From: Marinobacter algicola DG893
Lineage (GTDB): Bacteria; Pseudomonadota; Gammaproteobacteria; Pseudomonadales; Oleiphilaceae
DNA length: 64,000 bases
NCBI RefSeq assembly: GCF_000170835.1
Contig: NZ_ABCP01000004.1
Span: forward strand, 62,001 to 126,000
Direction of reading: 5' to 3'
Part shown: positions 1 to 64,000 of the stretch, piece after piece
How the letters are laid out: the number at the start of each line of letters is the position of its first letter
Position numbering within the stretch: the stretch's first letter is position 1
Translations under genes and position numbers: made by a program
Notes under the pieces: model-generated
Seen by the model: the letters and a program-made list of their open reading frames with translations, nothing else
Told to the model about the DNA's origin: nothing
Databases searched by the model: none

Positions 1-300
1 GGTGCTATCGACGAGCTGAGAAAGCAGCCGGCAAATCGAAAAGCACCGGAAGATGAGCTGGAGCAGCTTGCCAGCAAAGAACCCAATGCCCAATCACAAG
101 TGGAAGACCAGCAGACTGTGAACCAACTGAACCTTTGCCTGGAGGAACTGGAAAAAGACCGCCGCGACATGGTGCGGCTGGCCTATCTGAACGGCTGGTC
201 CAGAGCCGACCTGGCCACGCATTTTGATCAGCCGGTGAATACCGTCAAAACCTGGCTGCACCGGGCACTGAAACAACTGAAAGGGTGTCTCACATCATGA
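1..300 (+). CDS. ECF-type RNA polymerase sigma factor, 3' part only
   Basis: The reading frame is open from the first base, so the gene begins before the window; about 99 C-terminal residues are visible. They end in a sigma-70 region 4 helix-turn-helix: LEELEKDRRDMVRLAYLNG, then WSRADLATHFDQPVNTVKTW and a basic tail. This part recognises the -35 element. The stop codon overlaps the ATG of the next gene (ATGA), which encodes an RskA-type anti-sigma factor, so the two are co-translated as a sigma/anti-sigma pair. The ECF group cannot be assigned without region 2. Confidence 0.85.
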   Translation, partial: GAIDELRKQPANRKAPEDELEQLASKEPNAQSQVEDQQTVNQLNLCLEELEKDRRDMVRLAYLNGWSRADLATHFDQPVNTVKTWLHRALKQLKGCLTS

Positions 301-1052
301 CCGACCGCGACGATCTGGACATGCTCGCAGCTGAGTTCGTCCTGGGCACACTGGATGCCCGGGAGCGGGCCACTGTGGCTGCGCGTCGGAAAAGCGAGTC
401 AGATCTCGATGAGATGATCACTGCCTGGGAGCAGCGCCTGACCACACTGACTGATGAAGTGATGCCGGTCACCCCAGCCCCAGAGCTGTATCAACGAATT
501 GAACAACACATTGACGCCCTCGATACACCCCGTGCAGGAGCCAATACTGACAGCGACGACAAGTCCAACGTGATCGCCCTGCATAAGCGCCTGCGTCGGT
601 GGCAGTGGAGCACCGCCCTGGCGTCTGCAGCCGCCATGGTGTTGGTTGCAGTCCTGGCATTCCAGCCTGCACCCGAACAGGGCCCGCAGTCGTTTGTGGC
701 TGTATTCCAGCAGAACGACCAACAGCCGGCCTTCATGCTCTCGGTCGATCTCACCAACCGTCAAATGCAGATTCGCCCGGTCACGGCCGAACCCATGCAG
801 GGAAAATCCTACCAGATGTGGATAAAGGCCGATTCACTCGGGCCGAATCCTCGCTCCCTTGGCGTACTCAACGACAACCTGAAGCTGGAGCGTGCAGCCC
901 TTCGTGACTACGATCCTGAACTATTGAAGGAAGCAACCTTTGGCATCAGCGTAGAGCCCGAAGGTGGTTCACCCACGGGCCAACCCACAGGGCCAGCCAT
1001 ACACGGCTACCTTTACCCCATTGCGGATGAGGGCTCCCAACCCTCTCACTGA
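297..1052 (+). CDS. Anti-sigma factor, RskA family
   Basis: 251 residues. The N-terminal part (DMLAAEFVLGTLDARERATV) is the cytoplasmic sigma-binding helix bundle typical of RskA-type anti-sigma factors. A single membrane segment lies near residues 105-122 (STALASAAAMVLVAVLAF). The periplasmic domain includes the QMWIKADS and LGVL motifs of the RskA C-terminal domain. I chose the ATG at 297 because it overlaps the sigma factor's stop codon; a GTG at 285 is an in-frame alternative. It presumably holds the upstream sigma factor inactive at the membrane. The inducing signal is unknown. Confidence 0.85.
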   Translation: MTDRDDLDMLAAEFVLGTLDARERATVAARRKSESDLDEMITAWEQRLTTLTDEVMPVTPAPELYQRIEQHIDALDTPRAGANTDSDDKSNVIALHKRLRRWQWSTALASAAAMVLVAVLAFQPAPEQGPQSFVAVFQQNDQQPAFMLSVDLTNRQMQIRPVTAEPMQGKSYQMWIKADSLGPNPRSLGVLNDNLKLERAALRDYDPELLKEATFGISVEPEGGSPTGQPTGPAIHGYLYPIADEGSQPSH

Positions 1053-1160
1053 TTCTTTTTCGTCCTTGCTGAAACTTTTGGGAACCACCCCCCGTAACTG
1101 TGATTACACCCATCGAACACGATATCAAGATGGGATTAACCCGAAAGCAAGGAGAACACA

Positions 1161-1580
1161 ATGAAGAAGCATTTGATGACAAGCGCATTTCTGGCCGCAA
1201 CTCTGGCTTCTGGTTCCGCATTGGCAATGGACAATATGAAAGTCGGGGTTTGGGGAGACAATCAGTCAGTTGCGGACGGTACCGTCACTGCCAAGAAAGT
1301 GGTTGCCGAGGAAAACGGCTGGCTCGTGGTGCATCGCACGGACGAGAGTGGCAAGCCCGGCCCGGTTGTGGCACACGCCCCCCTTCGCAAGGGTAAAAAC
1401 TCAGATGTGGCCGCCATCCTGACCGAAGACGTCAAATCCGGTGACATGCTGATGCTGATGCTTCATAGCGAAGACGGCGGCATGAAAACCGGCATCTTTG
1501 AATACACCCTGGGCGCCAAGGAAGACGGTCCTATCAAGAAAGACGGCAAGCTTGTGATGAAAACCATCACAGCGAAGTAA
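1161..1580 (+). CDS. Small exported protein, DUF7282-like
   Basis: 139 residues with a clear Sec signal peptide (MKKHLMTSAFLAATLASGSALA, cleavage after ALA near residue 22). The mature domain contains NQSVADGTVTAKKVV, GWLVVHRTDESGKPG and a final strand-rich part. The pattern (a protein that 'conveys' a VxxxxxGWLVVH segment) resembles the DUF7282 beta-sandwich domain. The function is unknown. A good Shine-Dalgarno (aaggagaac) precedes the ATG. It lies 108 bp after the anti-sigma gene and may be a target of that sigma factor, which is an inference from position only. Confidence 0.7.
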   Translation: MKKHLMTSAFLAATLASGSALAMDNMKVGVWGDNQSVADGTVTAKKVVAEENGWLVVHRTDESGKPGPVVAHAPLRKGKNSDVAAILTEDVKSGDMLMLMLHSEDGGMKTGIFEYTLGAKEDGPIKKDGKLVMKTITAK

Positions 1581-1598
1581 TTGACCGGCCATCAACAG

Positions 1599-1622
1599 GG
1601 TGGGGCCGCTCACGGCCCCACC
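1599..1622. terminator. Hairpin between convergent genes
   Basis: A perfect 10-bp stem (ggtggggccg / cggccccacc) with a ctca loop. It lies just after the 1161 gene and touches the stop codon of the convergent DUF2339 gene. It has no T-run, so it may stop transcription only weakly, but its placement suits a shared bidirectional terminator. Confidence 0.6.
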
Positions 1623-4174
1623 TAATCAGACGGTGGGGCCACAATGCCCTGCGCTTTCCGATACATCCACGCCAATCCCAATAACGCCAGCCCAAGCCCC
1701 ATAAAGGCCGCCACTCGCCAAAGCCCCTGCAACCCAGCCATATCGACGAGAAAGATCTTGGCAATCACCAGGCCCAACAGAGCCATGCCTGCCTTGTAGA
1801 GCACCGCATTGTCACGCTTGGCAGAATAGGCAATAGCGCCGATGGCGTACAAAAGGCTGACAACCGAATAGCTGTAAAGCTCACCCTCTGACATACCAAA
1901 CGACAACCCCATATCACTTCCCTGCCAGAGTTGCCGGATCTCCAACGCGGTAAACAGCAGAAAACCGGCAGACGCTACGCACAACGACCAGAACCGGGGC
2001 GCAAGCGATGGAAACCGACTGACTGCAAGCGCCAGCAGAATGGGACCACCGTAGGCGGGCAGCAGCATGTTGATGATCGGTGTGTCACCTATATTCCCGC
2101 CGCCCCACCAGGGATTGTGGAGCGTCACCAGAGCAAGGTAACTCAACATCGACAGCGCGAGCAGTATCCGCGAGAACAACCGGTACAGCCAGGCCAGTGA
2201 CTCGCTCGCCCCGGCACGCACCGTATAGGTCACGCCCAGTGCACCCCAGAGTAGTGTGTTGATTGCTGCCTCAGTAAAGCTGTACTGCTGGGAAAAAATA
2301 TCGCCATCGTAAAGCCAGTAGCGCATCTCCGCACCCAGGAACAGCACCAGTAGATGCAGGGTCGCCCCCTCCAGCCAGGCGCGAATGGCACGATCCTTCC
2401 CCGCCAGCCAGGTGGCAATGCCGGCAAACAGCGTAGCCCCACCATAGCTCCAGAGTGACCAATGGAGATCGGTAGCGTAATCCTGCAACCACGGATTGAA
2501 CGTCAGCCGCGTCACCACCAGGGCCAGGGCCACCTTCAACAACACGTGAAGCTCGGGCATCTGATAACGTCGTGCCAGCCAGGTTAGACTGACAAACTGA
2601 GCAGACAGGGCCAGGGTGAGTGACGCCTCGCGGGCAATCATCACCGCCGCCAGGGAATAGCTGACGTGTGCCGCCAGCACCGCCCAGACAACACCCATCC
2701 GATAGCGCTGCACGCTTTCCAGCTTCCACGCGAGCACGCCGTAAGCGCCGCCAACCAGCAACATCGCAACTGACCAGACGGGTGATGTTTGATGGCCGTG
2801 TATCAACAGCCAACCCAAGACCGCCCAAACCAGTGGCGACAACAGGGTGAAGGAGGCCCACCGGCGACGATCATTCTGGCGAACCCAGTGCCACAATCCG
2901 AGCCCGATGGACAGCATGGCGCCCCCTATCAGGTAGGACAGCAAACCACCCTGATGCTCCAGCGCTATCTGAGTAACATAGGTGACCTCAGTGCCATTGC
3001 GCCCGACGTATCCGAGCCACCCCAACGCACTGGCCACCACCGCGCCCCAGGGCAGGAACCAGAGCGCTCCACGACTCTGCGGCACCAGCGCTGCGGCCGG
3101 CAGTATGAGAAGCCAGCTCCAGAAAAACGGGCTGTCGCCCTGCCCGACCATCGATAGCGCCCAGAGAACCAGCAGCGATACCAAGACTTCCCGCAAATAC
3201 GGCAACGCCTGATTTGAGCGAACCGGAACCAAGGCAAACACCACAAACAGAGCGGCGATGTACCAGGCTGTTGATGCGCCAATGGCGGCTCCGCTGGATG
3301 TGGCCAACCACCACAGCAACGCGCCGGATAACGTGGCATACCAGAGCCAGTCCCGATAGACATAACGCATCAACATCAACGAACTGACGGTGATCACGAA
3401 ACTGTATGACAACACAAAAGCCACGCTGCCATCATCGCCACCGATCAATAACGGCACCAGATAGGCGCCACTCAACCCCATGACGGCGAGCAACGGACCA
3501 TGAACCAGAGCCAGTACCATGGTGCCCAGAGACACAATGGCCAGCCCGAACAGGCCCACGGTTGGGCCGACCAGACCGTAATGGTGAACGCCCGCCAGCA
3601 GCGCCGCATAGAGAGTGATACTGCCTCCACCCGCCAGCGCCGCGAATACTTCGTTCGCACCCCGGTTGCGGCGACGCAGATATTCCGCTCCCCCATGCAA
3701 TGCAAGGCCGCTGAGTAGCGCCAACATCAATTGCTGCGACGGACCTATCATTCCCGCGTTGATGGAGTGACTGACCATAAAGATACCGGCCAACCCAACG
3801 CTCAGGCCGCCAAGCCAGACCATCCAGTTTTCCTTCAGGGCCTGGACAAAGCGGGATTTATCGCGTGACGTTGCATCTGCACTCGGGGAGCTTGAGTCGG
3901 GCAAGGGGGTTAAATCAGAAGGGGCTGACGTGTCCTCTACAACGGTTTCGTCGAGTTCAAGCTCCAGCTCCGGGGCTGGTTGGTCTTGGCCGTTTCCGCC
4001 CAAATGTTGCTTTAGATAGGTCACTTCTTCGCGCAAACGGGACACTTCCCGGTTCAGGGACTCAAGGCGTTCCGACTGCTCACGACGTCGGGAAAACGCA
4101 AGAATACCCAGCACGGAACCCACCGGCAGGAGTATGGCAATACCAATTGCCAGAATAATCAATAATGCTTCCAT
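1622..4174 (-). CDS. DUF2339 family polytopic membrane protein
   Basis: 850 residues. The N-terminus has one membrane segment (LLIILAIGIAILLPVGSVLGILAF), then a coiled-coil-like stretch (ERLESLNREVSRLREEVTYLK) and an acidic Pro/Ser linker to about residue 105. The rest is more than 20 hydrophobic segments, the architecture of DUF2339. The first loop motif WLGGLSVGLAGIFMVSHSI is typical for the family. No catalytic function is established for these proteins. A gagggg Shine-Dalgarno precedes the ATG. It is probably transcribed alone. Confidence 0.85.
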   Translation of the reverse strand: MEALLIILAIGIAILLPVGSVLGILAFSRRREQSERLESLNREVSRLREEVTYLKQHLGGNGQDQPAPELELELDETVVEDTSAPSDLTPLPDSSSPSADATSRDKSRFVQALKENWMVWLGGLSVGLAGIFMVSHSINAGMIGPSQQLMLALLSGLALHGGAEYLRRRNRGANEVFAALAGGGSITLYAALLAGVHHYGLVGPTVGLFGLAIVSLGTMVLALVHGPLLAVMGLSGAYLVPLLIGGDDGSVAFVLSYSFVITVSSLMLMRYVYRDWLWYATLSGALLWWLATSSGAAIGASTAWYIAALFVVFALVPVRSNQALPYLREVLVSLLVLWALSMVGQGDSPFFWSWLLILPAAALVPQSRGALWFLPWGAVVASALGWLGYVGRNGTEVTYVTQIALEHQGGLLSYLIGGAMLSIGLGLWHWVRQNDRRRWASFTLLSPLVWAVLGWLLIHGHQTSPVWSVAMLLVGGAYGVLAWKLESVQRYRMGVVWAVLAAHVSYSLAAVMIAREASLTLALSAQFVSLTWLARRYQMPELHVLLKVALALVVTRLTFNPWLQDYATDLHWSLWSYGGATLFAGIATWLAGKDRAIRAWLEGATLHLLVLFLGAEMRYWLYDGDIFSQQYSFTEAAINTLLWGALGVTYTVRAGASESLAWLYRLFSRILLALSMLSYLALVTLHNPWWGGGNIGDTPIINMLLPAYGGPILLALAVSRFPSLAPRFWSLCVASAGFLLFTALEIRQLWQGSDMGLSFGMSEGELYSYSVVSLLYAIGAIAYSAKRDNAVLYKAGMALLGLVIAKIFLVDMAGLQGLWRVAAFMGLGLALLGLAWMYRKAQGIVAPPSD

Positions 4175-4214
4175 GCAGCCCCTCGTGTGTCAGGTGCCCG
4201 ACTTAAGGGCCCGC

Positions 4215-4541
4215 CTATCCAAAATAATTCTGCATCCAGTCCACCAGCGTTTGGGCACTGACCTCCGACAACGCCATGCCCTGAAACTCATCACCCACCT
4301 CATCGTCGATGGTCACGAACTGGTACAACAGCACGCCTGGTTGGTTGTCGTGCAGGATCAAAGTAATGCGGCGACGGGTGCGCAGACAGTCAATGGTCAT
4401 GACATCCGCAGGAATACCCGAATCACGCATGCCCCGGCGTACTTCCAACACCGGATTGATGTGTTCATGGGCAGCCTGGATGCGAGTATGGGCATCACTG
4501 GCGATATCGGACAAGGCTTTCAGGGGATCAACTTCGGACAT
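4215..4541 (-). CDS. Hypothetical protein, 108 residues
   Basis: A small soluble acidic protein with no signal peptide or membrane segment. It starts MSEVDPLKALSDIASDAH, followed by an amphipathic helix and a strand-rich part (RRRITLILHDNQPGVLLYQF) and ends MNYF-like (VDWMQNYFG). I do not recognise a family. It lies 40 bp upstream of the DUF2339 gene on the same strand and could be co-transcribed with it. Codon use matches its neighbours, and the competing frames are less plausible. Confidence 0.7.
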   Translation of the reverse strand: MSEVDPLKALSDIASDAHTRIQAAHEHINPVLEVRRGMRDSGIPADVMTIDCLRTRRRITLILHDNQPGVLLYQFVTIDDEVGDEFQGMALSEVSAQTLVDWMQNYFG

Positions 4542-4659
4542 GCGTTGCTGCCTGCATTATCTGGCAAGTAAGTGAAACGATTGTGAACACAGTTTACCTT
4601 GAATGCCCCCCGATCATAACCTGCCAAGGAACGATTGGGGCATCAACGCTCAGACCCAC

Positions 4660-5280
4660 TTAGGCTGGCAGCACACCGTGCCACACTGGCAGCGCCATAT
4701 CCTCCGGCTCCTCTCCAGGGCCACCAGTCCGGCTCTTGAACGCGCCTTCCTCGATTGGAACCCTAAACAATGCCGTCGCCTTCCGCTCCTTCGTATTAGG
4801 AGCACGCACCTGCTCCCAACGGCCCGGTTCAATCTGGTCGATGATGGCCTGGAACGCGGCGTCGAATTCGCTCTCCTCCGTCACTGGCTCTGCCCTGCCG
4901 AACAGTACCAGGGATTCATAGTTGGCACTGTGATGGAAAGCCGATTTTGTCATCACCCATTGGTTGGTCACGGCGAATGAAATGCACAACAGTTGTCCCG
5001 ATGCCAGAGTCTGCGCCAACCTGCCACCGCTGAGTGTATGCAGGTAAAGGTCGTCAGCAAGACGCCAGGCTGTAATCGGGATAATGCGTGGCTCGCCATC
5101 TTCAACAAAGCCCACATGCGCTGTTTTTAACCGATCGATCAGGGCGTAAGCCGGCGCCCGGTCGTAGCTGGCTCTCCTGGCCGCGCGCTTCACCCGGCTG
5201 CGAGGACAGCAAGACAGCGGTGATGACGGCGGTGATAACGGTAGTGATAAAGGGATATCCGTGATTTCCTTCCGAGACAT
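4660..5280 (-). CDS. Pyridoxamine 5'-phosphate oxidase-like FMN-binding split-barrel protein
   Basis: 206 residues. After an odd Pro/Ser-rich leader (LPLSLPLSPPSSPLS), the core has the split-barrel pattern: YALIDRLKTAHVGFVEDGEPRIIPITAWRL, then LHTLSGGRLAQTL and CISFAVTNQWVMTKSAFHHSANYESLVLFGRA. Such proteins bind FMN and act as flavin oxidoreductases or PNPOx relatives; the substrate here is unknown. The start at 5280 has an aggag Shine-Dalgarno eight bases upstream. It is divergent from a MocR-type regulator whose aminotransferase domain binds PLP, which suggests regulation linked to vitamin B6 or amino compounds. Confidence 0.8.
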   Translation of the reverse strand: MSRKEITDIPLSLPLSPPSSPLSCCPRSRVKRAARRASYDRAPAYALIDRLKTAHVGFVEDGEPRIIPITAWRLADDLYLHTLSGGRLAQTLASGQLLCISFAVTNQWVMTKSAFHHSANYESLVLFGRAEPVTEESEFDAAFQAIIDQIEPGRWEQVRAPNTKERKATALFRVPIEEGAFKSRTGGPGEEPEDMALPVWHGVLPA

Positions 5281-5373
5281 CTGATGCTCCTTTTGCAAAG
5301 TACGCCTCTATTAGAAGAAACACCTGATACCATGAAAAGATCCAGATTATAAATTTCAATAGGACCAGTTAAG

Positions 5374-6792
5374 GTGATTGACGATATACGGTTCGAGCAC
5401 ACCACATCGCTGCAAACGCAGCTTTATCAGCACCTGTCCCAACGCATTATCCATCGACGTTATCTGCCGGGAAGCCAACTGCCCTCCAGCCGTCAGATGG
5501 CGGCAGACCTGGGTATCAGCCGCAACACCGTCAACGCCGTTTACGACCAGTTGAAAGCTGAAGGTTTTCTGCAAAGCCGGGCTGGTCGAGGCGTATTCGT
5601 GCACCAAGACCTCAACCTGGCGATCAACCACCCCACCGGCGGAGCCATCCAAACCACACAGGCCATGACCTTGCCGCCATTGCCGCCGACTCCCGCCAGT
5701 CGTTTGAGGCTCGGGGAAGACGCCAACCTGCCCTTCCAGCCCGGGCTACCTGACATCAACGCCTTCCCCATTCGCAGTTGGAACCGAATACTGCACCATC
5801 AGGAGAGCCGCAGAAGCCTTCGCGGCTATGACACAACCCAGGGTTACCAGCCATTGCGCAGAGCCATTGCTGATTATCTGCGAGCCTCCCGCGGGGTGCG
5901 TTGCCTTGAACAGCAAGTGATTGTAACCAATGGAGCGCAACAGGCGCTGTCGTTGATTGCAGACGTGTTGTTAAAACCCGGTGACCGGGTCTTCGTTGAG
6001 AATCCGGGCTACCGGGGCGCCCGATACGCCCTTGGCCGTCACGGCAACCCGCTGCTGCCCGTGCCACTCAAACAACAGGTTCTGGATGTTGGCATCCTGA
6101 ACAGCCTTGGCGCCGCCAAACTGCTGTTCTGCACACCAACCCATCAATACCCCATGGGGGGCATTCTCGATGTTTCACAGCGCATGGCATTGCTACAGTG
6201 GGCACGCCAAAACCAGACGTGGATCGTGGAAGACGATTACGACAGCGAATTCCATTTCTATAACAAACCGTTTGCAGCCATTCAGGGCATGTTCGATACC
6301 GCCCCCGTTCTCTATGTGGGCAGCTTCAGTAAGACATTGCTGCCAGCCCTGCGCGTCGGCTACCTGATCGTACCGGAGCCACTTGTCGACCATTTCCTCT
6401 GGGCCAAGCGTGTCAGCGGCGGAGAGACACCGTTACTGACACAGGCAACCATCGCCGAATTCATCGACAGCGGCCAGTTCACACGGCATCTGCGCCGCAT
6501 GCGCCAACTCTATCGTGATAAATGGCATCATTTTCAGGCGCGGGTTACCGAAAAACTTGGCGGCAGCCTTGCTCCCATAGCGGAGAGTGCCGGTATGCAT
6601 TTGGTTCTGAAAGGAAACGTGGATGACATTGCCTTGAGCCAGCAGTTGAGAAACCTGGGCTTCGGCAGCACGCCTCTCAGCGAACACTACATCGGAAAAA
6701 CCGCACAGACCGGGCTGGTGATGGGGTTCGCGAGTGCCAGCGAGTCACAGATCGAGGCGTGCGTGGATGCACTGGGCAGACTTACAGACTAG
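5374..6792 (+). CDS. MocR/PdxR-type GntR regulator with aminotransferase domain
   Basis: 472 residues, usual MocR length. Residues about 12-75 form a GntR winged helix (PSSRQMAADLGISRNTVNAV, LKAEGFLQSRAGRGVFV). After a linker, residues about 115-470 are a fold-type I aminotransferase domain with VTNGAQQALSLIADVLLKPGD and the PLP-lysine region YVGSFSKTLLPALRVGYLIVP (the K in SFSKTL). The start is GTG. MocR proteins often control divergent genes in response to PLP or an amine; here the divergent gene is a PNPOx-like flavoprotein, the arrangement seen for PdxR. The ligand is not shown by the sequence. Confidence 0.9.
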   Translation: MIDDIRFEHTTSLQTQLYQHLSQRIIHRRYLPGSQLPSSRQMAADLGISRNTVNAVYDQLKAEGFLQSRAGRGVFVHQDLNLAINHPTGGAIQTTQAMTLPPLPPTPASRLRLGEDANLPFQPGLPDINAFPIRSWNRILHHQESRRSLRGYDTTQGYQPLRRAIADYLRASRGVRCLEQQVIVTNGAQQALSLIADVLLKPGDRVFVENPGYRGARYALGRHGNPLLPVPLKQQVLDVGILNSLGAAKLLFCTPTHQYPMGGILDVSQRMALLQWARQNQTWIVEDDYDSEFHFYNKPFAAIQGMFDTAPVLYVGSFSKTLLPALRVGYLIVPEPLVDHFLWAKRVSGGETPLLTQATIAEFIDSGQFTRHLRRMRQLYRDKWHHFQARVTEKLGGSLAPIAESAGMHLVLKGNVDDIALSQQLRNLGFGSTPLSEHYIGKTAQTGLVMGFASASESQIEACVDALGRLTD

Positions 6793-6841
6793 GATGAAAG
6801 TTAGAAAACACTGCAACGTATTAAAAAGGGATATTATTCTT

Positions 6842-6985
6842 ATGACACTTCACCTTGAACTGGCGCCACTGATCAGCCTGGGCGCGGGCATTGGCATACT
6901 CGTGTTTCCAAAGCTGCTGAACTACATCGTGGCGGGCTACCTGATCATCCTCGGGGTTCTGGGCTTGTTGGGGCATACGTTATAA
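6842..6985 (+). CDS. DUF3096 membrane mini-protein
   Basis: A 47-residue protein, almost wholly hydrophobic, with the DUF3096 pattern: LAPLISLGAGIGILVFPKLL followed by NYIVAGYLIILGVLGLLG. It has two short membrane helices joined at a Pro-Lys turn, and the NYIVA motif is characteristic. A Shine-Dalgarno-like aaaggga lies about 14 bases upstream of the ATG at 6842. The function of DUF3096 is unknown. The gene ends 6 bp before the c-di-GMP protein gene and is probably transcribed with it. Confidence 0.85.
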   Translation: MTLHLELAPLISLGAGIGILVFPKLLNYIVAGYLIILGVLGLLGHTL

Positions 6986-6991
6986 GCCGCC

Positions 6992-9415
6992 ATGCGACGC
7001 AAGGGAAAGCAACCCAACCTTCAAAGACAACTGATTGCGCTGGTGGCGGGGCTGTGCCTCACGATCATCCTGACCGTGTGTTTCATGGTCGCCGTGGTGC
7101 AAGTGCAATCGGCGATCACCGCCTATACGTGGGGCGAAAGCGTCTGGTCCCGAGCGCAGATCGATACGGTCCATCACCTCAACCGTTTTTCCGAAACCGG
7201 TGATTTTTCAGATCTGGCACAGGCCAGGCAGGCGCTGGGGGTGCCCATCGGCGATCTTCATGCGCGCATCGCCATTACCTCCGATGTGCTCGATTGGCAA
7301 CGTGCCAGGCATGGCTTCCTTCAAGGGGGCAACCACGAAGAAGACCTGACTCGCATGATTTTGCTGGTCCGTCTTTTTTCATGGCTTGATCAATTGGACC
7401 GGGCATTAACCGCCTGGGAGGAAGCCGATGACCTGCTGTTTGAGCTGGACCAGATCGGCAACGCAATGGAACGGGTGTGGCTGGTAACACCTCCGGATCG
7501 CGAGCAGTTGCAGGCCCTGCGCGACAGGCTCGCAATTGTCGACCAACAACTGCAGGCAAATGCCCGGGAATTTCGCCTGGCCATGGGAGACGCCTCGCGC
7601 TGGTCCGCCAGCTTCCTGTCTGTTGTCAGTGCATTGTTCCTGACTCTTGTGGCGCTGCTGTCCTGGTTCCTGGGATTCCGGCTGGTGAGACTGCTCAATC
7701 GAACTGAGCAGAACTTCCGCTCGATCTTCGAGCAATCCGCCATCGGCATCATCCAGATCGATACCGATGGCCGAATCGTTAACGCCAATCAGGCAACCTG
7801 CGACATCCTTGGCTACCGGCCCGATGACCTGGTGCACCGCCCCTATCGGGAGCTGGTCCATCCGGAAGACTGGGACGTTGCCCGGGAAGAACGACGGGGC
7901 ATCAGTTTCGGTACCATCGACAGCTATACGACCGAGCATCGCATTGTTCGAAAAGACAATGACTTTCTGTGGGCCAGGCTCACCGTATCCCGTGTATGGG
8001 ACGCACCTAGCAGTTCAGCGTACTTCACAACGGTTATGGAAGACATTTCCGAGTCTCACCGCCTGTCGACGGAATTGAGCTACATGGCGACCCATGACAG
8101 CCTGACCGGCCTGATAAACCGACGAGCCTTTGAGCAACAGCTCGCCAGCCATCTCGGGCATGTCCGCAACGGAGGCAAGCAACACGCCCTGTGCTACATC
8201 GACCTGGACCAGTTCAAGCTGGCGAACGACACGTCGGGCCACGACGCAGGCGATCAGCTCCTGCGCCAGGTATCCGACATTATCTCAAGAAATCTGCGCG
8301 AGGCAGATATCCTGGCGAGGCTGGGCGGCGACGAGTTCGGCATCATTCTTCAGAACTGCGACCTCGACACCGCCCACCATGTGGCTGAAAAGGTGCGGGC
8401 CTCACTTGACCATCTGGTGTTCTCGTGGCAGCAAACCAGCCACACCATCAGTTGCAGTATTGGCGTGGTGCCTATAACCGCAGAAAGCGCGGGCATCAGC
8501 GCCCTGATGAAAGCCGCCGACATTGCCTGTTACACCGCCAAAGACGGCGGCCGCAACCGCGTGTGCGTGATGTCGATGGACGACAAGCAGATGGCCTCCC
8601 AGCAGGGCGAGATGGAATGGCACAACCGCATTCAGACCGCGCTTCAGGACAACCGCTTTTTCCTTGAATGCCAGATAATTGCTCCGCCCACGGGCCGGGG
8701 CAAGGGGTTGCGATACGAAGTGCTGATTCGCATGCGCTCACAGGATGGTTCGGTGGTGCCTCCCAGTGCTTTCCTGCCCCCTGCGGAGCGCTATGGCATG
8801 GCATCGAGAATCGACCGCTGGGTTATCGAGAATATACTCGAAAAACTGTCCGCCGCCCCAGAACACCTTGGTGCCTTGGAAGCCTGCCACATCAACCTGT
8901 CTGGTCGCTCGTTCGATCAAACAGACTTCGCGGATTTTGTGGTTGGCAGGTTCCACCATTACGGGGTTCCAGCGAACAAGATCTGCTTCGAAATCACCGA
9001 AACTGCCGCCGTCCATAACCTGCTGGAAGTTCAGGCCTTCATGAAACGCCTGAGCGACATGGGGTGCAGCTTTGCCCTGGACGACTTCGGTTCAGGGTTG
9101 TCGTCGTTTGGTTACCTTCGCCGGTTGCCAGTTACCTGCCTGAAGATCGACGGGATGTTTGTTCGCGATATCGTCACCAGCAAAACAGACCTTGCAATGG
9201 TGAGGGCCATTCATGACATTGGCCGAACCATGGACATGATCACGGTGGCCGAGTACGTCGAGTCCGAGGATGCAGCGTCGTTACTGAAGGAGATCGGCGT
9301 GGATCTTCTCCAGGGCTTCTGGGTCCATCGGCCTTCCTCACTGGATGACATCCTCGGCACGGAACCCAGCCGTCTCTCGGAAAAGGTGACGCATCTGAAG
9401 CTCCATACAACGTAG
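6992..9415 (+). CDS. PAS-GGDEF-EAL c-di-GMP turnover protein
   Basis: 807 residues. Topology: membrane helix at about 16-38, a periplasmic sensor to about 205, a second helix at about 208-230, then PAS (about 240-345), GGDEF and EAL domains. The cyclase site is intact (RLGGDEFG) and an RxxD inhibitory site (READ) lies five residues before it. The EAL domain keeps its main catalytic residues: EVLIR (EAL variant), INLSGRSF, EITETA, ALDDFGSG, CLKIDG, AEYVES and LLQGF. It could therefore both make and break c-di-GMP; which dominates is unknown. The periplasmic region is helical and unassigned. Confidence 0.92.
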   Translation: MRRKGKQPNLQRQLIALVAGLCLTIILTVCFMVAVVQVQSAITAYTWGESVWSRAQIDTVHHLNRFSETGDFSDLAQARQALGVPIGDLHARIAITSDVLDWQRARHGFLQGGNHEEDLTRMILLVRLFSWLDQLDRALTAWEEADDLLFELDQIGNAMERVWLVTPPDREQLQALRDRLAIVDQQLQANAREFRLAMGDASRWSASFLSVVSALFLTLVALLSWFLGFRLVRLLNRTEQNFRSIFEQSAIGIIQIDTDGRIVNANQATCDILGYRPDDLVHRPYRELVHPEDWDVAREERRGISFGTIDSYTTEHRIVRKDNDFLWARLTVSRVWDAPSSSAYFTTVMEDISESHRLSTELSYMATHDSLTGLINRRAFEQQLASHLGHVRNGGKQHALCYIDLDQFKLANDTSGHDAGDQLLRQVSDIISRNLREADILARLGGDEFGIILQNCDLDTAHHVAEKVRASLDHLVFSWQQTSHTISCSIGVVPITAESAGISALMKAADIACYTAKDGGRNRVCVMSMDDKQMASQQGEMEWHNRIQTALQDNRFFLECQIIAPPTGRGKGLRYEVLIRMRSQDGSVVPPSAFLPPAERYGMASRIDRWVIENILEKLSAAPEHLGALEACHINLSGRSFDQTDFADFVVGRFHHYGVPANKICFEITETAAVHNLLEVQAFMKRLSDMGCSFALDDFGSGLSSFGYLRRLPVTCLKIDGMFVRDIVTSKTDLAMVRAIHDIGRTMDMITVAEYVESEDAASLLKEIGVDLLQGFWVHRPSSLDDILGTEPSRLSEKVTHLKLHTT

Positions 9416-9439
9416 CGGTTTCCGAGGCCCCACGGGATA

Positions 9440-10303
9440 TCATTTGACTCGGCGAAACAGCACGTAATTTCCCAGGATGGCCAGTAGGGCACCCAATACG
9501 GCGGTTGTTGTCCATTCAAAGCCTTCCAGCCAGGTCGATACACTCAGGGCAACCACCGGAAACAGCACCGTTGCATAGCCAGCCCGGTCAGCACCGAGGG
9601 TCTGGATCACAGTGATGTAGCAATAAAACGCAATAATGGAGCCGGGTACCGCCAGGAAAACCGTTGCGCCCCAGAAGGTCGCTGAGGTTGGCACCACCCA
9701 CTCCACTCCCTGCAACAGACACCAGACGCCGAGGATCACAGCGCCGTAAACCATGGCCCAGGCATTCGCCACCAACAAGGGGATTTGCGCCAGCCGAACC
9801 TTGATACTCACCAGGTTCCCCATGGAAAACCAGAACGTGCCGGCAGCCGCAAACAGGATGCTGGCACCGGTGGCGTTGCCAAGCTGCAGATCATGCCAGA
9901 ACAGCAGGGCCACACCAGTAATCCCCAACGCCACCGCAGGATACAGACGGGCGGTGGGCTTCAACCGCAACCATAGCCAGCCATTCAAGGCATTGAACAG
10001 CGCCGCCAGTGAAAACACCACCGCCAGCAAACCACTGGTCATGGACTCGGCAGCACGGTATATGAGCAGGAAGTTCACGCTGTACAGCGTCAGCCCCTGC
10101 AAAAAAAGCCAGCCATGCTGCTTCAGCGTCAACTTCTGCAGGCGCCCAAGCAATGCAAGCACCACAAGGGCCACAACAGAGGCCATCAAAAAGCGATAGA
10201 ACACCGAAATATCCACAGGTGCAGACTCAACCTGCAGGCGAATGGCCGTCCAGGTCAGGCCCCAGATCAGCACCGTCAGACCGTAATGCACGGAAATCGG
10301 CAT
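9440..10303 (-). CDS. EamA-type drug/metabolite exporter (DMT superfamily)
   Basis: 287 residues with ten predicted membrane helices in two EamA repeats. The first repeat starts YGLTVLIWGLTWTAIRLQV and has the FYRFLMASVVALVVLALL segment; the second begins about residue 150. Such proteins move amino acids or other metabolites across the inner membrane. It is divergent from an AraC regulator at 10425, which probably controls it. The substrate is unknown. Confidence 0.85.
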   Translation of the reverse strand: MPISVHYGLTVLIWGLTWTAIRLQVESAPVDISVFYRFLMASVVALVVLALLGRLQKLTLKQHGWLFLQGLTLYSVNFLLIYRAAESMTSGLLAVVFSLAALFNALNGWLWLRLKPTARLYPAVALGITGVALLFWHDLQLGNATGASILFAAAGTFWFSMGNLVSIKVRLAQIPLLVANAWAMVYGAVILGVWCLLQGVEWVVPTSATFWGATVFLAVPGSIIAFYCYITVIQTLGADRAGYATVLFPVVALSVSTWLEGFEWTTTAVLGALLAILGNYVLFRRVK

Positions 10304-10424
10304 AGCAGTAATTCCCTTTAAAAAGTGACGCGTTGATGGATCATGTGGCCAAGCTTATGGCAGTGCGAAGGAGAAAACTTGTCAGATCCTGCGCAACCAT
10401 GGATGATTCTTGCGGAGGCCCGAT

Positions 10425-11348
10425 ATGCAAACAAACTCAGCCCGGATACCCGATTCAACGAAAAACCCCGACAGGGAGCGCCGCGACATTGTGGACGCGC
10501 TGCGAGCCGCCGGCGTGGCGCCTCAAAAGTTGATGGAGCTGGACCAGGGCCGCGCCCTTGCGCAGTGGCAGAACCGCAAGGGCGAGGTGCGCTACGAGCG
10601 TCCGCGCCATCATGCCCTGAGCATCTATATCAACGAGGGCGATAAAGCCAGGCGGGTGGTGAACGGACGGGCCGTGAGCCAGGGCTTTCCGGGGGCTGTT
10701 TGCCTGTTTCCCGCTGGCAGTCAGTCCACCTGGCAGATCGATGGCCAGTTCGAATTCTTCCACCTCTACTTCAATGACCGGGACATCGCCCGCTGCGCAG
10801 AACAGACCTGGGACTGCGAGCCCGACCGGGTCGAACTCAGCGAGCGATACCACACCCGGGACCCGGTTCTGGCGCAGGCAGGCCAGTTACTGGCACTGAG
10901 TGACTGGCAGTCACCCGGTCAGTCCATGGCGATGGATCACCTCGCCCAGTGGCTATTGCTACAGGTGGTTAGTCGCCATTCCAACGTTCAGCAGGCAACA
11001 CCTTCCGTCACCGGACAACTCAGCACGCGTTACCGCCGATTGTTACAGGAACGTATCCACACGCAGTTGGACCAGACGTTGACCCTCGCAGAGATGGCAA
11101 GCTGGGTTAATCTGAGCCCTTACCATTTCACCCGTCTGTTCCGGGCGACCTTTGGCTGCGCACCCTATCAATATGTTCAGGAGCAACGCCTGACCCGTGC
11201 CCGGGACCTGCTCCGCCAACGAGGAAGCAAAATCACCGCCATTGCCCTCCTCTGCGGTTTCAACGACTCGAGCCAGTTCAGCCGGGCCTTCAAGGCCAGG
11301 TTCGGTGAGACACCCTCAGTCTACCGTGCCCGGGCAAACGCCAGGTAG
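10425..11348 (+). CDS. AraC family transcriptional regulator
   Basis: 307 residues. The N-terminal ligand-binding cupin-like half spans residues about 40-190 (RPRHHALSIYINEGDKARRV, LFPAGSQSTWQIDG). The C-terminal half has the two AraC helix-turn-helix motifs (LTLAEMASWVNLSPYHFTRL and ITAIALLCGFNDSSQFSRAF) and the closing FGETPSVYR. I chose the ATG at 10425, preceded by gcggagg, rather than a TTG at 10410. It is divergent from an EamA exporter, its likely target. A strong hairpin follows the stop codon. Confidence 0.9.
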   Translation: MQTNSARIPDSTKNPDRERRDIVDALRAAGVAPQKLMELDQGRALAQWQNRKGEVRYERPRHHALSIYINEGDKARRVVNGRAVSQGFPGAVCLFPAGSQSTWQIDGQFEFFHLYFNDRDIARCAEQTWDCEPDRVELSERYHTRDPVLAQAGQLLALSDWQSPGQSMAMDHLAQWLLLQVVSRHSNVQQATPSVTGQLSTRYRRLLQERIHTQLDQTLTLAEMASWVNLSPYHFTRLFRATFGCAPYQYVQEQRLTRARDLLRQRGSKITAIALLCGFNDSSQFSRAFKARFGETPSVYRARANAR

Positions 11349-11394
11349 AACGTCTGCATAACGTGTCACTTTCACTACATTGCCAAAATGTAAA

Positions 11395-11431
11395 GAAGAG
11401 GAATCCAGCATGCCCTGCTGGATTCCTCTTC
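11395..11431. terminator. Long perfect hairpin after the AraC gene
   Basis: A 16-bp perfect stem (11395-11410 pairs with 11416-11431) with a 5-base tgccc loop, 46 bases past the AraC stop codon. No T-run follows on the plus strand. It most likely ends AraC transcription or protects mRNA ends, and it separates that gene from the solute-binding protein gene. Confidence 0.65.
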
Positions 11432-11481
11432 AATATCATGCCGCGCTCCGTAACTACCGTAACCAACTTTGGAGTGGGTTC

Positions 11482-12225
11482 ATGAAAGGAAAATTCGGGC
11501 TGACAATGGCCCTGCTGTTGACGGCAGGTTGTGCGACTGCCGCTGAAGAGCTGCGGATCTACACAGAACAATATCCTCCTTACAACATGACCACCAATGG
11601 TCAGCCATTTGCCCATTCCGAAGCAGACATCACAGGCCTCTGCACCGATGTGGTAAAAGCCCTTCTAGGCAAAGCCGAGCTGGATTACAGCATCAAGCTC
11701 AGGGACCTCAGCTATGGCCTCAACCGGGCCGAACGGCATCCTGACCACGCCATCTACTGCGTATCCAAAACAGAGGATCGAGCGCCTTTTTTCGACTGGG
11801 TGGGGCCACTGTCCTCCATCGAATGGACACTGTTCGCCAAACCCGGTTCGTCCATTGAACTGAACACCCTGAACGATGCCCACAGCTATCAGATCGGTGG
11901 GTACAAGGGCGACGTCATGACCAACTTTTTGATCGACAAGGGCTTTGACGTTTCCGCAATCAGCAATAACGGCCTGAATGCGCGCCGCCTGGTCCAGGAT
12001 CAGATTGATCTCTGGGTAGCTGACGGTCTGGCTGGCCCGTACCTGGCTGCTGATGCGTCCGATGTAACCGGGCTCGAGCGCGTTCTGGTGTTCCGTGAAA
12101 CGCCAATGTATCTCGCCGTCCACAAGGACACCACTCCCGAGATCCTGCAGGCTCTGAACAAAAGTTACCAGGCACTGGTTGAGTCCGGCGAAAAGAAGAC
12201 CATTTCCCGCTCCTACGGATTCTGA
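11482..12225 (+). CDS. Periplasmic amino-acid-type solute-binding protein (SBP_bac_3)
   Basis: 247 residues. The signal sequence is MKGKFGLTMALLLTAGCATA; LTAGC could be a lipobox, or cleavage may follow ATA. The mature part begins EELRIYTEQYPPYNM, the usual first strand of family 3 solute-binding proteins, and includes DITGLCTDVVKALLG and YCVSKTEDRAPFFDWVGP. No ABC permease genes are adjacent, so it may be an orphan receptor. The ATG at 11482 has ggag seven bases upstream. A hairpin follows the stop codon. Ligand unknown. Confidence 0.8.
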   Translation: MKGKFGLTMALLLTAGCATAAEELRIYTEQYPPYNMTTNGQPFAHSEADITGLCTDVVKALLGKAELDYSIKLRDLSYGLNRAERHPDHAIYCVSKTEDRAPFFDWVGPLSSIEWTLFAKPGSSIELNTLNDAHSYQIGGYKGDVMTNFLIDKGFDVSAISNNGLNARRLVQDQIDLWVADGLAGPYLAADASDVTGLERVLVFRETPMYLAVHKDTTPEILQALNKSYQALVESGEKKTISRSYGF

Positions 12226-12258
12226 GCGCACCGCAAGAGCGCCCTTCCTGCCTCCCAA

Positions 12259-12287
12259 CGCCGACGTGATCAACGCTCACGTCGGCG
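12259..12287. terminator. Hairpin after the solute-binding protein gene
   Basis: An 11-bp perfect stem (cgccgacgtga / tcacgtcggcg) with a 7-base loop, 34 bases past the stop codon. No T-run follows, so it is terminator-like rather than a classical intrinsic terminator. Confidence 0.55.
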
Positions 12288-12476
12288 CCTCCCAAAACCT
12301 AACGTTTTGTAATGTTTTCTGCCTGGATGGACAAAAAATCCACGACTAGTCTTGCGGTAGGCATCGATGGAAGTAGTGATGCCCGGGTGCCTGTTTAACA
12401 TCCATTCAGGCCTCCCCGCGCTGACAGTCCGCCACAAGCGGACCTAACAACAAACTCCCAGGATTGGAGAATCACA

Positions 12477-14099
12477 ATGAAAATCAGCACCGCAAGCCGC
12501 ACCATGGCTTTAGGATCCCTTTTCTTTGCAATAACCGCACACGCCTCGCCAGGCCAGAAATCCACCGGCGATTTACTCAACGATTTCTGGAGCCCGGATC
12601 GAATCAGTCCGTTCGAGTGCCGGTTTGGCATTCTCAATAGCACGCCATTTGGCCTGCCCCGCTGCATGCAGGCAAGCAACATCCAATACCACCTGGACCG
12701 GTTATATGGCATTGCCGAAGCCAATGATGGCAATCGCGCTGCCGGCTTACCTGGATACCAGGCGACGGTCGATTACGTTAAAACCACACTGGAGAGTGCG
12801 GGCTATGACGTGACCATCCAGCAGTTTCCTTTCAATGCCTTCTACCCGACCGGAGACGGCATTCTGCAGGCCACGGCACCCACTCCGACCGACTATGTCT
12901 GGGAAGAGGACTTTACCTACCTGTCCCAGACCGAGCCGGGCGATGTGACGGGCATGGCCGTTGCCGTTGACGTTCAACTCGGCCCCGACAATACCTCCAC
13001 CAGTGGCTGTGAACCCGAGGACTTTACCGACTTCCCCGCTGGATCGGTCGCCGTCATCCAACGGGGAGCCTGCGCCTTCGGGCAGAAAGCAACCAACGCG
13101 GCCAATGCCGGTGCCGCGGGTGTGGTGATCTTCAACCAGGGCAACACGGAAGACCGCAAAGGCCTGATCAACGCCACACTCGGCGATGACTATGCCGGGG
13201 GAATTCCCGTGGTGTTCACCACCTACGACATTGGCGCAGGTTGGGTTGAGCAGCCGGACCTCCAGTTAAGGGTCGTGACCAACGTAGTGAGAGAGCAGAC
13301 CGAAACCTCCAATGTGATCGCCCAAACGAACCGGGGTAACCCTGACAACGTGGTGATGACGGGCGCTCACCTGGATTCAGTGTTTGAAGGGGCTGGCATC
13401 AACGACAATGGCTCCGGAAGCGCTGCGCTACTTGAACTGGCCCTGCAAATGAAACGGGCCCATCCCCGCAATCAGGTCCGCTTTGCCTGGTGGGGTGCGG
13501 AAGAGGCCGGCCTGGTCGGCTCAACATTCTACGTCAACAGCCTTTCCCAGGAAGAGAAGGACAAGATCAAGGTCTACCTGAACTACGACATGATTGGTTC
13601 GCCCAACTTCGGCAACTTTATCTACGATGGCGACGGTTCCGACTTCGATCTGGCAGGCCCTCCCGGATCAGCAGCCACGGAGGCGCTGTTCGAGAAGTAC
13701 TTCAATCTGCGTGAAATTGCCTCCGAGGGCACGCAAATCAGCTTCCGCTCGGACTACGCTCAATTCTTCGAGGACGGCATTGCGTTTGGCGGGCTGTTTA
13801 CCGGCGCCGAAGTGCTGAAAACCGAAGAGCAGGCGGCCAAGTTTGGTGGCGAGGCTGGCATTGCGTTTGACCCCTGTTATCACTCGGCCTGTGACGATAT
13901 CACCAACGTTGACGAGCTCGCACTTGAAATCAACGGCGATGCCGCTGCCTTCGTGACCAGTTGGCTGTCCCTCTCAACGCGAGTGATTGACGAGGAAATC
14001 GCAGCTGCGGAAGAAGTGGAACCAGCTGCTGGTGCCCGCACGCTACAGGTGGAGCAGAAGCACGACATCACCCATTGGGGCGACAAGTGGATCAAGTGA
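12477..14099 (+). CDS. Secreted M28 family metallo-aminopeptidase with PA domain
   Basis: 540 residues with a signal peptide ending near AHA (residue 23). A protease-associated (PA) insert lies at about 175-265 (FPAGSVAVIQRGACAFGQKA, GVVIFNQGNTEDRKG). The M28 domain carries all metal-site residues: H298 and D300 in GAHLDS, D310 in INDNGSGS, E342/E343 in WWGAEEAG, D371 in NYDMIG and H469 in CYHSACDD. It should release N-terminal residues from peptides outside the cell. The 251-bp region upstream holds its promoter; I did not find a convincing -35/-10 pair there. Confidence 0.93.
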   Translation: MKISTASRTMALGSLFFAITAHASPGQKSTGDLLNDFWSPDRISPFECRFGILNSTPFGLPRCMQASNIQYHLDRLYGIAEANDGNRAAGLPGYQATVDYVKTTLESAGYDVTIQQFPFNAFYPTGDGILQATAPTPTDYVWEEDFTYLSQTEPGDVTGMAVAVDVQLGPDNTSTSGCEPEDFTDFPAGSVAVIQRGACAFGQKATNAANAGAAGVVIFNQGNTEDRKGLINATLGDDYAGGIPVVFTTYDIGAGWVEQPDLQLRVVTNVVREQTETSNVIAQTNRGNPDNVVMTGAHLDSVFEGAGINDNGSGSAALLELALQMKRAHPRNQVRFAWWGAEEAGLVGSTFYVNSLSQEEKDKIKVYLNYDMIGSPNFGNFIYDGDGSDFDLAGPPGSAATEALFEKYFNLREIASEGTQISFRSDYAQFFEDGIAFGGLFTGAEVLKTEEQAAKFGGEAGIAFDPCYHSACDDITNVDELALEINGDAAAFVTSWLSLSTRVIDEEIAAAEEVEPAAGARTLQVEQKHDITHWGDKWIK

Positions 14100-14111
14100 C
14101 ATGACTGTCGC

Positions 14112-15845
14112 CTAGAACCGCGAACGACCCCGCAACAAAACCTGCACCTGGTCAACGCTGTCGTCTCCCGCCAGCGGGAAGGCAAAGTCCAGGTGCAGCA
14201 TTCTCTGCACTTCGATCCGGCTTGAGGCCAGCCTCAGGCCGAACCCCACATCCGTCAGTGCACCGTCGTCGGGTCCGTTGTCGCGACCATCATCAAACCA
14301 GGCCCTGCCTACATCGGTGAACAGTACACCTCCCACGCGAAACAACTCGAAGGGATACCAGTCCGGAAAATAACGGCGCTCCAGTGTCCACAACGCTCTC
14401 CGGTTGCCCTGCTGGTAGCTGCTTGGATAGCCACGAAGGCCATTGTCACCGCCAATAAGAAGCTGCTGATCCACAGTCAAATTGTGCGCTGCCGTGAAAG
14501 ACAGATTGGTGTACCAGCTGTTCCAGTCCACTGACCCGCCATGAAAGTACTCCAGACTCACGGTTCCGATAAGATTCTCGAAACGGTCCTGGTCAAATCG
14601 CCAGGTGCCGCTCTGACTGAACCCGTAGCTGGCGTAGTTGGTGTCCGTGGCCAGCAAAGCATCCCGGAAGTCCATATTCAGTACGGCTCGGTCTTCCGTT
14701 GCTCCGAGTCCCGGCGAGGAGTACCCCAACTCGGTACTCCACACAAATCCGTCCCGCACGTCCTCGACCCGTTGCAGACGGGTCAGGTTCGTCATTTCCC
14801 GGAAGCGATTCTCACGGTAGTCAAATCCGATCCATGGGTAGCTCAGAGTGCGATCATCGGGCAGAAGGTCGAGATTGGGTTCGTCCGGCAAGCGCTCGAA
14901 TGCCCGGGCATCGTATCGAAAGCCGGCGAGCAGCCTTAACTGGCGTCCATTGCGCTCTGCCAACCGCCAGCCGACATCAACACTGGCAAAATCGCGTTCC
15001 AGCCGATAGTCCGCAATTGCCTCCGCCCCCACGTAGCGGGATTGTTCGCGAACGTCGTCCTCACCACTCAGGCCAAATCGCCACTCCGCCAGCTCACTGT
15101 AGAATGGTCGCTCAAGGTAGGCACTGCGACCGCGTCCATCGCTGCGTTTATCGTAGGAAAGCCCTGCCTGCCAATGGGAACCAAGCACGTTAGGATCATC
15201 GAAATCGACGCTGGTCTCGCTGCGATCGGCATCTTTTTTGTGGGATATCCCTACGCTCTTGCCGGAACCCAGGAAATTCGGATCAGAAAGACCAGCGTTG
15301 GTTTTGTTCTCGCCCCCCGTCCTGGACGCACCAACGCTCGGCAGTAGCGTCCAGGTGTCACGTGCAAGGACAGTGACTTCCAGCTCCTTCCCGCAAACGC
15401 GGGTAACACCGATCCATGCGGCCGTCAGGTACTCACTCTGCCGCAATATGCGTTCGGATTCGTCCAGCGTACCTGGTTGGTAAACGTCACCTTCGTCAAA
15501 CACCAACTGGGCACGCAGGGCCGATTTCCAGGTCGGGGTATTGAGCGCGTTCAGCGTGCGATAAAGAAAATTGTTCTGTTCCGGATCGGTGGTATCAAAG
15601 ATGGGGCGCCGAATAATGTCTATTCGACCGATTCGGGCACCTACCGGTATATCCAGGTCGTTCTGTCGAGCCAGTTGGTCCCGGGGTTGGTCAAGATCAA
15701 TAGCTTCCGGCTGAATTTTGCTGGCGACACAGTTGTCAGTCTCAAGCTGCGCCCAAGCGCTATGGCAGAAAGAGAGAGTCCCAGCAATGAGAAGGGCTCG
15801 GCTTTGGCGCCGGAGGATGCTATCGCGGCATTGAGTACGGGTCAT
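14112..15845 (-). CDS. BamA/TamA family outer-membrane beta-barrel protein
   Basis: 577 residues. A signal peptide ends at AWAQ (about residue 33). The N-terminal 170 residues look like one or two POTRA-like modules (RIGRIDIIRRPIFDTTDPEQ, VFDEGDVYQPGTLDESERIL). The rest alternates as barrel strands and contains GGDNGLRGYPSSYQQGNRRA, the GLRGY region of the Omp85/D15 family. It ends in phenylalanine (RGRSRF), as outer-membrane barrels do. With fewer POTRA domains than BamA, it is an accessory Omp85 member of unknown client. The ATG at 15845 is preferred to an upstream GTG at 15863; neither has a good Shine-Dalgarno. Confidence 0.8.
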   Translation of the reverse strand: MTRTQCRDSILRRQSRALLIAGTLSFCHSAWAQLETDNCVASKIQPEAIDLDQPRDQLARQNDLDIPVGARIGRIDIIRRPIFDTTDPEQNNFLYRTLNALNTPTWKSALRAQLVFDEGDVYQPGTLDESERILRQSEYLTAAWIGVTRVCGKELEVTVLARDTWTLLPSVGASRTGGENKTNAGLSDPNFLGSGKSVGISHKKDADRSETSVDFDDPNVLGSHWQAGLSYDKRSDGRGRSAYLERPFYSELAEWRFGLSGEDDVREQSRYVGAEAIADYRLERDFASVDVGWRLAERNGRQLRLLAGFRYDARAFERLPDEPNLDLLPDDRTLSYPWIGFDYRENRFREMTNLTRLQRVEDVRDGFVWSTELGYSSPGLGATEDRAVLNMDFRDALLATDTNYASYGFSQSGTWRFDQDRFENLIGTVSLEYFHGGSVDWNSWYTNLSFTAAHNLTVDQQLLIGGDNGLRGYPSSYQQGNRRALWTLERRYFPDWYPFELFRVGGVLFTDVGRAWFDDGRDNGPDDGALTDVGFGLRLASSRIEVQRMLHLDFAFPLAGDDSVDQVQVLLRGRSRF

Positions 15846-15870
15846 CGTCTGGCCACAGAACACGGAAACT

Positions 15871-15902
15871 CACTATGGTGATGATATTACTCCACTATAG
15901 TG
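15871..15902. promoter_or_regulatory. Repeated CACTAT(A/G)GTG element upstream of barrel gene
   Basis: CACTATGGTG (15871-15880) and the perfect palindrome CACTATAGTG (15893-15902) lie 22 bp apart, two helical turns, just upstream of the Omp85-like gene. The second contains a minus-strand TATAGT that could be a -10 element. A regulator site is an inference. Confidence 0.35.
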
Positions 15903-15975
15903 CCGTTTCAGGCGTTCGTCCGGGATACTCGCACAAAACACCACCCGTACATCCTGTACGCCATTGATTAAAAAA

Positions 15976-16350
15976 TTATTCAATCAATCCGGACTGCGGG
16001 ACAAGGCAGTTCATTGCGGTGAGGGAGACATCCCGGAACACCTGTTCCGAGGCGATCACACTCGGGAAGCGATCGTAGACCGCACGTCGGCAGACCGATG
16101 TACGGGTCTCCCCTTCACTGACGCACGCCGAATGAGCCCCGGAGTCCGCGCCCTTTCCGGTCGCGTCCTCACACAACGCGGGGAGTTGGCGAACGACCCA
16201 GTCCATGGCTACGCTAAGTTCGACTGGATTAGCCGCCAGGTTGGTAAAACGACGGGCATCCACGGGTTGCGGGTGCTCCCGGGTCTGCTCCCAAAGTACG
16301 AACAGCAGGGCTGCGGAAACCAACACGACAGTGACTTTTGGAAACTTCAT
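15976..16350 (-). CDS. Small membrane-anchored protein in an ECF41 operon
   Basis: 124 residues. One N-terminal membrane helix (VTVVLVSAALLFVLW) is followed by a periplasmic domain of about 100 residues. The domain has four cysteines (ALCEDA, SACVSE, TSVCRR, MNCLV), which could form two disulfides. I do not recognise a family. It starts 10 bp after the sigma factor's stop codon, with gagaagg as Shine-Dalgarno, so it is co-transcribed with it. A role as an extra regulator or target of that sigma factor is possible but not shown. Confidence 0.7.
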   Translation of the reverse strand: MKFPKVTVVLVSAALLFVLWEQTREHPQPVDARRFTNLAANPVELSVAMDWVVRQLPALCEDATGKGADSGAHSACVSEGETRTSVCRRAVYDRFPSVIASEQVFRDVSLTAMNCLVPQSGLIE

Positions 16351-16359
16351 GGGGCCTTC

Positions 16360-17268
16360 TCAATCCATTGGAACATGGACGTGCGGCTCTGGCAGGTGGC
16401 CAGCCAGATGCCGCAGTTTGTCCGGGTTGCGCACAACATACACCGCCTGGATGCAGCCATCCACCACATCGAGTGTCGTGATCTGTGGCAGCCCATCGTG
16501 TTCAATGGTCAACCATCCCGGTAGCCCATTCACGATAACGGCTTTAACCCACCGAGGGCTGGGCGATGCAGACTTACGTGCTACACCCTCAAAGAACCGG
16601 CTGATCCTGTCGGCGCCAAGAATCAGGCGCCGCGCTGCAATCCTCTTACCGCCACCATCGGTATGCAGTATGGCGCTCTCACTCAGCAGCGCCTTCAACG
16701 TTGCCACGTCGCCACTGCGAGCGGCATCGAAAAATCGATCCGTCAACTGACTATGCTCGCTTGAACTCACCTCGTAACGCGGGCGCTCAGCCTGCACACG
16801 TTTCCGGGCGCGGCTTGCGAGTTGGCGGCAACTGGCTTCACTGCGTTCCAGGCTCACAGCGACCTGGCTGAAATCCAGCCCAAATACATCGTGCAACAGG
16901 AATGCAGCACGTTCCAGGGGAGACAACCGCTCCAGCGCCAGCATCAGGGCAAAGGACACATCACTGGCAAGCGCCTCGGCGCCTGCCGGAGTGTCCTGAC
17001 TTTCGACTATAGGTTCCGGCAGCCAGGGACCATCATAGACCTCCCGCTGCCGATGAGCGGCGCGAAGGCGATCAAGACAAAGCCGGCTGGTGACCGTGGT
17101 CAGGTAGGCCCGCACATCATCGACTGACAGGTGATCGGCATGGTGCCAACGCAGGTATGCATCCTGCACCACATCCTCTGCCTCCGTCACCGAACCCAGC
17201 ATGCGGTACGCGACGCCTGTCAGGTATCGGCGCCAGTGATCAAACTGATGCGCGGGCTGTTCATTCAT
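16360..17268 (-). CDS. ECF41 group RNA polymerase sigma factor with SnoaL-like C-terminal domain
   Basis: 302 residues. Region 2 (YRMLGSVTEAEDVVQDAYLR) and region 4 (LSPLERAAFLLHDVFGLDFS) are followed by a NTF2/SnoaL-like extension from about residue 175. The three hallmark ECF41 motifs are present: WLPEP at 82-86, DGGGK at 204-208 and NPDKL at 281-285. In ECF41 factors the C-terminal domain replaces an anti-sigma factor and tunes activity. The gene upstream in the operon is a carboxymuconolactone decarboxylase/AhpD homologue, the partner expected for this group. I chose the ATG at 17268; an ATG at 17310 would overlap the upstream gene. Confidence 0.92.
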   Translation of the reverse strand: MNEQPAHQFDHWRRYLTGVAYRMLGSVTEAEDVVQDAYLRWHHADHLSVDDVRAYLTTVTSRLCLDRLRAAHRQREVYDGPWLPEPIVESQDTPAGAEALASDVSFALMLALERLSPLERAAFLLHDVFGLDFSQVAVSLERSEASCRQLASRARKRVQAERPRYEVSSSEHSQLTDRFFDAARSGDVATLKALLSESAILHTDGGGKRIAARRLILGADRISRFFEGVARKSASPSPRWVKAVIVNGLPGWLTIEHDGLPQITTLDVVDGCIQAVYVVRNPDKLRHLAGHLPEPHVHVPMD

Positions 17269-17293
17269 GGCAATTGGTTCCCGGCGTACTTGG

Positions 17294-17764
17294 TTACAGT
17301 TTACGGTCATTCGGGTGAACCGCCCGAAAGCCTACGCTGATCCGGTTCCAGACGTTGATCGCACCGATCAGCAACGTCAGGTCGACGAACTCCTTCTCGG
17401 TGAAATGCGCTCGCCCCTGCTCGTAATCCTGACTGGGTGCACCGGTGTCAGCCACGTTCGTCAGTGCTTCGGTCCAGGCCAGGGCAGCCCGTTCACGAGG
17501 TGTGTAGAGCCCGGACTCACGCCAAGCGGACAGCAGGTAGAGCCGTGCTTCACTTTCACCGGCTTTGCGGGCATCGCTGGTGTGCATGTGCAGGCAATAG
17601 GCGCAACCGTTAATCTGGGATGCCCGGGTTTTCACCAAGTGGATGAGGCTGTGTTCCAGCCCACAACTGCCAACGTACTCCTCCAGCCGGGTCATTGCGG
17701 CGATGGCATCCGGGGAAGCCTTGTAGGCATTCAATCGCGTTTCCATTATCTTACTCCTCTGCAT
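17294..17764 (-). CDS. Carboxymuconolactone decarboxylase / AhpD-like protein
   Basis: 156 residues, all-helical. The AhpD core is visible: EHSLIHLVKTRASQINGCAYCLHMHT, shown in two parts as EHSLIHLVKTRA and NGCAYCLHMHT, with C54, C57 and H61. It continues with ERLYLLSAW-like and RERAALAWTEALTNV segments. AhpD-like proteins act as thiol-disulfide reductants or peroxidase partners. It is the first gene of the ECF41 operon and the usual target of that sigma factor. Confidence 0.9.
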   Translation of the reverse strand: MQRSKIMETRLNAYKASPDAIAAMTRLEEYVGSCGLEHSLIHLVKTRASQINGCAYCLHMHTSDARKAGESEARLYLLSAWRESGLYTPRERAALAWTEALTNVADTGAPSQDYEQGRAHFTEKEFVDLTLLIGAINVWNRISVGFRAVHPNDRKL

Positions 17765-17890
17765 GGGGGGACACGAGGTGGCATCATGTCCACGTAGGTT
17801 CTACAGAGGTAGACGGGGCAGCCCTGATGTTTGTGACATACAGAGACTAATTTTTAGCAGACCCTTGATAAACGGTGGTAAAACGGGACC

Positions 17891-18736
17891 ATGGCACAAC
17901 CCTACTTTCTCGGCTGCCCCCAGTGGCAACATCCCGACTGGACCAGCCGACTCCCTCCCGGTCAGAGCCCACTGGCGCGTTACAGCAGTGCCCTCAATTG
18001 CGTGGAGGGCAACACCACTTTTTACGCCACGCCCAGCCAGGAACAGTGCCGACAGTGGCGGTCACAGGTGCCCGATGACTTTCGTTTTCTGTTGAAGTTT
18101 CCACGCCTGATCACCCATGACCGTCTACTGAGTGGCGCTGGCCGCGAAGTATCTGACTTTCTTGAGATAATTGCGCCACTCAACGATGTGCTTGGCCCCA
18201 TTCTTCTGCAACTTCCCGCCAGTTTCGGGCCAGAGCGTCTGGAAAACCTCTGGCGATTTATGGATGCCCTGCCCCCGACCCTGACCTGCACCGTTGAGGT
18301 TCGCCACAGTGCGTTCTTTGACAAGGGGGAGGCCGAGAAAGCCCTGAATCGTGGCTTGAGAGAACGCCGCATTGCACGGGTGTGCATGGACAGCCGGGCA
18401 CTCTTTGCCGCGACCCCGGATAACGAGGAAACACGCGATGCACAGCGCAAAAAGCCGCGAGTACCAGTGCATCTGCTCCCTGTGGATGCAGCGCCGGTGA
18501 TCCGCTTTGTCGGCCATCCCGACCTGGAGGCCAACCGTCCGTTTCTCGCACCCTGGGTTGAGCGCGCAGCTGCGTGGATCGAGGAAGGGAAACGTCCCTA
18601 TATTTTCATGCACATGCCGAACAAGGGCGATGCCCTTTCCCTGGCGGCGCTCTGGAATGAGTTACTGCGTGAACGGGCACCCATGGTTGATGCCCTGGAC
18701 CTCGACGAGACCCAGCCCCAGATGGGGCTATTCTGA
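17891..18736 (+). CDS. DUF72 (YecE-like) protein
   Basis: 281 residues, TIM-barrel-like. Family signatures include GCPQWQHPDW near the N-terminus, NTTFYATPS, FRFLLKFPRLITHDRLL, LGPILLQLPASFGP and TCTVEVRHSAFF, ending with YIFMHMPNKGDA. DUF72 proteins are widespread and have no firmly established activity. It is divergent from the ECF41 operon and convergent with the response regulator gene, with only one base between the two stop codons. Confidence 0.9.
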   Translation: MAQPYFLGCPQWQHPDWTSRLPPGQSPLARYSSALNCVEGNTTFYATPSQEQCRQWRSQVPDDFRFLLKFPRLITHDRLLSGAGREVSDFLEIIAPLNDVLGPILLQLPASFGPERLENLWRFMDALPPTLTCTVEVRHSAFFDKGEAEKALNRGLRERRIARVCMDSRALFAATPDNEETRDAQRKKPRVPVHLLPVDAAPVIRFVGHPDLEANRPFLAPWVERAAAWIEEGKRPYIFMHMPNKGDALSLAALWNELLRERAPMVDALDLDETQPQMGLF

Positions 18737-18737
18737 C

Positions 18738-19379
18738 TCAGAGCAACTGCTGGTCATAGGCGTACTTGGTCAGCTCCGCCGTGGTATTCAGATCCAGCTT
18801 GGACTTGATGTTTTGCCGATGGGTTTCCACCGTTCTCACGCAGATGTTGAGCTCATTGGAGATGGCTTTACTGTTAAGCCCTTTGGCCACTCTGGAAAGA
18901 ATGGCCTCCTCGCGGGGAGTAAGTTTGCTCTCCACCGGCTCCATTGTTTCCCCATGACGAAACAACGTCTCGGTCGCTGCCCGGCAGATGTAGGTGGCGC
19001 CATCAGCCACGGTACGAATGGCGCTCACCATTTCCTCAACCGATACGTCCTTCAGGATGTAACCCTTGGCGCCATGAAACATCAGCTGTGAAATGTATTC
19101 CCGGTTGTCGTGCATGCTGAGGATAAGCACTTTCAGATCGGGATAGCGCTCCTGGAAAATTTTCGTTGTTTCAATCCCGTTCATGTTCGGCATGCTGACA
19201 TCCATCATGATCACGTCCGGCTTCAGGTCTTTGACCCGTTCCAGGGCCTCCAGCCCATCGGTTGCCTGGCCGACGACGTCGATACCCTTTTCCTGTTCCA
19301 GCCGCGCCCTGATACCTTCCAGGACAAGGATATGGTCATCGACCAGCATGACCTTCACTACAGATTCTGATGTGCTCAT
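18738..19379 (-). CDS. NarL/FixJ-type response regulator
   Basis: 213 residues. The receiver domain has VMLVDDHILVLEGIRARL and the phosphoacceptor aspartate in PDVIMMDVSMPNMNG (about residue 56), then LILSMHD and GYILKD. The C-terminal LuxR-type helix-turn-helix reads LTPREEAILSRVAKGLNSKA and VRTVETHRQNIKSKL. It lies 54 bp downstream of the histidine kinase gene, its partner. The pair sits next to a TRAP transporter and probably controls it. Confidence 0.92.
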   Translation of the reverse strand: MSTSESVVKVMLVDDHILVLEGIRARLEQEKGIDVVGQATDGLEALERVKDLKPDVIMMDVSMPNMNGIETTKIFQERYPDLKVLILSMHDNREYISQLMFHGAKGYILKDVSVEEMVSAIRTVADGATYICRAATETLFRHGETMEPVESKLTPREEAILSRVAKGLNSKAISNELNICVRTVETHRQNIKSKLDLNTTAELTKYAYDQQLL

Positions 19380-19433
19380 AGGACCGTTACCGTCAGGTTT
19401 ACTAGACCGCCAGGCTTATCCTTATTCTTTCGA

Positions 19434-20783
19434 CTATGCCTGGTATTGTTTGAACGAGGCCATTATCCGGGTTCCGTTTCCTGGCCGCGGGGACACCTCA
19501 AACTCCCCACCCAAAAACTCCACACGCTCGCGCATATTACGCAACCCGATGCCTCGTCTGGCGTATGCATCTTTCTCGGCAATGCCTACGCCGTTGTCGG
19601 AAATACACAGAAAGAGCCCCTCCGCATCCTCTTCCAGGCTCAGCGCCAACCGGGTGGCCTGGGCGTGTTTCTCAACGTTCGACAAGGCCTCCTGAACAAT
19701 ACGATACAGCGTTGTAGCCACCTCCTCGGAAATATCCTCCTGCGGTGGCTGGATATCTATGTCCATAACGATCCCGCTACGTTCACGGAAGTCATCCAGC
19801 AACTGGTTGAGCGCCGCCAACAACCCCAGGTCATCCAGTACGCTGGGGCGCAGATCATGGGAAATACGCCGTACTTCCTGTATCGCACGGTTTAAAACCT
19901 CTCCGCCTTTCACCAGTGACTCCTGGGCGACGGAGTCACCCTCTGGAATATGGGTCATGGCCGTCTCCAACCGATATTTCACAGACACCAGCAGTTGGTT
20001 GATGCCATCATGCAATTCCCTCGATACCCGGCGGCGTTCTTCTTCCTGATGTTGCACGGTCTTGTGGCTCAGCTCTTTCAGATTCTGGTCCGCCAAGCGA
20101 TGTTCGTGCACATTAAACAGAACCCCCGCAGACACCACAACACCGATTGATACCATCAACGCCAACAGAATGGCCCACAGGGTCTGTTTAACGTTAGCGT
20201 CCACGCCCGCTTCGATGGCCCGCATCTCAGCGGCAATATCATCGATATACAATCCCGTACCAAACATCCATTGCCAGTCTTCAATCTGTTCAACGTAGCC
20301 AACTTTATCCACTTCCTTGCCGGTGGAAGGCTGCTGCCACAGATACTGGTAATACCCTCCGCCATTGTCAGCAATCCGTATCAGATTCTGGATCAGATAG
20401 TTCCCGCTACTGTCCTGGAAATCGTACATATCCCGTCCGACCAGGGCCGGCTGTGCTGCGTGGACCAGGTTCAATCCGTCATGGGTGTAGGCATAGAAAT
20501 AGCCGTCGTCACTGAATGAGGCCTCCTGCATCAGAGCCATAACCTTGTCGCGGGCTTCATCATCACTGGCCGCGTTCTGACGGACAAATTCGATAGCGGT
20601 GCGCATTATGGAAACGTAGTCTTTCAACGCTGTTTCCTTGGACCGCCGCAGGTTCTGCTCAAAAATCTGCAGTTCGCGTTCCATGAGTATGTCGCCCTGG
20701 TGCAAGGTCACCGCGGAGAAAATACCGGTCACCACCAGCAGGGGAACCAGGGCAAGCAGTATCAATTTTGTTCTTAACGACAT
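19434..20783 (-). CDS. Cache-domain histidine kinase (HisKA_3 type)
   Basis: 449 residues. A membrane helix at about 5-25 and another near 195-215 (LLALMVSIGVVVSAGVLF) flank a periplasmic sCache-like domain with DDGYFYAYTHDGLNLVHA, GRDMYDFQDSSGNYL and DWQWMFGTGLYIDDI. The kinase core has RRRVSRELHDGINQLLVSVK (phospho-histidine in ELHDG) and ATP-site motifs EALSNVEKHA, DNGVGI and GIGLRNMRER. Single-cache kinases commonly sense small organic acids. I chose the ATG at 20783 (aaggac upstream); a start at 20825 is possible. Confidence 0.9.
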   Translation of the reverse strand: MSLRTKLILLALVPLLVVTGIFSAVTLHQGDILMERELQIFEQNLRRSKETALKDYVSIMRTAIEFVRQNAASDDEARDKVMALMQEASFSDDGYFYAYTHDGLNLVHAAQPALVGRDMYDFQDSSGNYLIQNLIRIADNGGGYYQYLWQQPSTGKEVDKVGYVEQIEDWQWMFGTGLYIDDIAAEMRAIEAGVDANVKQTLWAILLALMVSIGVVVSAGVLFNVHEHRLADQNLKELSHKTVQHQEEERRRVSRELHDGINQLLVSVKYRLETAMTHIPEGDSVAQESLVKGGEVLNRAIQEVRRISHDLRPSVLDDLGLLAALNQLLDDFRERSGIVMDIDIQPPQEDISEEVATTLYRIVQEALSNVEKHAQATRLALSLEEDAEGLFLCISDNGVGIAEKDAYARRGIGLRNMRERVEFLGGEFEVSPRPGNGTRIMASFKQYQA

Positions 20784-20860
20784 GACCGTCACATTGTCCT
20801 TTATAAGCACACGCCATCTAGGCATCGGTTGCGAGACTCCATCAGTCTAACCCAAACCGT

Positions 20861-20900
20861 AAAAAAGAGCGGGCCTGGAGAAGAGTCTCCCCAGGCCCGC
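20861..20900 (-). terminator. Rho-independent terminator of the dctPQM operon
   Basis: Read on the minus strand: a 10-bp GC-rich stem (gcgggcctgg / ccaggcccgc, 20869-20878 and 20891-20900) with a 12-base loop, then c-t-c and a run of six T. It lies 77 bp past the dctM stop codon and before the kinase gene, so it separates the two transcripts. Confidence 0.88.
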
Positions 20901-20976
20901 CAAACCTCCAGTCAAGGTACTTCAGCCAAATCGAAACATGCCCTAAGCGTCATTAATAAAAGCCTCCAGAACTCGC

Positions 20977-22269
20977 TCAGGAGGATGACATACCAAAGAA
21001 CGCGGGGAAGATCAGGATCGCGATCAGCACCATTATCTGCAGCAGTATGAATGGCGCCACACCGCGATAGATGTCGGTGGTTTTAACCTCGGGTGGTGAT
21101 ACTCCTTTCAGGTAGAAAAGACTGAACCCGAAGGGCGGCGTCAAGAAGCTGGTTTGCAGGTTCATCGCGATCAGGATGGCGAACCAGAGCATATTGATAC
21201 CCATCAGTTCAGCGATGGGCGCCAGAATAGGTACGATGATGAAGGAGATTTCGACAAAGTCGATGAAGAAACCCAACACCAGAATAATAAGCATGGTCAG
21301 GATCAGGAAGCCCCATTTCTCACCCGGCAGTTGCAGCATCCACTCCTCCAGCAGGTAGTCGCCACCGGTGTAACTGAACACCATGGAGAAGGCGGTTGCC
21401 CCTACCAGAATGGCGAAGACCATGGCCGTCACCTTGACCGTATCCCGAGAGCTTTCCCACATCATCCGCCAGGAAAACTGGCGATAGGCCACGGCCAGAA
21501 CCAGCGCGCCGACGGCACCCAGGGCTGAAGATTCGGTCGGCGTTGCGATACCGGTAAAGATCGAGCCCAGTACCACAACAATCAATGCCAGCGGCGGTAT
21601 GATCGCCATCAGGGCTTTGCCGATTTCCTGTGCCCGGCTGTCATCGCTATCCCGCGGCATCGCTGGCGCCGTTCCCGGCGATCGCCAACTGACGAACAGG
21701 ATATACCCGATGTAGAGCCCCACAAGCACCACACCGGGGATCACCGCGGCCTTGAAAAGGTCCCCTACAGGCAAGCCGAGCACGTCACCGAGGATGATAA
21801 GGATGATGGATGGCGGCACAATTTGCCCCAGGGTGCCTGAGGCACAAATGGTGCCGCAGGCAAGCTTTTTGTCATAGCCATTCGCCAGCATGACCGGGAG
21901 CGAAATCAACCCCATGGCCACGACACTGGCACCCACCACTCCAGTGGAGGCGGCCAGTAAAGCACCAACCACGATGGTGGATATCGCCAGCCCCCCGGGC
22001 AGTCCACCAAACAGTCGCCCCATGGACTCCAGCAATTGCTCCGCCAATCGGGTGCGCTGCAACACGATGCCCATATAAATGAACAGCGGTATCGCCATTA
22101 ACACCGTGTTCTGCATGATGCTCATAATGCGGAATGGCATGAAGGCAAACAGTTGCGGCCCCTCTGCAATCAGGCCAAAAATCAACGCAACGCCGCCGAA
22201 CGTAAACGCAACAGGAAAGCCCCACAGCAGCATGAAGAGGCAGGCCCCAAACATTATCATCCCGATCAT
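20977..22269 (-). CDS. dctM: TRAP transporter large permease subunit (DctM)
   Basis: 430 residues with about 12 membrane helices. Typical DctM segments include FMPFRIMSIMQNTVLMAIPL, GLPGGLAISTIVVGALLA, ASGTLGQIVPPSIILIILG and a C-terminal LQTSFLTPPFGFSLFYLKGV. This subunit carries solute with Na+ across the inner membrane. Its ATG overlaps the end of the dctQ gene by four bases. The operon ends in an intrinsic terminator at 20861-20900. Confidence 0.95.
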   Translation of the reverse strand: MIGMIMFGACLFMLLWGFPVAFTFGGVALIFGLIAEGPQLFAFMPFRIMSIMQNTVLMAIPLFIYMGIVLQRTRLAEQLLESMGRLFGGLPGGLAISTIVVGALLAASTGVVGASVVAMGLISLPVMLANGYDKKLACGTICASGTLGQIVPPSIILIILGDVLGLPVGDLFKAAVIPGVVLVGLYIGYILFVSWRSPGTAPAMPRDSDDSRAQEIGKALMAIIPPLALIVVVLGSIFTGIATPTESSALGAVGALVLAVAYRQFSWRMMWESSRDTVKVTAMVFAILVGATAFSMVFSYTGGDYLLEEWMLQLPGEKWGFLILTMLIILVLGFFIDFVEISFIIVPILAPIAELMGINMLWFAILIAMNLQTSFLTPPFGFSLFYLKGVSPPEVKTTDIYRGVAPFILLQIMVLIAILIFPAFFGMSSS

Positions 22270-22811
22270 GCCAGACCTCCTGCACCGGTTTGCTCGTCGT
22301 AGGCGGATTCTTTGACAAGAACCCTGAGAGCGAAGGTCGCCATGCCCACGCTGGCAACCGCCAGCCAGAATGAAGAAAACGGAATCAGCCCTTTAACAAT
22401 AAAGCGGTAGGGCAAACCTCCCGGATCTCCGCTGCCTTCTCCCATGTGATAGGCATCAAGCATGTATCCCCAACCCAGCCAGGCGATCATGGCGGCAATC
22501 GGAAGCGCAAAAAAAAGGGCCCCAACAAGATTGACCCAAGCCTTGAAAGCTTCACTACGGCCGGCATAAAGAACGTCCACTCGCACGTGGCCATCCGTCC
22601 TCATGGCGTAAGGAATGCCCATCAGAAAGACGACGGCGTACAAGTGCCACTCCAATTCCTGCATCCCAATGGATACCTCATTGAAGGCATACCGAGCCAC
22701 CACATCGTAGAAAACGTTCAGCATCATCAGGACAAATGCCACGCTTGCGACCCAGCCACACGCTCGAGATACAGCGCCTAACCCGTCATCCACAGCAATT
22801 AACCAACGCAT
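22266..22811 (-). CDS. dctQ: TRAP transporter small permease subunit (DctQ)
   Basis: 181 residues with four membrane helices. It shows the DctQ pattern: ASVAFVLMMLNVFYDVVARY, IGMQELEWHLYAVVFLMGIP and DGHVRVDVLY. DctQ joins DctM to form the membrane complex. It follows dctP by 120 bp, a gap that holds an imperfect hairpin, and overlaps dctM. Confidence 0.92.
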   Translation of the reverse strand: MRWLIAVDDGLGAVSRACGWVASVAFVLMMLNVFYDVVARYAFNEVSIGMQELEWHLYAVVFLMGIPYAMRTDGHVRVDVLYAGRSEAFKAWVNLVGALFFALPIAAMIAWLGWGYMLDAYHMGEGSGDPGGLPYRFIVKGLIPFSSFWLAVASVGMATFALRVLVKESAYDEQTGAGGLA

Positions 22812-22888
22812 TACAACTCCTCTTGCCGAAGCGGGGACTCCGGACCAATCGGGATTAAATAGGACTCATGAAAACACCCGAATGCCGA

Positions 22889-22904
22889 CGCTTCTTGCGA
22901 AGCG
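22889..22904 (-). other. Hairpin between dctP and dctQ
   Basis: Core stem cgcttc / gaagcg with a 4-base loop, extendable across an internal loop through ATGC pairing, followed on the minus strand by a short T-rich stretch. Hairpins here often raise binding-protein levels over permease levels by mRNA protection or partial termination. That role is an inference. Confidence 0.45.
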
Positions 22905-22931
22905 CCAAGCATCCGGCCAATGGCGGGAAAC

Positions 22932-24014
22932 TTACTCTTCCAGTTCGGCCATGGTGTTCAGGTAGGCGCGCTCGGAGATGTCGATGTAAGCACGTGTTTT
23001 GTCCAGATAGGCCTGCTGTGACTTGATAATGCGCTGACCTTGCTCGTTATCCCTGGAATACGCTTCCAGGACCTTTTCGTTAGCCGCGACCATGGCTTTG
23101 AAGATATCGTCCGGGAAGGTTTTGACCTTGACGTTCGGGTACTCGTCACGAATGGATGCCCAAGCTTGTGCATTGGCATGCACGGATTGGGTCAGCATGT
23201 CGTAGGATGCCGTACGCATAGAGACACGCAGAACTTCCTGCAGATCCGCCGGCAGGTCCTCCCAGACATCCTTGTTGATCAGGAACTGCAACTCGGTGGC
23301 GGGTTCATGCCAGCCGGTGTAGTAATAGTCAGCAATCTGCTGAAAACCCAGACGCAGGTCCAGGGCCGGGCCTACCCACTCAACCGCATCGATGGTGTTG
23401 CGCTCCAGGGCAGTGTAAAGCTCTCCCGGCGGGATGTTGGTAGGATTAACGCCAACTTCGGCAAAGACTTCGCCAGCAAACCCGGGGATTCGCATTTTCA
23501 GCCCGTCGAGGTCTTCCAGGGTTTTGATTTCTTTGCGGAACCAGCCGCCCATCTGGTTGCCCGTATTACCGCCCGGGAACGACAGCATGTTATGGGGCTC
23601 GTACACTTCCTGCATCAGCTCCATACCGCCACCGTGGTAGAACCACGCCCATTGCTCCTGAGCGTTCATACCAAACGGCATACTGGTGAAGTAAAGGGTG
23701 TTGGGCACTTTGCCCTTCCAATAATAAGACGCTGAATGGCCCATGTCGTATTGGCCCGCTTTAACCATATCAAAGACGCCAAAAGGCGCTTTGTGGCGGT
23801 TGGCGGAATCGATCCGGATCTTGAGCCGGCCGTTGGACATTTTTTCGGCCATTTCCGCCATGTTCTTGGTGGCATCACCGAAAATCGGGAAGTTCGGCCC
23901 CCAGGTTTCTGCGAGTCGGAGGGTGTAGCTCTTATCAGCAGCGTGGGCAAAGGACGTGAACAGCACGGAGAACACCACTGCGGCGGTCGCAGCAGCTTTC
24001 AAGAAGTTTTTCAT
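22932..24014 (-). CDS. dctP: TRAP transporter solute-binding protein (DctP), TakP-like
   Basis: 360 residues with a signal peptide ending at AHA (residue 25). It has the DctP fold and resembles the TakP branch: TWGPNFPIFGDATKNMAEMA, SASYYWKGKVPNTLYFTSMP, GMNAQEQWAWFYHGGG and the conserved GNTGNQMGGWFRKE, with an arginine site near LKMRIPGFAGEV. TakP binds 2-oxo acids as a sodium complex, so an oxo or hydroxy acid is the likely solute; this is by analogy. An aggaac Shine-Dalgarno precedes the ATG. The nearby cache kinase/NarL pair probably controls the operon. Confidence 0.9.
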   Translation of the reverse strand: MKNFLKAAATAAVVFSVLFTSFAHAADKSYTLRLAETWGPNFPIFGDATKNMAEMAEKMSNGRLKIRIDSANRHKAPFGVFDMVKAGQYDMGHSASYYWKGKVPNTLYFTSMPFGMNAQEQWAWFYHGGGMELMQEVYEPHNMLSFPGGNTGNQMGGWFRKEIKTLEDLDGLKMRIPGFAGEVFAEVGVNPTNIPPGELYTALERNTIDAVEWVGPALDLRLGFQQIADYYYTGWHEPATELQFLINKDVWEDLPADLQEVLRVSMRTASYDMLTQSVHANAQAWASIRDEYPNVKVKTFPDDIFKAMVAANEKVLEAYSRDNEQGQRIIKSQQAYLDKTRAYIDISERAYLNTMAELEE

Positions 24015-24466
24015 GATCTTGTTCCTGTTGTGTTTGTTGTATTAGAACGATGCTCGGGTCGTCATTCGCGACTTATGGTCACGATTTGAGCGAGAACTAA
24101 CAATCCGTAGGAATGACCAAACCAATACGCAGTGATTACTTAGAGCGCCGCAGAAAAACTACGTATTAATACTTAGAGGTATATCCAACTCCTGCCCACC
24201 GTTTAAATTTGTAATCGCTAATAGTCGCGCCGCGCCCAAGCAAATGTCCCGGCTGCCGGGTCGATTGCATAAACTGCATAAATAACAGCGAACTAAGGAA
24301 CCAAAATCGCCCCGAGAGCATGTAACGCTCAGTCTCACCGTGTATCGCTCTGTAAGCGCCAACTTCCTGACGATTCTCACCCGAAAAACCCTGAACCAGA
24401 CCGCATATAACCGAAAAATGCCGCTGTAAGATTCGTCCGAACTCGTCAATAAATTGGTGCGAAACA
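24015..24466. promoter_or_regulatory. Divergent control region of dctPQM and a lipoprotein gene
   Basis: 452 bp without a credible gene. On the dctP side, a minus-strand TAATAC (-10-like) lies about 35 bases before the start codon. Farther up there is a direct repeat TACTTAGAG at 24137-24145 and 24170-24178. The half facing the lipoprotein is AT-rich with a doubled tgcataaa (about 24265-24285). Reading frames across it on the minus strand have no ribosome site and look like chance. Confidence 0.55.
24137..24178 (-). promoter_or_regulatory. Direct repeat TACTTAGAG upstream of dctP
   Basis: Two identical 9-mers start 33 bp apart, about three helical turns, some 125-165 bp upstream of the dctP start codon. 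The TACTTA core resembles NarL-type heptamers (TACYYMT). The adjacent response regulator is the obvious candidate to bind here. Confidence 0.4.
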
Positions 24467-25843
24467 ATGTCAACTTGCGGCAATAATCTAACGAAGCATG
24501 GACTGCTGACTCTATCTTTAGCGGTTCTGCTTTCGGGCTGCGGTCTCGACATGACGTCCTCAGACAACGCCACGACACCACAGTCAGAAGCCTCAACCAC
24601 TCCGGCGGCTGAAACGGTTGAGCTTGCCGGCGCCGCCATGAAAGGCGTTATTCAACAAGGCCTGGTGACCGCCACTCGCCTGATATCCGACAAAGACGGC
24701 TACTATGCTCCACAGCGACAGGCCGCAAAACCGGTTTTGACAGCAAACGACGGTAGTTATGTGTGGCAATTGCGAGGAAAGGCGGACAGCTGGGCGTTGG
24801 TAGAACTTACCGCTGACAGTAATACCCGCATGACTTGCGACGTCGTTCCCCAATGCGAACGCAGCGGCGCCGAGCCGGTTGCCTTTGGCGACACCATGAT
24901 GCTGGACGATAGTTTCAGTCTGCGCGGAGCCGGTGATCTTCGCATGGAAACCGTCAACCTCACGCCGCTGACCCATTTGGCCGTGGCGCTGGCTGAGCGT
25001 AGCGAGAATGGGCTCTCCCCCGATGCACTCTCTGGGGCCTATGAAAGGGTTGAAAGCTGGTTTGGCCTGGCAGCGGGCTCCTTGCGCCTCGACCCGCCAG
25101 ACCTGACTCGCCTGGACGAGTTTAACGGCGTGTCTGCCGATGCCCTGCAGGTCGCCGTTGCCAATGCGGCTTTCCTTGCCCTGGTCAACAACAACGCCCA
25201 ATGGAACAACATTTCCGATGTCCTGAACAACGTGGCAACCCAGATTCTCGAAACCGGCCAGATCAGCCTGATGGGCGACGGCGAAAACATCGCTCTGGCC
25301 GATCTCGTGTCTGCCGCGGCAGTGCAGGCCTCTGAGCTGCAGGCCGAGGTGGACTCGAGCGTCATCAGCCAGAGACTCGTGGTGGCCGAATACCGCTACG
25401 TACAACGCTTCAAGACCATTGCAGAGGTATACGGCGAAGACGACACCAGCGTTGTCGACACACCAGAGCCCGATACCAGTGACGACAACAGCACTGGAGA
25501 TACTGTCGCCGACAACGGAACGGACAACGACACCAGCGAACCGTCGGCCCCCGAGCCAAGCCCCGAGGACACCGTTCCGACCAACGCAGCCCTGCTAAGC
25601 TGGACCGCGCCGCTCACCAGAGAAAATGGTGACAGTCTCGCGATGGGCGAAATTGCCGGCTTTGAGGTGGTTTACGGCAACAGCGAGGACAACCTGGACC
25701 AAAGCCTGGCCATTGGCGACGCCTCTATCGACGAGTTGCTGGTGGACGAGCTCACCGAAGGTACCTGGTACTTCGCTATCCGCACCCTGGATACGGATGG
25801 CAACCGCAGCCGGTTGTCAGAGGTGGTCTACAAGCAGATATAA
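24467..25843 (+). CDS. Lipoprotein with C-terminal fibronectin-III-like domain
   Basis: 458 residues. A lipobox LLSGC places the acylated cysteine at residue 25; glycine at +2 fits outer-membrane sorting. The middle part (about 45-320) has two alanine-rich sections and LTPLTHLAVALAERSENGLS, seen in some cell-surface lipoproteins. A Asp/Thr/Pro-rich linker (about 325-375) leads to a single FnIII-like module with NAALLSWTAPLTREN, GFEVVYGNSEDNL and TWYFAIRTLDTDGNRS. The family of the central part is not recognised. It is convergent with the sigma-54 regulator gene. Confidence 0.75.
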   Translation: MSTCGNNLTKHGLLTLSLAVLLSGCGLDMTSSDNATTPQSEASTTPAAETVELAGAAMKGVIQQGLVTATRLISDKDGYYAPQRQAAKPVLTANDGSYVWQLRGKADSWALVELTADSNTRMTCDVVPQCERSGAEPVAFGDTMMLDDSFSLRGAGDLRMETVNLTPLTHLAVALAERSENGLSPDALSGAYERVESWFGLAAGSLRLDPPDLTRLDEFNGVSADALQVAVANAAFLALVNNNAQWNNISDVLNNVATQILETGQISLMGDGENIALADLVSAAAVQASELQAEVDSSVISQRLVVAEYRYVQRFKTIAEVYGEDDTSVVDTPEPDTSDDNSTGDTVADNGTDNDTSEPSAPEPSPEDTVPTNAALLSWTAPLTRENGDSLAMGEIAGFEVVYGNSEDNLDQSLAIGDASIDELLVDELTEGTWYFAIRTLDTDGNRSRLSEVVYKQI

Positions 25844-25855
25844 TGCAGCGTAGAC

Positions 25856-27799
25856 TTATATTTTGCTTTGGAACCTCGGCGCCTCAATCGCCTGCTGCTG
25901 CATCCAGCGATAGATAGTCGGGCGTGACACTCCATAACGACGTGCGACCTCAGAGACGTTCCAGCGATATTTCTTTAGTGCCGCCAATAACGGATCGCTC
26001 TCGTCGGGGTCGACATCCCGCTCAACGCTCGTTGCCGCGATCGCAGGATCTCTCAAGCACTCGTCTGGTAGGTCATTGGCCGTGATCTGTCCATCGTCGC
26101 AGGTAGCTTCTGCAAACGCCAGTGCATTAACAAGCTGACGAATGTTACCCGGCCAGTCATAGGCAAGCAGCGCACTCATCGCATCTGCCCGGATTCGAAC
26201 ATCGGGCAGCTGTCCCTGGTCGATCAGGTGTGTGAGTACCCGGTTAATGACATGCTGTCGGTCAGCCCTTTCTCCCAGAGAGGGCAAGCGCAGCGTGGCC
26301 CCATTCAGCCGGTAATAGAGGTCAGCGCGGAACGCACCATGTTCAATCAGTTGGCCCAGGTCCTGGTGCGTGGCGGCTATCACGCGACAGTTCACTTTCA
26401 CGGGACTGTCGGCGCCCACTGGCAGAATTTCGCCTTCCGCCAGCACCCGCAGCAGCCGGGTCTGGAGCTGCAGGGGCATATCCCCGATTTCGTCCAGGAA
26501 CAATGTCCCACCATCCGCCTGCTGGATCATTCCCCGCATTCCTCTGGCCCGCGCACCGGTAAACGCGCCCGCCACGTACCCGAAAAGCTCGCTCTCGATC
26601 AGTGACTCGGGAATGGCTGCGCAGTTTACGGCAACAAACGCCCGTCGGGAGCGGTGGCTGGACTGGTGTATTGCCCGGGCAAGCACTTCCTTGCCCGTGC
26701 CGGTCTCACCCAGCACCAGCAGCCCGACATCTCTGTTCCTCAGTCGTTTGGCAAGGCCAAGAGTTCGCCTCATGACGGGGTCATCCGCTGCCAGCGCATC
26801 TAGCTCAGGCACAGATTCATCAGTGGGCAGGGCGTCAGAAGATGCGAAAGCCGTCGACTTGATCCTAGGCTGGATCAACGCTGCAAAAAAGGTATTGCCA
26901 CTGATGCAGTGCCTGAACGCCCTGACCTGATCATCCTGATCGTAAGGGATGCTCCAGATGTCCCTTAACTCGCATTCAAACAGGCTGGTCAGCTTGGTAT
27001 CGCTGCCGTTTCCATGGCTCCACATGAGTGAACGACCGGCTGTATTGGCGGCCTCCACGCACCCATCCCCGTCAATGGCGAACAGGTACTGGCCATTTAC
27101 CTGCACAAACTCCCGCGAGGCATCACACCGGAAGACCGTCTGATTGCGATAACGGCGGAGGAAATAGGCGTCCTCAATCATGCGGGCGTAGAGCTGGGTA
27201 AGGTGCAGTGCAAACGTCTGGCTGCTGTGTGGATCAGGCGAATCCAGAGCCGAAATATCGAGTACCGCAAGCAGGTTGCCCAGCGGATCAAGAATGGGCG
27301 CCGAGGTGCAGGTCAAGCTTATATGGGTTGCATCGAAATGGTCGACCCGGTGACATGTCAGGGCCTGCCCCTCTTCAATACACGTACCCACAGCACAGGT
27401 GCCCGCGTACTTCTCACTCCAATCGGCCCCCAGGTACAAACCGGCTTTACGCAAACGTTGGTCAGAACGCCGATCCCCCAGAAACTGCACGGTAATGCCC
27501 CGGTGATCCGTCAACAACAGCACATAACCCAGCTTTGCGATATTCATATACAGTTGCTCAACGCCGGCCCGAGCCACGTTGAGAAATTCATCGACCGAGT
27601 CCTGATGCTCCCTCAGGGTTTGATGAGTCACGATCCGGGCACGACGCGGCTGGCTCGGGTCCAGTCCGTACTCGTCAATACATCGCTTCCATGAGCGACC
27701 AATCAGTTCGGACTCCGGAGATAAAGCCGCACACACGCCTTCATCCGTATAACTTAGAATCGTATCTATGTGGCGCCGCTGTGCCTGTTGCATCGTCAT
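25856..27799 (-). CDS. AcoR-type sigma-54-dependent transcriptional activator
   Basis: 647 residues. The N-terminal half holds a GAF-like signal domain (KLGYVLLLTDHRGITVQFLG, CAVGTCIEEGQALTCHRVDH) and a PAS-like stretch (YLFAIDGDGCVEAANTAGRS). The AAA+ domain has Walker A GETGTGKE, the sigma-54 contact motif GAFTGA and Walker B GGTLFLDEIGD. The Fis-type helix-turn-helix is VSEVARRYGVSRPTIYRW. I chose the ATG at 27799, which has caggag six bases upstream; an ATG at 27814 is possible. It is divergent from a flavin monooxygenase gene that has a matching promoter and palindromes. Confidence 0.93.
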   Translation of the reverse strand: MTMQQAQRRHIDTILSYTDEGVCAALSPESELIGRSWKRCIDEYGLDPSQPRRARIVTHQTLREHQDSVDEFLNVARAGVEQLYMNIAKLGYVLLLTDHRGITVQFLGDRRSDQRLRKAGLYLGADWSEKYAGTCAVGTCIEEGQALTCHRVDHFDATHISLTCTSAPILDPLGNLLAVLDISALDSPDPHSSQTFALHLTQLYARMIEDAYFLRRYRNQTVFRCDASREFVQVNGQYLFAIDGDGCVEAANTAGRSLMWSHGNGSDTKLTSLFECELRDIWSIPYDQDDQVRAFRHCISGNTFFAALIQPRIKSTAFASSDALPTDESVPELDALAADDPVMRRTLGLAKRLRNRDVGLLVLGETGTGKEVLARAIHQSSHRSRRAFVAVNCAAIPESLIESELFGYVAGAFTGARARGMRGMIQQADGGTLFLDEIGDMPLQLQTRLLRVLAEGEILPVGADSPVKVNCRVIAATHQDLGQLIEHGAFRADLYYRLNGATLRLPSLGERADRQHVINRVLTHLIDQGQLPDVRIRADAMSALLAYDWPGNIRQLVNALAFAEATCDDGQITANDLPDECLRDPAIAATSVERDVDPDESDPLLAALKKYRWNVSEVARRYGVSRPTIYRWMQQQAIEAPRFQSKI

Positions 27800-27920
27800 G
27801 CCAAGCTCCTGCATTGCTCTGATATTGTTGTTGTCATTTACGATGAGATACTGCTTCGTCGTTCTGACAGCCTATACCGGATTACCCGGCATCAACATCC
27901 TCCTTTAGTGCCTGAGTGAT

Positions 27921-27936
27921 CGTTACACCTGTAACG
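27921..27936. promoter_or_regulatory. Palindrome CGTTACA-CC-TGTAACG, likely upstream activator site 1
   Basis: Perfect 7-bp arms around a CC spacer. Its centre lies 32 bp from the second palindrome, about three helical turns, and roughly 175 bp before the predicted FMO transcription start. This placement suits binding of the divergent sigma-54 activator. Confidence 0.65.
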
Positions 27937-27951
27937 CATTTACAGGCAATC

Positions 27952-27969
27952 GCATTACAGCCGTAATGC
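27952..27969. promoter_or_regulatory. Palindrome GCATTAC-AGCC-GTAATGC, likely upstream activator site 2
   Basis: Perfect 7-bp arms with a 4-base spacer. It shares the TTAC/GTAA core with the first palindrome. Its centre is about 143 bp upstream of the predicted transcription start. Confidence 0.65.
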
Positions 27970-28077
27970 CAGGGCCTTCTACCACATGGCTCCGCCACCC
28001 CCTCCTCCTTTCACAAAAATCCCTGAAACCCCTTTATTTCAGATACCTGGAAAATAAAAAGCCCTTGGAGACCGATG

Positions 28078-28093
28078 TGGCACGTCATCTGCT
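28078..28093 (+). promoter_or_regulatory. Sigma-54 promoter of the flavin monooxygenase gene
   Basis: TGGCACG-tcat-CTGCT matches the -24/-12 consensus TGGCACG-N4-TTGCW at all but one position, with GG at 28079-28080 and GC at 28091-28092. Transcription would begin near 28104, giving a leader of about 73 bases before the chosen ATG. Confidence 0.88.
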
Positions 28094-28176
28094 CCGTTCC
28101 TATTAGCGTGTTCAACAACGCACCGGGGATCAAAGACTCCCCGCCAACAAAAACAATGGAAATCTGGAGAACCGTG

Positions 28177-29979
28177 ATGACCGAAACCCAAATCACCCCC
28201 ACCCAACGAGTTCAGCAGTGGCTTGACGGGTTCAGCGAGATACTGCAGTCGAGCGATCCTGGAAGGGCGGCGGAACTGTTTGAAGCAAACGGCTTCTGGA
28301 GAGATCTTGTTGCAATAACCTGGAACATAAAAACCCTGGAGGGCCGGGACCATATCCGCGACATGCTGGAACAGACCTCGAAACATGTCCTCCCCAGCAA
28401 TTGGAAGGTTGCCGAAGACGCGACAGAACAGGACGGCGTGACCGAAGCCTGGATTACCTTCGAAACCAGGGATGCTCTGGGTAAAGGGCACATCCGGCTT
28501 CGCGATGGCGGTGCCTGGACCCTGCTGACCACCATGCAGGAATTAAAGGAGTTTCCCGAGAAGAAAAACTTTCTTCGACCCAAAGGCGCTCAGCATGGAG
28601 CGACCAAGTCACGGAAAACCTGGCTTGAGGCAAAGCAGGACGAAGAACAGGAACTGGGATACAGCCGCCAGCCCTACTGCGTGATCATCGGCGGTGGACA
28701 AGGGGGCATTGGCCTGGCCGCCCGTCTGCGGCAACTGGACGTGCCAACGATTGTGATCGAGCGAAACCCGAATCCAGGCGATTCCTGGCGCAACCGCTAC
28801 AAGTCTCTTTGCCTGCATGACCCGGTCTGGTACGACCACATGCCTTACCTGCCGTTCCCGGACCACTGGCCCGTTTTCGCGCCGAAAGACAAAATCGGCG
28901 ACTGGCTCGAAATGTACACCAAGATCATGGAGCTCAACTACTGGAGCTCAACAGAGTGCACGGGGGCGCGCTACGATGAGGCCAGTCAGGAATGGGTCGT
29001 GGAGGTGGTTCGGGACGGCGAGAAAGTCACCCTTCGCCCCAAGCAGCTCGTGCTGGCTACCGGCATGTCGGGCATCCCCAACATACCCGATATTCCCGGA
29101 ATGGACAGTTTTGAAGGCGAGCAACACCACTCCAGCAAACACCCCGGTGGCGCTGCCTATAAAGGCAAGAAGTGCGTAGTCCTGGGCGGAAATAACTCCG
29201 CACACGATATCTGCGCTGCGTTATGGGAGAACGACGCCGACGTCACCATGGTTCAGCGTTCATCAACCCACATCATCAAGTCCGACACTCTGATGGAGCT
29301 GGTGCTAGGCCCACTCTACTCCGAAGAGGCGGTACAGAACGGCATGACCACAGAAAAGGCCGATCTCACATTTGCGTCGGTGCCCTTCAAAATCATGCCC
29401 GATATGCACATCCCGGTTTACGAGCAGGTCGCCGAACAGGATGCGGACTTCTACAGTCGGCTGAAGCGAGCAGGGTTCCTGCTGGACTTTGGCGATGATG
29501 GCTCAGGGCTGTTCATGAAATACCTGCGCCGTGGCTCAGGCTATTACATCGATGTCGGTGCATCCGAACTTGTCGCCCAGGGCGAAATCAAGCTTAAAAG
29601 CGGGGTCGGCATTGAACGCATCAACCCCCGATCTGTCACCCTGACGGATGGCACCGAACTGCCGGCCGATCTGATTGTTTACGCCACCGGCTTCGGCTCC
29701 ATGAATGGCTGGGCGGCACGAATAATATCCCAGGAGGTCGCCGATAAAGTTGGAAAGTGCTGGGGTATGGGATCATATACCACCAAAGACCCTGGCCCAT
29801 GGGAAGGCGAGCTGCGCAATATGTGGAAGCCAACGCAACAGGAAGCGCTCTGGTTCCACGGGGGCAACCTGCACCAGTCACGCCACTACTCGCTGTATCT
29901 CGCACTTCAACTGAAAGCCCGAAAGGAGGGCATCGACACGCCGGTGTACGGTATGGAAAACGTTCATCACCTTTCCTGA
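28177..29979 (+). CDS. Flavin-containing monooxygenase with N-terminal NTF2-like domain
   Basis: 600 residues. Residues about 1-140 look NTF2/SnoaL-like (VQQWLDGFSEILQSSDPGRA, TLEGRDHIRDMLEQ). The FAD site follows at about 168 (VIIGGGQGGIGLAARLRQ, then ERNPNPGDSWRNRY). A second GxGxxN-type site binds NADPH (CVVLGGNNSAHDICAALW), and LVLATGMSGIPNIPDIPGMD lies between. It probably oxygenates a small organic substrate, as FMO or Baeyer-Villiger type enzymes do; the substrate is unknown. The start at 28177 lies downstream of the sigma-54 promoter and has tggaga as ribosome site; upstream in-frame ATG codons would start inside the promoter. Confidence 0.9.
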   Translation: MTETQITPTQRVQQWLDGFSEILQSSDPGRAAELFEANGFWRDLVAITWNIKTLEGRDHIRDMLEQTSKHVLPSNWKVAEDATEQDGVTEAWITFETRDALGKGHIRLRDGGAWTLLTTMQELKEFPEKKNFLRPKGAQHGATKSRKTWLEAKQDEEQELGYSRQPYCVIIGGGQGGIGLAARLRQLDVPTIVIERNPNPGDSWRNRYKSLCLHDPVWYDHMPYLPFPDHWPVFAPKDKIGDWLEMYTKIMELNYWSSTECTGARYDEASQEWVVEVVRDGEKVTLRPKQLVLATGMSGIPNIPDIPGMDSFEGEQHHSSKHPGGAAYKGKKCVVLGGNNSAHDICAALWENDADVTMVQRSSTHIIKSDTLMELVLGPLYSEEAVQNGMTTEKADLTFASVPFKIMPDMHIPVYEQVAEQDADFYSRLKRAGFLLDFGDDGSGLFMKYLRRGSGYYIDVGASELVAQGEIKLKSGVGIERINPRSVTLTDGTELPADLIVYATGFGSMNGWAARIISQEVADKVGKCWGMGSYTTKDPGPWEGELRNMWKPTQQEALWFHGGNLHQSRHYSLYLALQLKARKEGIDTPVYGMENVHHLS

Positions 29980-29985
29980 CTCCAG

Positions 29986-30009
29986 GATGGCTGGCCTCGG
30001 CCAGCCATC
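29986..30009. terminator. Hairpin between the FMO and BCCT genes
   Basis: An 11-bp inverted repeat (gatggctggcc / ggccagccatc) with a very short loop, 7 bases past the FMO stop codon and before the convergent BCCT stop. There is no T-run. It probably serves as a shared terminator. Confidence 0.55.
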
Positions 30010-30039
30010 AACAGTGATCAGCAACCAATTCAGGTCAGT

Positions 30040-31650
30040 TCACAACTGCTCCGGCCGCGGTGGACTGCCCACCCTCACTTCGCTGAGTTTCTCCTGGGCC
30101 AGGCCGCGGAACAGGGCAAACATCATGGCGAATACGAGGATGAACATCGGCAGGCCAACCACGGTGATCACTTCCTGCAACGCGGTCAGCCCGGCGTCAC
30201 CGGCAAGTACGATCAGCATCGCTGCCAGCATGCCTTCAGACACACCCCAGAAAACGCGTTGATGCCAGGGGCCTGGGTCTGGAGAGCCCGTGCATAACAT
30301 ATCGACCACCAGGGAAGCGGAGTCCGATGAGGTCGCGAAGAAGATGGCGACAATCACAACCGCCAAGCCCTGAATCAACGTAGCCCCCGGGAAGTTTTCG
30401 AAGAACGCGAACATGGCCAGGGGAACACTCTCCCCTACGGCTTGTGACAACACCCCCGCCTGTTCGCCCAGCGCCTCCCTGGCCTCCGGCCCAATGCCAT
30501 CGATCTGCATTGCTGACCAGCCGAAAATGGCGAACCAGATCAGGGTGAAGATTGATGGCGCGAACAGGACCCCGAGCACGAATTCACGGATGGTCCGCCC
30601 CCGTGAAATCCGCGCCACGAAGATGCCGATAAAGGGCGACCAGGTCACCGTCCAGGCCCAGTAGAATACCGTCCAGCTGCCCTGCCATCCCCAGCCGCCA
30701 TCGTCGCCGGTATAGCTTGCAAGTGTGTCGTTCCAGAAGGCCATGGGCAGCAGGTTCGATATGTAGAGGCCAAACGTCTCAACCACGGCTCGCAGAAGGA
30801 AAACCGTCGAACCGGTGAAGAGCACGAATACCATCAGGCCAACGGCCATACCGATATTGATGTTGGACAACCGCTTCACACCAGAGTCCAGCCCGGCGAC
30901 GATCGACCCCACAGCGACGGCCGTCAGGATGGCAATGATCAGCACCTTGGTGATTACCGCATCCGGAATGCCAAACAACTCAGTCAGCCCGGCGTTGATC
31001 TGCTGCGTGCCCAGCCCGATTGACACCGCCACACCGAACAGCGTGCCGAGGATCGCAAACACATCGAGAGTCTTGCCGAGAGGCCCGTATATGCGGTCGC
31101 CGATCAACGGATAGAACACCGAACTGAAGCGCATCGGCAGGTCGTAACGATAGATAAAATACGCAAAGGCAAGCCCCGGCATGGTGAAGATCGCCCAGGT
31201 GTGCAGCCCCAGGTGGTAGATAGCGAAGCTCATGGCATCGTCGGCGGCTTCGACCGAATAGGGCTCGACATTCGGCCTCGGCGGGGAAGAAAAGTGCGAG
31301 ATGGGCTCGGCCACGCCCCAGAACATCAGCACGGTACCGATGCCGCCGGCAAACAGCATGGTGAACCAGGAAATATTACTGTAGGCCGGTTTCGCGTCGT
31401 TGCCGCCCAGCCGGATGGCGCCGAATCGGCTGAGCGCAACCCACAAGAGGAACGCTACCCAACTCGTCACCCCGAAAATGAAAAACCAACCCAGGTTGGT
31501 AACGATCCATTCACGCCCCGCTCCGAAGGCCTCTCCGATTGGGCCGGGCGCAATCAGGAGCACGACCAGAAACAGGATCATGATCCCAGCGGACGTGAAA
31601 AAGATGGTCGGGTTGGTCCTGAGACCCAACTTTTTTGCGAGAGCTTCCAT
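30040..31650 (-). CDS. BCCT family betaine/choline/carnitine transporter
   Basis: 536 residues with 12 membrane helices. BCCT signatures are clear: FSPPRPNVEPYSV-like periplasmic loop, YHLGLHTWAIFTMPGLAFAY and the helix-8 motif YWAWTVTWSPFIGIFVARIS, followed by GRTIREFVLGVLFAPS. It imports a trimethylammonium-type solute with Na+ or H+. The ATG at 31650 has ggagg upstream. Convergent with the FMO gene; a shared substrate pathway is possible but unproven. Confidence 0.93.
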   Translation of the reverse strand: MEALAKKLGLRTNPTIFFTSAGIMILFLVVLLIAPGPIGEAFGAGREWIVTNLGWFFIFGVTSWVAFLLWVALSRFGAIRLGGNDAKPAYSNISWFTMLFAGGIGTVLMFWGVAEPISHFSSPPRPNVEPYSVEAADDAMSFAIYHLGLHTWAIFTMPGLAFAYFIYRYDLPMRFSSVFYPLIGDRIYGPLGKTLDVFAILGTLFGVAVSIGLGTQQINAGLTELFGIPDAVITKVLIIAILTAVAVGSIVAGLDSGVKRLSNINIGMAVGLMVFVLFTGSTVFLLRAVVETFGLYISNLLPMAFWNDTLASYTGDDGGWGWQGSWTVFYWAWTVTWSPFIGIFVARISRGRTIREFVLGVLFAPSIFTLIWFAIFGWSAMQIDGIGPEAREALGEQAGVLSQAVGESVPLAMFAFFENFPGATLIQGLAVVIVAIFFATSSDSASLVVDMLCTGSPDPGPWHQRVFWGVSEGMLAAMLIVLAGDAGLTALQEVITVVGLPMFILVFAMMFALFRGLAQEKLSEVRVGSPPRPEQL

Positions 31651-31779
31651 GACGATTCCTCCCCGAGTCTTTCCGACAACATAGGAGCTAATCGAACGGC
31701 ACGCCAAATTGTGGGCGAGATTTCATGTTTCTGAAGGCAAATGGCTATCGCCAGAGAACGCTGAAATCCCGGTTGATTA

Positions 31780-32727
31780 CTACTGGGACTTGCTCGAATA
31801 GACGCTCAAGGCCGTCACTGTGACCAGGATGAGCCCCATGCCGAGGAACTGGACGCCGCCCAAGCTCTCATTGAGCAATAAAATTCCGAAGAGCGTAGCG
31901 GTAACAGGTTCGACCATCGCTACAACGGCAGCGACGGTTGGTACGGTGTGCTTGAGACCCACGATATAGCTTATAAAAGACACGCCACCACCGAGCACCC
32001 CCAGCGCCATGAACATCGGCCATTCCGGTGCACCCAGCACAGCAATGACCTGCACAAGGCTGGCTGGCCAGATCAGAACAATACCGAGCACGGCAAACGC
32101 GATCACCAGAGCAGCCTGAGGGCTGCCGTTCCTGGCAGCAAACTTGAAGCCGAAAATAAACAATGCATAGGACAACCCCGAAAGCAGGCCGGCAACCACG
32201 CCAACCCACGTAATACTGCTACCGCCAACGTCATAGATACCCGTGAGTAGAGCGATGCCGACAATAACGATGACAATGGCCACGCATTTGAACGGCGTCG
32301 GCTGCTCCAGCCCGATGGCAAAGGAAACCAGAAACACGAACACCGGGGCGCAATACATGAGGGTCGCCGCGACGGCAACGCTGCCCTCGGAGATACTGAG
32401 GAAATAGAAGGAGAAGTTGCCCGCCACGCCAACGCCGGCCACCGCCGCCCAGAACCAGAGCCGCGGCTTGGCCAATCCGCTGTTCCCAGGACGTAGAATC
32501 AGCCAGACAAGTACAAACAGCAGGCCGACAATCCCCCGGTAGAACGAGACTACGAACGAGCCCCACCCTTCTGCGAGCAGGATGGCGCCGATACCACCCG
32601 AAAGCCCCCAGAAAAGGGCTGCAAGCGCTACAAGCATTGCACTTCTTAGCGCGCGGTCACCGGATTGTTCTGGCGTGTGATCAGTCAGAATACTCTCCCG
32701 CCCGGCCAAACGATTGCTGGTAGACAC
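31780..32727 (-). CDS. EamA family transporter (DMT superfamily)
   Basis: 315 residues, ten membrane helices in two EamA repeats (LVALAALFWGLSGGIGAILL; GLLSGLSYALFIFGFKFAAR). The N-terminal 25 residues are hydrophilic and the start is a GTG, so the true start may be elsewhere. It is the second of two transport genes on the minus strand, 96 bp after an AEC family gene. Substrate unknown. Confidence 0.85.
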   Translation of the reverse strand: MSTSNRLAGRESILTDHTPEQSGDRALRSAMLVALAALFWGLSGGIGAILLAEGWGSFVVSFYRGIVGLLFVLVWLILRPGNSGLAKPRLWFWAAVAGVGVAGNFSFYFLSISEGSVAVAATLMYCAPVFVFLVSFAIGLEQPTPFKCVAIVIVIVGIALLTGIYDVGGSSITWVGVVAGLLSGLSYALFIFGFKFAARNGSPQAALVIAFAVLGIVLIWPASLVQVIAVLGAPEWPMFMALGVLGGGVSFISYIVGLKHTVPTVAAVVAMVEPVTATLFGILLLNESLGGVQFLGMGLILVTVTALSVYSSKSQ

Positions 32728-32823
32728 GGTTCATTCAGGGTGACTGCGGAAACTGGGCACCGTCAATACGTTGGAGCCGCAAGCCGACCTGATGTTCGCC
32801 GCAGTAATCCCGGGCGCTGCCCC

Positions 32824-33705
32824 CTACGCAAACAGGGCAAAAATTACGGCAATCCCCAAAGAAACCAGCAACGACATTGGAATAGTCAAAGCGATCTCCT
32901 GCGACGGCCCTTGATAGCGCACCGACAGTACGTAGCTCATTACCGCCACCGGCATCGCACACTGAATCAGGAAAACCTGCGCTTCCATGGCGCTCAACGG
33001 CCAAATCAGCAACAGCACCCACGCAAGGGCTAGACCACCCAATGGCCGATACAGACTGAACACGAGAGGCCTTAGCATATCCCGCGCGCCTGACAGCCGC
33101 AGGTTGGCAATAGAGCTGCCCAATTGCATTAGCATTATCGGTACGGTAATCGAGCCCAGCATATCCAGCGTTATCATCACCGGTCCAGGCGGGCGAATGT
33201 TTGTCGCCAACAGAAAAGCACCTGCGATCAATGCCAGGACGGGCCCGTTCTTCAGCATTGCCCTGATGGAAAACCGCCCGGACAGGCAGCCGATTCCCAA
33301 CGTAAAATGACTGACCTGAATCACCGAGGAAATCACCACCGCCAGCCCAAGCGACTGCGGGCCAAACAGCGCAAAGCACACCGGAATCCCCATATTGCCC
33401 GTATTCGGGTGCACCAACGCCGGAAGATAGGACCTCACCGGCAGGCCAGCTAGCGTAAGCAACAGTGCAGTGACCATCGCCATGACGACCAGCCAGGCCA
33501 CGGTAATGCCTACAAGGGCACCCATTCCGAAAATGTCCATATCCATGCTCAATACGGAGTGGAGCAGCAACGCGGGGATTCCAACGGTGGTAACCAGGCC
33601 AGCCAATGCCTTGCCGTCAAAAAAATCGGTTTTTCGGCCAAGAATGGCCCCGAGGAGTATCAAAGACAGCAGAGGGACAAGGGCTTCTGTGAGATGCTGA
33701 ATCAT
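32824..33705 (-). CDS. AEC (auxin efflux carrier) family transporter
   Basis: 293 residues, ten membrane helices. Family motifs include LILLGAILGRKTDFFDGKAL, LVHPNTGNMGIPVCFALFGP and the C-terminal QCAMPVAVMSYVLSVRYQ. Bacterial AEC proteins carry malonate, malate or related acids, or export metabolites. It may be co-transcribed with the EamA gene downstream. Confidence 0.88.
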   Translation of the reverse strand: MIQHLTEALVPLLSLILLGAILGRKTDFFDGKALAGLVTTVGIPALLLHSVLSMDMDIFGMGALVGITVAWLVVMAMVTALLLTLAGLPVRSYLPALVHPNTGNMGIPVCFALFGPQSLGLAVVISSVIQVSHFTLGIGCLSGRFSIRAMLKNGPVLALIAGAFLLATNIRPPGPVMITLDMLGSITVPIMLMQLGSSIANLRLSGARDMLRPLVFSLYRPLGGLALAWVLLLIWPLSAMEAQVFLIQCAMPVAVMSYVLSVRYQGPSQEIALTIPMSLLVSLGIAVIFALFA

Positions 33706-33965
33706 AGTGAATAAAGAGAGGTCATGGTTTCAGGCTAAAGGGAACGGGGTTTGGCACTTTCAATACTCGGGTATAACTTCAACGCGAGATCATAAATAAT
33801 GATGCCATATAGACTACCATTAAGCCCCAATATCCCGGGGTAAAGGTAGCTCCGCGAAAACCGATACCTGGCCGTATTGCTGATAAGCCAATCTGCCACC
33901 GCCTTTGCCGTGGCAGGTTATAGAAAAGTACCTGAGGGCAGGTTAACCTGTAACCTATTGAATCT
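33706..33965. promoter_or_regulatory. Divergent intergenic region with repeats before the GGCT gene
   Basis: 260 bp between the AEC gene and the gamma-glutamylcyclotransferase-like gene. Near its end are a direct repeat GGCAGGTTA (33912-33920 and 33937-33945) and an overlapping 12-bp palindrome CAGGTTAACCTG (33939-33950), 15 bp before the ATG. They look like a regulator site. Confidence 0.4.
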
Positions 33966-34778
33966 ATGTTTTACTACTTTGGCTTTGGCTCCAACATGAG
34001 CATGCTCTCGCTGAGAGCGAAGGGTGTCGAGCCTCGGGCATCTACGAAAGCGGTGCTGCGCGGATGGCGGTTACGCTTCAACGTGCAGCACTTCTTCCGC
34101 CATGAGGGTGGTGTTGGCAACATCGAAAACACCGGCCACCCGGACGACCGGGTTCTCGGCGTGCTCCATGAATGCCCCGACGAGGCGCTTTCTCTGTTGG
34201 ATCAGGCCGAAGCTTACGGGCATGGCTATAACCGCATAGAGATCGAGGTAGAGCCGGATAACCCTAGCGCGGCAATGGCCCCGAAGGTCTCTGCTCTCAC
34301 CTATGTGGGCATGCCCCAATTTATCGACAACGACTGCCGACCAAGCCGTCGTTACCTGAACATCGTTCTGGAGGGAGGCCGCCAGGCCGGACTGGATGGC
34401 AAATACCTGGAGTCACTGGCCAATCAGCCCATTCATCAACTTGATGAGTACCCAACGTTCGCGGCACCACCCGGAGACTACCCAACATTTGACCGGGCGT
34501 TGCTGGCAAAACAGCCGCTGTACACGGCCCTCTACGGGGCCGTGTTTGATATGTCCGAGGCGAGGCCTCTGCACCACTTCCTCAAAGGCTTTTTTGGAGG
34601 CAGGGACATGACGCTTTTTCACCTCAGGCGGCTGGACAGCAGCAACGTTGATGAAACCATGGACGATATCCGGAACGGACGCCTCAACAAGGCCCAGAAG
34701 CGATACCTCAACGCCTATCTGAACGAATACGCCAGAGAGTATCGCTACGTCGGCCGCTATAACTATGATAAAGACTGA
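33966..34778 (+). CDS. Gamma-glutamylcyclotransferase-like protein
   Basis: 270 residues. The N-terminal 120 residues have the GGCT fold: YYFGFGSNMSMLSLRAKGVE with the GSNM substrate loop, GVLHECPDEALSLLDQAEAY with the expected acidic residue, and VSALTYVG. A C-terminal extension of about 120 residues ends in a charged helical tail (RLNKAQKRYLNAYLNEYARE). GGCT enzymes turn gamma-glutamyl amino acids into 5-oxoproline. There is no clear ribosome site before the ATG. It leads a run of plus-strand genes. Confidence 0.85.
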   Translation: MFYYFGFGSNMSMLSLRAKGVEPRASTKAVLRGWRLRFNVQHFFRHEGGVGNIENTGHPDDRVLGVLHECPDEALSLLDQAEAYGHGYNRIEIEVEPDNPSAAMAPKVSALTYVGMPQFIDNDCRPSRRYLNIVLEGGRQAGLDGKYLESLANQPIHQLDEYPTFAAPPGDYPTFDRALLAKQPLYTALYGAVFDMSEARPLHHFLKGFFGGRDMTLFHLRRLDSSNVDETMDDIRNGRLNKAQKRYLNAYLNEYAREYRYVGRYNYDKD

Positions 34779-34787
34779 GGAGTTCTC

Positions 34788-35513
34788 ATGCCGTCTTTCC
34801 CGCCAGCCCTGGCACACAATGCCATCGAAGAGATCCTGCCGGATCTGTTTTTTGTCAGTGGTGCCATGGAAACCGTCCTTATGGACCTGGATTGGCAATT
34901 CAGCCGCAACATGACCATCGTCCGTGACGGTGAACGGCTGATCCTCATCAATACGGTCCGCCTTGATGATGACGGCCTGGCGGAACTGGACCGACTGGGA
35001 AAAGTAACCGACGTGATTCGGCTTGGCGCTCTGCATGGGCGTGACGATGCGTTCTATGTTGACCGTTACCAGGCGCAGTACTGGGTGATGCCAGGTCTGG
35101 AACCGGAGGACCAAAGCGGGTCTGAAAGAGAGACAAACGTCCTCGGCCAGACGCTGCCCCTGAGTGACGCATCGCTATTTCAGTTCCAAACTACCAAACT
35201 TCCTGAAGGCGTACTCCACCTCCAGCGGGATGGCGGCATCCTGATAGCCTGTGACGCCCTGCAGAACTGGCTGAAACCCGACGAGCACTTCTGCGACGCC
35301 TCGCGACAGCGAATGGAGCAGATGGGCTTCTTCACACCCGCCAACATTGGCCCAGTCTGGCTGCAGGCGGCGGAACCTGCTGCCGAGGATTTTAACCGCC
35401 TCAAAACACTGAACTTCAAACACGTTCTCTGTGGCCATGGCCAACCCCTACTGGACAACGCCAAAGAGGACTTCAGCGCCACCTTCGATCGAGTGTTCCA
35501 TTGCCAGGCGTGA
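34788..35513 (+). CDS. Metallo-beta-lactamase-fold protein lacking the metal motif
   Basis: 241 residues. The first strands (MTIVRDGERLILINTVRLDD) and the C-terminal LCGHGQPLLDN are of metallo-beta-lactamase type, close to DUF4336 proteins. The usual HxHxDH motif is replaced by ALHGRDD, so the standard two-metal site appears to be missing. The protein may be a non-catalytic relative or use one metal. It starts 9 bp after the GGCT gene with aggag upstream, and ends 19 bp before the large signalling gene. Confidence 0.65.
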   Translation: MPSFPPALAHNAIEEILPDLFFVSGAMETVLMDLDWQFSRNMTIVRDGERLILINTVRLDDDGLAELDRLGKVTDVIRLGALHGRDDAFYVDRYQAQYWVMPGLEPEDQSGSERETNVLGQTLPLSDASLFQFQTTKLPEGVLHLQRDGGILIACDALQNWLKPDEHFCDASRQRMEQMGFFTPANIGPVWLQAAEPAAEDFNRLKTLNFKHVLCGHGQPLLDNAKEDFSATFDRVFHCQA

Positions 35514-35532
35514 TCCCCAGGAGCGGCACCTG

Positions 35533-38500
35533 ATGCAGAGCGAATTACAGCTGCCCGGATACACAATCTCCTTCTGCCTCTGGAGAAAAGCAGGCCGGGC
35601 GGCCTATCGCGCACGGCGACTCTCGGACGGTGCAGACGTCTGCATTGAAACCCTTGATACCGAATATCCCGACCGCAGGCAGGTGGCCACGCTCAATCAC
35701 GAAGCCAGCATTGCTTCACGGCTCGACGGCGTGAAAGGCGTACGCAGGGTTCATGACATATTGCCACACGGTAGTGGGAACCTGGCGCTCGTCACCGATC
35801 CCTGTGAGCGTTCGCTTGCCTCGGTAATGGCCGAGAGCCGTAACAGACGCTTGCCCCTGCCCCAGGCGCTGAAAATAGCCCAGGCCCTGGTACAGATTCT
35901 GAGCGACATCCACGCACAGGACATCGTGCACAAGTCGCTGACACCCCATAACGTCCTGTTTGACTCAAGAAGTGGCGCACTGGTGCTGTCGGGGTTCAAT
36001 ATAGCATCGGAGCTGGGGCAGGAGCGGCAGGCCAAACAGCTGCCCAATCAGCCCGAGGCGGCATTGGCCTACATGTCGCCGGAACAGACCGGGCGCATGA
36101 ATCGGAGCCTCGACTACCGCTCGGACTACTATTCCCTCGGCTTGCTGCTGTTTGAACTTCTGACCGGCCAACCTCCGTTTACAGCCAACAATACCCTGGA
36201 GTGGGTACACAGCCACATAAGTCGTCTGCCTCCGGCGCCTCACACCGTGTTTGAGGACATACCCGAGGCCCTTTCAGACATTGTGCTGAAGCTTCTGGCC
36301 AAATCCCCGGAAGAACGTTATCAAAGCAGCCTGGGCCTGCTGCACGACCTATCCCGTTGCGCCACGTCGATAGAACAGGATCTGCCACTGCTGCCCTTCA
36401 CACTGGGTGAAAAGGATCATCTGCAGAAGTTTCTGATTCCCCAGGCACTTTACGGCCGCGAGCGCGAGCTGCAGGAGCTGCTGGGCCTGTTCGAGCAGGC
36501 GGTGGAGGGACGATCCCGCTTCTGCCTGGTTCACGGCTACTCCGGCGTTGGCAAGTCGGCACTGGTCAACGAAATTGATCGCTACCAGATCCGCGAACGC
36601 GGCTTCCTGGTCCAGAGCAAGTTCGACCAGTTCCAGCAAAGCGAAGCCTACTCAGCACTGGCAGCCACCTTTCGTGCCCTCGTGCAGCAAATCATGCTAG
36701 AGCCCGACAACCAGCTTGACTGCTGGCGCACCGAACTGCTTGGTGCGCTGGGGCCCAACGGCGCCCTGGTGATCGACCTGGTGCCGGAGCTGGCGCTGAT
36801 TATCGGCGAACAACCCCCTGTGACCGAGCTGCCACCCTCAGAGAGCCGTAACCGGTTGCAGCTGGTACTGACCGCATTCCTGCGAGTGTTTGCCGGCGAA
36901 GGCCATCCGGTCGTGCTGTTCCTGGACGATCTGCAGTGGAGCGACACCCCAACCCTCGACCTGATACGCCGTATAGTCACCTCCAGGGACCAGAGCCACC
37001 TGTTGTTGATTGGTGCCTATCGCAGCAATGAAGTCGGCCCTGGGCACCCCCTCAGATTGCTCCTGGATGACCTCAACAACCATCGGCGAATTCATCAGAT
37101 CCCTGTGGGGCCGCTTGATGAATCGTCGGTGGACCAAATGGTGGCCGATGCCCTGCGTTGCGAGCCGGAAACAAGCCGCACACTGAGCGAGATGCTGTTT
37201 CACCGCGCCCAGGGCAACCCCTTCTTTACCAACGAGTTGCTGCGACAGTTCCATGCCCAGGGGGCAATCTGGTCAGATTCGGGCAGTGGCCAATGGCACT
37301 GGCAGCTCGACAGGGCCAGTTGGGATGAAACCAGCCATGACGTGGTTGAGTTCATGCTGGATAACCTGCGAAAGCTCCCGGACGAAACGCAGAACGTACT
37401 TCAACTGGCCGCCAGCATCGGGAATACCTTTACCCTGCAAACGCTCGCCACCATCTACGAGCATACCGTTGCGGAAACCGCCCGGGCCCTTCTGCCGGCG
37501 TTGAAACAGTACACCGTGCTGCCGCTACACAGTGATTATCGCCTGGCGAGACACCAGGACGGAGAGCGGGTGCTCAACCCCAGCTATCGTTTTCAGCATG
37601 ACCGGGTGCAGCAGGCTGCCTACAACCTCATCGCAACCGGCGAGCTCCCCCGGGTACACCTAACGGTCGGGCGCCTGATGCTACAACACGGCGGCGGGCA
37701 GGTCGCCGATGACCAATTGATTGATATCGTTAATCATCTCAATCAGGGGCGTGCGCTGATCCAGTCCGGGCCAGAACGCCTTCAACTGGCCGAGTTCAAC
37801 CTTCGTGCCGGCAGTCGCGCCCGACAAACCTCGGCCTATCAACAGGCACTCGACTACTTGCAGGTCGCCGAGGAATTGCTGCCAGACGACGCCTGGTCAC
37901 AGATGCCCTCACTGATGGCCACATTGGCGTCAGAGATACAGCTTTGCCTCTACCTCACCGGACGTACCGAAGAGGCCGACCATTGGTTGGAACAGATGCT
38001 GGACCATGCGGACTCCCGGCTGCATCGCGCCGACATTCTCGCCATACGTACCCGGCAGAATGCCACGCTGGGTAGAATGGAGGCGTCTATTCACGCTGCC
38101 ATTGAGGGGCTGGCACTACTGGGTGTCAATTTCACCGAACACCCCAGCCAGCACGATATCGATGTCGAACGCCAACGGGTACTGACGAACCTGGCTGGCC
38201 GCGAAATCACCGATCTGGTTGGCGCTCCTGTCATCGAAGACCCAGCCACATTGACCGCCATGCGTCTGCTGATGGAAATCTTTGCGGCCGCGTTTCTCTC
38301 CGGCAGCAAGCTGTTCAGCTACCTGGTGCTAAAAGCGGTTAACCTGGCTTTGCATCGGGGCAACTGCCCGGAATCGGCGTTTGCCTATGCCGCCTACGGC
38401 ATGCTTTTGTGTGGTGAGCTGGACGAGCCCGCCCTGGGCTATCAGTACGCCAAGGTTGGCCTGGCCATCAATGAACGGCTTGATGACCTCAGCCTGAGGG

Positions 38501-40587
38501 CGCGCGTTATCTATGTATACGCCATGTTCGTTCATCACTGGAGCAACCACTGGGCAACGCTCACGCCCTGGTTCCGCAAGGGCATCGAAGCCGGCTATCA
38601 ATCCGGCGACCTGCTCTATCTGGCCTACAGTGCCCAGGACTGCGTGATCTGGGACCCGGGCATGGATCTGGAAACCGCAAGCCAGTTGCATCAGGAAAAC
38701 CTCGACATCGTTCGCGAGTGCGCCTACCAGGATTCGCTGGACTCCGGTTCCCTCTTCCTGCAGATGCAGCGCAATTTTCTTGGCACCACCCACTCACCGG
38801 CCAGTCTGAGCACCGATGATTTTGATGACCAGGCGTGTCTCGAGGCAATGAGTACGCGCCAGTTCATAACCGGCATTGCCAATCATCATATCTACAGTGC
38901 CGAGATCAACCTGCTCTACGGGAACTACGAACAGGCACTGCACTTTGTCAGAAAGCAGGACAAGCTAATCAAGTCCGCGATGTCCCTGCCCCAGCTCGTG
39001 CGTTTCTACATTGTTGCCAACCTCACCCTCACGACTCTATTCCCCACCATGAACAGGGCTGACCAACAGGCCACACGAGAACGCCTGGAACGGGACCTGG
39101 CGCGCATGACCCGTTGGGCGGACAATTGCGAAGCGAATTTCCGCCACCTTCAATTTCTGATGACCGCAGAACTCGCCCGCCTGGATGGCAGGCACGACGC
39201 CGCACTGGAGCTCTATGACACGGCCATCGACACGGCACGGGCAAACGGCTTCCTGCGCGATGAGGCCACTGCCTTTGAGCGCGCCGCACGGCACCTGCTG
39301 GCACTGGGTAAAGGGCGCTCAGCCGAGGGTTATCTCCGTGGTGCCCACGGGGTATACAACCGCTGGGGCGCACAACGCAAGGTAGAACAGCTGGAGGACG
39401 AGTTCCCGGTGCTTCGTCAGTGGGTTCAGGCCCACCTCAGCCCACCAGGAAGCCATTTGGCCAGTCTCGACCTGGCATCGGTTATGAAAGCCTCTCGTGA
39501 GATCTCCGGCGAGATGGTGCTGGACCAGCTGTTGCAGAAAACCCTGGCGATTCTGCTGGAAAATGCCGGTGGGCAATGGGGCTGCCTGATTGTCCGGGCC
39601 GGTGGTGCGTTCAGTGTCGAGGCCATAATCCGGCCAGAGCAGCCGTCACCACAGGTTGAAATCCCCACCCACTCAACACTCAGTGATCGTCAGGGCAAGG
39701 CCCTCGCCCTGCCAATGAGCGTGATCAGCCAGGTGTTTCAAAGGGGCGAAGCCGTGGTCCTGCACGATGCCATGGCCGACGGCCCGTTTGTGAACGACCC
39801 CTACACCGTTCACCTGCATCCACGATCAGTACTGTGTGTCCCTATCATCGTGCGGGAACGTTTTGAGGCGGCGGTCTACATGGAGAACAACCTGACCGAC
39901 GCCGTCTTCACCGACGACCGGGTGGAATTGATTCAACTGCTCTCCGCCCAGGCGGCTGTCGCCATCGAAAACGCCCGGCTCTACACCCAGGTACAAGACC
40001 ATTCCCGGCTCCTGGAAGAGAAGGTGGTTGAACGCACGGCAGAGCTGGAAGAACTCAATGAAGAACTGCAACGCCTGGCCGACCGCGATGGCCTGACCGG
40101 CGTCGCCAACAGGCGTTCCGGTGACGCCTACCTCAAAGACACCTGGCTGCGCCTGAGAAGGCAGCCCCAGCCCTTATCTGTGGTTATGCTCGATGTGGAT
40201 CACTTCAAGCACTTCAACGACAATTACGGCCACCAGATGGGTGACGAATGCCTGATCCGGGTTGCCGAGACACTGCAGGCGCAACTGCAGCGCTCAACCG
40301 ACATGGTGGCGCGCTACGGGGGAGAAGAGTTCATTCTGATACTCCCCAATACTGACGAAAATGGTGCGATACAGGTCGCTGAAAATGCCCGCGTTGCCAT
40401 CGAAGCATTGGACATCAGGCACGACCATTCAACGGCGCGAGATTGCATCACCGTCAGCGTGGGCTGCGCCACCATCGTTCCCGATGACAAGAGCAGTCTC
40501 GAAGAATTGGTCTTTGCCGCCGATGCGGCACTCTACAAAGCCAAAGAGAGCGGCCGAAACCGAATTCAAGCGGCTGAGAGCGCTTGA
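35533..40587 (+). CDS. Pseudokinase / AAA ATPase / GAF / diguanylate cyclase fusion
   Basis: 1684 residues, cytoplasmic. Order: protein-kinase-like domain (about 1-275), AAA ATPase with Walker A GYSGVGKS (about 337) and Walker B VVLFLDDLQWSD (about 460), a long TPR-like helical part (about 700-1300), GAF (about 1320-1480), a coiled coil (EEKVVERTAELEELNEELQR) and GGDEF with GGEEF at 1596-1600 and an RSTD inhibitory site. The kinase part lacks key residues: HRD is HKS (133-135), DFG is SGF (153-155) and the VAIK lysine is absent. It therefore likely binds but does not phosphorylate, with c-di-GMP synthesis as output. The ATG at 35533 has aggag nine bases upstream. Confidence 0.9.
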   Translation: MQSELQLPGYTISFCLWRKAGRAAYRARRLSDGADVCIETLDTEYPDRRQVATLNHEASIASRLDGVKGVRRVHDILPHGSGNLALVTDPCERSLASVMAESRNRRLPLPQALKIAQALVQILSDIHAQDIVHKSLTPHNVLFDSRSGALVLSGFNIASELGQERQAKQLPNQPEAALAYMSPEQTGRMNRSLDYRSDYYSLGLLLFELLTGQPPFTANNTLEWVHSHISRLPPAPHTVFEDIPEALSDIVLKLLAKSPEERYQSSLGLLHDLSRCATSIEQDLPLLPFTLGEKDHLQKFLIPQALYGRERELQELLGLFEQAVEGRSRFCLVHGYSGVGKSALVNEIDRYQIRERGFLVQSKFDQFQQSEAYSALAATFRALVQQIMLEPDNQLDCWRTELLGALGPNGALVIDLVPELALIIGEQPPVTELPPSESRNRLQLVLTAFLRVFAGEGHPVVLFLDDLQWSDTPTLDLIRRIVTSRDQSHLLLIGAYRSNEVGPGHPLRLLLDDLNNHRRIHQIPVGPLDESSVDQMVADALRCEPETSRTLSEMLFHRAQGNPFFTNELLRQFHAQGAIWSDSGSGQWHWQLDRASWDETSHDVVEFMLDNLRKLPDETQNVLQLAASIGNTFTLQTLATIYEHTVAETARALLPALKQYTVLPLHSDYRLARHQDGERVLNPSYRFQHDRVQQAAYNLIATGELPRVHLTVGRLMLQHGGGQVADDQLIDIVNHLNQGRALIQSGPERLQLAEFNLRAGSRARQTSAYQQALDYLQVAEELLPDDAWSQMPSLMATLASEIQLCLYLTGRTEEADHWLEQMLDHADSRLHRADILAIRTRQNATLGRMEASIHAAIEGLALLGVNFTEHPSQHDIDVERQRVLTNLAGREITDLVGAPVIEDPATLTAMRLLMEIFAAAFLSGSKLFSYLVLKAVNLALHRGNCPESAFAYAAYGMLLCGELDEPALGYQYAKVGLAINERLDDLSLRARVIYVYAMFVHHWSNHWATLTPWFRKGIEAGYQSGDLLYLAYSAQDCVIWDPGMDLETASQLHQENLDIVRECAYQDSLDSGSLFLQMQRNFLGTTHSPASLSTDDFDDQACLEAMSTRQFITGIANHHIYSAEINLLYGNYEQALHFVRKQDKLIKSAMSLPQLVRFYIVANLTLTTLFPTMNRADQQATRERLERDLARMTRWADNCEANFRHLQFLMTAELARLDGRHDAALELYDTAIDTARANGFLRDEATAFERAARHLLALGKGRSAEGYLRGAHGVYNRWGAQRKVEQLEDEFPVLRQWVQAHLSPPGSHLASLDLASVMKASREISGEMVLDQLLQKTLAILLENAGGQWGCLIVRAGGAFSVEAIIRPEQPSPQVEIPTHSTLSDRQGKALALPMSVISQVFQRGEAVVLHDAMADGPFVNDPYTVHLHPRSVLCVPIIVRERFEAAVYMENNLTDAVFTDDRVELIQLLSAQAAVAIENARLYTQVQDHSRLLEEKVVERTAELEELNEELQRLADRDGLTGVANRRSGDAYLKDTWLRLRRQPQPLSVVMLDVDHFKHFNDNYGHQMGDECLIRVAETLQAQLQRSTDMVARYGGEEFILILPNTDENGAIQVAENARVAIEALDIRHDHSTARDCITVSVGCATIVPDDKSSLEELVFAADAALYKAKESGRNRIQAAESA

Positions 40588-40628
40588 GATAACGAGACTT
40601 TTTTACCAAACTCAGTGATCTTGAGATT

Positions 40629-41810
40629 ATGATCAACGCATTTGCCGTATCCAACTACCGCAGCCTTAAGAGTATCGTCGCGCCCCTGACCGGCCTCAAT
40701 GTGGTAACCGGGCCCAACGGCTGCGGCAAGTCCAACCTTTACAAGTCTCTGCGGTTACTGGCTGAAACCGCAAAGGGCAACTTAATCTCGTCGATCGCGC
40801 AGGAAGGCGGGCTGGATTACACGTTCTGGGCAGGGCCGGAGACCTTTACCAAAGGCATGAAAGACGGTGTCGATCCCGTACAGGGCTCTGCCAAAAAACA
40901 GAACAGCCGGCTTAGGCTGGGCTTTGTGGGTGAAGACTTCGGCTACGCCATCTCACTGGGCATGCCCGCCCCTCAGGGATTTGCGGGCTACCAGGACCCG
41001 TCCATGTTTCAGTTTGACCCGGAAATCAAGCGCGAGTGCATTTGGGCGGGAGACGTCTGCCGTCCCAGCAGTTGCCTGATTGACCGGGTCGGGCCTGTGG
41101 TGAAAGTGCGCAACGGTCGTAAATGGGAAGTCTACAACGCCCACCTCAACACCTACGAAAGCATCCTCAACGAAATCAGCGATCCGGTGGCTGTGCCCGA
41201 GGTTCATGCTGTCCGGCAAACCATCCGCAACTGGCGCTTCTACGACCAGTTCCGAACCGATCCCCAGTCCATCATCCGCACTCCCCAAATCGGTACGCGA
41301 ACGCCGGTGCTTGATCACGACGGCCATAGCCTGGTCGCGGCTCTGCGGACCATCCACGAGATTGGCGACCGGGCGGCGTTGTACGATGCCATTGAGGATG
41401 CCTTTCCCGGGGCAACCATCAACTTTGAGGCAGACTCCGGCAACCGTTTCATACTGCAGTTTTTGCAGGAGGGGTTGCTGCGCCCCTTAAACCAGGCGGA
41501 GCTGTCGGACGGCACGCTTCGCTACCTGTTGCTGGTAGCCGCACTACTCACGCCAAGACCACCGTCACTATTGGTGCTTAATGAACCGGAAACCAGCCTG
41601 CACCCGGATTTGCTGCCTGCCTTGGGGCGCCTGATCAATCGCGCATCACGTGAAACCCAGGTGTGGGTCGTTTCCCACGCACCACGTTTGGTGGCAACTC
41701 TGGAACAGGATGGCGACTGTAACTCCATCGCCCTGAACAAAGACCTTGGCGAAACCATCGTCCTGGGGCAGGGTTTGTTGGATGCGCCACCCTGGCAATG
41801 GGCGGATTAA
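40629..41810 (+). CDS. AAA (SMC/RecF-like) ATPase
   Basis: 393 residues. Walker A is GPNGCGKSN (about 30-38), the signature region is LNQAELSDGTLRYLLLVAAL and Walker B is LLVLNEPETSLHPDLL, then WVVSHAPRLVA (switch histidine). It is a stand-alone ABC-type ATPase of the predicted-ATPase COG4637-like group. No TOPRIM or nuclease partner is seen, so there is no reason to call it a defence system. It ends 2 bp before the RNase Z gene. Confidence 0.85.
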   Translation: MINAFAVSNYRSLKSIVAPLTGLNVVTGPNGCGKSNLYKSLRLLAETAKGNLISSIAQEGGLDYTFWAGPETFTKGMKDGVDPVQGSAKKQNSRLRLGFVGEDFGYAISLGMPAPQGFAGYQDPSMFQFDPEIKRECIWAGDVCRPSSCLIDRVGPVVKVRNGRKWEVYNAHLNTYESILNEISDPVAVPEVHAVRQTIRNWRFYDQFRTDPQSIIRTPQIGTRTPVLDHDGHSLVAALRTIHEIGDRAALYDAIEDAFPGATINFEADSGNRFILQFLQEGLLRPLNQAELSDGTLRYLLLVAALLTPRPPSLLVLNEPETSLHPDLLPALGRLINRASRETQVWVVSHAPRLVATLEQDGDCNSIALNKDLGETIVLGQGLLDAPPWQWAD

Positions 41811-41812
41811 TA

Positions 41813-42793
41813 ATGGAATTCACTTTCCTGGGCACATCCGCCGGCACCCCGACACGGTCACGAAATGTGAGCGGGCTGGCCCTGTGTCACTCCGGTCCCA
41901 AACCCTGGTATTTGATCGACTGCGGTGAAGGCACGCAACATCAGTTGCTTCGCACCCGCTACTCGGTTGTGCAATTACGCGCCATCTTCATCACCCATAT
42001 CCACGGCGACCACACGTTTGGCCTTCCAGGGCTGCTCACCAGCGCCTCCATGCTTGGCCGCACGGAACCGTTGGACATCATTGCCCCCACCCAGGTACAA
42101 CGCTTCATCAGCGCAGTGCTCGCAAACAGCGACTCCAGTCTCAGCTACTCGCTAAACTTCATCGATTCCGAAGCATCGGATTTCCAGTGGCAGGATGAGC
42201 ACGTCAGGGTTACCAATGTGGCACTTTCCCATCGTGTCGCCTGCCGCGCCTATGTGTTCACCGAGCAAAGCCTGGAGCGACAACTACTTCAGGACAAATT
42301 AAGCGCGGAAGGCATAGAGCCCGGTCCCGGCTGGGGCGAATTGCAGAAAGGAAACGATATAACGCTGGAGGATGGCCGCCTGCTCAGAAGTGACGATTAC
42401 ACGCACATTCCCCGCGCGGCCCGCCGCCTGATCGTCGCAGGCGACAACGACACCCCGGACCTGCTGGCCGGTGCCTGCGAGGGCACCCATGTGCTGATCC
42501 ACGAAGCCACCTATACCCAGGATGTGGCCGACCGGGTCGGCCCCTGGCCCCAACACAGCTCCGCTGAACAGGTGGCCCGGTTCGCCCAACAGGCTCACTT
42601 GCCCAACCTGGTGCTGACCCATTTCAGCTCACGTTACCAGTCCGGGCCGGGAGGCGCGCCCCACATCAACCAACTGGCGGCCGAAGCCATGCAGCACTAC
42701 AAGGGCCAACTGTTTCTGGCGCAGGATTTTGATACCTATCGGCTGGAAAAGGATTTGTCGTTGAGTTGCCTGACCCAAACACATTCAATCTGA
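41813..42793 (+). CDS. rnz: Ribonuclease Z (tRNA 3'-processing endonuclease)
   Basis: 326 residues, short-form RNase Z. Metal motif HIHGDH at 62-67, GTSAGTPTRSRNVS near the N-terminus, HEATY, and a final LTHFSSRY. It cleaves the 3' trailer of pre-tRNAs in the cytoplasm. The start ATG lies 2 bp after the ATPase stop codon, so the genes are translationally coupled; a longer upstream start is unlikely. Confidence 0.93.
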   Translation: MEFTFLGTSAGTPTRSRNVSGLALCHSGPKPWYLIDCGEGTQHQLLRTRYSVVQLRAIFITHIHGDHTFGLPGLLTSASMLGRTEPLDIIAPTQVQRFISAVLANSDSSLSYSLNFIDSEASDFQWQDEHVRVTNVALSHRVACRAYVFTEQSLERQLLQDKLSAEGIEPGPGWGELQKGNDITLEDGRLLRSDDYTHIPRAARRLIVAGDNDTPDLLAGACEGTHVLIHEATYTQDVADRVGPWPQHSSAEQVARFAQQAHLPNLVLTHFSSRYQSGPGGAPHINQLAAEAMQHYKGQLFLAQDFDTYRLEKDLSLSCLTQTHSI

Positions 42794-42808
42794 CGAAGGA
42801 TATTCACA

Positions 42809-43477
42809 ATGACGTATCAGTTCGAAGACCTAAGGAAGGCTTGCCGGACAGAATGGCGCGACTACATTGAACACAGTTTCGTAAAGCAGTTAGGCGATGC
42901 GTCGCTCGCTCCCGAAGCGTTTCAGCACTACCTCAAGCAGGATTACCTGTTCCTGATCCAGTTTGCCCGCGCCTTCGCCCTGGCGGCCTACAAAAGCCCA
43001 ACCTTGCTGGATCTCCGCCAGGCAAAGGAAGGCTTGCAGGCCATCGTGGATGTAGAGCTGGACCTACACATCAGCTACTGCAAGGAATGGGGCATTTCAG
43101 AAGCAGAACTTGCCAACCTGCCGGAAGCGCGCGCCACCCTTGCCTACACACGCTATGTGCTCGACACGGGCAACCGCGGCGATTTGCTCGACCTGCATGT
43201 TGCGCTCTCACCCTGCATGGTGGGCTACGGGGAAATCGCCAATTGGCTGAACAAACGGGCAGAAACCATTCGGGGAGACAAAAACCCGTATGACGCCTGG
43301 ATCGCCATGTATGAAAGCGACGAGTTCCAGCAGGCCATGCACGCGGAAATCCAGTGGCTGGATGAACGACTGGCGGATGTATCCCCCGCCAGGTTCGAGC
43401 AGCTTACCCGGATATTCAGCGACGCCACCCGGCTGGAAATCGATTTCTGGGAAATGGGTCTGAAACAGAGCGATTGA
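42809..43477 (+). CDS. tenA: TenA family protein (aminopyrimidine aminohydrolase / thiaminase II)
   Basis: 222 residues, all-helical. The TenA active-site residues are present: D45 in LKQDYLFLIQFARA, C136 in ALSPCMVGYGEI, and the C-terminal glutamates in TRLEIDFWEMGL. The family salvages the thiamine pyrimidine. A gaagga Shine-Dalgarno precedes the ATG. No other thi gene or THI riboswitch was seen nearby. Confidence 0.9.
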   Translation: MTYQFEDLRKACRTEWRDYIEHSFVKQLGDASLAPEAFQHYLKQDYLFLIQFARAFALAAYKSPTLLDLRQAKEGLQAIVDVELDLHISYCKEWGISEAELANLPEARATLAYTRYVLDTGNRGDLLDLHVALSPCMVGYGEIANWLNKRAETIRGDKNPYDAWIAMYESDEFQQAMHAEIQWLDERLADVSPARFEQLTRIFSDATRLEIDFWEMGLKQSD

Positions 43478-43488
43478 GAAACGCGTGG

Positions 43489-43833
43489 TCAACCACAGCA
43501 CTTCTTGAACTTGGCACCACTCCCGCAATGGCAAGGATCATTGCGGGAAGGCAGTTTCGCCGTGGTCACCGTCGCCCCTTTGTTCAGGAGTGCCGTCAGT
43601 TCGGTGATGAATTCAACCGCACCCTCGCGGGCATCCACTGTAATGTTGGCATGCAGATTGGCTTCCGCCACCTGAGCTTCGACCTCCTGCCTGCGCGCCT
43701 CACTGGTAACCACCAGTGTTAGCGGAAACTTCTTGCTGCCACTCTTCTGACTGGCCTTGGTCTGGAAGCCACCATGGGCGGTGTGGTGCTGGCGCGCGTC
43801 CTGCCGGCCTTTGTAGAAGAACTTGTCTGACAT
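43489..43833 (-). CDS. SEC-C motif protein (PBPRA1643-type)
   Basis: 114 residues. It starts with MSDKFFYKGRQDARQHH and ends in a SEC-C zinc knuckle (NDPCHCGSGAKFKKCCG). The middle is a small alpha/beta domain (FPLTLVVTSEARRQEVEAQV). This matches the PBPRA1643 family of SWIM/SEC-C proteins with no known function. Convergent with tenA, 11 bp apart. Confidence 0.88.
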   Translation of the reverse strand: MSDKFFYKGRQDARQHHTAHGGFQTKASQKSGSKKFPLTLVVTSEARRQEVEAQVAEANLHANITVDAREGAVEFITELTALLNKGATVTTAKLPSRNDPCHCGSGAKFKKCCG

Positions 43834-43976
43834 GCTGAAATCTCGATGAATGGAAGAGTACCCGGCGCCCGAAAAAAGCGAGCGAGCACCGGGCGAGACG
43901 TTTTAGCATGCTTATTGAATTGGATATATAGGCATAAGTGGAAATTCGATGCGCCACCCGCCCCGCTCTCATCAAA

Positions 43977-44402
43977 TCACTCTGGCAAAGTGTCGCCTGA
44001 CCCGCCCATCTCGGCCGGAACATCCTTCATCTTTGGTAGCCCGTCGCGAATCGGCAGTACCGATTCCTGGTAATGCACATGGACCGCGGGCTCAAACGCC
44101 AGGTCCGGAAGGTTGGCAACATAGACGTCCATAAGACTTAACGCCGGATGATCGGTAAACACATGACCACCGCACTTTTTACACCACTTGCGATAGCTTT
44201 GTTCCGTGAGATGGAATTCGCCAATGTGATCGGCACCCGCTAACACCTCGAAGCTGTCGTATGGCCACAGAGAAAACGCATTCACCGGCCCGGCCGACCA
44301 GCGACGACAGGAATCACAGTGACAATATCCCATCGCTTCGGGTGCGCCAGATACCTGAAACTTAACAGCGCCACAAAAACAACTGCCCTGGTACTGAGTC
44401 AT
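43977..44402 (-). CDS. GFA family (CENP-V/GFA domain) protein
   Basis: 141 residues. Cysteine motifs typical of the GFA zinc fold: GSCFCGAVKF, GYCHCDSCRRW and WCKKCGGHVF. These enzymes are annotated as glutathione-dependent formaldehyde-activating, but most members are uncharacterised. The start at 44402 follows gggggaga; an upstream in-frame ATG at 44477 lacks a ribosome site. Confidence 0.9.
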   Translation of the reverse strand: MTQYQGSCFCGAVKFQVSGAPEAMGYCHCDSCRRWSAGPVNAFSLWPYDSFEVLAGADHIGEFHLTEQSYRKWCKKCGGHVFTDHPALSLMDVYVANLPDLAFEPAVHVHYQESVLPIRDGLPKMKDVPAEMGGSGDTLPE

Positions 44403-44592
44403 AACGATCTCCCCCGTTCGTTGGTTAAACACCACCTTCCCAGAGCCACCCGTTTGCTGTACATGATACGAAATCACGAAACTGCCAGGACTTTGGTAGC
44501 AGGAAAGTTACGATTCGGAGCGACGGTTGACGGCTACCCGACAAACCGCACAAACTAACAGCTCAACCCTCCCAAGATAGAACGCACATTCA

Positions 44593-44916
44593 ATGCCCGC
44601 AAACGTCAAAACCCGGATTTTGTTCCGCTCCAAACGCCTGAACCTGTACCTCGTCCGCTACCCGGAAGGTCACAAGGTGGGACCGCACCTGGACATGACT
44701 TCCGAAGGCCGGCTGTACAAACTCAATTGTGTTCTGGTAAAGCCCAAAGCAGGCGGTGAGTTCATCTGCGAAAAGAACATTTTCAACTTGTTTGGCCGGG
44801 TATACCTGTTTCGACCAGATCTCTACCAACACCGGGTTTCGAAGATTGAACGTGGGAATCGTTGGTTGCTCAGCTTTGCACTTAACACATCGGGCAACGT
44901 TCCCCTGGCACAATGA
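44593..44916 (+). CDS. Small 2-oxoglutarate/Fe(II) oxygenase-like protein
   Basis: 107 residues. It shows the catalytic core of a prolyl-4-hydroxylase-type fold: iron-binding H and D in GPHLDM, a second-strand LNCVLVKPKAGGEF, and the distal QHRVSKIERGNRWLLSFAL with H and the oxoglutarate arginine. It is short for the family but keeps the metal triad. Substrate unknown. Confidence 0.75.
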   Translation: MPANVKTRILFRSKRLNLYLVRYPEGHKVGPHLDMTSEGRLYKLNCVLVKPKAGGEFICEKNIFNLFGRVYLFRPDLYQHRVSKIERGNRWLLSFALNTSGNVPLAQ

Positions 44917-44939
44917 TCGCCTAGATCCGACAGAAGCCG

Positions 44940-45662
44940 TCAGCCCAACAAACACGCCTTGGCCTCGTTGATGCGGGCGGCCAAATAGTTACTCCCACCG
45001 CGGTCCGGGTGTACTTTCTGCATCATCCTGCGGTGGGCCTGAATGATCTCGTCCTGTGTTGCACCGGGCTTCAGCCCCAAGATGTCCAGTGCTTCGCTCT
45101 CGGTAAGTGGACCGCCAGCATTGGCTTGTTCTTCGGATTCTTCGCCTCCAGCGCTGGCCTCATCGTCAGCACGCCATGAGTCACCAAACCGGCGGTCAAG
45201 ATAACTTTCCAGCAGCCGGGCGGAGTCCTCGTCGTGCGCCCGGCAGTATCGCAACAGCTCAAGAAATTCACTTTCGCCCAGGTCCGCCAGCTCTCGCCCG
45301 GCCATGGGGCCTTTCAGGACCTTGCCACTCATGGTGCCGGAGTCATGATCCAGGCTCATTTCCAGAATGTCGCCGGACACATGGGATTGATTGCCTGAAC
45401 TTGCGTTTGCATCTCCCGTTCCGGCCCCCGCCATGCGTCCTGTCAATAATGACGGCAGCACCCGGCGTAGCAGTGGGTAGAGAAACGCCAACAACGCGAA
45501 TAAGGCGTGCAAGCGGCCGGTAACCGCCATCAGAACCACTATCCCGATACCGGCCATCAAGGCCAGCTTTATCATCGCCGGCTTACGTTGGCTGGCCGGC
45601 TGGTTGCGCAGCCAGACCCACGCAACAACCGACAGTGCTATGACCAGAAGCGTTAGTGGCAC
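44940..45662 (-). CDS. Membrane-anchored DnaJ-domain protein
   Basis: 240 residues. Two N-terminal membrane helices (LTLLVIALSVVAWVWL; LALMAGIGIVVLMAV, continuing through a third hydrophobic part) precede a linker, a helical section and a C-terminal J domain with the HPD motif (QKVHPDRGGSNYLAARI). The layout recalls Pam18/TIM14-like J proteins and suggests recruitment of DnaK to the membrane. Its client is unknown. Confidence 0.85.
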   Translation of the reverse strand: MPLTLLVIALSVVAWVWLRNQPASQRKPAMIKLALMAGIGIVVLMAVTGRLHALFALLAFLYPLLRRVLPSLLTGRMAGAGTGDANASSGNQSHVSGDILEMSLDHDSGTMSGKVLKGPMAGRELADLGESEFLELLRYCRAHDEDSARLLESYLDRRFGDSWRADDEASAGGEESEEQANAGGPLTESEALDILGLKPGATQDEIIQAHRRMMQKVHPDRGGSNYLAARINEAKACLLG

Positions 45663-45720
45663 TCGGATACCCCGGAACTCATCGGTCCATCGATGGCTTG
45701 AACGTGGATTGAAACAAGCG

Positions 45721-46416
45721 CTACTTGATCTGCTGAGTCAAGCGCTTGACCTCTGGAGAGCTGCGGCTGGAAAAATCCTGCAGGGCCTTGGCTCCCCCGG
45801 AAGCATAGACCGCCACCGCAGCCATAAGATCCTTGAGAACCTGCGGACTGTTGCGATCGAAGGGGGCATAAGCCCCACCAGACAACTTGCTCACCTGCTG
45901 GAACACCTCTCTGGCATGAGCATCGGCGCCCTCGTGGAACATGAACACCGGCGTTCGCAGCATCCCCAGCTCCCCCGCGGTATGGCACAGTTCGTCCACC
46001 GGTTCCTCGCAACAGTCGCCAATAAACACCACCGCCCTTACGGCCTTTTCCCGGGTTTCTTTCACGGCATGAGCCAACACCCGGCTGATCTGGGTGCGCC
46101 CACCCAGGCAGGAAACGCCGTTCATCAGGTTCAACAACTGACCGGTCTCCGTCACAAACCCTGTGGCCTTGAACTCGCCAAAGCCGCGGTAGTAACAAAG
46201 CTGGATAGCCAAACCACCCAAATCCCGGGTCGCCATGAACAGTTCACTCTGCAAGTGGCAGGCCTCATCCCAGGTTGCCTCCCGGCTGGCGGTGGCATCC
46301 AGCGCGAATATCAGCCTGCCCTGCCCGCCACCCTGTTTAGGCAATGTGCGAACCTCGTTGATAAACTGGTCGATGGCCTGTCTATCGGATTTGGGGCGCA
46401 GTTCTTTGTCGGCCAT
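45721..46416 (-). CDS. von Willebrand factor type A domain protein
   Basis: 231 residues. A VWA fold with the MIDAS motif DATAS in RLIFALDATASREATWDEAC, the later threonine/aspartate strands AVVFIGDCCEEP and an aromatic C-terminus. The start at 46416 has aagga upstream. It lies 58 bp upstream of the J-domain gene and could be co-transcribed with it. Function unknown. Confidence 0.85.
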   Translation of the reverse strand: MADKELRPKSDRQAIDQFINEVRTLPKQGGGQGRLIFALDATASREATWDEACHLQSELFMATRDLGGLAIQLCYYRGFGEFKATGFVTETGQLLNLMNGVSCLGGRTQISRVLAHAVKETREKAVRAVVFIGDCCEEPVDELCHTAGELGMLRTPVFMFHEGADAHAREVFQQVSKLSGGAYAPFDRNSPQVLKDLMAAVAVYASGGAKALQDFSSRSSPEVKRLTQQIK

Positions 46417-46461
46417 AGTGGTCCTTTCTCGTTTACCAGTGCGCACGCACCTGGGTTACCA

Positions 46462-46917
46462 TCAGCCCGCCAGTGCTGCCCGCACCTTCTTGCTCAGGTG
46501 GCCCATATCAACCCGGCCAAGTACCTGGGGCTTTAGCTCGTTCATCACTTTGCCCATATCCTGCATTCCCTGTGCATCGGCAGCGCTGATGGTCATTCGA
46601 ATCAGGCCGTCCAGATCATCCTCATTCAGGGCCGCAGGCATGAATTCCTCAATGATTACCATTTCCGCTCTTTCCTTGTCACCCAACTCCTCGCGCCCCG
46701 CCTCATCGTACTGACTGGCGGCGTCGCGGCGCTGTTTGAGCATCTTGTCCAACACCTTGAGGACATCCTCATCGCTCAAATCACGGCGCTCATCAATCTC
46801 AATCTGTTTGACTGCCGCCTGCGCCATACGCAGGGTGACAAGCCGGGTCTTATCCTTGTTCCGCATCGCGTCTTTCACCGCGGTGTTCAGTTGTTCCTTC
46901 AGTGTTGCTTCTGCCAT
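46462..46917 (-). CDS. GatB/YqeY domain protein
   Basis: 151 residues. Typical YqeY pattern: LKEQLNTAVKDAMRNKDKTR, LRMAQAAVKQIEIDERRDLS, DVLKVLDKMLKQRRDAASQY and the final DMGHLSKKVRAAL. The fold resembles the tRNA-binding tail of GatB. A strong aaggagg Shine-Dalgarno precedes the ATG. Usually near rpsU/dnaG, but not here. Confidence 0.92.
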   Translation of the reverse strand: MAEATLKEQLNTAVKDAMRNKDKTRLVTLRMAQAAVKQIEIDERRDLSDEDVLKVLDKMLKQRRDAASQYDEAGREELGDKERAEMVIIEEFMPAALNEDDLDGLIRMTISAADAQGMQDMGKVMNELKPQVLGRVDMGHLSKKVRAALAG

Positions 46918-47051
46918 TGCCGGCCTCCTTCAGATGAGTTAAATCAACTTTCCCAAATAGTGATTCATAGCACGATGGGAGTGAACCAAAAAGCTATTTG
47001 CAGACTACACTGCTAACCTGCTCATTCTTTTGACACCAGTGGAGTCACTGC

Positions 47052-47720
47052 ATGATTACCGTTCACCACCTCAACAATTCCCGTTCACAACGCGTTCTCT
47101 GGATGCTGGAAGAATTGGGAGTGCCCTACGAAATCCAGCGTTACGAGCGTGACCCTAAAACCATGCTGGCACCGGCCAGCCTAAAAAAAGTGCACCCGCT
47201 GGGTAAATCACCGGTGATTACCGATGGCGATCTGGTGGTAGCGGAGTCAGGCGCTATTATCGAGTATCTGGCCCACACCTACGGCAAAGACACCATGTTG
47301 CCGGAAACCGGCGGCCAGGCGTGGCTGGATTATACCTACTGGCTGCATTACGCCGAAGGCTCCCTGATGCCACCGTTGGTAATGCGCCTGGTGTTCCAGA
47401 AGGTAAAAAACAGCCCGATGCCGTTTTTTATCAAGCCGGTGGCCAAAGGCATTGCCGATAAAACCACTGCTACCTTCATCGGCCCGATGATCAAAACACA
47501 CCTGGATTTCGTCGAAGCTCACCTGGCAAAAAACACCTGGTTTCTGGGGGACAACCTCAGCGCGGCGGACATTCAGATGAGCTTTCCACTGGAAGCCTCA
47601 GTAGCACGGAGTATCGTTGGCAAAGACCGGCCCCATATCAATGCGTGGGTTGAGAGAGCTCACGCCAGGCCGGCTTACCAAAAGGCGCTCGAGAAGGGCG
47701 GTGAATACGACTTTGCCTGA
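47052..47720 (+). CDS. Glutathione S-transferase
   Basis: 222 residues. N-terminal thioredoxin fold with NNSRSQRVLWMLEELGVPYE and the cis-proline/glutathione-contact region GKSPVITDGDLVVAESGAII. The C-terminal helical domain includes LGDNLSAADIQMSFPLEA. It conjugates glutathione to electrophiles; the class is not clear. Followed by a strong terminator. Confidence 0.92.
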   Translation: MITVHHLNNSRSQRVLWMLEELGVPYEIQRYERDPKTMLAPASLKKVHPLGKSPVITDGDLVVAESGAIIEYLAHTYGKDTMLPETGGQAWLDYTYWLHYAEGSLMPPLVMRLVFQKVKNSPMPFFIKPVAKGIADKTTATFIGPMIKTHLDFVEAHLAKNTWFLGDNLSAADIQMSFPLEASVARSIVGKDRPHINAWVERAHARPAYQKALEKGGEYDFA

Positions 47721-47729
47721 ACGCACGGA

Positions 47730-47755
47730 GGAGGGCTCACTGCCCTCCCTTTTTT
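47730..47755 (+). terminator. Rho-independent terminator after the GST gene
   Basis: 7-bp stem (ggagggc / gccctcc), 5-base loop, then a run of T. It lies 9 bases past the stop codon. Confidence 0.9.
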
Positions 47756-47880
47756 AGAAGCGAGAAGGCAACACCAAACCGACATGCAGATATGTCTCGG
47801 TTTCCCACACTTTTATTAAACACCGTTCGCCACCATCTAAAGGAGACAGACTTCGACCACACATCCCTCAGGATCACTCC

Positions 47881-48378
47881 ATGAACGCGACCATCAAGCA
47901 ATTCCTCCTGGTTTCAAGCATCTACCTACTCGCCCCAACCGTTAACGCCTTCGACCTTAACGACGCGCTTTCCAGCGGCACCGAAGCAATGACCTCGGCA
48001 TCAGAGGTCAGCGGTGAAGCCCAGCAACTGGTCGGCCAACTCCAAAGCCAGCTCGGCGTCACGCAGGCCCAGGCAACAGGTGGTACTGGCGCCCTGTTAC
48101 AGCTCGCAAAAAACCAGCTGGGCAACGACTCCATGAGCACCCTCACTAGCAAAGCCTCGGGCCTGTCCAGCCTGTTGGGCGGTGGTAGCAGCCTGAGCGA
48201 AAGCCTGCTCTCCAATATATCGTCGATGGACGGCGTGCGGTCGGCCTTTACAGCTCTGGGTATGGACAGCGGCATGATCCAGCAGTTTGTCCCGGTTATC
48301 ATGAGCTTCCTGGGGAACCAGGGGGTTGGCTCTTCGTTGCTGGGGCAACTGCAGGGCCTCTGGACACCGGACGACTGA
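47881..48378 (+). CDS. DUF2780 family exported protein
   Basis: 165 residues with a signal peptide ending at VNA (about residue 23). The mature part has the DUF2780 (VcgC/VcgE) pattern: LVGQLQSQLGVTQAQATGGT, GALLQLAKNQLG and FTALGMDSGMIQQFVPVIMS. No function is known. Low in cysteine and rich in Ser/Gly/Leu. Aggatc precedes the ATG. Confidence 0.88.
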   Translation: MNATIKQFLLVSSIYLLAPTVNAFDLNDALSSGTEAMTSASEVSGEAQQLVGQLQSQLGVTQAQATGGTGALLQLAKNQLGNDSMSTLTSKASGLSSLLGGGSSLSESLLSNISSMDGVRSAFTALGMDSGMIQQFVPVIMSFLGNQGVGSSLLGQLQGLWTPDD

Positions 48379-48406
48379 AGCGGTCGCCCTTCCCCGAGAG
48401 CGACGT

Positions 48407-48823
48407 TTACACCGTAATTCGCTCCAGGGCCTCCCGAATCCCTGGGGGAATCGGTGTCGAGGACTGGGTGGCACGATCCACGAACACATGGACAAGCTCG
48501 CCATGTGCGGCTGCCTGGGTGTCGTTCTCCATGAAAATCCCCACCTCGTAGGTCACAGAACGGGTGCCAATTCTGGCAACCCGAACGCCGGCTTCAAGGG
48601 CATCAGGGTAGGCAACCGGCTTCTTGAACTGGCAGCTGGAACTCACCATGAAACCCACTACCGGTGCGTTGTGTATATCAAGACCGCCTTCTTCAATGAG
48701 ATAGCGGTTGATGACCGAATCGAAGTAAGAATAGTAGGTCACGTTGTTGACGTGACCGTAGATGTCGTTATCCATCCATCGGGTGATGATGGGGTAAAAC
48801 ACGGGAAAGTCAGATCGTTCCAT
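48407..48823 (-). CDS. Acyl-CoA thioesterase (hotdog fold)
   Basis: 138 residues. The catalytic loop reads RWMDNDIYGHVNNVTYYSYF, with the active-site aspartate and the HVNN pattern of the 4-hydroxybenzoyl-CoA thioesterase/YbgC group. It should cleave a short or medium acyl-CoA. It lies 15 bp after an alcohol dehydrogenase gene and is probably in the same operon. Confidence 0.9.
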   Translation of the reverse strand: MERSDFPVFYPIITRWMDNDIYGHVNNVTYYSYFDSVINRYLIEEGGLDIHNAPVVGFMVSSSCQFKKPVAYPDALEAGVRVARIGTRSVTYEVGIFMENDTQAAAHGELVHVFVDRATQSSTPIPPGIREALERITV

Positions 48824-48838
48824 GGAGGCAGCCTGGCG

Positions 48839-49975
48839 TCAGTGGTCGTCAAAAAGAATGACCTGGCGAATGGCCTTGCCGTTTGCCAATCGCTCAAAGC
48901 CTTCGTTGATCTCATCAAGGGTCAGGGTGTCGCTCAGTAGCTTGTCGACCGGCAACCGTCCCTGGCGAAACAGGCTGACATAGCGGGCCACATCCCGCAC
49001 CGGCACACAGCTTCCCACATAGCTACCCTTGAGGGTTCGCTCCTCTGCCACCAGGCTCACCTGTTGAATCGACACCTTCCTGTCAGGGTGTGCCAACCCA
49101 CCTGTTACGGTTGTACCGCCACGACGAGTCAGTTGATAAGCCAACTCCAGCGCCTTTTCAGAACCCGCCATTTCGATCGCACAATCAACGCCTCCGTTGG
49201 TCAAGGCTTTCACCTGGCTCACGCAATCTTCGTCCGCCGCATTGATACCAGCGCTGGCGCCCAGGCTCTTGGCCATCGCAAGCTTGTCCTCATCCAGATC
49301 AATGGCAATGACCTGTCCTGCCCCGGCCACCAGCGCACCCAACACACTGTTCAGGCCCACGCCGCCAAGCCCGATAACGGCGACCGTCTGGCCGGCTTTG
49401 ATATCGGCCGAATTGATAGCAGCGCCCACGCCCGTCAGCACGGCACAGCCAAAGAGGGCGGCATGATGAAACGGCAGGTCTGGATCAATCCGTACCAGTG
49501 AATGTCGGGACACCACTGCGTGATCGGCGAACGCAGAGACGCCCAGGTGGTGATTCACCGGCGTACCATCCGCCCGATGCAGCCGGTGTTCGCCACCAAC
49601 AAGCGTACCGGCATTGTTCGCGACGGCCGCCGGTTCGCACAGGGCGGGGCGACCTTCGGCACAGGGGCTGCAGTGCCCGCAGCTGGGAACAAAGACAGTG
49701 ACCACGTGATCACCCGGGCTGAGATCTGTCACCCCTGCCCCAACGGCTTTGACCACGCCTGCCGCCTCATGGCCCAGGGCCATAGGCACGGGCCTTGGCC
49801 GGTTGCCGTCAATCACGGACAGGTCTGAATGGCACAAACCCGCTGCCCGTATCTGAACCAACACCTCATGATCGCCCGGTGGATCCAGTTCCAGCTCTTC
49901 AATCGTCAGCGGTCGGTTTTCGTCGAAAGGCTGTGGCGCACCTATCGTTTCCAATACAGCGGCACGGATTTTCAT
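48839..49975 (-). CDS. Zinc-dependent alcohol dehydrogenase
   Basis: 378 residues, MDR family. Catalytic zinc ligands lie in AAGLCHSDLSVIDG and GHEAAG, structural zinc in CGHCSPCAEGRPALCE, and the NAD site is VIGLGGVGLNSVLGAL followed by D at the strand end (AIDLDED). The length and motifs fit the AdhD/class III-like group. The linked thioesterase suggests oxidation or reduction of a fatty or small alcohol, which is an inference. Confidence 0.92.
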   Translation of the reverse strand: MKIRAAVLETIGAPQPFDENRPLTIEELELDPPGDHEVLVQIRAAGLCHSDLSVIDGNRPRPVPMALGHEAAGVVKAVGAGVTDLSPGDHVVTVFVPSCGHCSPCAEGRPALCEPAAVANNAGTLVGGEHRLHRADGTPVNHHLGVSAFADHAVVSRHSLVRIDPDLPFHHAALFGCAVLTGVGAAINSADIKAGQTVAVIGLGGVGLNSVLGALVAGAGQVIAIDLDEDKLAMAKSLGASAGINAADEDCVSQVKALTNGGVDCAIEMAGSEKALELAYQLTRRGGTTVTGGLAHPDRKVSIQQVSLVAEERTLKGSYVGSCVPVRDVARYVSLFRQGRLPVDKLLSDTLTLDEINEGFERLANGKAIRQVILFDDH

Positions 49976-50161
49976 AACGATGATCCTGTTGGTGTTTTTG
50001 TTCGGAATGTCCGCAAGGTACTAAGTTTCTCTGATTTAGGGAAGTTCTGAAGTTTCTCTACCGGATGATCAGAGCGTTAACAGGAAACCGTAACGATTCC
50101 TGATAAAGTGAGCGCCTGTAAACGACTCCGTCCCACTTACCGGTAACTGCACCTGTCACTT

Positions 50162-51127
50162 ATGCCCATTGCCATACCACCCGAGCAGACCATCTCCGAA
50201 GCAGAGATAGAGCTGGCCATAGGCTCGGGCATTGAACGGTATTTCGCCGACTGCCGGTCGCGGGTGCCGGCGTTTATCGACCGACATTTCCACTATCCCG
50301 GCGCTGTGGCAACCAACCGGATGGCACTGGGCTGGGACATGTTGCGGGCGCCGATCAATCTGCTTTGGGCGCCGGTTTACGCCCTTGCCTGCCTGGTAAA
50401 AATTCCAACGCGCAAACGAGCCGGTCTGAAATGGCTGCACGGAATGGCTGATCGTGTGCCTGCTGGTTTTACCACCCGCGTACAACAGCACATATCGAGC
50501 CTTATTCAGGCCGACCTGCTGAACAATGGCCAGCCAATGGGCCACTTGCTGGAGGACTATCTGGTGGAAGCGCTGGAGGAGGTTTACGAGCGCCACAGCT
50601 CTGAGCCAGTCGACCACCAGCACTTTATCAAACTGGTAGAGCCCGTGATTGCAGACGCTCTTCGTCAGTACCGCGTAACGCGGACGGCCTCTGCCGATAT
50701 CACCAACAGCATTTCATGCACCGTGCTGGGCGCGTTTGCATTTCAGAAGTTTACGCCTGGGGGCATAGGGCTCGGAGTGGTGCTGGCGTCCATGCTTGCA
50801 AAGACCCTGGCCGCACGGGACTTTATCCTCGGCGAAACCATTGGCACGTGGTACTACAGCGCCTTTCCACCGGAGCCGTCGCTGGCAACGACCGCCGGCG
50901 TCATGCTCGCGGTCATGGCCGCCCTGGCAGCGTTCGCAGCGCTGTCCGGCGTTATTTCCGACCCCGTGCAGGCGGCACTCGGCCTTCATCGTCGTCGCCT
51001 GCACAAGCTGCTGGATCACCTGGAGCGGGACGTATCGCTCAGCACCCAAAGCAGCTTTCGGCCGAAAGACCAGTATGTGGCCCGCATTCTGGACACGTTC
51101 GACATGATCCGAGCCGGGTTAATTTAG
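50162..51127 (+). CDS. Hypothetical membrane protein, DUF6635-like
   Basis: 321 residues. The N-terminal half is soluble and helical (IGSGIERYFADCRSRVPAFI, HYPGAVATNRMALGWDMLRA). The C-terminal half has two to three membrane helices (FTPGGIGLGVVLASMLAKTL; AGVMLAVMAALAAFAALSGV), then a charged tail (LHRRRLHKLLDHLERDV). I recall similar proteins under DUF6635 but am not sure. Function unknown. Confidence 0.7.
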   Translation: MPIAIPPEQTISEAEIELAIGSGIERYFADCRSRVPAFIDRHFHYPGAVATNRMALGWDMLRAPINLLWAPVYALACLVKIPTRKRAGLKWLHGMADRVPAGFTTRVQQHISSLIQADLLNNGQPMGHLLEDYLVEALEEVYERHSSEPVDHQHFIKLVEPVIADALRQYRVTRTASADITNSISCTVLGAFAFQKFTPGGIGLGVVLASMLAKTLAARDFILGETIGTWYYSAFPPEPSLATTAGVMLAVMAALAAFAALSGVISDPVQAALGLHRRRLHKLLDHLERDVSLSTQSSFRPKDQYVARILDTFDMIRAGLI

Positions 51128-51219
51128 GCAAGAGCCTCCCAGGCAGGGAGGACTGACTGTTCCTGAACTACAATCAGTACCTGCAGGGCCAAACTGACCA
51201 GAACTCACATGAGGCACCC

Positions 51220-51711
51220 ATGGCGCAACCAACCCCGCTTCAAACCTTATTCGACACCCTTCCTCAGAGCGGCCGGGTTGAATGGATTGGCATCCGCCCT
51301 GCCCGTGGTGAGCCCATGACAATACTCGACAACGTGATGATCACGCCGGGCAAAGGCCTGGAAGGCGATCGATTCGAGGGCCGCGAGACCAGCAAACGGC
51401 AGGTCACCCTGATCCAGAAAGAGCACCTGCATGCCATTGCCTCCTGCCTCGGGCGGGATGCTCTTGACCCAGACATTTTCCGGCGCAACATTGTGGTCTC
51501 TGGCCTGAACCTCCTGGCCCTGAAAGGCAAAGCGTTCCGAATCGGGGGTGTGGTGCTGGAATACACCGGCCTGTGTCACCCCTGCAGCAAGATGGAGACC
51601 GCCCTTGGGCCGGGCGGTTATAACGCCATGCGTGGGCATGGCGGTATAACGACGCGAGTGATTGAAGGGGGCGAGGTGGCAATTGGCGACAGCGTTCTGG
51701 CCTGCCTCTGA
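51220..51711 (+). CDS. MOSC domain protein
   Basis: 163 residues, a stand-alone MOSC domain. Signatures: GLEGDRFEGRETSKRQVTLI, the conserved cysteine in YTGLCHPCSKME and the end GYNAMRGHGGITTRVIEGG. MOSC domains bind molybdenum cofactor or carry sulfur to it. No moa/mob genes are adjacent. Confidence 0.92.
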   Translation: MAQPTPLQTLFDTLPQSGRVEWIGIRPARGEPMTILDNVMITPGKGLEGDRFEGRETSKRQVTLIQKEHLHAIASCLGRDALDPDIFRRNIVVSGLNLLALKGKAFRIGGVVLEYTGLCHPCSKMETALGPGGYNAMRGHGGITTRVIEGGEVAIGDSVLACL

Positions 51712-51725
51712 GCCATTTATGGTTA

Positions 51726-52160
51726 CTACTCCACCGTGATGGTGATCTTCTCGGACATCACAGGCGGCTGATGAGGTACGTGCAGGTGGTCCCCCACCAG
51801 TAACTGCAAGGTGTGTTCGCCCGGTGACAGCTCCAGGGACGTCTGGGTTTGTCCGCCACCAAAATGAATATGACGATCATCGGACGGAACCGGTTGGTCC
51901 ATCGCCGGCATATCGTCTACATCCACAAGCAGGTGATGGTGGCCGGTGCCCTTACGTTCCACGCCCGCTGGCGCCACACCCAGCCCATCCAGACCGAATC
52001 TCACGGTGACTGGAGAACTCACGGTCTGGCCATCAGTTGGTGTAATAAAATACACCGACGCGCCTTCAGGGGCGGGTGTCGCTCCATGGACCCCGGCAAC
52101 CATTGAGAAGGCAAGAACCGAACCAAGCAATAAACGTTGTGTGCTGCTGATCATGCTCAT
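51726..52160 (-). CDS. DUF4399 family exported protein
   Basis: 144 residues with a signal peptide ending around VHG (about residue 26). The mature domain has the DUF4399 motifs: VYFITPTDGQTVSSPVTVRF, TGHHHLLVDVDDMP, DDRHIHFGGGQTQT and LLVGDHLHVPH. The many histidines suggest metal binding, not shown. Convergent with the MOSC gene. Confidence 0.9.
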   Translation of the reverse strand: MSMISSTQRLLLGSVLAFSMVAGVHGATPAPEGASVYFITPTDGQTVSSPVTVRFGLDGLGVAPAGVERKGTGHHHLLVDVDDMPAMDQPVPSDDRHIHFGGGQTQTSLELSPGEHTLQLLVGDHLHVPHQPPVMSEKITITVE

Positions 52161-52252
52161 GACTCATTCCTTGAACGCGGGATTGACTGTTCAATGGTAG
52201 GACAGATTTTCGCATCTTGCCGAATATCGATACTGCCTTGTACAAGCAGCAT

Positions 52253-53227
<975 letters not shown>

Positions 53228-53247
53228 TTATCAGCTACCAGATCGGC

Positions 53248-53703
53248 CTAAAGATACCGACCACCGGCACCTATCACCACTGTGATCAGCCCGAGAATCA
53301 GGTTGATGCCTACCAGTTTGCGGATCTGCCCCACCCGGCGTCCACCTTCCTGTGGGTCCTGATCGGCAACAGCCTGCTTCAACCGCCGGAAGGGGGCAAA
53401 ATAGACGTGAAAAAAGAGCAGCATCATCACAATCCCCAGCGCCTGCATCACATGGACATGCCAGCCGGCACCCGCCATGCCACCGAATACGCTGAAGACC
53501 ATCCAGTAACCGGTCACCAGCAACAGTATGATCGCCACCCATACCCAGCGGAAAAACCGGGACAGGGTGTGACACCAAAGCGTACCCCGCTGCGATGCAT
53601 CAATGACCTCCACCACTGCTGGCCGCATGGCCATATAGGCGAAAAACATACCGCCAACCCAAATCACGGCAGAGAGAACATGTAATGCGATAGCCAGACC
53701 CAT
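53248..53703 (-). CDS. CopD-like integral membrane protein
   Basis: 151 residues with four membrane helices. It begins GLAIALHVLSAVIWVGGMFF and continues with FFRWVWVAIILLLVTGYWMV and LGIVMMLLFFHVYFAPFRRL, the pattern of CopD/PF05425 proteins. Conserved histidines (HVLS, HVHV, HVYF) may bind copper or heme. The start at 53703 follows ggga; the longer 53763 start would add a non-hydrophobic leader. Confidence 0.8.
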   Translation of the reverse strand: MGLAIALHVLSAVIWVGGMFFAYMAMRPAVVEVIDASQRGTLWCHTLSRFFRWVWVAIILLLVTGYWMVFSVFGGMAGAGWHVHVMQALGIVMMLLFFHVYFAPFRRLKQAVADQDPQEGGRRVGQIRKLVGINLILGLITVVIGAGGRYL

Positions 53704-53809
53704 AAAGCGACTCCCGGATAAGAAATGTGTGACGAGCATAAGCCTCACCCGCCACAAAACCAACTCTCTTGACCGGATTCCCGGCTAAACCCGCCAGGGT
53801 GGGACGCTA

Positions 53810-55093
53810 TTACGGCATCGGCGAGCAACTGGCACTGGGCAATTGGTCAATCCAACTGCGAATCAGTTGAGCACCTTCCTGATGCGTTGTGCTACGGCCC
53901 AGCTCCGGCATCTTGTGTCGGCTGTCTGTCGTCTCGATACGGAACAGCAGGTAGGACTCATCCGCGTTGCCTGGAATCACGTCGTACGGATAGCCCTCTT
54001 TGCCGCCGGCCACCGGGTCCTTGCAGACTCCGAATTTACCCGGCGAGTCAGCGTAGACGCGGTTGTACTCCAACTGCACGCCGCTACTGCCTGCGGGGCC
54101 GGCATAGTCGGCCGGCAGGGTGAGGTCTGCCCGGTGGCAATGGGCGCAGTTGATGTCCAGGTAGGCCCTGGCCTTGTCGTTCAGTTCTGCGTCGCTCAGT
54201 GACGGGATGTGGGTTTCGTCATTGAACACCGGTGCCTGTTCCACACTGTTGAAATCCGCCGGTAACCCAGTGAGCAGTTCGCCTTCCGACCAGTATTGAA
54301 GCTGGTTGTAGACCGTGCCGTCCGGGTAGCTGAAATCCTTGTTCAGATAACGGGCCTTGGGGCCAATGGGCAGAAAAATCTGCTCACGCTGGTCATCCGG
54401 CCCCGCCAGGTCCGGCACAATGGAGTGGCAGGAGTTGCAGTCCGCAGCTTTGGGCACCGCATAATCAAAGGTGAGCGTCTGTCCCTGGTTGTTGATGGTG
54501 GTCAGGTCGGTCAGGCGTTTCCCCGCAATGGCGAGTGTCGCCTCGGACTCTGACGACCAGTAATACGGCAATGCCATCCAGCCATCGACCCGGTGGATCA
54601 ACAGGCGGGTTTCGATCACCAGCTCCGCACCGTCAGGCATGGCGGTATTTTCCGGTAGGGCGAAAGTCTTGGTAATGACCGTCCCAACCGGAAAATCCAG
54701 CGCCTCTGATGGGTTGTAACCCACGGTCTTGCCTTCCGGCACAAACACAAAACGGTACTTACTGGTGTAATCAGAGAACAACGCCGTGGAGAGATCATAA
54801 GGCACCCCGCCCCGGGTCGGCCCGGCCGTTGGATCACTGGCATCGGTAAACAGATTGTAGTCGGAGAGCTTCGGGCACACCTCCGTCATCAAGGCGTCCC
54901 AGTTCACCCCATTCGTGGTTGCACTGCAGCTGCCCTCTGCTCCTGTCGGCGCACCAGCACCGGCATTCAGTGCGCTGCCAGTCGGGTTGGAGCCACTATC
55001 GTCCGACGAATCACCACCTCCTCCGCCGCCACACGCAGCCATAAGAAAAGACGTCACCACACCCGCCGCAATCGTTTTATTACTGTGTTTCAT
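53810..55093 (-). CDS. SO2930-family diheme c-type cytochrome lipoprotein
   Basis: 427 residues. Lipobox LMAAC puts the acylated cysteine at 21, followed by a Gly/Ser spacer. Two heme-c sites: CNSCH at about 218 and CAHCH at about 316. The family motif GVPYDLSTALFSDYTSKYRF is present. TIGR03806 members of this type are found beside parallel-beta-helix proteins; as I recall, no function is known. Here that partner is immediately upstream, 13 bp away. Glycine at +2 fits outer-membrane sorting. The start at 55093 has gggagag. Confidence 0.92.
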   Translation of the reverse strand: MKHSNKTIAAGVVTSFLMAACGGGGGGDSSDDSGSNPTGSALNAGAGAPTGAEGSCSATTNGVNWDALMTEVCPKLSDYNLFTDASDPTAGPTRGGVPYDLSTALFSDYTSKYRFVFVPEGKTVGYNPSEALDFPVGTVITKTFALPENTAMPDGAELVIETRLLIHRVDGWMALPYYWSSESEATLAIAGKRLTDLTTINNQGQTLTFDYAVPKAADCNSCHSIVPDLAGPDDQREQIFLPIGPKARYLNKDFSYPDGTVYNQLQYWSEGELLTGLPADFNSVEQAPVFNDETHIPSLSDAELNDKARAYLDINCAHCHRADLTLPADYAGPAGSSGVQLEYNRVYADSPGKFGVCKDPVAGGKEGYPYDVIPGNADESYLLFRIETTDSRHKMPELGRSTTHQEGAQLIRSWIDQLPSASCSPMP

Positions 55094-55106
55094 TGGAGAC
55101 TCTCCC

Positions 55107-56693
55107 TTACAGCGCGCAGGCCGCTTCGGCCAGATCATCCCCGGTGCAGCCGTAGATGTTGTTGCGGAAGTTCACCACCGCTGGCGCCAGTCGCGGCTGG
55201 ACGCAGTTCAAGTAGGTGTTGTTGACCATTTGATCGATTAACAGGTGGGGCAGAGGATTGCCATCGCCATCAACCATGGTTACGTCGGCAGGATCATCCG
55301 GATAGACCAGTCCGGTATTCACTTCGTCATAGTCTGGCGCCGGGTTGCCATTGATGTTGCTGTTGGCACAAATCTGGTCGCCTGCGCCGTAAGGGTCGTA
55401 GTTCACCCCATCGGCCTGCGCCTCGGCGCCAACCAGGGCATTGAAGCCAGCCAACTCTCCGGCATTCGACAGCAGTTCACCGATTCCGTCATACAGAATC
55501 GCAGGAAAGGTTTGCGGCGCCCCCTTGCTGTTCATGTTCGAGGAGTAACCATCAATAACCGGCTGAAGTAGCGCACCTCGCGGGTTATCGCCGTTCCGGG
55601 CAATGGTGTTGTTATGCAGGTAGACGTTCTTCAGTGTCGGGCTCCAACCATTGCCCATGGTGGCGCCGTAGTTGGCCGGGTAACTGGCAAGGTCATCATC
55701 AACCAGCAGATAGCTGGTGATCGCGACCGCCGTGGTGTCATTGTCCGTTATCTGGTTGTTGTACATTTCCACGTCACTGGTGGCCAGCACCAGGACGCCG
55801 GTTCCCGGTGGCACCGTGCCAACCACGCCAGCGCCTACGTTATCGGCGTTGTTGTTGTAGGCCTGGTTGTTAAAAACACGAACATTGCCGCCGTAGGCCT
55901 TATCCAGCCCTGGCAAGTCGAACACCAGGATGCCGCCAGAGTTTGCGAGCGCGATGTTGTTGTACACATCCGCCATGGTGGAGTTTTCAATCTCAATGCC
56001 GGCCACGTTCTGTTTGGCGGTATTGTTCCGAACCACAATGTTTTCGGACTGCCCCACGTAGATGCCCGCATCCGCCGACCCGAAGGCGTAGTTGTTCTCC
56101 AGCAGCACGTTCTGGCTTTTCAGCGGGTACAGCCCGTAGGCGCCGTTGGCCGACTCCAACTCGCCTTCCCAGACCGTGGCGGTATAAGTCATATGGATGC
56201 CGTTGACGTTGGTGGCCTTGATGCCGTTCTTCGGCGCCTCGTACACACCGAAGTCCCGCACCGTAATACCGTTCCCGCCCTGGAAGCGGAACGCGTCGTC
56301 GCCATTGGACGTGCTGAAATCCAGCGCAGTTTCGTTGATGCCGTAGCCGGTGAGGGTCAGCCCACTGGCACTGTTGATGACAATGCTCTCGGTCACCACA
56401 AACCGCCCTTTTGGCAGAACCACCAGGGCATCCTCCGGCAAATCGAACAACGCCACGGACAGTGCCTCGGTAATGTCGTCACCGTCTGCAGCATCCGGCG
56501 CTACAAGGATGGCGTCTTCAGGAATGGAAAAACCAGACGTGGTCATTGCAAGTTGGGCAACGACATCGGCGGACTGTCCATCGGCTCCGGCCTTGCCGTC
56601 TTCTCCATCGTCCCCATCACAACCGGCGAGTAGGAACCCACTTGAAATGGCAGTCACCAACAATAGTTTCTTGAACGTTCTGGCCTGGCGCAT
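55107..56693 (-). CDS. Parallel beta-helix lipoprotein (TIGR03805-type)
   Basis: 528 residues. Lipobox LLAGC places the cysteine at 25, with aspartate at +2. A short collagen-like Gly-X-Y stretch (DGDDGEDGKAGADG) follows. Residues about 75-330 are right-handed beta-helix repeats rich in stacked Asn (VLLENNYAFGSADAGIYVGQ, IVVRNNTAKQNVAGIEIENS). Such repeats often occur in carbohydrate-active or surface proteins. No catalytic site is recognised. It leads the operon with the diheme cytochrome. Confidence 0.9.
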   Translation of the reverse strand: MRQARTFKKLLLVTAISSGFLLAGCDGDDGEDGKAGADGQSADVVAQLAMTTSGFSIPEDAILVAPDAADGDDITEALSVALFDLPEDALVVLPKGRFVVTESIVINSASGLTLTGYGINETALDFSTSNGDDAFRFQGGNGITVRDFGVYEAPKNGIKATNVNGIHMTYTATVWEGELESANGAYGLYPLKSQNVLLENNYAFGSADAGIYVGQSENIVVRNNTAKQNVAGIEIENSTMADVYNNIALANSGGILVFDLPGLDKAYGGNVRVFNNQAYNNNADNVGAGVVGTVPPGTGVLVLATSDVEMYNNQITDNDTTAVAITSYLLVDDDLASYPANYGATMGNGWSPTLKNVYLHNNTIARNGDNPRGALLQPVIDGYSSNMNSKGAPQTFPAILYDGIGELLSNAGELAGFNALVGAEAQADGVNYDPYGAGDQICANSNINGNPAPDYDEVNTGLVYPDDPADVTMVDGDGNPLPHLLIDQMVNNTYLNCVQPRLAPAVVNFRNNIYGCTGDDLAEAACAL

Positions 56694-56728
56694 CGTAACC
56701 TCTGCTTGATCGTGTTGTTGTTATTCAG

Positions 56729-56764
56729 GCGTTCCCAAAAAGAACGCGGTGTCCCGAACGACAC
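56729..56764. promoter_or_regulatory. Inverted repeats upstream of the beta-helix gene
   Basis: GCGTTC-N7-GAACGC at 56729-56747 and GTGTC-N6-GACAC at 56749-56764 lie 36-71 bp before the ATG. They form a compact cluster where the adjacent AraC-type regulator could bind. Confidence 0.4.
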
Positions 56765-56819
56765 TAAGCAGGATGCGACACGTTGGCGAGAACAACCGAT
56801 GTGCAGAAAGCCTCACGCC

Positions 56820-56895
56820 CTGTGCAAATTCTGCAACGGCCCGCGCACCAGGGGTTTGAGAGGAGAAAAGAAGGGCACTGTGCAAAACCTGCAAT
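56820..56895 (+). repeat. Imperfect 18-bp direct repeat
   Basis: CTGTGCAAATTCTGCAAC (56820-56837) and CTGTGCAAAACCTGCAAT (56878-56895) match at 15 of 18 positions. The second copy overlaps the terminator stem after the AraC gene. Role unknown. Confidence 0.4.
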
Positions 56896-56914
56896 TCCGG
56901 AAATTGCAGGTTTT
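56884..56914. terminator. Strong bidirectional terminator
   Basis: A perfect 13-bp stem (aaaacctgcaatt / aattgcaggtttt) with a ccgga loop. It has A and T runs on both sides, and the AraC stop codon is 2 bases away. It stops minus-strand transcription from the AraC gene before the beta-helix operon. Confidence 0.85.
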
Positions 56915-56916
56915 GA

Positions 56917-57972
56917 TCAGCTGATGTCAGCCCCGAGGCACTGCTGACGGTACTCTGTTGGGGTGGCGTTCTGGATATCCCGAAACGCCCGGTTGAATGA
57001 GCTCAGGGTACGGTAGCCAACGTCCAGAGAGATGTTCAGCACGGGTGTGCCCGGTTCGTTCCGCAAACGTTCAGCGGCGTCGGCTACCCGGAGCTGGTTG
57101 ATGTAGTCATTGAAGTTTCGATAACCCAAAGCCTGGTTAATCACCTTGCGCAAACGATATTCAGGAATCTCAGTGACTTCCGACAGCTTTTTGAGAGTCA
57201 GCTTCTCTGTTCGATAGAAGCCGGCATCCATGGTTCGGCAAAGCACTGAGGCGTCCTGCTCCTGTTGTGCAAAGTGTGCCTCGTTAGCCTCCTGGGGCTC
57301 TGTCTCTGGAGTTGGTCTGGGCTGTGGCTGTGGCGAACCGGCAGGCCGATCGCTGCCCACCAGATCCATGATTCCCTCCCGCGCCGTAACCAGGCAGATC
57401 AGGGTTGCGAAAGCCGCCAGCCCCGTGATGATCCCGCGGATGTACTCATGATAAAGCCCGAAGTTCAGGCTGACCGTCGCCACGCCTACGGCGCTGCCGA
57501 CAATCAACAAAAAGGCCAGACGGGCCTTCCTGCGGGCTTCCACCAGATCGTTTCGCCAGTACCGAATCACAAAACTGAGGCCATGCAGCAGCACCACGTA
57601 CTCGAAGAACTGGCCCAGCCGCCATCCGAAGAACACCGCCGGAGTCCACGCGTCACCGGGCTCTACGAAGGGCCGCGCCAACGCTGGCGCCAGAAAGCTG
57701 TATAGCGCCATCGCGCCCCACACTGACTTCAAACGCGGGCGCGGCGCAAAAATCAGCTTACACAGTAGCCAGAACAAGGCGGGCAACGCGGTTTGCAGGT
57801 CGGAAGTGATCCAGCGCCATTCGGCTGGAATCAAAGGATCGACCAGGAACGCCACAGACCCAACAATCACCAGCAGGAACAACTGGCCAACCAGCAAATG
57901 CCGGAAGTCTCGCAACGTAATCACAAACAGGGGCAACAGGCAGCCAAGCCCGAAGCCGGTTAGCAACATCAC
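56917..57972 (-). CDS. Membrane-bound AraC family regulator
   Basis: 351 residues. The N-terminal 200 residues contain about six or seven membrane helices (LLTGFGLGCLLPLFVITLRD; VFFGWRLGQFFEYVVLLHGL). A Pro/Glu linker leads to the DNA-binding domain with ITPEYRLRKVINQ-like (TEIPEYRLRKVINQALGYRN) and VLNISLDVGYRTLSSFNRAF motifs. It thus senses membrane or periplasmic signals and regulates nearby genes, most likely the beta-helix/cytochrome operon just downstream. A gttatc-N9-gataac repeat lies before its start. Confidence 0.9.
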   Translation of the reverse strand: MMLLTGFGLGCLLPLFVITLRDFRHLLVGQLFLLVIVGSVAFLVDPLIPAEWRWITSDLQTALPALFWLLCKLIFAPRPRLKSVWGAMALYSFLAPALARPFVEPGDAWTPAVFFGWRLGQFFEYVVLLHGLSFVIRYWRNDLVEARRKARLAFLLIVGSAVGVATVSLNFGLYHEYIRGIITGLAAFATLICLVTAREGIMDLVGSDRPAGSPQPQPRPTPETEPQEANEAHFAQQEQDASVLCRTMDAGFYRTEKLTLKKLSEVTEIPEYRLRKVINQALGYRNFNDYINQLRVADAAERLRNEPGTPVLNISLDVGYRTLSSFNRAFRDIQNATPTEYRQQCLGADIS

Positions 57973-57990
57973 TGTTTTTACCTTCTTGTT

Positions 57991-58011
57991 GTTATCTTAA
58001 CGCTTGATAAC
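57991..58011. promoter_or_regulatory. Inverted repeat before the AraC gene
   Basis: GTTATC-N9-GATAAC, 19 to 39 bp upstream of the start codon. It could be an autoregulatory site. Confidence 0.3.
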
Positions 58012-58055
58012 GGATGTTAGCCGAAGTGTTGAACGTTTTGATAGCAACTCACTTT

Positions 58056-59198
58056 TCAAAACGACTCGCGCATGATGTTTTCAATGGTTGGCCTTGGCAA
58101 CACAACGGGGTTGGCCTTCATGGAAGAAGAGCTTGCAGCCGACTGTGAGGCGGCAATAATGTGCTCTTCCGTCACTCCAATGGATGCCAGCCCGGGCAAG
58201 CCACTTTGACAGATCCATTCACGAAAACGTGGTAGCGCCTGATCCGCGGACGCCTCAAATATGTCTGCAATCCAGCCAACTACCCGATCAATACGAGCCT
58301 TATGCTCCGCCTCAACCACGCTATCGCGGTTGGCGGCTATACCTGCCGGCAACAAGGCACCACAGAGGGCACCATGGGGCGCACCAGATAATCCTCCCAA
58401 CGGACCGGCAATGCCATGAACGACACCCAGTCCCGAGTTTGCAAGTGCAAGCCCACCAAACAGACTCACTTGAGCCATGGCGTCACGCGCCTCTTCAGAC
58501 TCACCATCCATCAGTTGTTTTAACGCGGCCAGGCCTTTTGGGATCGCCTCTTTGCACAACATGTCGGTGAACAGATTGGAGCGTGACGAGAGATACGGCT
58601 CGATGACCTGGGTAATGGCATCCAGCCCTGAGTGCAAGGTAACACCCCGGGGACAATGGTCGGTCAGCGCAGGATCTATCAGGGCAAGGTCAGGGAGCAA
58701 CTGGTTATCCCGCAGACTCACCTTGCGCTGAGCTTCCGGAATATCAATGACCGCGTTTCGGGTCGCCTCTGCCCCCGTTCCCGAGGTGGTTGGAATCAGG
58801 ATCAAGGGCAGGCGCTGGGTGGATAACGGCAGCCCCTCTCCGACCACCTCCAGGTGGCTCATCAACTCGGTCTGGCTGGACAGCATCGCAGCCAGTACCT
58901 TCGCTGAATCCATGACAGAACCACCACCAATGCCGATGACCAGATCGACACCCAATGCTTTGCCTTGCCGAATGGCAGCATTCAGTGTCTGTAAATCTGG
59001 TTCCTTATGCACAGACATCGTTTGGACAATATCAACGGCATTCAGTGACTCGAATACCCTGGCAAGTCGATCAGGATGGCGGCCATGAACGATCAGTACT
59101 CGCTTGCCCAACCTTGTCACCCGGTCGCTCAGTTGGGCTATCTGTCCTCTCCCGAAGACAATGTCGGTCGGAGTTACCAGGCTAAAAGTGTCGGGCAT
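58056..59198 (-). CDS. Iron-containing alcohol dehydrogenase
   Basis: 380 residues, group III. The NAD site is VIGIGGGSVMDSAK. Metal ligands sit in DLALIDPAL-side and GLDAITQVIEP, GVVHGIAGPLGGL and APHGALCGALLP. It should oxidise a primary or secondary alcohol or reduce an aldehyde. It is divergent from phnD, and an operator palindrome lies 27 bp upstream of its ATG, so it is co-regulated with the transporter. Confidence 0.92.
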   Translation of the reverse strand: MPDTFSLVTPTDIVFGRGQIAQLSDRVTRLGKRVLIVHGRHPDRLARVFESLNAVDIVQTMSVHKEPDLQTLNAAIRQGKALGVDLVIGIGGGSVMDSAKVLAAMLSSQTELMSHLEVVGEGLPLSTQRLPLILIPTTSGTGAEATRNAVIDIPEAQRKVSLRDNQLLPDLALIDPALTDHCPRGVTLHSGLDAITQVIEPYLSSRSNLFTDMLCKEAIPKGLAALKQLMDGESEEARDAMAQVSLFGGLALANSGLGVVHGIAGPLGGLSGAPHGALCGALLPAGIAANRDSVVEAEHKARIDRVVGWIADIFEASADQALPRFREWICQSGLPGLASIGVTEEHIIAASQSAASSSSMKANPVVLPRPTIENIMRESF

Positions 59199-59225
59199 AG
59201 AGAAGATCGTCCTCGATATGGATGA

Positions 59226-59239
59226 TGTTCAATTGAACA
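59226..59239. promoter_or_regulatory. Operator palindrome TGTTCAATTGAACA, copy 1
   Basis: A perfect 14-bp palindrome, 27 bp upstream of the Fe-alcohol dehydrogenase start codon. The sequence is of the TGTTC...GAACA type bound by several DeoR family repressors, and a DeoR gene ends this locus. Confidence 0.75.
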
Positions 59240-59280
59240 CTAATTACGGTGTCGATCCAAGTGTTCCGATGCCTCTCACC

Positions 59281-59308
59281 TTGTCTAATGCTCATTTACT
59301 GTTATGCT
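59281..59308 (+). promoter_or_regulatory. Probable sigma-70 promoter of phnD operon
   Basis: TTGTCT (59281-59286), 16-bp spacer, TATGCT (59303-59308). The operator copy 2 begins 2 bp after the -10 element. Confidence 0.5.
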
Positions 59309-59310
59309 GA

Positions 59311-59326
59311 ATGTTCAATTGAACAT
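59311..59326. promoter_or_regulatory. Operator palindrome ATGTTCAATTGAACAT, copy 2
   Basis: A perfect 16-bp palindrome covering the expected phnD transcription start. It has the same core as copy 1, with centres 86 bp apart, so one repressor could bind both and loop the DNA. It is followed by a half-site at 59364-59373. Confidence 0.78.
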
Positions 59327-59363
59327 CTGATAATAACAAGCTGAGTGAGCTGGTCCTTCCCGG

Positions 59364-59373
59364 ATGTTCAATG
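59364..59373. promoter_or_regulatory. Operator half-site ATGTTCAATG
   Basis: The left half of the operator recurs here, 49 bases before the phnD start codon. The right half is degenerate. Confidence 0.35.
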
Positions 59374-59421
59374 CGAGGCAGAGAAACCTCAGGCATGGAC
59401 CGCTCCACATGGAGAAAAAGA

Positions 59422-60414
59422 ATGAACCTGTCTAAGAAAGTGTTTCCCGGTATTCTCCCGTCGGTGACTCTGGCGGCATCCGCCTTGCTGGTCGGCTTCA
59501 GCGGTCAGGCATTTGCGGATTGCGAACGAGGCTCGCTAGACGCCAAGTACTGCGACGAAAACGGCGATATGGTTGCTGACCTGCCAGCGGACAAATCAGA
59601 GTGGGTGAATCCCGACACTCTGATCTTTGCCTACACGCCGGTTGAAGACCCCGCCATCTATTCCGACATCTGGCAGCCCTTCATCGATCATCTGTCTGAA
59701 GTGACAGGCAAGGATGTTCGCTTCTTCGCCGTGCAATCCAACGCCGCGCAAGTGGAAGCCATGCGCAGCGGCCGTTTGCATGTGGCGGGCTTTTCTACCG
59801 GCCCAACGCCTTTCGCGGTTAATCTCGCCGGTGCGGTGCCCTTCGCCTTGATGGGCTCAGACTCCGGGCAGTTCGGCTACTCGCTTCAGGTCTACACCCA
59901 CGTCGATTCCGACATCCATGAAATAACCGACCTGAAAGGTAAGCGCGTCGCACACACCTCCCCTACCTCGAACTCCGGTAACCAGGCCCCCCGTGCCCTG
60001 TTCCCGGAAATGGGCGTGGTACCAGGTGACGACTATGAAATCACCTTCTCCGGCAGCCATGACCAGTCCATGCTCGGCGTAGTGGCCAAGGATTACGACG
60101 CGGCCCCTGTGGCCTCGGAAGTGGTTGAGCGTATGGCCGCGCGTGGGCTTTATGACGAGGAAGATGTGCGTCTGGTGTGGGAGTCCGACCGGTTCCCGAC
60201 AACCTCCTATAACCACGCCCACAACCTGCATCCCGAGCTGGTCGAGAAAATTCGTGAAGCCTTTTACAGCTTCAAGTTTTCCGGCACCGAGCTGGGCGAA
60301 GAGTTTGAGGGCGTCGAGACCTTCATCCCCATCAACTACAAGGACAACTGGCGCGTAATTCGCACCATCCAGGCGTCCAACGGCGTTCAGTACACGCCCG
60401 ACAATCTGAAATAA
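59422..60414 (+). CDS. phnD: PhnD-type substrate-binding protein of an ABC transporter
   Basis: 330 residues with a signal peptide ending at AFADCE (about residue 30). The PhnD fold begins LIFAYTPVEDPAIYSDIWQP and includes VRFFAVQSNAAQVEAMRSGR. The anion-binding loop reads SPTSNSGNQAPRAL, where E. coli PhnD has an STSG-type loop, so a phosphonate, phosphite or phosphate ester is the expected ligand. The ATG at 59422 follows ggagaaaaag. A hairpin follows the gene before phnC. Confidence 0.9.
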   Translation: MNLSKKVFPGILPSVTLAASALLVGFSGQAFADCERGSLDAKYCDENGDMVADLPADKSEWVNPDTLIFAYTPVEDPAIYSDIWQPFIDHLSEVTGKDVRFFAVQSNAAQVEAMRSGRLHVAGFSTGPTPFAVNLAGAVPFALMGSDSGQFGYSLQVYTHVDSDIHEITDLKGKRVAHTSPTSNSGNQAPRALFPEMGVVPGDDYEITFSGSHDQSMLGVVAKDYDAAPVASEVVERMAARGLYDEEDVRLVWESDRFPTTSYNHAHNLHPELVEKIREAFYSFKFSGTELGEEFEGVETFIPINYKDNWRVIRTIQASNGVQYTPDNLK

Positions 60415-60425
60415 GAGCAACAGGC

Positions 60426-60448
60426 GCTTCCGGCCAATGGCCGGAAGC
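60426..60448 (+). other. Hairpin between phnD and phnC
   Basis: A perfect 10-bp stem (gcttccggcc / ggccggaagc) with a 3-base loop, 12 bases past the phnD stop codon. It may protect the phnD message or partly terminate, giving more binding protein than permease. Confidence 0.6.
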
Positions 60449-60466
60449 TCTGGCCGGAGTGAATTC

Positions 60467-61261
60467 ATGTTAGAAATTACCAACCTGGTAAAGCGATACG
60501 GGCACAATGAGCCGGTGCTAAAAGGCCTGGATCTTGAGGTTGACGGCAGCAGCGTCGTTTCCATCGTCGGCGCTTCGGGCGCGGGGAAAAGCACACTGCT
60601 GCGCTGCATCAACCGGCTGGTTGAGCCCACATCGGGTTCGATCAAGTTGAATGGCCACCAACTGGTCAATCTTCGCGGCAGCGAATTGCGACATTCCCGC
60701 CGGCGTATCGGCATGGTTTTTCAGGGGTTTAACCTGATTGATCGCTTGACGGTCATGGAAAACGTGCTGTCCGGACGCTTGGGCTATGTGTCACTGTTCC
60801 AGGCCCTGACCCGCCGCTTCCCTCAATCGGATATCGATCGCGCCTTCCACCTGATGGAGCGCGTGGGTATCGCCCACTACGCCAATAATCGAGCCGACCA
60901 GTTGTCCGGGGGTGAACGGCAACGGGTAGCCGTAGTGCGGGCACTGATGCAGGAGCCGGAGATTCTGCTGGCGGATGAGCCAACCGCGTCGCTGGACCCC
61001 AAAACCTCTCAGCAGATCATGAGCCTGCTCCAAACCCTGGCCAGCGAAATGTCGCTGCCGGTGCTGATCAACATCCACAACGTCACTCAGGCGCGAATGT
61101 ACACGGATCGTATTGTGGGTATGCGGCACGGTCAGATGATTTTTGACGGTTCGCCCAAGGACTTCAACCAGGATGCGCTGGATGCCATTTACGGCGGCAT
61201 TGAGTCCCCGGACGAGGATGCGGCTGAGGCCGGCGCCCAAACCCAGGAGGCGACCGTATGA
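60467..61261 (+). CDS. phnC: PhnC-type ABC transporter ATPase
   Basis: 264 residues. Walker A GASGAGKST, signature LSGGERQRVAVVRAL, Walker B ILLADEPTASLD and the switch histidine in INIHNV. The GMVFQGFNLIDRLTVMENVL segment is typical of PhnC. The start at 60467 has ggag upstream. Its TGA overlaps the ATG of the first permease gene. Confidence 0.94.
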   Translation: MLEITNLVKRYGHNEPVLKGLDLEVDGSSVVSIVGASGAGKSTLLRCINRLVEPTSGSIKLNGHQLVNLRGSELRHSRRRIGMVFQGFNLIDRLTVMENVLSGRLGYVSLFQALTRRFPQSDIDRAFHLMERVGIAHYANNRADQLSGGERQRVAVVRALMQEPEILLADEPTASLDPKTSQQIMSLLQTLASEMSLPVLINIHNVTQARMYTDRIVGMRHGQMIFDGSPKDFNQDALDAIYGGIESPDEDAAEAGAQTQEATV

Positions 61262-62076
61262 CCACCAGCAGAACTGCAACCGACATGACGTCGGGCAGGG
61301 TCTGGAAGAAGCCCCCGTTCATAGCCAACCCCTGGCTCCGCTATGGCTTGATCGCCGTTACCCTGACTTATCTCTACTGGGCTTTCTCCACGCTACCCTT
61401 TGATTGGGCGCGAATTTCCGAGGGCCTGCCCCGAGCCGCCAAAATATTCGGTGGAGCCTTTCCTCCCAGCTTTGAGCGTGCCGGACTCTTGTGGACCGGC
61501 TTCAAGGAAAGCTTCCAGATTGCATTCCTGGCAACCCTGCTTGGGGTGTTTCTGTCGATACCTATTGCGGTGATGGCTGCCAAAAACGTGGCTCCGAAGC
61601 CAGTCTATCTGCTGGGGCGCGCCATCATCATTATCTCCCGCAGCTTCCACCCGGTCATCGTGGCCATCCTGTTTGTGGCGGCCGTCGGGTTTGGCCCCAT
61701 GGCAGGCATCCTGACCCTGACACTCTATTCCATCGGGTTCGTGGCCAAACTGTTGGCCGAAGAAATCGAAGAAATCGACTGGGGCCAGGTGGAAGCCATG
61801 CGCTCCGTCGGCGCAGGATATCTGAAGATGCTGATCTACGGCGTGTTTCCGCAGATCATGCCACGCCAGATTGGGCTATCCATGTACCAGCTCGACAGCA
61901 ACCTGCGCGCTTCCGCGGTGGTTGGCATTGTCGGAGCAGGCGGTATTGGCGGCACACTGATGAATGCGTTCGGACGTTACGATTACGACTTCGCCTTTGC
62001 CATTCTGCTGATGATTATTGGCATCATTCTGGTCAGCGAAGGCATAAGCGGATGGGTGAGGAAAAAAGTATGGTAG
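61258..62076 (+). CDS. phnE: PhnE-type ABC permease 1
   Basis: 272 residues, about six membrane helices. The ATPase-contact loop reads EEIEEIDWGQVEAMRSVGAG, followed by VFPQIMPRQIGLSMYQLDSN. It overlaps phnC by four bases and the next permease by seven, so the operon is tightly coupled. Confidence 0.93.
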   Translation: MTTSRTATDMTSGRVWKKPPFIANPWLRYGLIAVTLTYLYWAFSTLPFDWARISEGLPRAAKIFGGAFPPSFERAGLLWTGFKESFQIAFLATLLGVFLSIPIAVMAAKNVAPKPVYLLGRAIIIISRSFHPVIVAILFVAAVGFGPMAGILTLTLYSIGFVAKLLAEEIEEIDWGQVEAMRSVGAGYLKMLIYGVFPQIMPRQIGLSMYQLDSNLRASAVVGIVGAGGIGGTLMNAFGRYDYDFAFAILLMIIGIILVSEGISGWVRKKVW

Positions 62077-62879
62077 ATCACGCTGCGAAACTGACTGACC
62101 GTGTTTGGTCCCGCTACGACCGGAAAGAACAGTGGACCCGCTATGGGATCTACCTGGTAACCCTGATTGCGATTGTCTGGGCGGTGCGTGACATCGACAT
62201 TTTCTGGCCCTGGGTGTGGGACGCCCCCAACCAGATCCAGAACCTGGGTGCACGCATGTGGCCACCGGAGTTCAGCACCTGGAATGCCATCTTCGCGGCC
62301 ATGCTGGAAACCGTACACATTGCCACCCTGTCTACCATGCTCACGATATTCATTGCCCTGCCGGTGTCCTATATCGCGGCGCAGAACACCACACCGAACA
62401 AGGCCACCCTGTGGCTCGGTCGGTTTATTCTTGTGTCCAGCCGCTCAGTAAACACCATCATCTGGGCCCTGCTGTTCGTCGCCATTTTCGGCCCTGGGGT
62501 ACTTGCGGGCATTCTGGCGGTTATGTTCCGGTCAATCGGTTTCATTGGTAAACTGATGGGCGAGGCTATCGAGGAGATCGATCGCCGCCCCGTCGAAGCT
62601 ATGCAGGCAACCGGCGCCAGCAAAATGAAAGTAGTGCTGTACGCGATCGTGCCGCAGGTAATGCCAGCCTTTTTTGCCATCATCATCCTGCGCTGGGATA
62701 TCAACATCCGTGAATCCACCGTGCTTGGTTTGGTGGGCGCCGGTGGCATCGGAGTGCTGCTGCAAGGGTCTATCGACCTGTTTGCCTGGCAGACGGTGGC
62801 CACGATTCTGCTCGCTATTGTGGTGTTGGTAATTCTGGGCGAAGCACTAACCAGCGCCTTGCGCAAGAAAGTTATCTGA
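62070..62879 (+). CDS. phnE: PhnE-type ABC permease 2
   Basis: 269 residues. The contact loop is EAIEEIDRRPVEAMQATGAS, then IVPQVMPAFFAIIILRWDIN and STVLGLVGAGGIGVLL. The two permeases probably form a heterodimer. The frame is open far upstream, but the ATG at 62070 is the true start because earlier residues are a shadow of permease 1. Confidence 0.93.
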   Translation: MVDHAAKLTDRVWSRYDRKEQWTRYGIYLVTLIAIVWAVRDIDIFWPWVWDAPNQIQNLGARMWPPEFSTWNAIFAAMLETVHIATLSTMLTIFIALPVSYIAAQNTTPNKATLWLGRFILVSSRSVNTIIWALLFVAIFGPGVLAGILAVMFRSIGFIGKLMGEAIEEIDRRPVEAMQATGASKMKVVLYAIVPQVMPAFFAIIILRWDINIRESTVLGLVGAGGIGVLLQGSIDLFAWQTVATILLAIVVLVILGEALTSALRKKVI

Positions 62880-62895
62880 CGCGGAAACCCAGTCC

Positions 62896-63705
62896 ATGAC
62901 AAACAGCTTTAACTTTGGCCAAGCGGACGTATTGTTTACCGACGTGGACGATACCCTGACCACCGATGGTCAATTGCTGCCAGAAACCTATCTTGCCCTT
63001 TGTCGGCTGGCAGCGGCTGGTATTCGCGTGATTCCGGTGACCGGTGGTTGCGCCGGCTGGTGCGACCAGATCATCAGAACGTGGCCGGTCACTGCAGTAA
63101 TTGGTGAAGGCGGCGCCTTCTACGCCGAGCGGACCGCCCCCCAGACGGTCCGCTGGCACTACTGGAACGACGCAGCCGGCCATAAGCGTGACCAAGAGGC
63201 CATACTGACTGCAGTCGCCGCACTGGATCTGGACTTCGAACCACAACTCGCCAGCGACCAGGCCTTCCGCTATGTCGATGTAGCGGTCGACTACAACCAG
63301 CAGCAGTCTTTAAGCTCAGAGCAAGTAGCGGTTCTTCATAATGCTCTGGTTGGCCGGGGCTTCAACGTTCGGCAAAGCTCGATCCACCTCAACATCTGGC
63401 TCGGCGACTTTGACAAGTCCACGATGGCCGTGCGTGTAGGGCAGGAAGTGCTGGGACTGGATCTGCAGGCGTTGCAACAGCGCGCAGTTTTCATTGGTGA
63501 CGCACCCAATGACGAAAGCATGTTTCGATGTTTTCCACTAAGTGTTGGCGTGGCAAACATTCGCAAGCATCTGCCCGGGATGACCCATCGGCCGGCCGCC
63601 GTTGTCAGCCAGCGTTCCGGGCTGGGCTTCGCGGAAATGGCCGAAAACTGGCTGAGGCAACGGACCGAATCCGACCTGCCGCAGGCCGAAACACATCCTG
63701 TGTGA
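62896..63705 (+). CDS. HAD-IIB family phosphatase
   Basis: 269 residues. Motif I is DVDDTLTTDG, motif II the T in VIPVTGGCAGW, motif III the K in GDFDKSTMAV and motif IV GDAPNDESM. The type IIB cap fits sugar- or polyol-phosphate phosphatases such as the SPP/Cof group, not the phosphonatase PhnX, which is a different HAD class. It sits 16 bp after permease 2 and likely dephosphorylates an imported compound or a product from it. Confidence 0.9.
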   Translation: MTNSFNFGQADVLFTDVDDTLTTDGQLLPETYLALCRLAAAGIRVIPVTGGCAGWCDQIIRTWPVTAVIGEGGAFYAERTAPQTVRWHYWNDAAGHKRDQEAILTAVAALDLDFEPQLASDQAFRYVDVAVDYNQQQSLSSEQVAVLHNALVGRGFNVRQSSIHLNIWLGDFDKSTMAVRVGQEVLGLDLQALQQRAVFIGDAPNDESMFRCFPLSVGVANIRKHLPGMTHRPAAVVSQRSGLGFAEMAENWLRQRTESDLPQAETHPV

Positions 63706-63719
63706 TCAAGCCAGGGGTA

Positions 63720-64000
63720 ATGGACCGAGTATCTAATCTGATGGGCGCCAAAGATCGGCAAAAAAGCATTCTGGATTGGGTGAACGAGCAGAAGCATGTC
63801 GAGGTTGAAGACATTGCCCAACGCTTTGGAGTCACCACCCAAACCATTCGCCGAGACATCAACAAACTGTGCGAACAGGGTGTGCTACGTCGCCGTTATG
63901 GCGGCGTCAGCCTACCGGCCAGTGCCACGATTTCTCCCGTTGAAAACGCGCGGATCCATCATCATGCCACCAAGCAGCAGATGGCTCAGCGGGTTGCAAT
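63720..64000 (+). CDS. DeoR family transcriptional regulator, 5' part
   Basis: The gene runs off the window; 93 residues are seen. The DeoR helix-turn-helix is VEVEDIAQRFGVTTQTIRRD, then INKLCEQGVLRRRYGGVSLP, the start of the usual sugar-phosphate-binding domain. The start could be the ATG at 63720 or at 63741. It is the last gene of the phn operon and the likely repressor acting at the TGTTCAATTGAACA sites. Confidence 0.9.
   Translation, partial: MDRVSNLMGAKDRQKSILDWVNEQKHVEVEDIAQRFGVTTQTIRRDINKLCEQGVLRRRYGGVSLPASATISPVENARIHHHATKQQMAQRVA

Follow-up and report, generated by a model that had tools for sequence, protein, structure and literature searches.

What does a PhnDCEE-type ABC transporter carry in Marinobacter algicola DG893, where its genes share an operon with those for a HAD-IIB phosphatase and a DeoR-type repressor? 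The operon lies at the end of the window, the 64,000-nt stretch of DNA analyzed here. A sequence-only reading had placed these genes, together with one for an Fe-alcohol dehydrogenase (Fe-ADH), and had proposed that the module imports a phosphorylated alcohol or an unusual hydroxyalkyl phosphonate, removes phosphate, and oxidizes the alcohol. All of the named genes are present at those places as long ORFs with family matches (Table 1). For phnD, an ATG at 59422 with GGAG seven bases upstream suggests the actual start. A scan between the operators and phnD found no consensus sigma-70 promoter, and a terminator scan after deoR gave only one weak minus-strand candidate, below the shuffle mean.

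Table 1. Features of the probable glycerol-phosphate operon and its flank (window positions; operators and functions are predictions)
Feature	Position	Strand	Remarks
Fe-ADH	58056..59198	-	PF00465, PF25137; divergent flanking gene; at most accessory
Predicted DeoR operator, second copy ATGTTCAATTGAACAC	59225..59240	+	1 mismatch; ~27 bp before Fe-ADH start
Predicted DeoR operator, perfect 16-bp palindrome ATGTTCAATTGAACAT	59311..59326	+	before phnD
Substrate-binding protein, GpxB type (annotated PhnD)	59371..60414	+	likely start 59422
ABC transporter ATPase (PhnC family)	60437..61261	+	TIGR02315 314.8 bits, cut-off 266.1
ABC transporter permease 1 (PhnE1, PhnE family)	61258..62076	+	TIGR01097 269.8 bits, cut-off 216.7
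ABC transporter permease 2 (PhnE2)	62070..62879	+	PF00528 (BPD_transp_1)
HAD-IIB phosphatase, predicted glycerol-1/3-phosphate phosphatase	62896..63705	+	TIGR01484 53.0 bits, cut-off 41.8
DeoR/GlpR-type repressor	63741..64000, on to window-equivalent 64502 (L008:7742-8503)	+	HTH_DeoR (PF08220 72.4 bits), DeoRC (PF00455 140.4 bits)

The last gene of the operon is deoR, which ends just beyond the window. About 11.9 kb past 64000 were also examined (ORFs of at least 150 aa). Downstream of deoR comes a same-strand ORF that no Pfam model matches, followed by an opposite-strand run encoding an HTH/MmyB-type regulator, a DUF4124 protein, DoxX, and two DUF2063 + MbnB/TglH/ChrH-type pairs. No phosphonate enzyme was found among the scanned ORFs of this region. 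The earlier observation that no phosphonate-cleaving enzyme is in view holds for this stretch too.

According to the main text of a recent study, structures of GpxB from Marinobacter sp. DSM11874 contain glycerol-1-phosphate (G1P) and glycerol-3-phosphate (G3P) (9LF9/9LFB), and nine residues contact the ligand: T111, G112, Y138, S168, N169, S170, H199, R223 and T247 in the paper's numbering (PMC12718374). The same source assigns the G1P/G3P transporters of this strain and of Phaeobacter sp. MED193 to the PhnT family (3.A.1.9) (PMC12718374). PhnD of the window is 51% identical to GpxB (9LF9) over 290 residues, and 9/9 ligand contacts are kept, as T143, G144, Y170, S200, N201, S202, H230, R254 and T278 (counted from 59371). 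Across 73 aligned rows, the full set of nine residues is retained in 63, the final Thr is replaced by Ser in 8, and 2 are more divergent. One of the latter two is a PtxB-like paralogue from the same genome (31% identity), in which the Thr278 column of the sequence alignment holds Tyr; this column may correspond to PtxB Tyr208, the aromatic cap residue over the small ligand in PtxB/HtxB proteins (phosphite, hypophosphite). The window protein belongs to a branch with 69–100% internal identity and 45–57% identity to the other Gpx loci fetched.

Family scores alone cannot settle the cargo, because this PhnD is accepted as well by Pfam Phosphonate-bd and by TIGR01098, a broad phosphate/phosphite/phosphonate model. 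Indeed, the names and above-cut-off scores of PhnD, PhnC and PhnE (TIGR01098, TIGR02315, TIGR01097) would suit phosphonate or phosphite uptake, with a hydroxyalkyl phosphonate imported, oxidized by Fe-ADH and dephosphonylated by the HAD protein. Fe-ADH even matches a model that is phosphonate-linked by name (TIGR03405), although at 150.8 bits it falls far below the cut-off of 423.7. Against this stand the GpxB pocket, a score of 136.7 bits for the PhnD equivalog model TIGR03431 (cut-off 261.1), and the lack of matches to PhnJ, the phosphonate-cleaving gene sought genome-wide, in a genome of 99.95% completeness, under a search that detected the E. coli positive control. The genes that accompany HAD elsewhere (Ugp, GDPD, GlpD) and the poor conservation of Fe-ADH beside phnD also speak against it. 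We consider a phosphonate or phosphite cargo very improbable, and rejected it on the pocket residues, the missing PhnJ and the partner genes. By its pocket, this PhnD is most likely a glycerol-phosphate binder rather than a phosphonate binder. Of the two cargoes first proposed, then, the phosphorylated alcohol is probably correct, and the unusual hydroxyalkyl phosphonate is not supported.

The HAD-IIB protein, besides passing its family cut-off, carries the four HAD motifs (DxD, T, K, GDxxND). In a 36-row alignment (41 rows were prepared, of which L064 and L079 were excluded as truncated ORF calls and L091, L094 and L095 as plasmid records), D16, T49, K174, G201, D202, N205 and D206 are invariant and D18 is nearly so; for the tree, a motif filter removed L171, L091, L092, L094, L095 and L096. 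These catalytic residues, together with gene context, fit the earlier proposal that the protein strips phosphate, which is probably right. Its assignment as a glycerol-1/3-phosphate phosphatase, including substrate and isomer preference, we infer from gene context. Searches of open-licence papers found none on glycerol-1-phosphate phosphatase and, by title, nothing to the point on G1P degradation.

No informative relative of HAD emerged when PDB sequences were searched (best E 0.0048). The predicted model (pLDDT 95.2) is nearest in fold to 1wr8 (PH1421; Z 24.9) and 1kyt (TA0175; Z 23.8). TA0175 is a phosphoglycolate phosphatase, and HAD gives weak matches, far below cut-off, to phosphoglycolate phosphatase models; a Gph above its cut-off adjoins one Gpx locus (L133). 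HAD might thus act on a side product such as phosphoglycolate or another small ester, in a repair role beside glycerol-phosphate importers. Yet phosphatases of several families occupy this position elsewhere among the Gpx loci, a pattern that implicates the cargo more than some rare side product, and we regard a repair role as quite unlikely.

Where else does this phosphatase occur? In an order-wide sample of 390 genomes, HAD was found in 47 places within 42 genomes: 13 in Gpx operons, 26 in Ugp operons, 4 in another CUT1-like operon and 4 elsewhere. DeoR accompanies it in 12/13 Gpx places. All 26 Ugp (UgpBAEC) places have a glycerophosphodiesterase (GDPD) and 24 have DeoR. Since 17 of these 26 stem from a single genus, as do 15 of the 18 that bear the operator core described below, they do not represent that many independent events. 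Of the 29 Marinobacter genomes with the window's GpxB branch, 28 have HAD no more than 4 kb from the transporter; among the remaining 91 genomes of the genus, 2 contain it. In one genome (G1100) the transporter is present but both HAD and DeoR are missing. These data show that the HAD-IIB/DeoR pair belongs with glycerol-phosphate uptake more broadly, in Gpx operons and in unrelated UgpBAEC operons; by title or abstract start, open-licence papers held nothing to the point on HAD or DeoR with ugpB.

Other Gpx loci have other partners. Among 40 inspected (of 41 different places; G1092, at 36% identity, was excluded from the count), 19 adjoin a phosphatase of some family, 3 GlpD, 2 GDPD, and 16 none; the query genes came from 8 of these loci, without which 16/32 have a partner. 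In three genomes belonging to one genus of another class, GlpD lies 2 bp after the same transporter. Some loci are short at contig ends (e.g. L138, 5.0 kb). Most neighbours were identified through BLAST against a selected gene set or by visual inspection. Members of that set were verified with Pfam/NCBIfam (GlpD, DeoR, both GDPD types, both histidine phosphatases, HAD-IIA, Gph, Na/Pi, DctM, EEP, both CUT1-like binding proteins and the response regulator); among single neighbour matches, the GDPD of L183 alone was checked by family model. HAD-IIA of L136 scores 90.8 for TIGR01460 (cut-off 100.15), yet Pfam HAD models match it. Named and unnamed loci partly overlap in genomes (e.g. L060/L170, L050/L180), and counts were kept within one set.

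Outside the order, HAD homologues at 34–44% identity are mostly situated elsewhere. In a phylum sample (which repeats G000, G093, G026 and G065 of the order sample), 15/32 HAD places are in unrelated settings. This counts against a general rule linking HAD to glycerol phosphate. The homologues in unrelated settings are mostly of a subfamily with TGRPxGW in place of TG[GA][CS]AGW; this motif was not found in 4/24 new rows, two from Ugp operons (L204, L206) and two from elsewhere (L215, L221).

Operons of Ugp with GDPD are classically G3P supply systems, and Na/Pi symporter genes adjoin some of those that bear HAD (L101, L103, L170, L176). Glycerol-phosphate import could therefore hold while HAD mainly strips G3P, for phosphorus supply or against G3P build-up, with G1P incidental. 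In opposition, the regulator of the unit belongs to the carbon-responsive DeoR type, and both binding proteins studied accept both isomers, as stated in the main text (PMC12718374). This version of events is a real contender, albeit one we would bet against.

A predicted palindromic site precedes the operon that contains deoR. In 19/23 named loci with a PhnDCEE-HAD operon, TGTTC-N4-GAACA lies upstream of the phnD ORF or at its start, and the core TTCAWWTGAA is found before phnD and, as variants, before ugpB. This core precedes the first transporter gene in 9/13 Gpx and 18/26 Ugp places, against 0.05 sites expected from base shuffling, in a count over the same loci whose inspection had suggested the pattern. 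The strict core is missing from 4/13 Gpx, 8/26 Ugp and 4/4 CUT1-like places, and 15 Vibrio ugp upstream regions have no clear common palindrome. DeoR would occupy the palindrome, with a glycerol phosphate as the probable inducer. The earlier suggestion that such a repressor fits a phosphorylated polyol holds up.

The second operator copy is also found in M. salarius R9SW1 (L039), where, as in the window, it adjoins the Fe-ADH start. Fe-ADH could thus be a true part of the unit, oxidizing glycerol released by HAD, and it is indeed commoner in Marinobacter genomes with the operon (19/29 vs 8/91 without; 24/50 vs 3/70 if either Gpx branch counts; both uncorrected for descent). But it adjoins phnD in only 5/29, six unlinked copies have varied surroundings, no operator within 4 mismatches was found in the 400 bp before six unlinked copies, and in the close relative L040 there is no Fe-ADH between the AraC-type gene and phnD. 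Fe-ADH matches 17 NCBIfam models, in each case with a score under the cut-off. We rejected it as a constant part of the operon, given the linkage and the varied sites of unlinked copies, though it does co-occur with the operon across the genus. Participation of Fe-ADH is unlikely. Of the initial proposal, then, the gene stands, while its partnership is weakened by its divergent position and its absence beside phnD in most relatives, and oxidation of the product is only weakly indicated.

We conclude, with a probability of about 0.72, that the operon is a Marinobacter glycerol-phosphate uptake and salvage unit that combines import, dephosphorylation by HAD to glycerol and Pi, and control by a GlpR-like repressor. 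The genes, palindromes and conserved residues are there to be seen in the sequence. The PhnC/E/E-type transporter would import glycerol-1/3-phosphate, HAD-IIB would hydrolyze the ester to glycerol and phosphate, and the glycerol would enter the ordinary pool. The DeoR/GlpR-type repressor would bind upstream of phnD, at one ATGTTCAATTGAACAT operator or at two, until released by imported glycerol phosphate. The genome encodes two glycerol kinases (over cut-off) and a GlpD-like protein, so G3P could strictly be used without HAD, and hydrolysis of imported G3P would cost an ATP. GlpD, however, is specific for the sn-3 isomer, which makes a phosphatase the simplest route for both isomers into the glycerol pool. 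More tentatively, and at somewhat less than even odds, the TG[GA][CS]AGW HAD-IIB may be a dedicated stereo-tolerant G1P phosphatase, the missing cytosolic step for feeding on the archaeal lipid backbone, joined as a HAD-DeoR cassette to unrelated Gpx and Ugp importers under one operator code.

Membrane lipids are built on glycerol phosphates, among them the mirror form used by archaea. Published in December 2025, the GpxB paper describes bacterial uptake of G1P, the archaeal lipid backbone; in its main text, the step after import is left open, the conclusion calls for work on regulation, and neither "phosphatase" nor "DeoR" appears (PMC12718374). The operon offers candidates for an enzyme and a regulator, along with the predicted DNA site of the latter, and a post-import role for the HAD/DeoR pair appears unreported in the accessible portions of open-licence papers. 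The HAD-DeoR cassette is common to two transporters that converged on one cargo. These data also suggest that "phosphonate transporter" genes beside phosphatases may be glycerol-phosphate systems, with a bearing on counts of marine phosphonate use.

Compared with the GpxB transporter as described in its main text (PMC12718374), the window system is alike in its 51% identity, nine ligand residues and PhnT-family importer, but its PhnD is of another branch and its operon carries HAD-IIB and DeoR. UgpBAEC operons with a UgpQ-like protein for G3P have the same HAD-IIB and DeoR companions and, in many cases, a related operator core; they differ in having an unrelated CUT1 transporter and GDPD, whereas the window operon has a PhnT-family transporter and no GDPD. 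PhnCDE of C-P lyase loci shares the transporter superfamily, but the window differs in its pocket, its sub-cut-off PhnD equivalog score and its lack of PhnJ. Open-licence papers held nothing to the point on GlpR operators. With GlpR of E. coli, the window regulator shares the DeoR family. The half-site ATGTTC/GAACAT resembles the GlpR operator, with a spacer of 4 bases versus 6 in the latter.

ORF calls and family matches recovered all seven genes of the module described in the sequence-only reading, in the order it gave; genes, gene order, pocket residues, catalytic residues and palindromes are directly visible in the sequence. The window lies on contig C101 of a 4.41-Mb genome (99.95% complete); judged by the HAD-IIB protein (the HAD), Marinobacter salarius R9SW1 (98%) is the closest named relative. 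The absence of a phosphonate enzyme, also part of that reading, extended to the ∼11.9 kb read beyond position 64000, with none found by Pfam among the genes scanned, and a genome-wide search found no PhnJ. DeoR is the final gene of the operon, followed by a same-strand ORF lacking a Pfam match and then a series of opposite-strand genes. Also beyond the window end (L008:13218-16928) are two adjacent pairs of DUF2063 and MbnB/TglH/ChrH-type genes, the latter matching PF05114 at 345.5 and 378.4 bits, plus a DoxX gene; this region looks like a duplicated RiPP-modification locus.

Window PhnD scores above the TIGR01098 and Pfam Phosphonate-bd models, both broad and spanning several cargoes. Its nearest solved sequence is 9LF9/9LFB, GpxB of Marinobacter sp. 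DSM11874 (E 2e-100; 51% identity across 290 residues). GpxB, the binding protein of the PhnDCEE-type glycerol-phosphate importer Gpx, is reported to bind glycerol-1-phosphate (G1P) and glycerol-3-phosphate (G3P) with Kd values of 1.72 and 1.06 µM in Marinobacter sp. DSM11874, and a Phaeobacter gpxB ugpB double mutant to show no growth on G1P and G3P (PMC12718374). All nine ligand contacts given for GpxB in that paper are retained in window PhnD (T143, G144, Y170, S200, N201, S202, H230, R254 and T278). The same nine residues occur in 63 of 73 aligned rows, which count the window itself and two copies of its protein, and Ser replaces the last Thr in 8 of the 73. They are not universal among PhnD-like proteins, since the pocket reads PGMSNSHHD in homologue L134 and PLYSTSHHY in L001, the second PhnD-like protein of this genome (31% identity). 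L134 (genome G943; 53% identity), with four of the nine positions changed, may from its sequence take a different ligand. L001 (G000:C104:358134) has Tyr in the column occupied by Thr in GpxB and, by resemblance to PtxB, is putatively of the phosphite type.

Gene neighbourhoods assign the HAD and DeoR to the uptake of glycerol phosphates. The HAD is present in 42 of 390 genomes of the order Pseudomonadales, at 47 places, all of which were opened and classified by BLAST against chosen neighbour genes. Twenty-six are operons for UgpBAEC (Ugp), a CUT1-type G3P importer unrelated to Gpx, with glycerophosphodiesterase (GDPD) in 26/26 and DeoR in 24/26; 17 of these places come from a single genus. 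Gpx operons account for 13, and DeoR is present in 12 of these. Four more belong to a different CUT1-like operon that also encodes DeoR and a member of the endonuclease/exonuclease/phosphatase family, and the remaining four lie elsewhere, two of them adjoining a TRAP transporter. Rhizobium plasmid records carry the order ugpB-ugpA-ugpE-ugpC-GDPD-DeoR-HAD. In Marinobacter, window-type GpxB (at least 83% identity) occurs in 29/120 genomes, with the HAD at most 4 kb away in 28; among the 91 genomes without it, two have the HAD, both within the CUT1-like operon.

Other neighbours were seen at individual loci. CUT1-like importer genes accompany the HAD at L112, L113, L115, L177, L066, L068, L069, L192 and L193, most also with DeoR and the endonuclease/exonuclease/phosphatase-family gene. 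TRAP-type genes adjoin the HAD at L116:8019-10148 (DctM by Pfam), L178 and L209, the last with GDPD and DeoR nearby, and are possibly a third type of glycerol-phosphate importer. Na/Pi symporter-type genes adjoin Ugp-HAD or Gpx loci at L101, L103, L170, L176, L130 and L148, and could provide a disposal route for released phosphate. In two Marinobacter loci (L181, L183), a GDPD gene, confirmed by Pfam for L183, lies 3' of DeoR.

The catalytic residues of the HAD are invariant or nearly so across 36 alignment rows. Its AlphaFold model is confident (pLDDT 95.2), and the solved structures closest to it in fold are PH1421 (1wr8; Z 24.9, rmsd 2.5, 225 aligned) and TA0175 (1kyt; Z 23.8, rmsd 2.4, 222 aligned), both small-molecule phosphatases. 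A quick tree built from 61 rows places the main cluster of Gpx-linked HADs, 15 in number, within a branch (95) that also contains six Ugp-linked ones, and sets the HADs of L099 and L125/L126 apart. Starred branches force at least two changes of the Gpx label; the direction and number of transfers are unsure, given the long branch of L099 and the use of midpoint rooting. A phylum-wide sample of 398 genomes yielded 32 HAD places: Ugp 8, Gpx 6, GlpD or G1P-dehydrogenase-like 2, TRAP+GDPD+DeoR 1 and elsewhere 15. Among the 24 newly opened, HADs with TG[GA][CS]AGW were in a Ugp or TRAP+GDPD setting in 5/5 cases and those with TGRPxGW in 0/15, two of the latter being beside GlpD; the motif was not found in four, two of them in Ugp operons. 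TG[GA][CS]AGW is present at 46/47 places of the order, and it is this subfamily that the glycerol-phosphate claim concerns. Three rhizobial or related loci (L095:6551-8723, L096:6554-10270, L200) pair a TGRP-type HAD with an sn-glycerol-1-phosphate dehydrogenase-like gene; L096 and L200 also have a GlpD-like gene, and L095 and L096 an ABC sugar transporter. On a Salmonella IncHI2 plasmid (L093:473-8693), a distant HAD-IIB relative lies next to crcB, enolase, pyrophosphatase, phosphoglycerate mutase and a chloride-channel-type gene, presumably a fluoride-resistance island that carries extra copies of enzymes sensitive to fluoride.

Gpx loci that lack the HAD often have a gene of similar use in its place. 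Among 40 of 41 Gpx places inspected, a phosphatase of the HAD-IIB, HAD-IIA, histidine phosphatase or Gph type is encoded at 19, GlpD at three, GDPD at two and no partner at 16; with the eight loci that supplied query genes excluded, 16/32 have one. At these 32, partner matches numbered 20 in 152 kb within 2.5 kb of Gpx versus 0 in 312 kb beyond, a contrast somewhat flattered by picking queries after the neighbours had been seen. In three genomes of one genus from another class, GlpD starts 2 bp 3' of the same transporter (PhnD 69–70% identical to that of the window), which a divergent DeoR precedes; the one GlpD tested scored 777 bits (cut-off 360). Second-branch Gpx loci (L125-L128, L143-L145) have a sensor kinase and response regulator, the latter of sigma-54 activator type in L125, and several have GDPD.

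Predicted DeoR operator copies in the window
Feature	Sequence	Position	Location
16-bp palindrome	ATGTTCAATTGAACAC	59225-59240	5' of phnD
16-bp palindrome	ATGTTCAATTGAACAT	59311-59326	5' of phnD

These are the two matches in the window at up to three mismatches (0.23 expected; 2/100 shuffles reach two). The whole genome holds just one additional place at up to two mismatches, and zero matches to a reversed control pattern. TGTTC-N4-GAACA lies 5' of or at phnD in 19/23 named loci carrying the operon. Related palindromes precede ugpB in Rhizobium (ATGTTCATTTGAACAT), in loci of the Saccharospirillum type (GTGTTCGATCGAACAT, ATGTTCGTTCGAACAA) and in two of three Ugp loci of a genus outside the class (L199 and L201, not L198); at 15/17 Ugp loci from one genus within the order, the palindrome takes the form TTTCA-NN-TGAAA. 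A common core, [GT]TTCAWWTGAA[AC], lies 5' of the first transporter gene at 9/13 Gpx and 18/26 Ugp places (15 of the 18 from that one genus) and, in the same scan, at 0/4 CUT1-like places; base shuffling predicts 0.05 sites, an optimistic contrast as the pattern was written after the loci were seen. The 23 DeoR proteins aligned have a similar recognition region, QT[IV]R[RK]D[IL]. The window palindrome resembles the E. coli GlpR site.

The divergent Fe-alcohol dehydrogenase (Fe-ADH), proposed as a partner, shows co-occurrence with the operon but not constant linkage. Homologues (at least 73% identity) occur in 27/120 Marinobacter genomes and adjoin phnD in just five; six unlinked copies are in varied settings without the operator. 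Fe-ADH is present in 19/29 genomes with the operon versus 8/91 without (Fisher p 3e-9, uncorrected for descent), and this enrichment makes a functional tie possible.

Binding of G1P and G3P was shown by others for a 51% identical protein; import by the window transporter is inferred. The HAD would then hydrolyse imported glycerol phosphate to glycerol and Pi, and glycerol would re-enter metabolism via glycerol kinase (two in the genome over the cut-off) and the GlpD-like protein (265 bits, below the cut-off of 360). DeoR would repress the operon until glycerol phosphate is present. The Gpx-type transporter was already known, having been published in December 2025 in a paper whose main text, by term search, does not use the word 'phosphatase' (PMC12718374). 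The pairing of HAD and DeoR across two unrelated importers, with a common operator, had no match in searches of open-licence literature.
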